Source of the DNA: Phycisphaerales bacterium
GTDB taxonomy: Bacteria > Planctomycetota > Phycisphaerae > SM23-33
Direction: 5' to 3'
NCBI GenBank assembly: GCA_018644725.1
Contig: JABGPZ010000107.1
Span: forward strand, 1 to 33,913
DNA: 33,913 nt
In this document: positions 1 through 33,913 of the stretch, in pieces
How positions within the stretch are numbered: position 1 is the stretch's first letter
Layout: the number at the start of each line of letters is the position of its first letter
Notes under the pieces: model-generated
Database searches by the model: none
What the model saw: only the letters and a program-made list of their open reading frames with translations
What the model was told of the DNA's origin: nothing
Program-made: the position numbers and the translations under genes

Positions 1-30
1 AAGAGACACCCGCGCCAAACAATCCCGAAT

Positions 31-732
31 TTACAGAAACAAATTTACACTACCCGCCGCCGTCGCGATTGAAGTGCCATCAGGGCTGAGACAAACCTTA
101 TGCACATGATACGTGTGCCCTTTGAAAGTACGAATGCATTTCCCGGTCGTCGCATCCCAATATTGAACCAAATTATCGTCCCCAGCAGAGAAGACCCCTT
201 TCCCGTCCTTCGCGAAACAAACAGACCGAACCGTACCTTCGTGAGCTTTGATGGTTTGGATGCATTTTCCTGTAGCCATATCCCATAATTTTACGTCCCC
301 ATAACCTCCAGAGACAACGCGCTTCCCATCCAGGCTGATTGCCAGCGATTCCAAAAGGGCGCGGTGAGCCTGGAGAATATACAAGCATTTCCCTGTAGCG
401 ACATCCCAAAGCCTCATGACGCCGCCCTTACATCCAGTGATCACTTTCTTCCCATTGGGACTAAAGCAAACCGCGAGAACAGCGCTTTCGTGTCCCGTAA
501 ACGTACGAACGCATTTGCCTGTAGTAAGATTCCAAAGTTTCAGCGTTTTGTCATAGCTGGCAGAAGCGGCATGGACACCATCAGGGCTCATCGCCACATC
601 CGTAATGTAGTCCGCATGCCCTGTCATTGTGCGGATGCCCTTGCCCGCCGTGTTCGCGGCATGGGTGGCACCAACGCTCAAGGCCAACGCCGCCAGTGTG
701 ATTAGAATATGATTTGTATTTCTCTTGCTCAT
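31..732 (-). CDS. exported WD40 repeat protein, five repeats
   Basis: The product is 233 residues. It opens with a signal peptide (MSKRNTNHILITLAALALS, cleavage near ATHA) and continues with WD40 repeats of about 42 residues, each starting at a GH or AH dipeptide and closing with LWN, LWD or YWD followed by a TGKC turn. Four repeats are complete; the fifth stops early at SVNLFL, before its last strand. Most WD40 propellers need seven blades, so this is either part of a multimer or a 3'-truncated gene. The start at 732 has GGAG 6 nt upstream; an in-frame ATG at 768 with a closer GGGAG is the alternative. The TGKC turns give almost every repeat a cysteine, so inter-blade disulfides or thiol chemistry in the periplasm are possible. 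The family is a protein-interaction scaffold; the partner is unknown. Confidence 0.83.
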   Translation of the reverse strand: MSKRNTNHILITLAALALSVGATHAANTAGKGIRTMTGHADYITDVAMSPDGVHAASASYDKTLKLWNLTTGKCVRTFTGHESAVLAVCFSPNGKKVITGCKGGVMRLWDVATGKCLYILQAHRALLESLAISLDGKRVVSGGYGDVKLWDMATGKCIQTIKAHEGTVRSVCFAKDGKGVFSAGDDNLVQYWDATTGKCIRTFKGHTYHVHKVCLSPDGTSIATAAGSVNLFL

Positions 733-773
733 GAGATTCTCCGGGAACGAGGTCTCTTTTCGGGTCATGACAC

Positions 774-819
774 TCCCAATATGGGACGTGTATTATATTT
801 ATTTTGGAGAGATGGGCAA
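774..819 (-). promoter_or_regulatory. promoter of the WD40 gene with operator-like palindrome
   Basis: On the minus strand TTGCCC (819-814) is separated by 16 nt from a perfect TATAAT (797-792). The 13-bp palindrome TCCCAATATGGGA (774-786) lies over the expected transcription start, where a repressor could act. No protein in the window is an obvious match for this site. Confidence 0.6.
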
Positions 820-828
820 GTGTAACGA

Positions 829-858
829 TTGGGATTTTGTTTTCCCTCGCGACAGAAT
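829..858 (+). promoter_or_regulatory. putative promoter of larB-nnrD
   Basis: TTGGGA (829-834), 18 nt, CAGAAT (853-858) would start transcription just before the ATGs at 870 and 876. A second -10-like hexamer TATCCT (864-869) sits 6 nt before the ATG at 876, the spacing seen at other likely leaderless genes here. Both are weak matches. The site faces away from the WD40 promoter, so the two genes are divergent. Confidence 0.4.
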
Positions 859-869
859 TGCGGTATCCT

Positions 870-1625
870 ATGGGCATGGACGAAACTACATTACGCAATT
901 TGTTGACGGGGCTGCAATCCGGCGAGGTGGATGCTGACGAGGTCGTTTCGGCGCTCCGGCGCGAACCGATTGAGGAGCTGTCCTCGGCGATGGTCGACCA
1001 TCATCGTGCGCTGCGATGCGGCTGTGGCGAGGTGATCTATTGCGCGTCAAAAACGCCGGCGCAGGTCGTAGAGATTTTCACAGCGCTTGCGGCGCGCGGC
1101 GCAGTTTTGGCCACGCGGGCCGACGCCGATCACGCGGCCGCCGTCTTGGCGAAATTTCCCGCAGCGGTGTACCACGAGCTCTCGCGCACAATTCGACTGG
1201 GTGACGCACCCGAGCCACGCGGGCTGGTGGTGGTCATCGCGGCGGGCACGAGTGATTTGTCCGTGGCCGAAGAAGCGCGCATCACGGCCGAGTTCCTCGG
1301 CGCGAAGGTCGAATCGTGTTACGATTGCGGCGTCGCGGGGTTGCACCGACTCCTGCCGCACCTCGACGCACTCCAACGCGCCAACGCCATCGTCGCCGTC
1401 GCGGGAATGGAAGGCGCCCTGCCGAGCGTCGTCGGCGGAATGGTCGCATGCCCGGTCGTCGCCGTGCCGACATCGGTGGGCTATGGCGCGAACCTCGGGG
1501 GCATCACGGCGCTGCTGGCGATGCTGAACAGCTGCGCGTCGGGCGTGAGCGTAGTGAACATTGACAACGGATTCGGCGGCGGCTACTCGGCTGCGCTGAT
1601 CAACAATCAGGCGGTGAAGTCATGA
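870..1625 (+). CDS. larB: LarB, pyridinium-3,5-biscarboxylic acid mononucleotide synthase
   Basis: LarB is the first enzyme of nickel-pincer nucleotide cofactor synthesis. It carboxylates the pyridinium ring of nicotinic acid adenine dinucleotide and releases AMP; LarE and LarC then add sulfur and nickel. The C-terminal two thirds have the AIR-carboxylase-like fold of the family: AAGTSDLSVAEEA, then CYDCGVAGLHRLL, VAGMEGALPSVVGG, PTSVGYGANLGG and the closing SCASGVSVVNIDNGFGGGY, whose Cys matches the family's catalytic cysteine. The product is 251 residues from the ATG at 870, or 249 from 876; no Shine-Dalgarno is visible for either. Its TGA overlaps the ATG of nnrD (ATGA), so the two are translationally coupled. 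larC lies 30 kb away on the other strand; larA and larE are not in the window. Confidence 0.92.
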   Translation: MGMDETTLRNLLTGLQSGEVDADEVVSALRREPIEELSSAMVDHHRALRCGCGEVIYCASKTPAQVVEIFTALAARGAVLATRADADHAAAVLAKFPAAVYHELSRTIRLGDAPEPRGLVVVIAAGTSDLSVAEEARITAEFLGAKVESCYDCGVAGLHRLLPHLDALQRANAIVAVAGMEGALPSVVGGMVACPVVAVPTSVGYGANLGGITALLAMLNSCASGVSVVNIDNGFGGGYSAALINNQAVKS

Positions 1626-2494
1626 GCGAACTGACAAAAATCGAAGGCCCGGCGATGATCCAGGCCCGACCCGACGACAGCCACAAAGGCACGTTTGGCC
1701 GCGTACTGGTCCTCGGCGGATCGCGCGGCATGGTCGGTGCGCCGGCCCTGTGCGCGTCGGCAGCATTTCGCGCGGGCGCGGGACTCGTGCATCTGGCCGT
1801 GCCGGAACCCATTCAACTTTCCGTCGCCGTGCTGTGCGAATGCGCGACCTCCACGCCGCTGAGCGATGCGATGGGCGCGGGGGAACTCGCGCCGCTGCTG
1901 GAGGCCGCCACCGCCATCGCCGTCGGACCGGGCTGGGGCGTAGGGCCCGTGCAACAATCCGCACTGCTCCAAGCACTCGCCTGCGGCAAACCGCTCGTGA
2001 TCGATGCCGACGGGCTGAACAATCTCGCGGCCATGCCCGGCTGGGCCTCCCACGCGTCGGCCCCGATTGTCCTCACGCCGCACCCGGGCGAATTCGCGCG
2101 CCTCACAGGCCGAACCGCCGATGCCATCGCCGCTGACCGCCAACTGGCCGCGGTGGAGTACGCAAAGGAAATCAACGACGCCGCCTACCACGCCGACGCC
2201 AACGTCACCCTCGTGCTCAAGGGCGCGGGGACCATCGTCACCGACGGCGCACAGGTCTACGTCAACCAAACCGGCAACGCGGGCCTTGCCACGGGCGGGA
2301 CGGGCGACGTGCTGACGGGCTTGATTGCCGGGCGCATCGCTGCGGGCGAAACCGCATTCGAGGCCGCCGTCCAGGGCACGTTCGTCCACGGAATGGCCGG
2401 AGACATCGCCGCGAAAGAACTCTCCCAAACCGCCATGATGGCCACCGATCTCCTCGAAACCATCCCCCACGCCATCGCCGAAATCGCTCCGTAG
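1622..2494 (+). CDS. nnrD: ADP/ATP-dependent NAD(P)H-hydrate dehydratase
   Basis: This enzyme repairs S-NAD(P)H hydrate, a damaged form of the cofactor, using ATP or ADP in the cytosol. The 290 residues form a single ribokinase-like domain of the YjeF C-terminal type: GRVLVLGGSRGMVGAP near the start, AVGPGWG, VIDADGLN, LTPHPGEFARLTG, and the nucleotide-binding loop NAGLATGGTGDVLTG, whose GTGD aspartate is the usual catalytic base. The N-terminal epimerase domain (NnrE), often fused in bacteria, is absent, so that activity must come from another gene. It overlaps larB by 4 nt. Pairing with larB may reflect shared nicotinamide nucleotide chemistry, which is inference. It ends 3 nt from the end of the convergent gene at 2498 with no terminator between. 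Confidence 0.93.
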   Translation: MSELTKIEGPAMIQARPDDSHKGTFGRVLVLGGSRGMVGAPALCASAAFRAGAGLVHLAVPEPIQLSVAVLCECATSTPLSDAMGAGELAPLLEAATAIAVGPGWGVGPVQQSALLQALACGKPLVIDADGLNNLAAMPGWASHASAPIVLTPHPGEFARLTGRTADAIAADRQLAAVEYAKEINDAAYHADANVTLVLKGAGTIVTDGAQVYVNQTGNAGLATGGTGDVLTGLIAGRIAAGETAFEAAVQGTFVHGMAGDIAAKELSQTAMMATDLLETIPHAIAEIAP

Positions 2495-2497
2495 GAT

Positions 2498-3610
2498 TTA
2501 CCCAAACAGCGGGCCGGAGGTGGGTTCGTGGGCATAGCCGTTGTCGCGGAAGAAGTCGAGGGCCTCTTGCGACGAGCGGAAGATTTTTGTACACGTCTCT
2601 GTGATGAACGGCGACGGTTCGCACTTCGGCTGCCAGATCACAAACACGTCCCGGCCAGTTTCGTGAGCGTGGTGCAGCTCGCGCTCGACGCCCGATGAAA
2701 TCGCGGGCTTGCCGCCTGGCATTTCCGGCACGAGCGAGACGATCATATCGGCCTGGTCGATGAGCATGAAATCGCGGACATAGATCTGCCCGTCGATGTC
2801 GGGAATAATGCCGATGAACTCCTGCACGTCGAGGGTGACTTGCTGGTCGCCGGTGCCCGTGGTGAGATAGCGCTGGCCGGCCTTGGCGGCATCGACGGCG
2901 TCGAAGGTCAGCGGCTTTTCGGACTCCATGTCGGCCGGGTCGAAGCAGACAAACCACTGCTTCATCTGAGCGCGAAACTCATCGATCTCGGCCTGAACGT
3001 CTGGCAGGTCCATCACGTGGCTCATCGGGAACGAGAGGTAAACCTTCTTCATCTGCGGGCGGTGCATCAGCCGCACGACGGTCTCGACGTGTTCGTCCTT
3101 TTCGCCGCGCACGCAGATATAAAAGTGGCCACGGCGGCGCACGATCCGGCTAAGCATTTCCGTCGCCATGATCTCTTCCTCGCGCCAGACCATCAAGTCT
3201 TTCAGCGAGAAATCGCGATGCCCGTCGCGCACCAGCCGGCGATAGACCTGGTCGATGTTGTCCACGAGGACGATGTACAGGTCCGCGTCCAGCTCGGCCA
3301 TGTGGTCATAGTCGAACGCAAAAAACAGGCCGTGATTCCAGCGGAACGTCGCGTGCGTGTTGACGATCAGACTCGGCGCGTCGTCGGCCTCGCGAAGGAT
3401 GTCCTTGAACGCCGAACGGCGGATCGCTTCGAGCTGGCCAATCGGCAGGTCGAGAATTTTACCCTTCTGCACACCCGGCGTCTCGGCATACATCCGCTGG
3501 CCGACATGGGCGCATTGGGTCTCGAAGCCCTGAGTCGTCGCCAGCGCGGCGACGCGTTCGAGAAACTCACGTTTGTCCAGGCCGACCTGCCCGGTGACTA
3601 CAACTTTCAT
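2498..3610 (-). CDS. two-domain protein: NMP-kinase-like P-loop plus nucleoside deoxyribosyltransferase-like domain
   Basis: The product is 370 residues, starting at MKVVVTGQVGLDK; a purine-rich AAAGGA lies about 12 nt upstream of the ATG. Residues 1 to about 190 resemble an adenylate-kinase-like P-loop protein, but the loop reads GQVGLDKR, where a canonical Walker A would have Ser or Thr after the Lys. A conserved-looking TGQ start, a VNTHATFRW segment and LYIVLVDN strands follow. From about residue 215 (KKVYLSFPMSHVMD) the chain looks like a nucleoside 2-deoxyribosyltransferase-type Rossmann domain, with DQADMIVSLVPEMPGGKPAISSG then VERELHHAHETGRDVFVIW, comparable to the family's nucleotide-binding D/E segment. 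A role in nucleotide sensing or salvage is possible but not shown. The gene lies 40 nt downstream of the lipoprotein gene and is probably co-transcribed with it. Confidence 0.72.
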   Translation of the reverse strand: MKVVVTGQVGLDKREFLERVAALATTQGFETQCAHVGQRMYAETPGVQKGKILDLPIGQLEAIRRSAFKDILREADDAPSLIVNTHATFRWNHGLFFAFDYDHMAELDADLYIVLVDNIDQVYRRLVRDGHRDFSLKDLMVWREEEIMATEMLSRIVRRRGHFYICVRGEKDEHVETVVRLMHRPQMKKVYLSFPMSHVMDLPDVQAEIDEFRAQMKQWFVCFDPADMESEKPLTFDAVDAAKAGQRYLTTGTGDQQVTLDVQEFIGIIPDIDGQIYVRDFMLIDQADMIVSLVPEMPGGKPAISSGVERELHHAHETGRDVFVIWQPKCEPSPFITETCTKIFRSSQEALDFFRDNGYAHEPTSGPLFG

Positions 3611-3650
3611 ATCACTACAATCCTTTGCTCTGTCATGATCCGTGGCCAGC

Positions 3651-4181
3651 TTAGCTGCCGGCGGTGAGTATGGTTTCGCCGTGGAGGCGGTGTTTGTAGG
3701 AACTGGTGAACGTCGCAACGAGGACGTACTTCTGGCCGGGCGTCATCGGACCCAGCCCGCCGAGCGTGAATTCGTAGGCGCTGAAATGGCGCTTCCAGTG
3801 CTTCTGGTTGACGTCGCCTTCGGAGAGGGACGATTCCCACGACGCGAGCTTTTCGCCTTTGCGCTCGGACTTGTAGGCTTGGAACGTATAGAGGTCGAAG
3901 CGAAAATCGCCATAGGCCTTGGTCGTGTCACCGTAGTGGTCGAGCGCCTGAAGGCGGACCTGCACACCCCAGCCGCTGTCGCCAAAGCTCGCAGTCTGTG
4001 TGAAGGGGTGGAACGAGAGGGTCTTGGGCAATTGCAGCGAAACGGGATAGGGAATCTCCACGCCAGAGTTCCGCGCCGGGCCAGCCTTGCCGCCCTTGAA
4101 ACCCAAATCCGTACACCCCGCCCCAGCCAGCAAACCACCTGCCAGCGCCAGGCACGCTATAATCCGATGTAGTGCAATCAT
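3651..4181 (-). CDS. putative lipoprotein of unknown function
   Basis: The 176-residue product begins with a clear type II signal peptide: a positively charged start, a hydrophobic stretch and the lipobox LAGAGC, so Cys23 should be lipidated. The mature part is rich in aromatic residues (FDLYTFQAYKS, NQKHWKRHFSAYEFTLGGLG, GQKYVLVATFTSSY) and looks like a beta-sandwich; I do not recognise the family. A strong promoter ends 6 nt before the ATG and no Shine-Dalgarno exists, so the mRNA is probably leaderless. The kinase/deoxyribosyltransferase-like gene follows after 40 nt. The pairing of an envelope lipoprotein with a cytosolic nucleotide enzyme is unexplained. Confidence 0.8.
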   Translation of the reverse strand: MIALHRIIACLALAGGLLAGAGCTDLGFKGGKAGPARNSGVEIPYPVSLQLPKTLSFHPFTQTASFGDSGWGVQVRLQALDHYGDTTKAYGDFRFDLYTFQAYKSERKGEKLASWESSLSEGDVNQKHWKRHFSAYEFTLGGLGPMTPGQKYVLVATFTSSYKHRLHGETILTAGS

Positions 4182-4216
4182 GTTGTCATTATAGGCCTGC
4201 GGGGAACTTGATGCAA
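4182..4216 (-). promoter_or_regulatory. strong promoter, leaderless transcript of the lipoprotein gene
   Basis: On the minus strand TTGCAT (4216-4211), exactly 17 nt, then a perfect TATAAT (4193-4188), then GACAAC and the ATG. Transcription would start at or within a base or two of the start codon. This is one of the two clearest leaderless signatures in the window. Confidence 0.75.
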
Positions 4217-4239
4217 CACCTCACCCCTGCGGGGATAAC

Positions 4240-4274
4240 AAAAAAAATGACCCACCGGCGGCGAAACCGGTAGG
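4240..4274 (-). terminator. intrinsic terminator of the PEP-CTERM protease gene
   Basis: On the minus strand CCTACCGG (4274-4267) pairs with CCGGTGGG (4258-4251), an 8-bp stem with one G-T pair and an 8-nt loop. It is followed by TCA and eight T (4247-4240). It lies 130 nt after the protease stop and before the lipoprotein promoter. Confidence 0.8.
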
Positions 4275-4403
4275 CCGTACTCGGGTGAGCGAGGCCGATG
4301 AGCATCGGCCATTGAATGTCGGTGGTTCCTGCTACCGAAATTCCCTCACGATCACTCGAGTTGTCCCTCATTCCTATCCTACTGGGAATAGTGTGTGTGT
4401 GTG

Positions 4404-5465
4404 TTATTTTCGTCGTCGGCGCAACATCGCGATCCCGCCGAGCGCCAGCAGACTCATCGTCGCGGGTTCGGGGACGGGGACAATGTTCGCCGTCAGCCAG
4501 GTTGCGTTGTCCGTGGCGGTCAAGTCTGTCGCGAATGACCATGTCTTGGAACGGTCCTGGTCGGCAATTTCCAGCCAATCTGTCCCATTTTTAAAATACC
4601 ATCCGCTCGCATCATACATTCCACCAGACATAAATTCATCATCGCTACTTCCCGTTTCCGAGAAAATAGGGTTCGTCCAATATTCGTTGTAATTATTCCC
4701 AGACTGCTTGTCTTCCCAATAATTCGCTGTTCCATAATTCACACCGGTAAGACTCCACTCCCCTTCCGCATTTTCCACAAACACGCCCCCGCCAGAATCT
4801 TTATCCGCGAGGCCGATTTCGTAGTCGGTCTTACCCGTATTGTCAAAATCCCAGGAAATCACTTGGTTCGTGCCCACAGGCGATCCATTGAGCGCCGTCG
4901 GGACAGCCGCTTCGATCACATTCGTGCCCCACTGGAAGTCCTGCGTCGCCGAGCCTGTCCCGGCGGGCTCCCAGCCACCGGTGACTCCGGTTCCAGTGGC
5001 CTGGCCATTGCTGACGATGACGGCCGTCTTGCCAGAGGTCGCCCCTGTGTAGATCGGGGCGATTTGAGCAGCGGTAAAGTTCGCGCCTTCGAGCGTCACA
5101 AGACGTAGATCGCTGCTGGTACCGTTCCAGCTGGTGTGATCGTTGACGTTGGCCGTCGATTTGTCTTTGACGTAGTAGGTCTGGCCGTCATACCGGAAGG
5201 TCCAATCCTTAGCGTTCGTGGTACTCCCGTAATGCTTGGCAGTGAGAATTTGCGTCGGGCTGACAATCACGGCCGAGATGACATACTCGGACCCACCGCC
5301 CCACTGGCCGGTGTATTGCCAGCCGCTGTCGGCATAGTCACCCGTCGGTGCGGATTGATTGGGAGTTGGGTCTGCGACGTTGAGGATCCCCGCCTGGAGG
5401 AAGGAGACACCCCACAACAGAAGCGAGATCAGTGCCACGAGCATTTGCGACTTCATTGCTTTCAT
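4404..5465 (-). CDS. exported trypsin-like serine protease with PEP-CTERM sorting signal
   Basis: The product is 353 residues. A signal peptide (MKSQMLVALISLLLWGVSFLQAG) is followed by a chymotrypsin-fold domain: the His motif reads ILTAKHYG, a likely catalytic Asp is in SSDLRLVTL, and the Ser motif is DKDSGGGVFV. The tail is a textbook PEP-CTERM tripartite signal: VPEPATMSLLALGG, a short hydrophobic stretch, then LRRRRK. Such proteins are exported, anchored and processed by exosortase, typically in organisms that make exopolysaccharide. The start at 5465 has AGGG at 7 nt; the in-frame ATG at 5456 is an alternative. No exosortase gene is in the window. The protein could be a protease or a catalytically dead binding variant, but the triad residues look complete. 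Confidence 0.85.
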   Translation of the reverse strand: MKAMKSQMLVALISLLLWGVSFLQAGILNVADPTPNQSAPTGDYADSGWQYTGQWGGGSEYVISAVIVSPTQILTAKHYGSTTNAKDWTFRYDGQTYYVKDKSTANVNDHTSWNGTSSDLRLVTLEGANFTAAQIAPIYTGATSGKTAVIVSNGQATGTGVTGGWEPAGTGSATQDFQWGTNVIEAAVPTALNGSPVGTNQVISWDFDNTGKTDYEIGLADKDSGGGVFVENAEGEWSLTGVNYGTANYWEDKQSGNNYNEYWTNPIFSETGSSDDEFMSGGMYDASGWYFKNGTDWLEIADQDRSKTWSFATDLTATDNATWLTANIVPVPEPATMSLLALGGIAMLRRRRK

Positions 5466-5637
5466 CAGCCTACCCTGTCTTTGAGTTCGTTTCGCTGGAA
5501 AAACCAGCAGAGCGTGAGCATGGGAACTCGGCCAACGGCCTGGGTGCTGCACAGAGCGGTGCGGCGGCTTGGATTTTGCCATTCCCTACATCGAGCAAAA
5601 TCGCAGAGCGGGCTACTAATAATAAAGGCGGAGCTAG

Positions 5638-5662
5638 AGCGGTGAGCGGTGAGCGGTGAGCA
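5638..5662. repeat. 7-bp tandem repeat in the protease leader
   Basis: The heptamer GAGCGGT is repeated about 3.5 times without change. It falls inside the long untranslated leader (about 220 nt) between the protease promoter and its ATG. Slipped-strand length change here could alter the leader; no function is shown. Confidence 0.8.
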
Positions 5663-5694
5663 AATTACTTATTCCTGCTGAGCTGAGCAAGAGT

Positions 5695-5723
5695 ATTCTG
5701 CCATATTCACCCGACTCTGTCAA
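5695..5723 (-). promoter_or_regulatory. promoter of the PEP-CTERM protease gene
   Basis: On the minus strand a perfect TTGACA (5723-5718), 17 nt, then CAGAAT (5700-5695). It predicts a leader of about 220 nt before the ATG at 5465. That 325-bp gene-free stretch (5466-5791) holds this promoter, the heptamer repeat and the terminator-like hairpin of the genes upstream; I see no ORF or known riboswitch in it. Confidence 0.6.
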
Positions 5724-5730
5724 GTACGAG

Positions 5731-5775
5731 AAAGAAAAATAATGAACTTTTTTCGCCATTCGCCGAAAAACTGTT
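5731..5775 (-). terminator. terminator-like hairpin after the fur operon
   Basis: On the minus strand TTTTTCG (5770-5764) pairs with CGAAAAA (5755-5749) over an 8-nt loop, with further weak pairing outside and a T-rich tail (ATTATTTTTC). The A/T-rich stem makes it weaker than the other terminators here. Confidence 0.5.
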
Positions 5776-5791
5776 CTTTTTGATTTATCGG

Positions 5792-6612
<821 letters not shown>

Positions 6613-6717
6613 AACTTCTCCTTCGATACTCGCGGCGGATGGCAATTCACGAGGCCCAGCGGCCCCGAACGGTTTCTCCATCATAGGCCTCTAATTGAGA
6701 CGCTGTCCAATAAAGAG

Positions 6718-6764
6718 ATTTTCGCATCCCAGGCGTTGATTGTCAATCCCCTAGGACGTATAAA
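6718..6764. promoter_or_regulatory. divergent fur/ferredoxin promoters sharing one palindrome
   Basis: Plus strand, for the ferredoxin gene: TTGATT (6736-6741), 17 nt, TATAAA (6759-6764). Minus strand, for fur: TTGACA (6746-6741), 17 nt, GAAAAT (6723-6718). The -35 boxes overlap inside the perfect 11-bp palindrome GATTGTCAATC (6738-6748). One bound dimer could block both promoters, so autoregulation by the Fur protein is a reasonable guess. The palindrome is not the classical Fur box. Confidence 0.65.
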
Positions 6765-6839
6765 TGTCGGCTGTGCCCGATTGCGGGCGAACTACAAATC
6801 ACAGGGCCTCGGCCCGAACCCATTCCCAAGGAGAATCCT

Positions 6840-7010
6840 ATGGCCCATATCATCAGTGACGATTGTTCCAGCTGCGGCGCCTGCGTCGCCGTCTGCCCCG
6901 TTGAATGCATCGCCGAAGGCGAAGGCAAATACATCATCGACGCCGATGCTTGCATCGACTGCGGCGCTTGCGTTGGCGAGTGCCCCATCGGCGCGATTTC
7001 CGCTGGCTAA
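6840..7010 (+). CDS. 2[4Fe-4S] ferredoxin
   Basis: This is a 56-residue soluble electron carrier. Two classical cluster motifs are present: CSSCGACVAVCPVECI near residues 9-24 and CIDCGACVGECPIGAI near residues 38-53, each CxxCxxCxxxCP, separated by an acidic linker (AEGEGKYIIDAD). AGGAG lies 7 nt before the ATG. The leader is about 70 nt from the predicted start. The protein probably serves low-potential redox enzymes, suggesting an anaerobic or facultative metabolism. It is divergent from the Fur-family gene, which would fit iron- or oxidant-dependent control of an iron-sulfur protein. Confidence 0.95.
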   Translation: MAHIISDDCSSCGACVAVCPVECIAEGEGKYIIDADACIDCGACVGECPIGAISAG

Positions 7011-7108
7011 TCCCAATCCAAACGGATTTCGAGTACGTCGAAACGAACCTGCGCCGCCCTCTCTTTGGAGAGGCGCACCGCGACAGTCTCGTTGAGACCT
7101 GCTCACCA

Positions 7109-7140
7109 AACGCCCGTGATCTTCGGATCGCGGGCGTTTT
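7109..7140 (+). terminator. intrinsic terminator of the ferredoxin gene
   Basis: A 12-bp stem, ACGCCCGTGATC with GATCGCGGGCGT (one T-G pair), closed by a TTCG tetraloop and followed by TTTT. It lies about 100 nt after the ferredoxin stop. Confidence 0.88.
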
Positions 7141-7265
7141 CTATTGGGAAGGCCAATCCTCGTATAAGAAAAGTGGGCTATCGGCGACAAACGTCGCGAA
7201 TCGCTCCAGAATGCGCCTACAATGAGGTGCGACCGAAGAGACACCCCCAAACCCGGGAGACCATC

Positions 7266-7544
7266 ATGAAGTGCAAATCGATCCTGACCCTGTTTATCGT
7301 GTTCGCCGTCGGAACAGCGATTCTGTCTGGATGTGGCGGCAAAAAGACCGCCGATCCCGCCACACCCGCCGTCGCCAATACCATCTGTCCAATTATGGGC
7401 GGCAACGTCACAGCCAATGCCTCGGGCGAAAACTATCGCGTGTTCCAGGCCAAGGGCGTGGGGTTCTGCTGCCCGGGCTGCTCGGACAAGTGGGATGCGC
7501 TGAGCGACGCGGAAAAGGTTGAAAAGCTCAAAGCGATTGAGTAG
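7266..7544 (+). CDS. small Cys-rich lipoprotein, YHS/TRASH-like metal-binding domain
   Basis: The product is 92 residues, with GGGAG about 7 nt before the ATG. A type II signal peptide ends in the lipobox ILSGC, placing lipidation at Cys23. The mature part reads ICPIMGGNV, then a short beta segment, then GFCCPGCSDKWDALSDAEKVEKL. A CPxxG followed by FCCPGC and a short helix is the pattern of YHS/TRASH-type heavy-metal-binding domains, often copper or mercury. It may bind or sense metal at the envelope. It sits after the ferredoxin terminator and 190 nt before lpd, so it is probably transcribed alone; no promoter stood out. Confidence 0.8.
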   Translation: MKCKSILTLFIVFAVGTAILSGCGGKKTADPATPAVANTICPIMGGNVTANASGENYRVFQAKGVGFCCPGCSDKWDALSDAEKVEKLKAIE

Positions 7545-7734
7545 CCATTTCGCGCACCGCAGGCCAACACCACCCATCGTGAGAAAGCGCAAACTCGCAC
7601 GATAACACTTGCAATCCGCGCCCGGAGGATTACAATTCGATCTCGGCAGGATTCGGTCATGGCTGAATTTGTCATCATGCCGAAACTCGAAACCCGCATC
7701 ACTCGACTCAATCCATCCCGGGAGTTTGCCAATC

Positions 7735-9126
7735 ATGACTGCAACCATTCCTTTCGACGTTCTCATCATCGGCGGCGGGCCCGCTGGCTATGTCGCAGCG
7801 ATCCAGGCCTCCCTTCTCGGCGGCAGCGTCGGCCTCGTCGAGCGCGACGCCTTGGGCGGGACGTGCCTCAACCGCGGATGCATCCCCACCAAGAGCTATC
7901 TCAAGAACGCCGAGATCATTCACGAAATTCGTGGCGCAAAAAAACGCGGCATTGAGCTGGCCCTCGATTCGCTGACGGTCAACATGAAGAAGACCCGCAG
8001 CAACAAAGACCGCGTCGTGCGCAAGCTGTCAGCCGGCGTGGGCCTGCTGCTCAAATCCCACGGCGTGGAGGTCTTCAAAGCCTCGGCCGTCATCAAAGAC
8101 ACCTCGTTCGCCGTCGAGCTTGACTCCGGCGAAACGCTCTCCGCGAAAAAGATCATCCTCGCCGGCGGCAGCGAACCGGCGGTCCCGGGGTTCTTGCCCG
8201 CGTCCGAACGGGTCCTCGATTCGACGTTGATTTTGCAGCTCACCGAAGTGCCCGCGCGGCTGGGGATTCTCGGCGGCGGCGTGATCGGCGTGGAAATGGC
8301 CCGCGCATTTTCCGCGTTCGGCAGCGAAGTCACCCTCGTCGAAGCGCTCGACCGCGTCGCGCCGTTCCTCGACGAAGAGGTCTCCGCCGAGCTGGACACC
8401 GATTTGCGCAAGGCCTGCAAGGTGGCAGTACACACGGGCACGAAGCTCCTCAGTGTGGACGAAACGGACACCGGCCTGACGATGCGCCTCGAAAACGCCG
8501 ACCCGGTCGACGTGGACGCGCTTTTGGTCAGCGTCGGCCGCAAACCCGACCTCTCGGCCATCGCGAATCTCGACGTGAAAACGGACGGCGGCAAGGTCGT
8601 CGTCGACGCGCACATGGAAACCTCGATCCCCGGGCTGTACGCCCCCGGCGACATCAACGGCCAGTGCATGCTCGCCCACGCCGCGTTCAAAATGGGCGAA
8701 GCCGCCGCGCAAAACGCCATGGGCCACGACCACAAATACGACGGCCGATTTGTGCCGTCCTGCATCTACGGCCACCCCGAAGTCGGCGTCGTCGGCCTCA
8801 CCGAAGCCGCCGCCCGCGAAACCTGCCCCGACCTCGCCGTGGGAAAATTCCCCTTCAGCGCCAATGGCCGCGCACTCGCCAGCGGCACCCCCGAGGGCTT
8901 CGTGAAGATCCTCGTCGATCCGCAATATGGCGAAATCCTCGGCTGCCACATCGTCGGCGCCGGCGCGAGCGAACTGATCAACGAGCCGGCCGCGCTCATG
9001 GCGCAGGAAATCACCGCCCACGAACTCGCCGACCAGGTCCACGCCCACCCCTCCTGCTCCGAAGCGATCATGGAAGCCGCCGCCGATGCCCTCGGCCGAT
9101 GCCTCCACCTGCCAAAAACCGAATAG
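7735..9126 (+). CDS. lpdA: dihydrolipoyl dehydrogenase
   Basis: This FAD flavoprotein reoxidises the dihydrolipoyl groups of 2-oxoacid dehydrogenase complexes or of the glycine cleavage system, passing electrons to NAD. The 463 residues show the full set: FAD site IIGGGPAGYVAAI, the redox-active disulfide GGTCLNRGCIPTKSYL, the NAD site LGILGGGVIGVEMA, the second FAD motif YAPGDINGQCMLAHAA, and the C-terminal active-site His in HAHPSCSEAI, which should complete the partner subunit's site. GGGAG lies 10 nt upstream of the ATG. It stands alone: no E1, E2 or gcv gene is adjacent, so the complex it serves cannot be told from context. A strong terminator follows. Confidence 0.95.
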   Translation: MTATIPFDVLIIGGGPAGYVAAIQASLLGGSVGLVERDALGGTCLNRGCIPTKSYLKNAEIIHEIRGAKKRGIELALDSLTVNMKKTRSNKDRVVRKLSAGVGLLLKSHGVEVFKASAVIKDTSFAVELDSGETLSAKKIILAGGSEPAVPGFLPASERVLDSTLILQLTEVPARLGILGGGVIGVEMARAFSAFGSEVTLVEALDRVAPFLDEEVSAELDTDLRKACKVAVHTGTKLLSVDETDTGLTMRLENADPVDVDALLVSVGRKPDLSAIANLDVKTDGGKVVVDAHMETSIPGLYAPGDINGQCMLAHAAFKMGEAAAQNAMGHDHKYDGRFVPSCIYGHPEVGVVGLTEAAARETCPDLAVGKFPFSANGRALASGTPEGFVKILVDPQYGEILGCHIVGAGASELINEPAALMAQEITAHELADQVHAHPSCSEAIMEAAADALGRCLHLPKTE

Positions 9127-9143
9127 TCAGGCTCAACCACCTC

Positions 9144-9183
9144 CCCCTTCCCAAAATGACCCTTGGGAAGGGGTTTTCTTTTT
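9144..9183 (+). terminator. intrinsic terminator of lpdA
   Basis: CCCCTTCCCAA pairs with TTGGGAAGGGG around an 8-nt loop, 11 bp, followed by TTTTCTTTTTC. It is 20 nt after the lpdA stop. Confidence 0.92.
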
Positions 9184-9266
9184 CGCCAAAGCAAGGTATG
9201 CTATTCTACCCCGTTAGCCTCTAGGACTAACTCACACAATCCCAATTCCCCTTTTTGGAGATCGAC

Positions 9267-10883
9267 ATGACCCTGACCCGTCGCAACTTCCTGCAATATG
9301 TTGGCATCGGCGCCGCCGCTGTCGCCGCCCCGAACCTCACCTTCGCCAAGGCCAAGGCCGGCGCACCGAACCTGCTGATCATTCAGACCGACGAGCACAA
9401 CTTCCGCACGCTGGGTTGCTATCGCGACCAGCTGCCCAAGTCTGAAGCATTGATGTGGGGCCCGGACGCAATTTGCGAAACGCCGCACATCGACTCGATC
9501 GCCAAAGAAGGGCTGATCTGCAACCGCTTCTACGCAAGCACGCCGGTCTGCAGCCCCTCGCGCGGTTCGCTGGTCTCCGGCCAATATCCGCAAAACTCGC
9601 CCGTGACCAACAACAACGTCCACCTCGGCGACGACGTGATCACCTTCGCCGAAATTCTCCGCCGCGAAGGCTATGCAACGGGCTATTCCGGCAAGTGGCA
9701 CCTCGCTGGCAACGCGAAACCCGGCTGGGCTCCCAAGAAGAAGTTCGGCTTCACCGACAACCGCCTGATGTACAACCGCGGCCACTGGAAAAAACTCGCC
9801 CTCACGCCCCAAGGCCCGCGCGTGGACACCGGCAGCAAAAACTCCTACACCTGCGCAGGCGCGACGAAGAAAAACTTCACCACCGACGTCCTGGCCGACT
9901 GGACGATCGACTTCATCCGCAAACACAAGAACGAACCATTCTGCTACATGGTCGCCATCCCCGACCCGCACGGCCCGAACAGTGTCCGCGCGCCATACAA
10001 CACCATGTACGACAAGATGAAGTTCACCGCGCCCAAGACGATGAGTAAGAAAGCCGCCGCTGCGCCAGACTGGGCCAAGCCCCAAGACAAGACCTTCAGC
10101 GCCGGTATGATGAAGAGCTACTTCGGCATGGTCAAGTGCATCGACGACAATGTCGGCCGCATCATCGCCGAACTCAAGAAACTCGGCATCTACGACAACA
10201 CGATCGTCATCTTCACCTCCGACCACGGTGACCTGTGCCACGAACACGGCAAGCACAATAAGGGCAACCCGCTGGAAGGCTCGGCGAAGGTCGCCTTCGT
10301 GCTGCGCTACCCCAAGACCGTCAAGGCCGGGACCGTCATCGACGAAGCGCTGACCTGCGTGGACTTCCTGCCGACCGCGCTGGGACTGATGAACGTCAAG
10401 ACCGCGGGCAAAGAAGAAGGCCGCGACGCGTCGAAGCTCTTCACCACCGGCAAAGCACCCGCCGGGTGGGAAGACTATGGCTTCTTCCGCTCGACCTGCA
10501 AAGACTCGAAGACCTGCCCGAAATGGCTGGCCGTCGCGACGAAGAAACTCAAGTTCGTCGTTGGCCCCCAATGCGAGCCGTGGCTGATCGACCTCAAGAA
10601 GAACCCCAACGAGCTGACCAACTCGTTCGCGGACCCGGCCTATCGCGAAGAACTGCGCGCCATGGGCAAGGCCCTGCGCGCCTACTGCAAAGCCTATGGC
10701 GACTGCGCGATCAAGAACCCCGCGATCAAAGCCGCCATCGACTTCGCAGCCGACGGCAATGGGAAATTCGTCGCACCGAAACCCGTCGCACCGAAACCCG
10801 TCGCGGTAGAAGCCAAACCCGCCGCGAAGACGAAATGGGCAAAGAAAGCAGCTAAGAAAGCCGCTAAGAAAGCGGCAGAGTAG
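9267..10883 (+). CDS. sulfatase, choline-sulfatase-like, with Tat signal and lysine-rich tail
   Basis: The product is a 538-residue exported S1-type sulfatase that hydrolyses sulfate esters. The start has GGAG 6 nt upstream. The Tat signal is TRRNFLQYVGIGAAAVAAPNL in outline (RR then FL). The metal site begins LLIIQTDEHNFR, the formylglycine motif is VCSPSR with Cys95 as the residue to be matured, YSGKWHLAG carries the catalytic Lys and His, and VIFTSDHGD supplies the later Asp-His pair. The last 40 residues are unusual: a KPVAP repeat, then AKKAAKKAAKKAAE, like a histone H1 tail, encoded by near-identical DNA repeats. The substrate is unknown. It is monocistronic, between two terminators, and needs a sulfatase-maturing enzyme not present here. 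Confidence 0.94.
   Translation: MTLTRRNFLQYVGIGAAAVAAPNLTFAKAKAGAPNLLIIQTDEHNFRTLGCYRDQLPKSEALMWGPDAICETPHIDSIAKEGLICNRFYASTPVCSPSRGSLVSGQYPQNSPVTNNNVHLGDDVITFAEILRREGYATGYSGKWHLAGNAKPGWAPKKKFGFTDNRLMYNRGHWKKLALTPQGPRVDTGSKNSYTCAGATKKNFTTDVLADWTIDFIRKHKNEPFCYMVAIPDPHGPNSVRAPYNTMYDKMKFTAPKTMSKKAAAAPDWAKPQDKTFSAGMMKSYFGMVKCIDDNVGRIIAELKKLGIYDNTIVIFTSDHGDLCHEHGKHNKGNPLEGSAKVAFVLRYPKTVKAGTVIDEALTCVDFLPTALGLMNVKTAGKEEGRDASKLFTTGKAPAGWEDYGFFRSTCKDSKTCPKWLAVATKKLKFVVGPQCEPWLIDLKKNPNELTNSFADPAYREELRAMGKALRAYCKAYGDCAIKNPAIKAAIDFAADGNGKFVAPKPVAPKPVAVEAKPAAKTKWAKKAAKKAAKKAAE
10776..10880. repeat. repetitive DNA coding the lysine/proline tail of the sulfatase
   Basis: CGTCGCACCGAAACC is repeated nearly exactly, then AAGAAAGC(A/C)GCTAAG units repeat about three times. 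The translation is KPVAPKPVA and KKAAKKAAKKAAE. Tail length could change by slippage or unequal recombination. Confidence 0.75.
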
Positions 10884-10915
10884 GCCATCGAGCCCGACCC
10901 GCACCCATCAACACA

Positions 10916-10956
10916 AGCACACCTGCAAGAGCAATTCTTGCGGGTGTGCTTTTTTG
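10916..10956 (+). terminator. intrinsic terminator of the sulfatase gene
   Basis: AGCACACC-T-GCAAGA pairs with TCTTGC-G-GGTGTGCT, a stem of about 15 bp, followed by TTTTTT. It is about 35 nt after the stop. Confidence 0.92.
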
Positions 10957-11042
10957 TCACCATGACGGCAGATATTCTTCCCCCGCAGATTTTGAACCCA
11001 CTGGATTTTTGACGCACAACGCGATACAATCCCCTCTCCATA

Positions 11043-11076
11043 CCGGAGTGGTGGAATTGGCATACGCGAGGGATTT
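11043..11076 (+). pseudogene. truncated 5' half of tRNA-Leu
   Basis: These 34 nt match positions 11101-11134 of the complete tRNA-Leu with one mismatch (T for C). The match covers the acceptor 5' strand, D arm and 5' side of the anticodon stem. After that the sequence diverges (TCAACTAACC onward) and no 3' half exists. It is a partial tandem duplication or the scar of an insertion or excision at the tRNA gene. Confidence 0.85.
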
Positions 11077-11099
11077 TCAACTAACCGAATAACGAATAA

Positions 11100-11183
11100 G
11101 CCGGAGTGGCGGAATTGGCATACGCGAGGGATTTAAAATCCCTTGACCGGTAGGTCATGCGGGTTCGAGTCCCGCCTCCGGCA
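11100..11183 (+). tRNA. tRNA-Leu, anticodon TAA
   Basis: A complete 84-nt class II tRNA. The acceptor GCCGGAG pairs with CTCCGGC plus discriminator A. The anticodon stem AGGGA/TCCCT holds the loop TTTAAAA, anticodon TAA. The long variable arm is TGACC-GGTA-GGTCA and the T arm is GCGGG-TTCGAGT-CCCGC. The CCA end is not encoded (ATG follows the A). It reads UUA codons. Confidence 0.96.
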
Positions 11184-11217
11184 ATGATTGGCATCTACCC
11201 TTATAAAGGACATTGAT

Positions 11218-11892
11218 ATGGCATCGTTCAAATTGAATCTGGCAATGTATGACGGCCCGGACGCGGCGACGATCGCGGCCGCCATGGAACAGTATGGCCG
11301 TCCCGAGGACAGCGAATATGGCGTACTGAATTTTTCGGCCGCCGAAGAGGCCGTCTTCGCGACGATCATCCGGCGCGTGCATCAAGCCGTGCCCCAGCTC
11401 GACGAAGAATCCGAAGAGCTGACGTCCCGGCCTATCGAAAAAGTCACACTGCTGCCGGTGGGCATCTACCCCGCCAAGCAGCGCCTCGAGGTCTACGAAG
11501 GCGGCCCGGCGGCCATCGACTATGTCACGAACTTCCTCGCGAACGAACTCGCGCTGGCGGTGGTGGTCAACCAGATCGAGCTGGACGTGGCGACGGCTGT
11601 GGAAAAACTTGAAAAGAACACCCAGCGCTTCCAGCTCAAATCGATCCGCGTCAGCGAGTACGCCCACAACAGCTACATGATGGGCCCCTACGCGCCGAAG
11701 TTCCTCGACACCGCGTCGGGCATGGAATTCCTCAACGAGTACGTCGACTTCTGCACCTCCGCGCAGGTTCGCTTTCAGGGCCCGCGCGGGCGCATCAGTG
11801 TGACGGTCTCGCCAAAGTCCTGCTTCCGGTATTCGCTGAGCGAGGAAGACGACAAGCCCCACGTCCAAAGCCTGCTGCGCCAGTTGCTCTAG
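11218..11892 (+). CDS. conserved-looking cytosolic protein of unknown function
   Basis: The product is 224 residues, soluble, acidic, with no signal peptide or membrane segment. AAAGGA lies 8 nt before the ATG. I do not recognise the family. Visible features are a start MASFKLNLAMYDGPDAATI, a central segment KVTLLPVGIYPAKQRLEVYEG with KxxLxVxGIYP character, a long helix (NQIELDVATAVEKLEKNTQRF), and a C-terminal part with YMMGPYAPKFLD and RFQGPRGRISVTV. The mix of beta strands and one long helix suggests a small alpha/beta domain. It begins 34 nt after tRNA-Leu and ends 30 nt before cstA, so it may be read through from the tRNA transcript and co-transcribed with cstA. Confidence 0.75.
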   Translation: MASFKLNLAMYDGPDAATIAAAMEQYGRPEDSEYGVLNFSAAEEAVFATIIRRVHQAVPQLDEESEELTSRPIEKVTLLPVGIYPAKQRLEVYEGGPAAIDYVTNFLANELALAVVVNQIELDVATAVEKLEKNTQRFQLKSIRVSEYAHNSYMMGPYAPKFLDTASGMEFLNEYVDFCTSAQVRFQGPRGRISVTVSPKSCFRYSLSEEDDKPHVQSLLRQLL

Positions 11893-11922
11893 CGCCGACA
11901 TTCCAACCCGCGGGGAGTCCCC

Positions 11923-13800
11923 ATGACCACACTGCTAATCGCCTTCGGGAGTTTTGCCGCGTTCTTGCTGGCCTATCACACCTATGGCCGATTCCTCGGA
12001 CGGAAAATTTTTGGCCTCAACGTAGACAACGTCACCCCCGCGCACACCCTGCGTGACGGGAGCGACTTTGAACCCACGCGCAAGTCGATCCTCTTTGGGC
12101 ACCACTACACGTCCATCGCGGGGACCGGCCCGATTGTCGGCCCGGCGATTGCCGTATTTTGGGGCTGGCTACCGGCGTTGCTGTGGGTGGTGTTCGGCTC
12201 GATCTTCATCGGCGCGGTCCACGATTTTGGCGCTCTGGTGCTCTCGGTTCGCAACAAGGGCATGTCGGTCGGCGCGCTGGCGGAGAAATATCTCTCGCGC
12301 CGCAGCCGTGTGTTGCTGCTCTTGCTATTGATGCTGACGCTGACGATTGTGCTGGCGATTTTCGGCCTGGTAATCGCGGCCGTCTTCGCGATGTACCCAT
12401 CGGGGGTAGTCGCGGTGTGGGCGTCGCTGCCGATCGCCATCGGCCTGGGGCTCTGGGCGAAAAAGACGACCGGCTCGATCCTTCTGCCGTCCCTGCTGGC
12501 GGTGGGCGCGATTTATACGATCATCTATTTTGGCAACCGATTCACCTTCGACATCCAGAGCGTCTTCGGCCTTTCGGGCTGTAGCTCGCCGTGGGCATCG
12601 CCGGTGGTACTGTGGACGATCATCCTCTTTGTGTACTGCTTCATCGCGTCGGTGCTGCCGGTGTGGGTGCTGCTTCAGCCGCGCGACTACATCAACTCCC
12701 AACAACTGTTCGTCGCGCTGGCGCTGCTCTTGGGCGGGATCGTCGCCGCCGCGTTCACTGGACAAAGCGATCTCGTCGCAGCCGCGCCCGCCATCGCCAA
12801 AGACGTCCCCGCCGACGCGCCGCCGATTCTGCCGTTCCTGTTCATCACCATCGCCTGCGGGGCCGTCAGCGGATTCCACTCGCTGGTCTCCTCCGGCACG
12901 AGTAGCAAGCAACTCCACTGCGAAAGCCACGCGCGCGCCATCGGCTACGGCTCGATGCTCGCCGAAGGTGCACTCGCCGTCGTGGTGATCCTCGCGTGCT
13001 GCGCGGGCGTCGGCATGGGAAGTTTCGAGAAAATCAAAGCCACCGACGGCGCAATCACCTGGGTTCCAAAAACGGTTCCTGACCCAGCCGCCCCCACAGG
13101 CAAAATCGCCCTCACCGGCCAGGCCGCATGGGAAGATCGCTACAAGCTCGAAGTGCCACAAAAAGACGGAACCACCAAACCCGGCTGGGGCGGCATGGGC
13201 CTCGGCGCGAAGGTCTCGGCCTTCGTCGAGGGCGGGGCAAACTTCATCGTCGCCCTCGGCATCCCGTTCGACCTCGTCATCCCGCTCGAACTCGCCATCG
13301 GAATCCTCGGCGTGATGGTCGCGTGTTTCGCCGCGACGACTCTCGACACGGCCACACGTCTCTACCGTTACGTCTTCCAGGAATTCGCCGAAACGATCCA
13401 CTGCCCGCCGCTGAAAAATAAATACGCCGCCACGTCCGTCGCCGTTGCATCGGGCCTGTCGCTGGCGCTACTCGCGGGCGACACCCCGGCCAAGGGCGGA
13501 CTGACCCTGTGGCCGATCTTTGGCGCGACCAACCAGATCCTCGCGGGGCTGTGCTTCCTGCTGATCGTCAGCTATGTCCTGCGCCGCAACAAGCCCGTCT
13601 GGTTCCTCGCAATCCCCGCGGTGCTGATGCTGGTGCTGCCGACGTGGGCGATGTGCGACCGACTCATCGTTTGGGCCAAGGCCGAAAAATGGCTCCTGGT
13701 GACGATAGGCGGAGCGGTGCAGATCATCGCGATCATCCTCGCCATCGAGGCCGCGCGCGTGTTCCGCAAACTTCGCCGCGAGAAAAACACTACCGCGTAA
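11923..13800 (+). CDS. cstA: CstA-family carbon starvation / peptide or pyruvate transporter
   Basis: The product is a 625-residue multi-pass inner-membrane protein. CstA relatives import peptides or pyruvate during carbon limitation. Family marks are GRFLGRKIFGL near the start, then GHHYTSIAGTGPIVGPAIAVFWGWLPALLW, given here as two linked stretches, SIFIGAVHDFGALVLSVRNKG, PRDYINSQQLF, SGFHSLVSSGTSSKQL and CFAATTLDTATRLYRY; together they are diagnostic. About 16 hydrophobic segments are visible, and a polar insertion near residues 370-430 (KATDGAITWVPKTV onward) is probably an external loop. GGGAG precedes the ATG at about 6 nt. The CapK-like gene follows after 25 nt. No sensor kinase of the BtsS type lies nearby. 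Confidence 0.93.
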   Translation: MTTLLIAFGSFAAFLLAYHTYGRFLGRKIFGLNVDNVTPAHTLRDGSDFEPTRKSILFGHHYTSIAGTGPIVGPAIAVFWGWLPALLWVVFGSIFIGAVHDFGALVLSVRNKGMSVGALAEKYLSRRSRVLLLLLLMLTLTIVLAIFGLVIAAVFAMYPSGVVAVWASLPIAIGLGLWAKKTTGSILLPSLLAVGAIYTIIYFGNRFTFDIQSVFGLSGCSSPWASPVVLWTIILFVYCFIASVLPVWVLLQPRDYINSQQLFVALALLLGGIVAAAFTGQSDLVAAAPAIAKDVPADAPPILPFLFITIACGAVSGFHSLVSSGTSSKQLHCESHARAIGYGSMLAEGALAVVVILACCAGVGMGSFEKIKATDGAITWVPKTVPDPAAPTGKIALTGQAAWEDRYKLEVPQKDGTTKPGWGGMGLGAKVSAFVEGGANFIVALGIPFDLVIPLELAIGILGVMVACFAATTLDTATRLYRYVFQEFAETIHCPPLKNKYAATSVAVASGLSLALLAGDTPAKGGLTLWPIFGATNQILAGLCFLLIVSYVLRRNKPVWFLAIPAVLMLVLPTWAMCDRLIVWAKAEKWLLVTIGGAVQIIAIILAIEAARVFRKLRREKNTTA

Positions 13801-13825
13801 CCGCTTTGTGGGGTACACTATACCC

Positions 13826-15157
13826 ATGCATCCAGGCATCGTACGCCATCTGATTTCGCCCGCGCTTGAACGGCTTTGCGGCCGACGAACCTTCCAGGTC
13901 TATCGTCAGCTCGCCGAGTCGCAATGGTTTGCGCGTCACGAACTCCGCCATCTCCAGCTGAGAAAACTGCGCACATTGTTCGACATCGCCAACGAGCACA
14001 CCGACTATGCCGCGTTCGCAAACCAGCCCGCGGATTTCAAACTTCACTCGCTCGACGACCTCCGCGCCCTGCCGCTGCTGAGCAAAGATGACATCCGCGA
14101 ACACCTCGACGCGCTGACCAACCGCAATGTTCCCGGCGGGCCGATTGGCTATCGCACGGGCGGCTCGGGCGGCAAGCCGCTACAGTTCTATTTCGACAAA
14201 CGTCGCCAAGCCTTCGACAAGGCCGCACGCATGCGCACCCACGACTGGTTCGGCTGCGCCCCCGGCTGCCGCGAAGCGTACGTTTGGAACGCGCCGGTCG
14301 AGTTGAGCAAACAGGACCGCGTCAAACGTCTGCGCGACTGGATGACCAACGAGACCCTTCTGCCCGCGAGCGAACTCTCGCCGCTGACGGTCGGCTGGTT
14401 CGTCGGGAAAATGCGTCGATTCCGGCCGCGCTGTGTGTTCGGCTATCCCAGCTCCATGGTCCAACTGTGCGAGCTTGCGGCCGATGCTGGCGAAGACCTG
14501 CGCGCGCTGAATCTCGCGTGCGTATTCTCCACGGCCGAAACGTTGCTGCCACACTACCGCGCCACGCTCGAAGAGGCGTTCGGCTGCCCCGTCGCCGACG
14601 GCTATGGCAGCCGCGAAGCGGGGTTCATCGCCCACCAATGTCCCCATGGCTCGATGCACATCACCAGCGAAAACGTCATCGTCGAAATCGTCGACCCCGC
14701 CGGCAACCCCCTTCCGCCCGGCGAAGACGGCGAGATCGTCGTCACGCAACTCGACTGCCACGCGACGCTGTTCATCCGCTATCGCACGGGCGACGTTGGG
14801 CGGCTGTCCGCAGGCGAATGCAGCTGCGGCCGCGGGCTGGACATTCTCGACGCCGTCCATGGTCGCGTCAACGACTTCCTCATCATGCCCGACAGCCGAC
14901 GCGTCCACTCCTCCGCGCTCCACGCCGCGCTCAGCGGTCTCGCGGGTATCGAACAATTCCAGTTCCACCAAACCGCCGACGGCGCGGTCGAAATGCGCCT
15001 CGTTGCAACGTCCGACTTCTCGGCCGAGGCCGCACTTCGCGAAAATCTCCAGACCCGCCTCGGGGGCGAAACCCCACTGACGATCACCCGCGTCGACGCC
15101 ATCGCGCCCAGCCCGAGTGGGAAATTTCGATACATTATCAGCGAGCGAAATTTCTAA
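13826..15157 (+). CDS. PaaK/CapK-like adenylate-forming enzyme
   Basis: The 443-residue product belongs to the phenylacetate-CoA ligase / CapK branch of acyl-adenylate enzymes, which join a carboxylate to AMP and then to CoA or another acceptor. The phosphate-binding loop is degenerate but recognisable, YRTGGSGGKPLQF near residue 112; the adenine motif is DGYGSREAGFI; the hinge region has FIRYRTGDVGRL near residue 318; GRVNDF follows. CxCGRG between the last two resembles a metal-binding feature of CapK proteins. The substrate is unknown; CapK homologues often act in surface polysaccharide biosynthesis. The ATG has no Shine-Dalgarno, but TACACT ends 6 nt before it. A GTG at 13808 is a less likely start. 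Confidence 0.85.
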   Translation: MHPGIVRHLISPALERLCGRRTFQVYRQLAESQWFARHELRHLQLRKLRTLFDIANEHTDYAAFANQPADFKLHSLDDLRALPLLSKDDIREHLDALTNRNVPGGPIGYRTGGSGGKPLQFYFDKRRQAFDKAARMRTHDWFGCAPGCREAYVWNAPVELSKQDRVKRLRDWMTNETLLPASELSPLTVGWFVGKMRRFRPRCVFGYPSSMVQLCELAADAGEDLRALNLACVFSTAETLLPHYRATLEEAFGCPVADGYGSREAGFIAHQCPHGSMHITSENVIVEIVDPAGNPLPPGEDGEIVVTQLDCHATLFIRYRTGDVGRLSAGECSCGRGLDILDAVHGRVNDFLIMPDSRRVHSSALHAALSGLAGIEQFQFHQTADGAVEMRLVATSDFSAEAALRENLQTRLGGETPLTITRVDAIAPSPSGKFRYIISERNF

Positions 15158-15304
15158 GAACTGCCGCCGCGCCGCGTTTCTGGTGGAACGAGCGAGAGAA
15201 CCCGGGATAAATCAGCGCCTGAACAATCTCAAGTCCTTCCGTGACAAGGCCTAACCGCCGCCCGAAATCGTGAACTTTTCTTCCCCTTTTTTGCGAAATC
15301 CCAT

Positions 15305-15316
15305 TACAATATCGCC
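15305..15316 (+). promoter_or_regulatory. -10 element, likely leaderless start of the HD phosphodiesterase gene
   Basis: TACAAT (15305-15310) is followed by exactly 6 nt and the ATG at 15317. The -35 region (TTCCCC at 18 nt spacing) is poor and there is no Shine-Dalgarno. The 159-bp gap before it holds nothing else I can support. Confidence 0.45.
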
Positions 15317-17947
15317 ATGCTTTTCAAACGAAACACATCCACTCGGCGCCTGGACCCGCGACGCAAGGGCCCCACCGAAGCGCCGCTCTATACTCGCATG
15401 CTCGCGCGCGAAGGCGCATGGAACCTTTGGCTGTTGCTCGGGGGCTTTTTGCTCTGCGTGCTGCTGCTGGACGTATGGAATTCCGACTCGCCACAGCGTC
15501 ACCGCAACCAGTACCTCCCCCACGACATTCACGCCCGCGTCGACGTCAAACTCCTCGACAAAGACTCCCTCCGTGCCGCCGCGCTCGATGCCAAATATTC
15601 CACCGCCGCGACCTACAAAATTAACACGTCGCTGCTGGACGGAATCACCGCGACGCTGACCAATGCCCCCGCGCAATTCAAGGCCGCCAAGTCGCTGGAA
15701 ACCCTCGACGCCGAACTCGCCCAAAAACTCCAGCTCACACCGCTGCCCGGCTGGGTCAAGGCCCTGCGCGAACAAATCCTCCAACGCGATCAACTCCGCA
15801 AAGAAGCGGCTGAACTCGCCGAAAAAGCCCGCCTGCTCAAGCCCGAAACCGAGACCGACACCGTCCTCAAAGCCAAAGCGGCCGAACTGATCGCCAAGGC
15901 CAAAACCCTCACCGCCCAAGGCGACAAACTCGCAGCCACCATCGCGCCAGAGCAAACCCGCCTCGACACCTTTGATGCCGACCGCAAAGCCATCGCCGCC
16001 GAGTGGAGTGCCCAGACCGAAACCAAGGCCCGCGCCAACCACGACGAAACCCTTCAGAATTTGCGCGCCGAACTGCAAACCTGCTTCTTCGTCCTCGCCG
16101 AAGAACTCTCCCGCCAACAGCCGCGCAACGTCAGCATCAACAACGGTCAAGACAAGCCCTACACCCAAAACATCAATACCCTCGTGGGGCTCTCCGACAC
16201 CGCCAACCTGCGCCGGCGCGTCAAAGATGTCGTCGAAGCCGCGAAATTCCCCAAGCCCATCCGTTCGGGCATCACGGCCTATCTCTCCGAGAAACTTCTC
16301 CAAACGCCGTTGTACCTCTATGACGAGGACAAAAGCAAAACCGACATCACCATTGCCGTCAAGCGCATCCACACCAACCCGCCCGAAAGCTGCTTCCAAA
16401 CCTACGCCGCCGGCAGTGTGCTGGTCGCCGCCAGCTGGCGTGGCGAGCAAAACCAGACCGACATCAAGGGCCTTTCCGACTCGGACCTAGAACTCTTCGC
16501 CGCCGAAGAGGCCGCCTACCAGGCCGCGCGAAAAGACGGTAGCCTCTTCACCGACACCCCCGCCGCAGGAAGCCTGTGGTTCAATGCGCGCTTCGGCGAC
16601 TGGACCCGCCGCATCGGCCGATTCGTACTCCTCGCGCTGCTCGTGGGCATTCTCGTTCTCTACGTCGTCTTCTACCAAAGCCCGCTGCTGGACGAATTGT
16701 ACCGCGCGACGGCCCTGGCGGCGCTGCTGATTGGGTGCCTCGCCTCGGCGGTCCTGCTCACCGGCATCCTTCAATACAACATCCACATCGTCCTGCTGCC
16801 GATCTCCATCACCGCGATCATTCTCGCCATCGCGTTCGACCGCCGCTTCGCGCTCTCGCTGGGGATGATGCTCTCGCTGCTCACCGCGTTCCTCCTCCAG
16901 GGCAATATCGAATTGCTGCTGCTGTTGGTCGTGGCAACCTTCGCTTGCGTCTTCCCGCTGGGCGAAATTCGCACCCGAAGCCGCCTGGCGATTCTCTCGA
17001 TCCACGCAGCAGGAATTTGCCTCCTGGTCGAATTCATGATCTCACTGCTCCAGCACAAACCCAGCAGTTTCGCCGGCCGTGACAGCTTTGTCGCGTTTGC
17101 GAGCGTGGTGCTCGCGGGGCTATTGACCCAGGCGCTGCTGCCACTGATCGAACGGATTTTCAACGTCGCCACCGGCAGTACACTGCTGGAATGGTGCGAC
17201 GCGTCCAAGCCCCTCCTGCGCCACCTCGCGATGACCGCGCCGGGGACCTACAACCACTCGCTCCAGCTCGGCGCGATGTGCGAATCGGCAGCCGAGGCCG
17301 TCGGCGCGCGCGGGCTGCTCGCTCGCGTGGGGGCCTACTACCACGACATCGGCAAGACCTCCAAGCCCCACTACTTCACCGAAAATCAGGTCGGAAAAAA
17401 TGCCCACGACCGCATCAGCCCCTCGATGAGCCTGCTGGTGATCATCGGCCACGTCAAAGACGGGCTCGAACTCGCGCGCCAATATGGCCTGCCCCGCCCG
17501 CTGCGGGAATTCATCGCCACCCACCACGGCACGAGCGTGATGCGCTATTTCTATCACACCGCCAAACAACACGCCGAGGCTGAGGGCGTCGAAATGCCCA
17601 ACGAGGCGCAGTTCCGCTACCCCGGCCCGAAACCCAAGACACGCGAAGCCGCGATCCTGATGCTCGCCGACGGCGCGGAATCGTCCGTGCGCACCCTCAG
17701 CGAACCGACGCCCACGTCGATCCGCACGCAGATCCATCGCATCATTACCAGCCGCCTCGAAGACGGCCAGCTCGACGATTGTGACCTGACCCTGCGCGAA
17801 GTCCACCAGGTCGAAGAGTCCCTCGTCAAGAGCCTCTGCGGGATCTACCACGGCCGCATTTCCTACCCCGACGAAAAAGAAAAACCCTCCGCCGACGAAA
17901 ACACCAACGGCAATGGCAACGGCAATGGAAATGAAAAAATCCAATAG
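15317..17947 (+). CDS. PgpH-type 7TM-HD phosphodiesterase, probable c-di-AMP hydrolase
   Basis: The product is 876 residues in the 7TMR-HD architecture. One membrane segment lies near residues 35-52 (WLLLGGFLLCVLLLDVW). An extracytoplasmic region of some 380 residues with a strong Ala/Lys/Glu coiled coil (about 155-215) follows. Seven hydrophobic segments lie near residues 435-620. A cytosolic HD domain follows with NHSLQLG, the catalytic YYHDIGKT (His676, Asp677), KPHYF, an IIGH segment, FIATHHGT and MLADGAESSVR. PgpH proteins hydrolyse c-di-AMP to pApA; the periplasmic part is thought to sense an external signal. The last residues are a low-complexity NGNGNGNGN stretch from hexamer repeats. 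It is probably transcribed from its own promoter. A bidirectional terminator follows. Confidence 0.92.
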   Translation: MLFKRNTSTRRLDPRRKGPTEAPLYTRMLAREGAWNLWLLLGGFLLCVLLLDVWNSDSPQRHRNQYLPHDIHARVDVKLLDKDSLRAAALDAKYSTAATYKINTSLLDGITATLTNAPAQFKAAKSLETLDAELAQKLQLTPLPGWVKALREQILQRDQLRKEAAELAEKARLLKPETETDTVLKAKAAELIAKAKTLTAQGDKLAATIAPEQTRLDTFDADRKAIAAEWSAQTETKARANHDETLQNLRAELQTCFFVLAEELSRQQPRNVSINNGQDKPYTQNINTLVGLSDTANLRRRVKDVVEAAKFPKPIRSGITAYLSEKLLQTPLYLYDEDKSKTDITIAVKRIHTNPPESCFQTYAAGSVLVAASWRGEQNQTDIKGLSDSDLELFAAEEAAYQAARKDGSLFTDTPAAGSLWFNARFGDWTRRIGRFVLLALLVGILVLYVVFYQSPLLDELYRATALAALLIGCLASAVLLTGILQYNIHIVLLPISITAIILAIAFDRRFALSLGMMLSLLTAFLLQGNIELLLLLVVATFACVFPLGEIRTRSRLAILSIHAAGICLLVEFMISLLQHKPSSFAGRDSFVAFASVVLAGLLTQALLPLIERIFNVATGSTLLEWCDASKPLLRHLAMTAPGTYNHSLQLGAMCESAAEAVGARGLLARVGAYYHDIGKTSKPHYFTENQVGKNAHDRISPSMSLLVIIGHVKDGLELARQYGLPRPLREFIATHHGTSVMRYFYHTAKQHAEAEGVEMPNEAQFRYPGPKPKTREAAILMLADGAESSVRTLSEPTPTSIRTQIHRIITSRLEDGQLDDCDLTLREVHQVEESLVKSLCGIYHGRISYPDEKEKPSADENTNGNGNGNGNEKIQ

Positions 17948-17993
17948 CAATGGCCACGCCGACACCGCAGACCGATAATACGAACGACATAAC

Positions 17994-18031
17994 AAACACA
18001 CCCGCAGGGATGAACCCGCGGGTGTGTTTTA
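17994..18031. terminator. bidirectional terminator between the HD gene and the sulfatase operon
   Basis: ACACACCCGC-A-GGG pairs with CCC-G-CGGGTGTGT around a 5-nt loop, with T-rich sequence on the right and A-rich on the left. It serves the convergent genes ending at 17947 and 18081. Confidence 0.88.
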
Positions 18032-18080
18032 TTGTATGATCTTTTTTATTCTAAGGCCTACAGCCTAGTTCCCTAGCGCC

Positions 18081-19619
18081 CTACTTTTTCACTTTTTTGT
18101 TTTTCTTCGGCTTCTTGTTGATTATCTTTTCTTTTTTCGGCATAGGTAGCGGCGTGAGGCCTTTGAATTCGGGATTGATGCAGTTCTTGCCCCATCGGGT
18201 CATGGTCGCGCGCAGGCCTTCTTTGGACTCGCCATCGGCGGCCTTGTCGTCGGTGTCCTTCAACCAGCCCTCCAGCGCGGCGCGATATTCATCGAGCACC
18301 TTCTTGTACTTCGGATCGGTCGCGAGGTTCTTGATTTCATTCGGATCGGCCTGGAGATCGTAGAGTTCTTCGGGTGCGCGTTTCTCCCACCCAGCCGCCT
18401 GGGCCGGGGTCAGCTTGCCCTCTTCATGCATCTTCTTGAGCGTCTTGAACGGCTCGCCCTTGGAGCGGTAATTGTGCTGATAGAGCACGCGGTCGGTGAG
18501 GAAGTTGCGGATGTAGTGGAAGCGCTCGCCCATGACCGAGCGAATCCGCTCGATGGTAAAGTCGCAGCGATCGCGGTTGGAGAAGATGTACTTCCGGCCG
18601 TAGCCCTTGGCGAACAGGTCCTTCGAGTCCATCCACTCGGGAATGTCGATTCCCGCAAACGCCATCGACGTCGCCGTGATGTCCAGCAGGTTGATCAGGT
18701 CTTTGCGCGTCGTGCCGCGGAGTTCCTTCGGCAGCGCGCCACCAGCGATAATCAGCGGCACATGGAGGCCTTCGTCATAGCAGAACTGCTTGGCGCGGGC
18801 CATTTTTCCGCCGTGGTCGGTGAAGACAAACAGGATCGTATTGTCCCACTGGCCGGCGGCTTTGATCTGCTTGACGACGTTGGCCGCGTCGTAGTCGCTG
18901 CAGAGCATCGTGTCGTGATGATGCGCAATTTCGTTACGAATCTGCGGAATGTCGGGATACTGCGGCGGAACGGTGACGGTCTTGGGATCGGTCGCCTTGA
19001 CACCGCCGACGAAGCGCGCCTTCACCCGGTTACCGGACTTGCCGCCATGGGCCTGAATCTGCCCGAAGAAGGGTTTGCTCTTCGCGTTGGCCTCGGCAAT
19101 CGAGCCTCCGCCCTTGCCGCCATAGAAGCTCACCGTCCCGGGCTTGGTACCGAGGGTATAGACGGCCTTGCGGTCGTAGTTAAAATTGTAGTCGTCCTTG
19201 CCCTTGTTGAACGCGTTGTAGCCCGCCTTGCGGAAGAGCTCGGGCGCGGTGCAGACCCCCTCGGGCAGGTGAATCTGTGCGCCGGGGTGGCGGCTGGAAC
19301 GGTGATCGTGGATGCCAGTGCGAATCGAGTAGGTCCCGGTGACAATCGCCGAACGGCACGGGCTGCACACGGGCGTGGGGACGTAGCAACGCTCAAACCG
19401 CACGCCGTCTTGGGCGAGCGCGTCGAGCGCGGGGGTCTTGACGAGATTGCCGCCAAGGACTTCCGGGTAGCAGCTCCACCACGGGTGCTGATCTTCAATG
19501 AAGAGCCAAACGATGTTGGGTTGCTTGGTCTTGGGCGCGGCCGAGAGGATCGACGGCATTGCGGTAGCGGCGAGGGTCGTCCCAACAGTGGTCTTCATAA
19601 AGGTTCGGCGAGTTTGCAT
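18081..19619 (-). CDS. sulfatase, heparan N-sulfatase-like, third gene of the operon
   Basis: The product is 512 residues with a Tat signal (TRRTFMKTTVGTTLAATAMPS). The metal site starts IVWLFIEDQHPWW, where E-D replaces the usual D-D. The formylglycine motif is VCSPCR: Cys85 is the residue to be converted, with a second Cys at the position that is Ser or Ala in most relatives. It has IHDHRSS, NKGKDDYNF in the GKWH position, and FVFTDHGGK. These traits resemble the N-sulfoglucosamine sulfohydrolase branch, so removal of N-linked sulfate from glucosamine is possible but not proved. The tail is lysine-rich (KKEKIINKKPKKNKKVKK). AGGAG lies 6 nt before the ATG, 23 nt after the stop of the previous sulfatase. 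Confidence 0.94.
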   Translation of the reverse strand: MQTRRTFMKTTVGTTLAATAMPSILSAAPKTKQPNIVWLFIEDQHPWWSCYPEVLGGNLVKTPALDALAQDGVRFERCYVPTPVCSPCRSAIVTGTYSIRTGIHDHRSSRHPGAQIHLPEGVCTAPELFRKAGYNAFNKGKDDYNFNYDRKAVYTLGTKPGTVSFYGGKGGGSIAEANAKSKPFFGQIQAHGGKSGNRVKARFVGGVKATDPKTVTVPPQYPDIPQIRNEIAHHHDTMLCSDYDAANVVKQIKAAGQWDNTILFVFTDHGGKMARAKQFCYDEGLHVPLIIAGGALPKELRGTTRKDLINLLDITATSMAFAGIDIPEWMDSKDLFAKGYGRKYIFSNRDRCDFTIERIRSVMGERFHYIRNFLTDRVLYQHNYRSKGEPFKTLKKMHEEGKLTPAQAAGWEKRAPEELYDLQADPNEIKNLATDPKYKKVLDEYRAALEGWLKDTDDKAADGESKEGLRATMTRWGKNCINPEFKGLTPLPMPKKEKIINKKPKKNKKVKK

Positions 19620-19642
19620 AGGTTTCTCCTAAGGCCAGCCAG

Positions 19643-21172
19643 CTATTTCTGCGGCTGTTCCAATTTGTAAGTGCGGTCATAAAGCTTCGTGTTATTTTCC
19701 AGCCAATAGTGCTCGGTGCGGAACATGGGATGGGCGGTCTGCTTTTCCCAGTTAAAGAGGTCTTTCATCATCTCCTTGACGACGGCAGGATTCTCGTGCG
19801 CCAGGTCCGTTTTTTCGGAGATGTCGGTCTTGAGGTCGAAGAGCATCGGCGGGCGGTCGGGCAGGACCACCAGCTTCCAGTCGCCCTTGCGAACGGCCTT
19901 GCCGGGCGGGCGGAACCAGAACAGCGCGGTGTGCGGGGTCTCTGTCGTTTTGCCCGTGACATACGGCATCAGGTCCACGCTGTCGATGACGTGGCGGAGC
20001 GCAAAGCCCTGCTCGCGGTTTTTCTTTCCGCCACCGAGGCAGCTGACCTGAATCCCGAGCGATTTTTCAATCTCCGGGACTTTGGTTTCGCGCTCGACGG
20101 CAAGCGTGTTCATCAATTTTTGCGGATCGCTCACGCCCGCAGCACCCAGTGCCGTGGACATGATGTCCAGCGAGATCACGGGCTTGTCGTAGACTTTGCC
20201 CGCGGGAATTTTCCCCGGCCATTGCATCGCGAACGGGACGCGGATGCCGCCCTCGAGGAGCGTACCCTTCATGCCATTCAGCGGCGCATTGCACGAGGAA
20301 TTTGTCAGCGGCGTGCCGCCATTGTCGTTGATGAAGACCACCAGCGTATTGTCGGCGATGCCGTTTTTCTTGAGATTGTCCATGACCGTCCCAACCATGC
20401 GGTCGAGGCCGAGGGTCATGCCGCCGAGAATCTTCCGGCCCTTGGCGCCTTTGAGATCCTTGAACTCCGCGAGGTCTTTCTTGGTGGAGTGCATCGGCGT
20501 GTGAACGGCGTTGGGCGCGAGGTACATGAAGAACGGTTGTTCCTTCTCCTTGCAGTCGTCGATGTACTTGCACGCCTCGAGGCCGAGTTGGTCGGTCATG
20601 TAGCCGTCGAACTTTTCGATCGTGCCGAGGTCGCGCTCGCACTTGTTGACCCAGTAGCTGCTGCCGCCGCCACGGAATCCGAAGAAATCGGTGAACCCGC
20701 GCTTGCACGGATGGTACTCATCCTGATGGCCAAGGTGCCACTTGCCCAACGCGATTGTGCGATAGCCCTGGGACTTCATCGCGTCGGCAACGGTGACCTG
20801 GTCGACGCGCATGCCCTTGCAGGCCGGGTCGTCGCCGGGAGACGAGCTGCCGAGATTCGTGATGAACCCGAAGCGCTGTTGATAGCGACCCGTGAGCAAT
20901 CCCGCGCGGCTGGGTGCGCAAACACTCGCCGAGACATAGCCATTGCTGAACCGCACGCCGCCCTTGGCGAGGGCATCGATATTCGGCGTGGGGAACTGCT
21001 TGCTGCCGTGCATCGAAAAATCGGCATAGCCCGCGTCATCGCAAATGATCACGAGGACGTTGGGTTTGTCGTTCGACGCCTTGGCGGGTTTGGGCTCCGC
21101 CAGTGCCAGTCGGCCAAGGCCAACCGCGCCAGCGGTCAGCGCTGTCGTGCGAAGAAAATTACGTCGGTTCAT
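19643..21172 (-). CDS. arylsulfatase-type sulfatase, second gene of the operon
   Basis: The product is 509 residues with a Tat signal (MNRRNFLRTTALTAGAVGLG). It has the canonical S1 layout: VLVIICDDAGYADF (metal ligands D-D), SVCAPSRAGLLTGRY (formylglycine Cys85), ALGKWHLGH (Lys and His), APNAVHTPMH, and VVFINDNGGT (Asp-Asn). It should hydrolyse O-sulfate esters; relatives act on N-acetylgalactosamine or uronate sulfates, but the substrate cannot be read here. Its ATG overlaps the stop of the preceding sulfatase (TAATG), so translation is coupled. Unlike the other three sulfatases in the window it has no lysine-rich tail (it ends YKLEQPQK). Confidence 0.95.
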   Translation of the reverse strand: MNRRNFLRTTALTAGAVGLGRLALAEPKPAKASNDKPNVLVIICDDAGYADFSMHGSKQFPTPNIDALAKGGVRFSNGYVSASVCAPSRAGLLTGRYQQRFGFITNLGSSSPGDDPACKGMRVDQVTVADAMKSQGYRTIALGKWHLGHQDEYHPCKRGFTDFFGFRGGGSSYWVNKCERDLGTIEKFDGYMTDQLGLEACKYIDDCKEKEQPFFMYLAPNAVHTPMHSTKKDLAEFKDLKGAKGRKILGGMTLGLDRMVGTVMDNLKKNGIADNTLVVFINDNGGTPLTNSSCNAPLNGMKGTLLEGGIRVPFAMQWPGKIPAGKVYDKPVISLDIMSTALGAAGVSDPQKLMNTLAVERETKVPEIEKSLGIQVSCLGGGKKNREQGFALRHVIDSVDLMPYVTGKTTETPHTALFWFRPPGKAVRKGDWKLVVLPDRPPMLFDLKTDISEKTDLAHENPAVVKEMMKDLFNWEKQTAHPMFRTEHYWLENNTKLYDRTYKLEQPQK

Positions 21173-22635
21173 TATTCGGTCCCTTTGGGTTTCTTGGTCT
21201 TCTTGGCCTTGCGGGCCTTGCGAGCTTCCTTGAATTCCTTGGGCGGTTTGGTTTTGTCTTTCATCGGAATGTCCACGCCGCCAAGGAGATAATTCTTATT
21301 GAGGACGTGCTCGCCCTTGAAAATGTCGAGGCATCGCGCGGTCAGCTCGGGATGGCTCGAAGAAATGTCCTGGGTTTCCTTCAGGTCATTCACGAGATTA
21401 TAGACTTTGATTTTGTCACTGCCGCCCATGCGGAGCGCGCGATAGTCGCCGACGCGCAGCGTCTGCCAACGGCCAAGTTCGAAGTAGAGGAACTCGTGCT
21501 TCTCTTGGGTCTTGCCAAGCAACGTCGGCAGGAAACTGATGCCATCGGTGCCGTCCTTGGGGTCTTGGCCGACCAATTCTCCAATTGTCGGCATCACGTC
21601 GTAGAACGCGCTGATGTGATTCGTCACGATTCCAGGCTTGATCTTGCCCGGCCAGTACGCGATCATCGGCACGCGGTTACCCCCTTCGTAGGGCGTGTAT
21701 TTTTTACCCTTGAGTGGGCCCGATCCGTTGAAGAAGCCCAGCGTTCCGCCGCCGCCGTGAGCGCCATTGTCGGACGCGAAAATCACGAGCGTATCTTCCT
21801 CAAGGCCGAGTTCTTTCAGTAGCGCAACGAGCTTACCGACATCGCCATCCATGCGACTGATCATCGCGGCCTGGCATTTCTGCGACGGCGTCCAGCCCTT
21901 CATATCTTTATACTGCGCCAGGTCGGGAACCTGGAAGGCCGTGTGCGGAATCGTGTAGGCGAGGTACAGGAAGAACGGGTTGTCCTTGTTCTTCTTGACA
22001 AACCCCAGCGCCTCTTCGGTCAGCAGGTCATGGGTATATTCACCATACTTGCCATCGGGATTGTCGGTGCGCAGCTTCGTGGACCCATCGCCCTTGAGCG
22101 GAACCTTGGTCTGATTGCGCCAAACGTGCGTGGGATAATAGCTGTGTGCCAAGCGTTGGCAGTTGTACCCGAAGAAGTGATCGAAGCCCTGATTGTTCGG
22201 GTCGCCCGTCGAGGCGGGATAGCCCAGGCCCCACTTGCCCATGGCCCCCGTCGTATAGCCCGCGCGCTTGACGAGCGTCGCAAGGGTTTCGGTGCCCTTG
22301 GTGAGCGGGAAGTTGCCTTCGAACTTCAGCGGCTTGTTGTTGCGAATCTGCGCGTGGCCAGCGTGCATGCCCGTCAACAGAATGCAACGGCTCGGCGCAC
22401 ACAGCGCACTGCCGGAATAGTGATCGGTGAACTTCATCCCGCCCTTGCAAAGCGCGTCGACCTGCGGGGTCTTGATCTTTTTCTGCCCATAGCAGCCAAG
22501 CTCGCCATAGCCAAGGTCGTCACAGAGAATGTACACAATATTGGGTTTGCGCGTCTTGGGAGCAGCCATCGCCGGGAGCGAAGCGGCCGCAAGGCCCAGA
22601 GCCGTGGTTTTGAGGAATGTACGCCGTGTTGTCAT
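21172..22635 (-). CDS. arylsulfatase-type sulfatase, first gene of the operon
   Basis: The product is 487 residues with a Tat signal (TTRRTFLKTTALGLAAASLPA). S1 motifs in order: IVYILCDDLGYGELG, ALCAPSRCILLTG (formylglycine Cys79), AMGKWGLGYP (Gly in place of the usual His of GKWH), YTIPHTAFQVP, and VIFASDNGAHGGG (Asp-Asn). The GKWG variant is common in one arylsulfatase branch. The C-tail is lysine/arginine-rich (KEARKARKAKKTKKPKGTE). The start at 22635 has AAAGGA 8 nt upstream; a TTG two codons earlier is an alternative. It leads a three-sulfatase operon, 87 nt after the regulator gene, with its own likely promoter and an operator-like repeat in the gap. Confidence 0.95.
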   Translation of the reverse strand: MTTRRTFLKTTALGLAAASLPAMAAPKTRKPNIVYILCDDLGYGELGCYGQKKIKTPQVDALCKGGMKFTDHYSGSALCAPSRCILLTGMHAGHAQIRNNKPLKFEGNFPLTKGTETLATLVKRAGYTTGAMGKWGLGYPASTGDPNNQGFDHFFGYNCQRLAHSYYPTHVWRNQTKVPLKGDGSTKLRTDNPDGKYGEYTHDLLTEEALGFVKKNKDNPFFLYLAYTIPHTAFQVPDLAQYKDMKGWTPSQKCQAAMISRMDGDVGKLVALLKELGLEEDTLVIFASDNGAHGGGGTLGFFNGSGPLKGKKYTPYEGGNRVPMIAYWPGKIKPGIVTNHISAFYDVMPTIGELVGQDPKDGTDGISFLPTLLGKTQEKHEFLYFELGRWQTLRVGDYRALRMGGSDKIKVYNLVNDLKETQDISSSHPELTARCLDIFKGEHVLNKNYLLGGVDIPMKDKTKPPKEFKEARKARKAKKTKKPKGTE

Positions 22636-22676
22636 GATCAATATCCTTTCCAGAATAATGGGTTATTTGCCAAATC

Positions 22677-22708
22677 AGAGTACCCCTTTTTCAGGTAATT
22701 GCAACCTG
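22677..22708 (-). promoter_or_regulatory. promoter and operator-like repeat of the sulfatase operon
   Basis: On the minus strand TTGCAA (22704-22699), 16 nt, TACTCT (22682-22677). The inverted repeat CAGGT-7 nt-ACCTG (22692-22708) covers the -35 box, so the adjacent XylR-like protein is a natural candidate to bind it. A 9-mer GTACCCCTT at 22680-22688 also occurs at 23978-23986, in the regulator-lyase gap. Confidence 0.5.
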
Positions 22709-22722
22709 CAAAATGGGAAATG

Positions 22723-23856
22723 TTATTGATTGCGGCCATATTGGCGGCGGAATTCTCCGGGCGAAAGCCCCTCTTTTTGCCGGAAGAGTCGGCTGAGACG
22801 GTGAGCGGTCACCAAGCCACACTGCTGAGCAATGGCTGCAATCGGCTGGGTGCTCGAGCGCAACAGGAGCTTGGCCTGGGTGAGGCGCAGCCGCGTGAGT
22901 TCTTCCAGCGGCGTACAACCGAGGTGAGTTTTGAAGAGGTCCTGCAACCGCCGACGCGTCAGATCGGCAACGCCTTGAAGGTCGCTGATGGTGATCGGCT
23001 CGCGAAAGTGATTTCGCAAATGGGACACTGCCTTGGCGAGTCCGGCGTGAGGGATCGCAAGTTCGGCCGTGGATTCCCGCGCGGAAACCCCCAGCGGTGG
23101 CACAAGAATCGGCTCTGACGGCGCGGAAGATCCCGCCATCAGTGAATCCAGCAACCCCGCCGCACGATATCCACGCTGCTCGTAGTCGGGATTCACACTC
23201 GAAAGCGTCACATAGGACGCATAGACCTGCAACTCGTCATCGCCCATGCCAATGATGCCGAATTCTTCCGGCACGGCGCGGTCGATCTGGTGACACAATT
23301 CCATCACCCGAATCGCAACCATGTCATCCGCGCAGAAAATCCCCGTCATCGGCGGCAATGCCGCAAGCGCGTCACGAAATCCCGGTTGCTCCATAAACAG
23401 CAACTGCACGTCGGCCCCGGCCTTTTTGCACACGGGGAAAAACCCATCCAGCCGGAGCGCCCCAGTGTGATACTCGGGACGCACCCCCACACCCACGAGT
23501 GTGCGATAGCCGCACCCGAGGAGATAGTCGGCCGCCATCTCGCCAATGGCGCGATTGTCTTCCCAGACCTGCGGATAGGGGAACTCGGGCCGCGGCGAAA
23601 AATTCACCACGGGCACGCCCGCTTCAGCCCGGCTGGCAACGTATTTCGCAAGTGGCGAATCCACGCCAAACAACGACACAATCATGCCGTCATACTCGGC
23701 CTGGGGATTCAGCTCACGAAAATAGGCGTAGTGCCCGTCGAGCATCCATTCGTTCTGACGTGCATATTCCAACACGCCGCGGTGGACATCGGCGATGTAA
23801 TAGTCCTGTCCGAGAAAAATCCGGGGACGACGGGATTGAGGTTTGCGATGTTCCAT
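22723..23856 (-). CDS. XylR-like regulator: LacI-type sensor plus AraC-type DNA-binding domain
   Basis: The product is 377 residues. Residues about 10-265 resemble the periplasmic-binding-protein sensor of LacI and XylR regulators (RRPRIFLGQDYYIADVHRG, LGCGYRTLVGVG, GIFCADDMVAIRVMELC, FGIIGMGDDELQVYASY). Residues about 275-377 are an AraC HTH pair: the first in ITISDLQGVADLTRRRLQDLF, the second in PIAAIAQQCGLVTAHRLSRLFRQ. In E. coli XylR this architecture binds xylose and activates transcription; here the ligand is probably a sugar released from the target polysaccharide. The start at 23856 gives the domain a natural beginning; a TTG at 23901 extends it by 15 residues. It lies upstream of the sulfatase operon and divergent from the lyase. 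Confidence 0.92.
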   Translation of the reverse strand: MEHRKPQSRRPRIFLGQDYYIADVHRGVLEYARQNEWMLDGHYAYFRELNPQAEYDGMIVSLFGVDSPLAKYVASRAEAGVPVVNFSPRPEFPYPQVWEDNRAIGEMAADYLLGCGYRTLVGVGVRPEYHTGALRLDGFFPVCKKAGADVQLLFMEQPGFRDALAALPPMTGIFCADDMVAIRVMELCHQIDRAVPEEFGIIGMGDDELQVYASYVTLSSVNPDYEQRGYRAAGLLDSLMAGSSAPSEPILVPPLGVSARESTAELAIPHAGLAKAVSHLRNHFREPITISDLQGVADLTRRRLQDLFKTHLGCTPLEELTRLRLTQAKLLLRSSTQPIAAIAQQCGLVTAHRLSRLFRQKEGLSPGEFRRQYGRNQ

Positions 23857-24087
23857 TGGGAAGGTTAACGATCCACCTTGGGAATTCTTGCAATTCGCCA
23901 ATGAGAGGATCGGCTATTTTAATTGTATCCCATTGTAAGAGCCAGACTGGACATCGTGCGTCCATATTCAGCAAACTGTACCCCTTGTGGGTGCGATTTT
24001 TATGTCAAGTGTTCCGTGACCCCGTCGGATCGCCAGCTCTGCACTCGCAACAAAGCCGCAGGTCACGCGCGAATCATAATTTGTCCG

Positions 24088-24122
24088 TTGACCCGAACCC
24101 CAAAATTCGCTAGTGTTCCTGT
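24088..24122 (+). promoter_or_regulatory. promoter of the lyase gene, leaderless transcript
   Basis: TTGACC (24088-24093), exactly 17 nt, TAGTGT (24111-24116), then 6 nt and the ATG at 24123. There is no Shine-Dalgarno. The rest of the 266-bp gap (23857-24122) carries the 9-mer shared with the sulfatase promoter (23978-23986) and nothing else I can name. Confidence 0.65.
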
Positions 24123-25973
24123 ATGAATCGACGAACCTTTCTCCATACCGCATCGATCTCCCTGCTGGCGAGTCAGCTTTCTTCCGCAGAGCCCCCCGTC
24201 GCGCCCGCCGCCCCTGCTGCGGTGCTGACTGCGGATGACCTCGCCGATGGACCGACCTGCCTAGGCCGCCCCATCACCGACCGCAAGGCATGGGACGCCT
24301 TGGACAAAACAAAATTCGCATGGGACATTCGCAAAGCCGCCTTGACCGCTGCCACCGCCTCCGACCCGGACCTCTCCAAAAAAGCCTACATGGCATACTT
24401 CGTCCCAGGAAATAAGATAAACTACCAATCTCGATACAACACCGCCAAGATGCGCCTGGCGACATTTCTGTATGCCGAATGCCTCGACAACAAGGGGCGC
24501 TATCGCGAGCGAATCGCGCACTACGTCAAGCTGCTCTGTGCATTGAAAACCTGGGTCCCCCCCACCAAGGGAGTCGGCAACAAAGACTATGACGGCAAGC
24601 GCCTCTACATTGGCCTGGTCTCCTCGGGTACGGCCGCATTGCTGGCACTGGTTCATTCCACTCTCGGAAACACTCTGCCCGAAGACCTGCGCACTCTGAT
24701 CGAGGACCGCATCAACGAACGAATCCTCGTTCCCTACATGCAAACGCTCTCGGGACAATGCACCACCCTGTGGTGGCGCGATAGCTCCAGCAACTGGAAT
24801 GCCGTTTGCCATGCCAATATTGCCATCGCCGTCTTGGCCGTCCTCAAGAACCCCGCGCTTCGCCTCAAGGTGATCCAGGACATTCACAAATCAAGCCAAC
24901 TCTACCTCAAGGGCTTTACGCCCGACGGCTGGACCACGGAAGGCCCCAGCTACTGGAACTACGGCTTCCGGCACTATCTCCTTCTCGCCGAGACCCTGCA
25001 CATTGCCACCAACGGAACAATCGATCTCTATGCCGGCGACACTGCCCGCCACATCGCGAGCTTTGGGCGCGGCGGGTTGATCGACGGATATGTCTACCCC
25101 AGCTTCGCCGATTGTACCATTCAGGCCGGTCCCCCGAAAACCATGCTCACGTTTCTCGACAGCGTGTACGCCCCCACGCCCCCAAAGGCCCTCCTCTCTG
25201 GAAGCGGACGGGTTTTGCCGATGCTCTACCTCTTTGGCTCCCGCGCGAGACACCCCCACCGCGATTGGCCCGCGCCAAACGCCTTACCAATCCGCACGTT
25301 CTATCCCGTGCCTCAAGTCTACATCGGCCGCGGCGCGGAAACTCTGACCTTCGCCGCCAAGGGCGGACACAATCAGGAATCTCACAATCACAACGACCTC
25401 GGGTCGTTCCACCTGCTCAAGCACGGCTCGTTCATCGCCCTCGACCCCGGCGGGGAAATGCCCAACAAGGATACCTTTGGCAAAAATCGCATGAAATCGG
25501 ATGCGCACAATTCCCTCGGCCACAGCGTTCCGCGCATCGCCGGACAGCTTCAAGCCTACGGGAAACAATTCACCGCCAAGCTGGTCTCGAAGCAATTCAC
25601 CCCCACCCTCGACACGTTCACCCTCGACCTCGCCGGTGCCTACAACGTCAAAACTCTCACCGCCCTGACGCGCTCATTCACCTATGACCGCACCAAAGAC
25701 TCGCTGGTCGTGGAAGATCAATTCAAGTTCTCCCAGCCCGAGATGTTTGAAAGTGCGCTGATCATTCTCGGGACATGGCAAATCGCGGACCACAAAACCA
25801 TCCTGATCCGCCACAAGAACCAGAGTGTGCGACTCACCATCGAAACCACGGCCGCGCTCACACTCACCGAGCAGACCCTCAACGCCAAATATCGAAACAT
25901 CAACCCGGTGCGACTGGCCTTCACGCTCAAGGACAAACACGCCGCTGGCACGGTCCGGTTTACGTTTCACTAA
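24123..25973 (+). CDS. heparinase II/III-family polysaccharide lyase
   Basis: The product is 616 residues with a Tat-like signal (MNRRTFLHTASISLLASQLSS). Residues about 60-370 look like the alpha/alpha toroid, with SNWNAVCHANI, the Asn/His segment that includes catalytic residues in this family, and GPSYWNYGFRHY. The C-terminal beta-sandwich starts with the hallmark GGHNQESHNHNDLGSF near residues 413-428. Such enzymes cleave uronic-acid polysaccharides (heparin, heparan sulfate, alginate-like) by beta-elimination. Three sulfatases and a XylR-like regulator next door suggest that the natural substrate is sulfated, and one of the sulfatases is N-sulfatase-like, which would fit a heparan-type glycan; this remains inference. 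It ends just before the repeat element at 25984. Confidence 0.9.
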   Translation: MNRRTFLHTASISLLASQLSSAEPPVAPAAPAAVLTADDLADGPTCLGRPITDRKAWDALDKTKFAWDIRKAALTAATASDPDLSKKAYMAYFVPGNKINYQSRYNTAKMRLATFLYAECLDNKGRYRERIAHYVKLLCALKTWVPPTKGVGNKDYDGKRLYIGLVSSGTAALLALVHSTLGNTLPEDLRTLIEDRINERILVPYMQTLSGQCTTLWWRDSSSNWNAVCHANIAIAVLAVLKNPALRLKVIQDIHKSSQLYLKGFTPDGWTTEGPSYWNYGFRHYLLLAETLHIATNGTIDLYAGDTARHIASFGRGGLIDGYVYPSFADCTIQAGPPKTMLTFLDSVYAPTPPKALLSGSGRVLPMLYLFGSRARHPHRDWPAPNALPIRTFYPVPQVYIGRGAETLTFAAKGGHNQESHNHNDLGSFHLLKHGSFIALDPGGEMPNKDTFGKNRMKSDAHNSLGHSVPRIAGQLQAYGKQFTAKLVSKQFTPTLDTFTLDLAGAYNVKTLTALTRSFTYDRTKDSLVVEDQFKFSQPEMFESALIILGTWQIADHKTILIRHKNQSVRLTIETTAALTLTEQTLNAKYRNINPVRLAFTLKDKHAAGTVRFTFH

Positions 25974-26040
25974 GGAAAAATGGAACGATCCTGCTCTGTA
26001 TAGAACATGGTTATCTTTCTTGTTTTCTGTGTTTATGTAA

Positions 26041-26226
26041 GCGCCGAAGGCGCGACAGTGGATAGCCGGGGGCGTGAGCCCCCGGAAAGCGGTCTAACCA
26101 ATTGAGCCCTGAAAGGGCGACAGAAAATCACCTGTTTACTGTCTGCCGCCCCTTCGGGGCTCGACTGAATTTCGCACGGGTCCGGGGGCTTACACCCCCG
26201 GCTATCGACGGCCGGCCTTTCAGGCC
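26041..26226. repeat. nested GC-rich hairpins (REP-like) in the left part of the element
   Basis: Six palindromes stand in order: GCGCCGAAGGCGC (26041-26053), CCGGGGGCGTGAGCCCCCGG (26066-26085), GCCCTGAAAGGGC (26106-26118), GCCCCTTCGGGGC (26148-26160), CCGGGGGCTTACACCCCCGG (26182-26201) and GGCCTTTCAGGCC (26214-26226). The outer two pairs are inverted copies of one unit, linked by GATAGCCGGGGG, and the inner two are also inverted, so the whole block is a palindrome of palindromes. This is REP/BIME organisation. Confidence 0.8.
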
Positions 26227-26421
26227 TCAATTCATACAAACAAACAGAAAGATCTCGTCATGGAAATTCCATACATGGGGAGTCTTGATGTTCTATACAG
26301 AGAAGACAGGTATCTGAAAACGAAAAAGAAATGAGGAAAAGAGGACAGGGCAAAGGGTACCCGTCTGCTCTATATAGAACATTAGAAAGATATATTTTTC
26401 CTGTGTCTGTTTGATTGTGAT

Positions 26422-26494
26422 GCGGGCATCTTGCCTGCGTCTGTCTTTGTTTTCTAGAAAAATAGAAGAAAACCCATGCAGGCTGGAAGCCCGC
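26422..26494. repeat. inverted REP-like pair in the right part of the element
   Basis: GCGGGCATCTTGCCTGC (26422-26438) and GCAGGCTGGAAGCCCGC (26478-26494) are near reverse complements and each also folds on itself. Dispersed repeats with this GCGGGC...GCCTGC pattern are common in planctomycete-like genomes, as I recall; not checked. Confidence 0.65.
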
Positions 26495-26565
26495 ACCACA
26501 AATACACAAACATTGAAAACAAAGAATCCATGTTCTATACAGAGCAGAACGATCCCCGTTTTACA

Positions 26566-29085
26566 CTAGCCTTTGCGGCCGGGGCGCTGGGAGGGTTCGA
26601 CATCGTCGAGCTTCACTTCCATTTCAAACGCGCCGTGGAGGACGACGGCTTTGCCTTTTTCGACGTCCAGCCGGACCAGTGTCGCCATGGTGCGGAACGG
26701 AACGACGTACACTTTTTCGCCCGGAACAAGTTTCGCGAGACGGTCTTTGTTTGCGGTCGATGCTCGCTGTTTCCGCTTGGCGTGACGCATGGGCTTGTCG
26801 TCGTGCTGGCGCGACTCGCCGCCGCGGCCTTTGTGGGCGGCCTCGCTGAACGGGCCTGTCTGCGGGAACAACTCGCTACACGGCAGGCCCAACGCCTCCC
26901 CGTTCGGCAACTCGATTTTGGCGACAAACTTCGCCCAATCGATCTCCAACAACTTCGCTCGTCCGGGTTTGCGATTGATCGTCACGGTCCCGTCCACCTT
27001 CGCCCCAACGAGCGCAGCACGCCACGCCTCGAAATTCTCCTGCTGGGTCTTGTGATTGCTCGCCACGCGCCGCGCATCACTCAACACACGCTGGGCCTCG
27101 TCGAGATGCCCCTGCGATTCTCGCTCAAGCAGCTTGGCCTTGGTGTGGATCGTGCGCAATTCTTCGCGTGTGGAACGCTGGCCGAGATCAGGCATCAATT
27201 CGATCAGCGGCACTTCGCGCTCGATGCCGCCAATGTCCAGCAGCGCAATCTGCTTGTGCAACTCCAGCCGCACCAACGTCGCCGGACTCCCCGTCAGCGG
27301 ATCGTTGACCGCCCGCCCGGGCTTCCAATCTGCCAGCGTCGCCAGCCACGTCGCGAACTGATCGCGCAACTGCTTGACGTCGTCGATTTGCTGTTCGAGC
27401 GCCTCGGAGTTCGCGAGATATTCTTCCTTCTGCTCCGCCGCATCCGCCAACGCGACCTCGGCCTTGCGCCTCGCCTTGCCGGTTCGCCGCAGAGCCTTGC
27501 GAAATTCCTTGCCGCGATTGGCATGGTATTCCCGCGCACGCCGCGTGATCGCCGGGGGCATGCCGAGCTTGTCCGCGACCGTGATCGCGTGGGACTCGCC
27601 GGGCGTACCGAGCAAAAGATGATAGGTCGGGCGCAGGGAGTCCGAATCGAACTCGACCGACGCGTTGTCGACGCGCTCGTGGTTGATCGCGTAGGCCTTG
27701 AGCACCGACAAGTGCGTGGACACCATCGCGAGGCATCCGCTCTCGAGCAGCTCATCGAGCACCGCCCGGCCGATCGCGCCGCCCTCGTCGGGGTCCGTGC
27801 CGCTGCCGAGTTCGTCGAATAGCACGAGGCAATTCTTCGGGCGCACTTCCAGACGATGAAAGATCGATTTCAGTCGCTCAATGTGGCCGCCGAACGTACT
27901 GAGCGATTGTTCGAGCGACTGCTCGTCGCCGATGTCGATCAGCACATCTTCCAGCAGCGGAAGCTGTGCGCCGCGCCGCGCGGGAATCGGAATCCCGCAG
28001 TGCGCCATCGCCACCAGTAGCGCGACGGTTTTCATCGCAACGGTCTTGCCGCCGGTGTTGCTGCCCGTGATGACCAAAATGTCGTAACTGCCGCCGAGGC
28101 GAACGTCGATGGGGACCACGCGACGCGGCTCGGACTCGCGGGCGAACTGCCACTCCAAAAGCGGGTGCCGCGCGTGATACACTTCCACCACCCCGCCGGG
28201 CGCAATCTCGGGCGCGTGCATATCGTTCTTGTAGGCCCACTGCGCTTTGGCGGAAATCAAATCCACCCGCGCCGCACACCGCAACGCCGTCTTGATCGAG
28301 TCTTGCCGGCGCACCAATCGCGCCGACAGATCCGCCAACAGCCGCTCGATTTCCGCGCGCTCGTCTTGACGGAGATCCACGAGGCGATTGTTCAGCTCGA
28401 CCGATTCGTTGGGCTCGACAAACATCGTCGCGCCGGACTGGCTCGCGCGGTGAACCAGCCCCCCACCGAGTCGGCCGACGTGGTCGGCGCGCACCGGCAG
28501 AACATAGCGGTCACCGTGGAGCGTGAACGTCTCGGCCGTGAGCAGCTTGCGCACCTCGCTGCGGCGGAGGTAACTCGTGATCACTTCGCGGACGTCATAT
28601 TCAATGCGGCGCATTTCGGCGCGGATCTTTTTCAGGTGCCCCGAGGCGTTGTCGAGAATCTCGCCGTCCGGGCCGACGACCCGGCGAATCGCCGTCACGT
28701 CCGGTCCGAACTCACCAATCGAGCGCATCTGATCGCGCAACAGCGCATAGCCCTCGGGCAGTGCTTCGAGGAACGCGCGCAATTCGCTCAGCGCTTCGAG
28801 CGTCGAGGCAATCCGGGCAAAGTCATCGCCATCGGCCCCGCAGCCGGGCATGGCGCGTTCGAGCGGTTCGGTAATGTCGCCCACGCCGCCGAGGGGCGCC
28901 GTACCCACCGCGCCGAGCACATCGACCATCTCGGCCGTCTCGCTCTGCCAGCGGCGGATCGTATCGATCTTCGCGGACGGCACAATTCGACCTGCCAGCC
29001 GACGGCCGACGGCCGTGGCGCAGAACGTCTGCACAATCTCCCGCACCGCAGGAAACTCAATCTTGTCTAACGTAATCTCATCCAT
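26566..29085 (-). CDS. mutS2: MutS2-like ATPase lacking the Smr nuclease domain
   Basis: The product is 839 residues. The order is that of MutS2: core and clamp helices (1 to about 320, with GDRYVLPVRADHVGRLGGGLVHRASQSGAT split around the VHRASQSG motif), Walker A TGSNTGGKTVAMK near residue 340, EQSLEQSLSTFGGHI, Walker B CLVLFDELGSGTD near 420, and the following MVSTHLSVLKAYA. A long coiled coil follows, then a KOW-like end (LVPGEKVYVVPFRT and ATLVRLDVEKGKAVVLHG). Most MutS2 proteins then carry an Smr endonuclease domain with LDLR and HGKG motifs; here the chain stops after the KOW-like part. MutS2 suppresses recombination and rescues stalled ribosomes in different bacteria; without Smr, nucleic acid cleavage is unlikely. 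A promoter lies 8 nt before the ATG. Confidence 0.88.
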   Translation of the reverse strand: MDEITLDKIEFPAVREIVQTFCATAVGRRLAGRIVPSAKIDTIRRWQSETAEMVDVLGAVGTAPLGGVGDITEPLERAMPGCGADGDDFARIASTLEALSELRAFLEALPEGYALLRDQMRSIGEFGPDVTAIRRVVGPDGEILDNASGHLKKIRAEMRRIEYDVREVITSYLRRSEVRKLLTAETFTLHGDRYVLPVRADHVGRLGGGLVHRASQSGATMFVEPNESVELNNRLVDLRQDERAEIERLLADLSARLVRRQDSIKTALRCAARVDLISAKAQWAYKNDMHAPEIAPGGVVEVYHARHPLLEWQFARESEPRRVVPIDVRLGGSYDILVITGSNTGGKTVAMKTVALLVAMAHCGIPIPARRGAQLPLLEDVLIDIGDEQSLEQSLSTFGGHIERLKSIFHRLEVRPKNCLVLFDELGSGTDPDEGGAIGRAVLDELLESGCLAMVSTHLSVLKAYAINHERVDNASVEFDSDSLRPTYHLLLGTPGESHAITVADKLGMPPAITRRAREYHANRGKEFRKALRRTGKARRKAEVALADAAEQKEEYLANSEALEQQIDDVKQLRDQFATWLATLADWKPGRAVNDPLTGSPATLVRLELHKQIALLDIGGIEREVPLIELMPDLGQRSTREELRTIHTKAKLLERESQGHLDEAQRVLSDARRVASNHKTQQENFEAWRAALVGAKVDGTVTINRKPGRAKLLEIDWAKFVAKIELPNGEALGLPCSELFPQTGPFSEAAHKGRGGESRQHDDKPMRHAKRKQRASTANKDRLAKLVPGEKVYVVPFRTMATLVRLDVEKGKAVVLHGAFEMEVKLDDVEPSQRPGRKG

Positions 29086-29093
29086 CGCGGCCT

Positions 29094-29122
29094 ATCCTAA
29101 CCGCCGGGCGCCATTGTTTCAA
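29094..29122 (-). promoter_or_regulatory. promoter of the MutS2-like gene
   Basis: On the minus strand TTGAAA (29122-29117), 17 nt, TAGGAT (29099-29094), then 8 nt and the ATG at 29085. There is no clear Shine-Dalgarno, so the mRNA has a leader of at most 1-3 nt. Confidence 0.55.
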
Positions 29123-29238
29123 ATCCAATTGCCACTCGAGCCTCCTCTGGGCGTGCGAATTTAATCGAAATCCGAACGGGTGACGAACACGGGATGAAAA
29201 AAGTGGAAAGTTTCATGCGCATGGGGTAAAAATGCCGA

Positions 29239-29244
29239 TATAAT
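29239..29244 (+). promoter_or_regulatory. -10 element of mreB
   Basis: A perfect TATAAT lies about 90 nt upstream of the mreB ATG. No good -35 box stands at 16-18 nt. The leader carries AAAGGA before the ATG. Confidence 0.5.
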
Positions 29245-29332
29245 ACTCGACCACGGTTGGGCTGTGCCTAAACCGGGGGCGGAGCACGTCTCGGCTGACG
29301 AGGCGCACCGTTGCAACCAGAAAGGATTCAAC

Positions 29333-30382
29333 ATGATCTTCGATAAACTCCTCGGCATGTTCTCTACGGATATGGGCATTGACCTTGGCACCTGTAATAC
29401 GCTGGTCTGCGTCAAAGGCCAGGGCATTGTTCTCAACGAACCGAGCGTCGTGGCCGTCCGCCGCGGCACGAACCGCGTTCTGCACAACGGCAACGCGGTC
29501 GGGATTTTGGCCAAAGAGATGCTCGGCAAGACCCCCGGGTCGGTCACGGCCATCCGCCCGATGAAAGACGGCGTGATCGCCGACTTCGACATCACCGAAG
29601 CGATGCTAAGCTACTTCATCCGCAAAGTGCACCGCCGCCGGAGCCTCGTCAAACCGCGCGTGGTCATTGCTGTGCCCTCGGGCATCACGGCCGTCGAAAA
29701 ACGCGCCGTGTACGACTCGGCCAAACGCGCCGGAGCCCGCGATGCCTATCTCGTGGACGAACCCATGGCGGCCGCCATCGGCGCCGAGTTGCCCGTGAGC
29801 GAACCGACCGGCTCGATGATCGTCGACATTGGCGGCGGCACGACCGAAGTCGCCATCTTGTCCCTCGCGGACATCAGCGTCTGTGAGTCGATCCGCGTAG
29901 CGGGCGACGACATGGACGAAGCGATCGTCGCGCACATGAAGCGGACCTACAACCTTATGATCGGCGAGCAGACCTCCGAACGCATCAAAATTGAATGTGG
30001 CTCGGCGTGTCCGCTGGAACAGGAAATGACGCAGGAAGTGCGCGGGCGCGACATGATGTCCGGCCTGCCGCGCAAAGCCGTCATCAGCTCCGAAGAAGTT
30101 CGCGAAGCACTCAAAGAGCCCATCGGCCAAATCATCGACTGCGTCACGCGCACACTCGAAAAGTGTGAGCCGGAACTCGCGGCCGACCTCGTCGACAATG
30201 GCATCACCCTCGCTGGCGGCGGCGCGTTGCTGCGCGGCATGGACAAAGTCCTCGCCAACGCCACCGGCCTCGAAGTCAAACTCGCCATCGACCCGCTGAC
30301 CTGCGTCGCGCGCGGCACGGCCGTCTATCTCGAAAATATCGACCACTGGAAAGACATCATGGAGCACGAAGAAGAATTTTAG
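29333..30382 (+). CDS. mreB: MreB, rod-shape-determining actin homologue
   Basis: MreB is the bacterial actin that polymerises under the membrane and guides the elongation machinery. The 349 residues are of normal length. Actin-fold motifs are complete: phosphate-1 DLGTCNTLVCVKGQGIVLNEPSVVA (as DLGTCNT and NEPSVVA), AIRPMKDGVIADF, VVIAVPSGITAVEKRA, phosphate-2 MIVDIGGGTTEVA, SGLPRKAVISSEEVREAL and the adenosine motif ITLAGGGALLRGMD. The start at 29333 has AAAGGA 6 nt upstream and gives the usual short N-terminus. mreC and mreD do not follow; a terminator does. Its presence implies a rod or elongated cell and argues against the coccoid budding planctomycetes that lack MreB. Confidence 0.97.
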   Translation: MIFDKLLGMFSTDMGIDLGTCNTLVCVKGQGIVLNEPSVVAVRRGTNRVLHNGNAVGILAKEMLGKTPGSVTAIRPMKDGVIADFDITEAMLSYFIRKVHRRRSLVKPRVVIAVPSGITAVEKRAVYDSAKRAGARDAYLVDEPMAAAIGAELPVSEPTGSMIVDIGGGTTEVAILSLADISVCESIRVAGDDMDEAIVAHMKRTYNLMIGEQTSERIKIECGSACPLEQEMTQEVRGRDMMSGLPRKAVISSEEVREALKEPIGQIIDCVTRTLEKCEPELAADLVDNGITLAGGGALLRGMDKVLANATGLEVKLAIDPLTCVARGTAVYLENIDHWKDIMEHEEEF

Positions 30383-30441
30383 AACTTTCCCCTGATCGTT
30401 TGTCGCCGAACGTGACAAGCGGTCCGAGCTTGATCCAAATA

Positions 30442-30480
30442 GAAAAACACCCGCCGGAACAATCCTGCGGGTGTTTTTTT
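30442..30480. terminator. bidirectional terminator between mreB and the glycosyltransferase gene
   Basis: AAAACACCCGC pairs with GCGGGTGTTTT around a 12-nt loop, with TTTTTTT to the right and AAAAA to the left. It serves the convergent genes ending at 30382 and 30507. Confidence 0.9.
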
Positions 30481-30506
30481 GTTTTCGATTCCGACCATCG
30501 TCGCAG

Positions 30507-31691
30507 CTACTCTTTGGCGACATCGTCTTTGGTGTAGGCGGTGGATTTCCACTGGACTTCTTTGCCGGGGAGGTGACGGGTCATCGCCGCGACGAGCAGG
30601 CCGCAGGCCATCACGCTAGCGGGCGGATACAGCAGGCCCACCCACAGCGGATTGCGGATCATGTGATAGTATCGGCCGATGAGGGACATCTGTCCAGCCA
30701 TTGCGACCGCGCCGACAATCAGCGCCCACGTCGCTGCGGGGCCCGTGAGGAACCAGCCCAGCAGCAGCGTCGTGATCGGGACCGGCCCCATCAGAAACAC
30801 CAACAAAAACGAGACGATCAGCTTCGGCAGCGAATGGAACGTGCCGAAGAAAATACGCACCCAGCCGTTGCAAATTTCGCGCAGGTTTGTGTACATCCGC
30901 ACGCGATAGAGGCCCTCGGCGCGGCGCACGACCAGTCGGCCGGAAGAGTTGTGTTTCACGAGCTTGGCGATTTCCATGTCTTCCTGGAGTTCGTGCTTGA
31001 TTGCCTCGTGGGTGCCGATTTCGTCGTAGCACTCGCGGCCAAAAAGCATGAACGCGCCGTTGGCGTAGGCGTGGGAACGGTTGGGATCGTTCACCTTGTC
31101 GGGCTTGAACCAGATCATCATCACGCCGCTGCAGACGGGCTGGAGCAATTTTTCCCAGAAGCCCACCATCTCGAGTTCCGGTAGCATGGTCAGCATTCCG
31201 CAATGGGGTTGGCGGCGGAACTCTTCGGCCGTGACAGCCAGCGTGCGCGCAGAATCCTGATGGCAATCGGCATCGGTGAACAACAGCAATTCCCCGTCGG
31301 CCTGTTGCGAGGCAAGGTGCATCGCGTGGGGTTTGCCCTTCCAGCCTTCAGGCAGATCGGTAACGTGGATCACGGTCAGTCGATCGTCCTCGGCCGCGAT
31401 GCGATCGAGAATTTCGCCCGTCGCGTCGCCGGAGCGGTCGTTGACGGCGATCACCTGAAAATCGGGATAGTCCTGCGCGAGAAAACTCCGCACACACACC
31501 TCGATGCAGTCGGCTTCGTCCCGGGCGGCGACGCACACACTGATGCGCGGAGCATCAGGGCCGTCGGGGCCGGGGTTCGTCGGGCGAATCACTTGCCCGT
31601 CGCGCTGCTCACTGTTGACCAGTTGGTGACGCGTCCACCAGATCAGGCCCGCCAGTGCGCAAAATCCGTTGAGAATCCACAGCCCGGTCAT
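30507..31691 (-). CDS. membrane glycosyltransferase, family 2, HpnB/CrtQ-like
   Basis: The product is 394 residues. It starts with a membrane anchor (MTGLWILNGFCALAGLIWW), followed by a GT2 catalytic domain: ISVCVAARDEADCIEVCVRS, VIAVNDRSGDAT, LPEGWKGKPHAMH, the metal-binding LLFTDADCHQD near residue 135, and HELQEDMEIAK. Three or four C-terminal membrane segments follow (LPKLIVSFLLVFLMGPVPI onward). The LPxGWxGK motif is that of hopene-associated HpnB and carotenoid CrtQ-type transferases, so the acceptor may be a membrane lipid, but other GT2 enzymes share it. The ATG overlaps the larC stop (ATGA), so it is the last gene of scpB-larC-GT. It ends 27 nt before the shared terminator. Confidence 0.85.
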   Translation of the reverse strand: MTGLWILNGFCALAGLIWWTRHQLVNSEQRDGQVIRPTNPGPDGPDAPRISVCVAARDEADCIEVCVRSFLAQDYPDFQVIAVNDRSGDATGEILDRIAAEDDRLTVIHVTDLPEGWKGKPHAMHLASQQADGELLLFTDADCHQDSARTLAVTAEEFRRQPHCGMLTMLPELEMVGFWEKLLQPVCSGVMMIWFKPDKVNDPNRSHAYANGAFMLFGRECYDEIGTHEAIKHELQEDMEIAKLVKHNSSGRLVVRRAEGLYRVRMYTNLREICNGWVRIFFGTFHSLPKLIVSFLLVFLMGPVPITTLLLGWFLTGPAATWALIVGAVAMAGQMSLIGRYYHMIRNPLWVGLLYPPASVMACGLLVAAMTRHLPGKEVQWKSTAYTKDDVAKE

Positions 31692-32863
31692 CGTTGGCCC
31701 CCTTCGCGCCAGGCGCCCAATGCCGCAAGCTGGACTTCGCGCGGAGACACATGGTGACTCGCGGCGGCGGCGGCACAATCGGCAAATTCGCATTTGTGGC
31801 TCACGGGCGTTTTGCCGCGCAGGCCGACCTTGATGCGGACCGCGCCATATTCGGTTTGGACCGTATCGAAGCGCCGAAGAAGTTTGCGCCGCGACACGCT
31901 TCGCTCGCGTACGCCGAGGGTGCCGCACTGGCCGAAGAAAATATCACGAATCGCCGGCGCACGGTTCACGTCGCACAGGCACGACAGCACCCAGCCCGGA
32001 CGAGATTTTTTCATTGTCGCGGGCGTCGCCCACGCGTCCACGCAGCCCGAATCGAGAAGCGCTTCGATGGTCGCGCCGAGAATTTCGCCCGTCGTATCGT
32101 CCACGTTCGCGGACAGCTCGAGCATCGCGTCGGCTTCACCGTCGGCCGAGGATGTTCCCAGAACGATTCGAAGCAGATTCGGCACGGCGCCATCATCGCG
32201 GCTGCCTGCGCCATAGCCCATCTCGGAAATTTGCATCGCCGGAAGTGCACCCTGGGACTGGGCGAGCGCCGTAACGAGGGCGGCACCGGTGGGCGTGGTG
32301 GCCTCGCCCGAGTTGGGCCCGGCATAGACGTCAAACCCGCGCACCAAGTGCGCCGTTGCGGGCGCGGGCACCGGCATTATGCCGTGGGCGCATTTCACCG
32401 TGCCACTGCCGAGGGGGATCGGTGAGGCCTGAATTTCGCTGATGTCCAACAGCTCCAGCCCGATGCAGGCGGCGACGATATCGACGATGGAATCAATCGC
32501 GCCGACCTCGTGAAAGTGGACCTGTTCGATGGGGCAGCCGTGGGCCTGGGCCTCGGCCTCGGCGAGGCGATGAAAGACCGCCTTGGCGTTCTTCGTCACG
32601 GATTTGGACAAGGTCGATTCGTCGAGGATGGCCACAATGTCGGAGAGGTGGCGATGGACATGCTGCTCCTGGGTGACGCGAACGTGGAACTGCGTCCCGG
32701 CCATCCCGCCACGCTGAACGGCCTCGGCCTCGACGGCAAATCCTTCGAGCGCCAACCCCTCAAGCGCCTCCTGCAAGGCCGAAAGCTCCAGCCCCGCATC
32801 CAGCAACGCGGCGACGAACATATCGCCCGCGAGACCGGCAAAACTGTCAACGTAAGCAATCAC
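31688..32863 (-). CDS. larC: LarC, nickel-pincer cofactor nickel insertase
   Basis: LarC inserts nickel into the thiolated pyridinium nucleotide in a CTP-dependent, single-turnover reaction. It is the last step in making the nickel-pincer cofactor of lactate racemase-type enzymes. The 391-residue chain shows the family's start YVDSFAGLAGDMFVAALLDAG, a VHFHEVGAIDSIVDIV segment, IPLGSGTVKCAHGIMPVPAPAT, EATTPTGAAL, and the LarC2 part with ANVDDTTGEILG and VLSCLCDVN. In Lactobacillus plantarum LarC is made by a ribosomal frameshift joining two ORFs; here it is one continuous ORF. The start is GTG, overlapping the scpB stop (GTGA). It shares an operon with scpB and a glycosyltransferase, while larB is 30 kb away. 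Confidence 0.93.
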   Translation of the reverse strand: MIAYVDSFAGLAGDMFVAALLDAGLELSALQEALEGLALEGFAVEAEAVQRGGMAGTQFHVRVTQEQHVHRHLSDIVAILDESTLSKSVTKNAKAVFHRLAEAEAQAHGCPIEQVHFHEVGAIDSIVDIVAACIGLELLDISEIQASPIPLGSGTVKCAHGIMPVPAPATAHLVRGFDVYAGPNSGEATTPTGAALVTALAQSQGALPAMQISEMGYGAGSRDDGAVPNLLRIVLGTSSADGEADAMLELSANVDDTTGEILGATIEALLDSGCVDAWATPATMKKSRPGWVLSCLCDVNRAPAIRDIFFGQCGTLGVRERSVSRRKLLRRFDTVQTEYGAVRIKVGLRGKTPVSHKCEFADCAAAAASHHVSPREVQLAALGAWREGGQR

Positions 32864-33804
32864 TCGTCAGCCTCGCCGTCGGTCCATTCTTCGTCGTCCC
32901 CTTCGTCAAATTCGTCCCCATCCAATCCGCCTTCTTCGGCGTCGAGCTCTTCGTCCCATTCGTCCTCGTCGCTCAGCACGACAGGCGCGGTGAGCTCTTG
33001 GGGGACCACGGGCGAAGCAGGAATGTCCGATGCGGGCGCGGTGTCGCCGTCTTCGGACGTTTGCTGCGCCGTTTGCTCGGACTCTTGCTCTCCCTCGGCG
33101 GACGCCTGACCATCTTCAAAGAGTGGCGTTTCGTCCTTGGGGGTGGGTGGTTTGCTGGCGGGGCTGCGAAGCTCATCCGCCTTGGGCAGGTCGGCGAGTT
33201 TGGCGAGGCCAAAGACCTCGAGGAATTTCTTCGTCGTGCCATAGAGCATCGGCCGGCCAATGACTTCGGCGCGTCCGACGATTTTCACCAACCCGCGCTC
33301 CATGAGATTGCGAAGCATCTCGCCGCTGGCGACGCCGCGGACGGCCTCGATGTCGGCGCGGAGAATCGGCTGACGATAGGCGACGATCGCGAGGGTTTCC
33401 ATCGCAGCCTGGCTAAGGCGGTTGGACTTGCGGACGTGGAACAGCCGACGTAGCACGTCGAAATATTCGGGCTGGGTCTGAAGCTGATAGCCGCCAGCAA
33501 TTTCCACAATACGGAACGTGCTGTGGGTTTCCCCGTAGCGTTCGTTGAGGGCCTTGATGGACTGCTTGATACAGCGCTGGGGCAGTTCGGAAATCGTTCC
33601 CAGTTTGGCGGTCGACAGAGGCACGTCGCTGCTGAAGAGCAACGCCTCAACCGTCGCGGCCATTTCTTCCGAGGCCATATCGAGCTCGGCGACGGCCTCG
33701 TCCAGCGTGGGGGCGTCATCGGCCTCGACGGCGATTTCGTCCGCTGGCGCGTCCGCCTCGGTGGGAAGTTCGATTTCAATTTGATCCTGAATCTCGTCGG
33801 TCAT
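32860..33804 (-). CDS. scpB: ScpB, segregation and condensation protein B, with long acidic tail
   Basis: ScpB dimers bind the kleisin ScpA in the SMC condensin complex. The product is 314 residues: an acidic N-terminal extension of about 45 residues, then paired winged helices (VEALLFSSDVPLSTAKLG, GGYQLQTQPEYFDVLRRL, RLSQAAMETLAIVAYRQPILRADIE in part, the GRPMLYGTTKKFLEVFGL motif) to about residue 205. The last 100 residues are disordered and extremely acidic (runs of D and E, ending GEADE). Typical ScpB is 180-200 residues, so the tail is an addition. AGGAG precedes the ATG at 6 nt. It is the first gene of scpB-larC-GT. scpA is not in the window. Confidence 0.93.
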   Translation of the reverse strand: MTDEIQDQIEIELPTEADAPADEIAVEADDAPTLDEAVAELDMASEEMAATVEALLFSSDVPLSTAKLGTISELPQRCIKQSIKALNERYGETHSTFRIVEIAGGYQLQTQPEYFDVLRRLFHVRKSNRLSQAAMETLAIVAYRQPILRADIEAVRGVASGEMLRNLMERGLVKIVGRAEVIGRPMLYGTTKKFLEVFGLAKLADLPKADELRSPASKPPTPKDETPLFEDGQASAEGEQESEQTAQQTSEDGDTAPASDIPASPVVPQELTAPVVLSDEDEWDEELDAEEGGLDGDEFDEGDDEEWTDGEADE

Positions 33805-33832
33805 AGATGCTCCTGTTTTTTACAGAGGACAG

Positions 33833-33860
33833 ATTGTACCAATTCCGACAAAAAACACAA
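33833..33860 (-). promoter_or_regulatory. promoter of scpB-larC-glycosyltransferase
   Basis: On the minus strand TTGTGT (33860-33855), 16 nt, TACAAT (33838-33833). The predicted leader is about 20 nt and contains AGGAG. A perfect plus-strand TATAAT near 33897 may belong to a divergent gene beyond the window. Confidence 0.55.
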
Positions 33861-33913
33861 GGGTTCTTTGAATAATAGCGTTTCGACTTTGAGTATTGTA
33901 TAATGCGGTCATT

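Follow-up and report, generated by a model that had tools for sequence, protein, structure and literature searches.

The locus lies in a window of 33,913 nucleotides (the whole stretch of DNA that was analysed), where a block of repeated sequence occupies a spacer of 592 bp. The genes on either side are convergent, one encoding a heparinase-like protein (24123–25973) and the other being mutS2 (26566–29085). As a separate observation on the gene content of the window, four sulfatase-like proteins, three of them consecutive, are encoded at 9255–10883, 18081–19619, 19643–21172 and 21172–22641, all within 34 kb, and CSPSR/CAPSR-type active-site motifs can be recognised in them by eye.

Within the spacer, the 20-mer CTGCTCTGTATAGAACATGG is found at 25991–26010, and its identical reverse complement at 26528–26547, with AACGATC outside both copies, exactly as described in an earlier, sequence-only reading of this DNA. 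A repeat finder paired the same ends as inverted 35-nt sequences with 80% complementarity. Because the outermost C/G pair is ambiguous, a 19-bp terminal inverted repeat (TIR) accompanied by a 9-bp duplication is the better reading: the perfect TIR, TGCTCTGTATAGAACATGG, runs from 25992 to 26010 on the forward strand and from 26528 to 26546 on the reverse strand, and the 9-bp sequence GAACGATCC is directly repeated immediately outside, at 25983–25991 and 26547–26555 (forward strand, 9/9 identity). The 7-bp duplication initially proposed must accordingly be extended to 9 bp, a length that is exact at the locus and general in the family described below. The insert delimited by the duplications measures 555 bp and contains no credible gene, in agreement with the earlier description; its open reading frames are all short, and either cross palindromes or reach into the flanks.

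These features are more than chance. Four copies of a 17-bp end motif are present in the stretch, compared with 0.03 expected in the window according to dinucleotide shuffles of the whole window, and agreement between two 9-mers at one fixed pair of positions has a chance probability of about 1 in 262,000. The spacer thus harbors a gene-less, non-autonomous transposon insertion, bounded by terminal repeats and a duplicated target, a classification that the sequence-only reading had also reached.

The proposal that the insert is one simple element of 557 bp did not survive closer inspection, as ends of the same motif exist in its interior and one of its parts, element A, is found elsewhere in the genome without the other, element B. 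Since the end motif recurs inside, at 26287–26304 and 26366–26383, the insert can be divided into two elements with 59 bp of a third repeat between them. Element A (25992–26304, forward strand, 313 bp) is a genome repeat that behaves as a unit in searches and whose ends can be aligned. It is made of an L-type end (the left TIR), a T-rich linker, two mutually inverted palindrome trios (the core, 26039–26244), a second linker and an R-type end, TTCTCTGTATAGAACATC (26287–26304, reverse strand). The 59-bp piece (26306–26364) represents the interior of a 77-bp palindrome-pair repeat, to which it is 82% identical over 61 bp (E = 6e-10). Element B (26366–26546, reverse strand, 181 bp) has the same ends as A in reversed orientation and a different palindromic core; its R-type end, TGCTCTATATAGAACATT, lies at 26366–26383 on the forward strand, and its L-type end is the right TIR. 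The two outer ends are hence of the L type (CATGG), and the two inner ones of the R type (CATYA).

When the flanks were compared pair by pair, agreement was 9/9 for the outer ends, 4/9 for A alone and 4/9 for B alone, so that the duplication fits only the A-repeat-B block as a whole. The arrangement is that of a composite transposon, with two copies bounding a block and a duplication outside the outermost ends. A second copy of the block was not found in the genome and, the block being single-copy, its movement as a unit is supported by one 9-bp match. In an alternative scenario, a 77-bp repeat already resident at the site would have received A in one of its palindromes and B in the other, in separate events, and the shared GAACGATCC would reflect either chance or gene conversion, with no movement of the block. 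The middle piece is indeed the exact inside of the 77-bp repeat, the letters found outside the elements (AAAAATGG and CCCCGTTTT) resemble its ends, and copies of A located elsewhere lie in or beside repeats of this kind. However, a 9/9 direct repeat in the exact register of the family would then be a coincidence, neither A nor B has a duplication of its own, and the two halves of an inverted pair would be expected to leave flanks repeated in inverted, not direct, orientation. We consider separate insertion rather improbable, and movement of the block as a unit remains our preferred reading.

Element A is present in at least five long copies, and in fragments, dispersed in the genome. Copies were detected by BLAST at C110:57438 (96%), C80:11850 (91%), C42:36756 (83%) and C68:180052 (82%), and contigs C66, C69 and C30 carry fragments at or close to their ends, which suggests that the assembly breaks at further copies. 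The end motif occurs at several additional sites with 1–3 mismatches, which disposes of the concern that the 20-mer might be unique to the locus. The 77-bp palindrome-pair repeat is represented by about 20 further copies of nearly full length. Aligned A copies share 81–95% identity pairwise, a divergence that speaks against the recent insertion suggested by the first reading; the term recent can apply at most to the outer duplication.

A clean 9-bp duplication was not found at the copies of A on C80, C110 and C42, which suggests that their flanks have been reshuffled. This observation admits another explanation for the locus itself: an older single insertion could have left the duplication, and recombination between copies of the A type could then have built the block around it in the absence of composite transposition. 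Arrays of REP sequences are substrates for recombination, and the reshuffled flanks on C80, C110 and C42 speak in favor of such a history; on the other hand, at least two exchanges would be needed, both outer ends would have to be kept perfect, and no exchange is directly shown. This scenario seems to us unlikely, albeit less so than separate insertion, and transposition of the whole block is retained as the favored explanation.

The strongest evidence for the transposon nature of the family comes from other genomes. A scan of GTDB genomes for TGCTCTGTAKARAACATG detected short elements or ends in the Planctomycetota MAGs CSMAG_1807, STB_133, NIOZ-UU13, B3_Pla and co234_bin25, and also in MAG ZE-3nov15-121 (G427), which is labelled Deltaproteobacteria. 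Matches in other groups look like chance, several of them lying in coding sequence. When a phylum-wide search was performed with at most 1 mismatch, 7/392 genomes gave matches, several probably by chance. In ZE-3nov15-121, a count that allowed up to 3 mismatches gave 69 end-like sites, compared with 4 for a reversed control pattern, and many of these sites form inverted pairs 240–420 bp apart. Two candidate locations for a transposase gene were discarded: the single ends in G007 are accompanied by ordinary genes only, and represent one side of more short elements, while at G002:C69 the motif sits in small intergenic palindromes and not at a transposase.

Thirty elements from five genomes (G427, G007, G426, G422 and G214) were used for a duplication test, in which the nine bases outside each end were compared. 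Flanks agreed at 69% of positions in the 9-bp register, compared with 24–35% at every other shift. Agreement of at least 8/9 was found in 13 of the 30 elements (9/9 in eight of them), and none of 510 shifted controls exceeded 7/9.

The parent of these elements was sought with the DDE_Tnp_1 profile over the carrier genomes. In B3_Pla (G429), a transposase gene lies in a 994-bp element with ends TGCTCTGTAGAAAAGC (16/16), and its product scores 161 bits against the NCBIfam IS5 model NF033579, above the cut-off of 140. A match to the IS5 transposase was found in 50 of 298 relatives. Insertion sequences (IS) of about 1 kb that combine TGCTCTGTAGAAAASC ends, an IS5-family transposase and 9-bp duplications were present at L267, L291–L294 and other loci, with full-length copies showing 9/9 duplications at L293, L294, L302, L304, L310 and L311. 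The ends of L292, which comes from the GTDB family of the window genome, are again TGCTCTGTAGAAAAGC (16/16), while those of L302 and L304 are more distant (GGCTCTGTCTCGACC and GGCTCAGTCTCGACC). The same signature is thus accompanied by an IS5 transposase in relatives, and the ends in the window agree with those IS ends at only about 12/16 positions, as judged by eye. Because the IS5 elements of about 1 kb share the kind of ends and the 9-bp duplications, A and B can be considered IS5-type MITEs. Other properties concur: a 19/19 TIR, a duplication of fixed length, short size, lack of genes, dispersed copies, and the existence of an IS with partial end identity in relatives.

In the window genome, the 95%-complete draft of 112 contigs, whose gaps mean that absence is not proof, yielded neither a PF01609 gene (DDE_Tnp_1, IS4/IS5-type) nor a match to the IS5 transposase of relatives; these searches consequently produced no autonomous IS with the same ends. 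The view that the parent transposase might still be active in this genome loses ground with such results, and the 81–95% divergence of the copies points in the same direction. If a local parent existed, its transposase gene would be expected to have TGCTCTGTATAGAAC as boundaries. ZE-3nov15-121 is a comparable case, as its dozens of 240–420-bp elements were found without a DDE_Tnp_1 gene. IS-derived MITEs are an already known kind of element, and those described here resemble IS5-family IS (NF033579, DDE_Tnp_1) and their derivatives in having TGCTCTGTA-kind TIRs, 9-bp duplications, and short gene-less copies beside full IS in related genomes. They differ in that the window block consists of two MITEs around a third repeat, and in that the searches of its own genome yielded no parent. 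No publication on IS5-derived MITEs with 9-bp duplications turned up in a literature search.

Examination of the insertion sites indicated a target preference. The pattern AAAAxGG...CCxTTTT occurs at 12 of 36 family sites compared with 0.1% of nearby control positions; because the pattern was chosen after inspecting the sites, the associated p-value (7e-27) overstates the case, but the contrast is still large. At the locus, AAAAATG (25976–25982) and CCGTTTT (26556–26562) would be the halves of a target palindrome, AAAAATG-GAACGATCC-CCGTTTT. Palindromes resembling AAAAxGG-(9 bp)-CCxTTTT also flank two genes for Y1 transposases in the window genome, C111:10015 and C47:2430. Calculation of the folding energy of reconstituted sites revealed no general excess of stable hairpins (of 23 sites whose duplication was good, 4 ranked in the top 5%); hence, the preference rests on the sequence pattern. 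Targeting of REP palindromes is known for IS of the IS3, IS110, IS4, IS256 and IS5 families (Tobes and Pareja 2006, PMC1525189). Insertion into palindromic extragenic repeats is a trait in common with those IS, with the difference that only about one third of the sites fit the palindrome pattern here; a loop-and-stem target of the AAAAxGG-(9 bp)-CCxTTTT type is not described in the passages of that paper that were consulted.

The core of A has a distribution of its own. Its modules, a trio of GC-rich palindromes followed by a second, inverted trio, are found dozens of times elsewhere in the genome, mostly without TIRs. Five genes for Y1 (IS200-like) transposases are present, and two of them (C68:165811 and C81:549) carry A-core palindrome modules on both sides. 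The Rfam model of Acido-Lenti-1 (RF01687) spans two palindromes out of the three in a trio, and scores above its curated cut-off (37 bits) twice in A, at 26040–26085 on the reverse strand (55.1 bits) and at 26182–26227 on the forward strand (43.5 bits), as well as in the other copies of A and on either side of each of the two Y1 genes. In the latter, the matches are inverted with respect to each other: L041:394–439 and 1030–1075 at the gene on C81, and L042:1318–1363 and 1901–1946 at the gene on C68.

Weinberg et al. (2010, PMC2864571) listed Acido-Lenti-1 among candidate RNAs and assigned it to Acidobacteria and Lentisphaerae, and little is known about its function according to a 2026 paper (PMC13298647). 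The matches found here agree with the published family in sequence and structure, but differ from the published candidate RNA (PMC2864571) in that they flank Y1 genes on both sides, in inverted orientation, in the manner of REP sequences. Because the motif flanks two Y1 genes on both sides, it behaves as a REP in this genome, the only one in which the link has been shown; judging from its distribution, it looks like the REP of these Y1 transposases. Dispersion between genes, inverted palindrome pairs and location beside Y1 genes are traits shared with REP, REPIN and BIME elements associated with Y1 (RAYT) transposases; unlike in those systems, the palindromes in A are the cargo of a TIR-bounded element that duplicates its target. 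The palindromes in A may accordingly be viewed as non-autonomous relics of a Y1 (IS200-like) system, in which case A would be one mobile element nested in another.

The existence of five Y1 genes, two of them with A palindromes at their flanks, raises the question of whether the repeats might have been moved by Y1 (RAYT/IS200-like) enzymes instead of a DDE enzyme. IS200/IS605-type Y1 enzymes are not known to make target duplications, and the outer ends of the block are those of IS5 insertion sequences and give family-wide 9-bp duplications. We therefore deem Y1 transposition a very improbable cause of the insertion, although it is the likely origin of the inner palindromes. Still less credit, if only by a little, can be given to the idea of a regulatory or non-coding RNA locus (a terminator array or an sRNA) in place of a mobile element. 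Convergent genes do end on both sides, and the two Rfam matches belong to a family filed as sRNA; yet the same sequences appear at many unrelated places in the genome, and the presence of Acido-Lenti-1 on both sides of Y1 genes points to a mobile repeat. A later function of the stretch as terminator may nevertheless have been acquired.

Returning to the DDE enzyme, we find it probable that the locus originated by one insertion catalysed by a transposase of the IS5-family type, with A-repeat-B moving as a single unit and with Y1 relics nested in A. In the sequence of events that we envisage, A and B would have inserted into the same copy of the 77-bp palindrome-pair repeat. Their outermost ends, both of the L type, might then have been recognised together by the IS5-type transposase, and the block would have moved once, in the manner of a composite transposon, into an AAAAxGG...CCxTTTT palindrome between the convergent genes. 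The transposase would afterwards have been lost from the genome, or else be absent from the draft. An insertion of this kind predicts that the empty heparinase-mutS2 spacer should read AAAAATGGAACGATCCCCGTTTT.

Three features seem new: a clade of MITEs whose palindromic cores have been swapped, the block made of two MITEs, and, in one genome, the link between Acido-Lenti-1 and Y1 transposases. The intergenic clutter of bacteria may thus contain DDE-type MITEs, Y1-type REPs and their targets nested in one another, and the 9-bp duplication permits outer boundaries to be told from inner ones. A broader proposal, which we put forward tentatively and regard as possible at best, is that a widespread IS5-type MITE clade inserts into the palindromes of some Y1-associated REPs and carries others as cargo, so that two unrelated transposases spread each other's repeats, and that Acido-Lenti-1 is overall a REP and not a regulatory RNA. 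The idea that Acido-Lenti-1 is a Y1 REP is testable and, if true, would change the interpretation of such annotation matches.

Additional observations concern other Y1 genes. The longer genes at C111:10015 and C47:2430 (L043 and L044) are each bracketed by inverted palindrome pairs of about 80–130 bp, AAAAAGGGGACAGTTCCCTTTTT and AAAAAGTAGGGACAGGCACTACTTTTT, each gene having its own stem sequence. In MAG NIOZ-UU13, the start of a Y1-type gene (MPRLARAVAVGFAHHITQRGNNRQDVFFVDDK; L176:1386 region) is interrupted at a copy of AATAGGGACGCACC + TGCTCTGTATAGAACAT, as if a sequence of the AATAGGGACGCACC + TGCTCTGTATAGAACAT type had been inserted into the gene.
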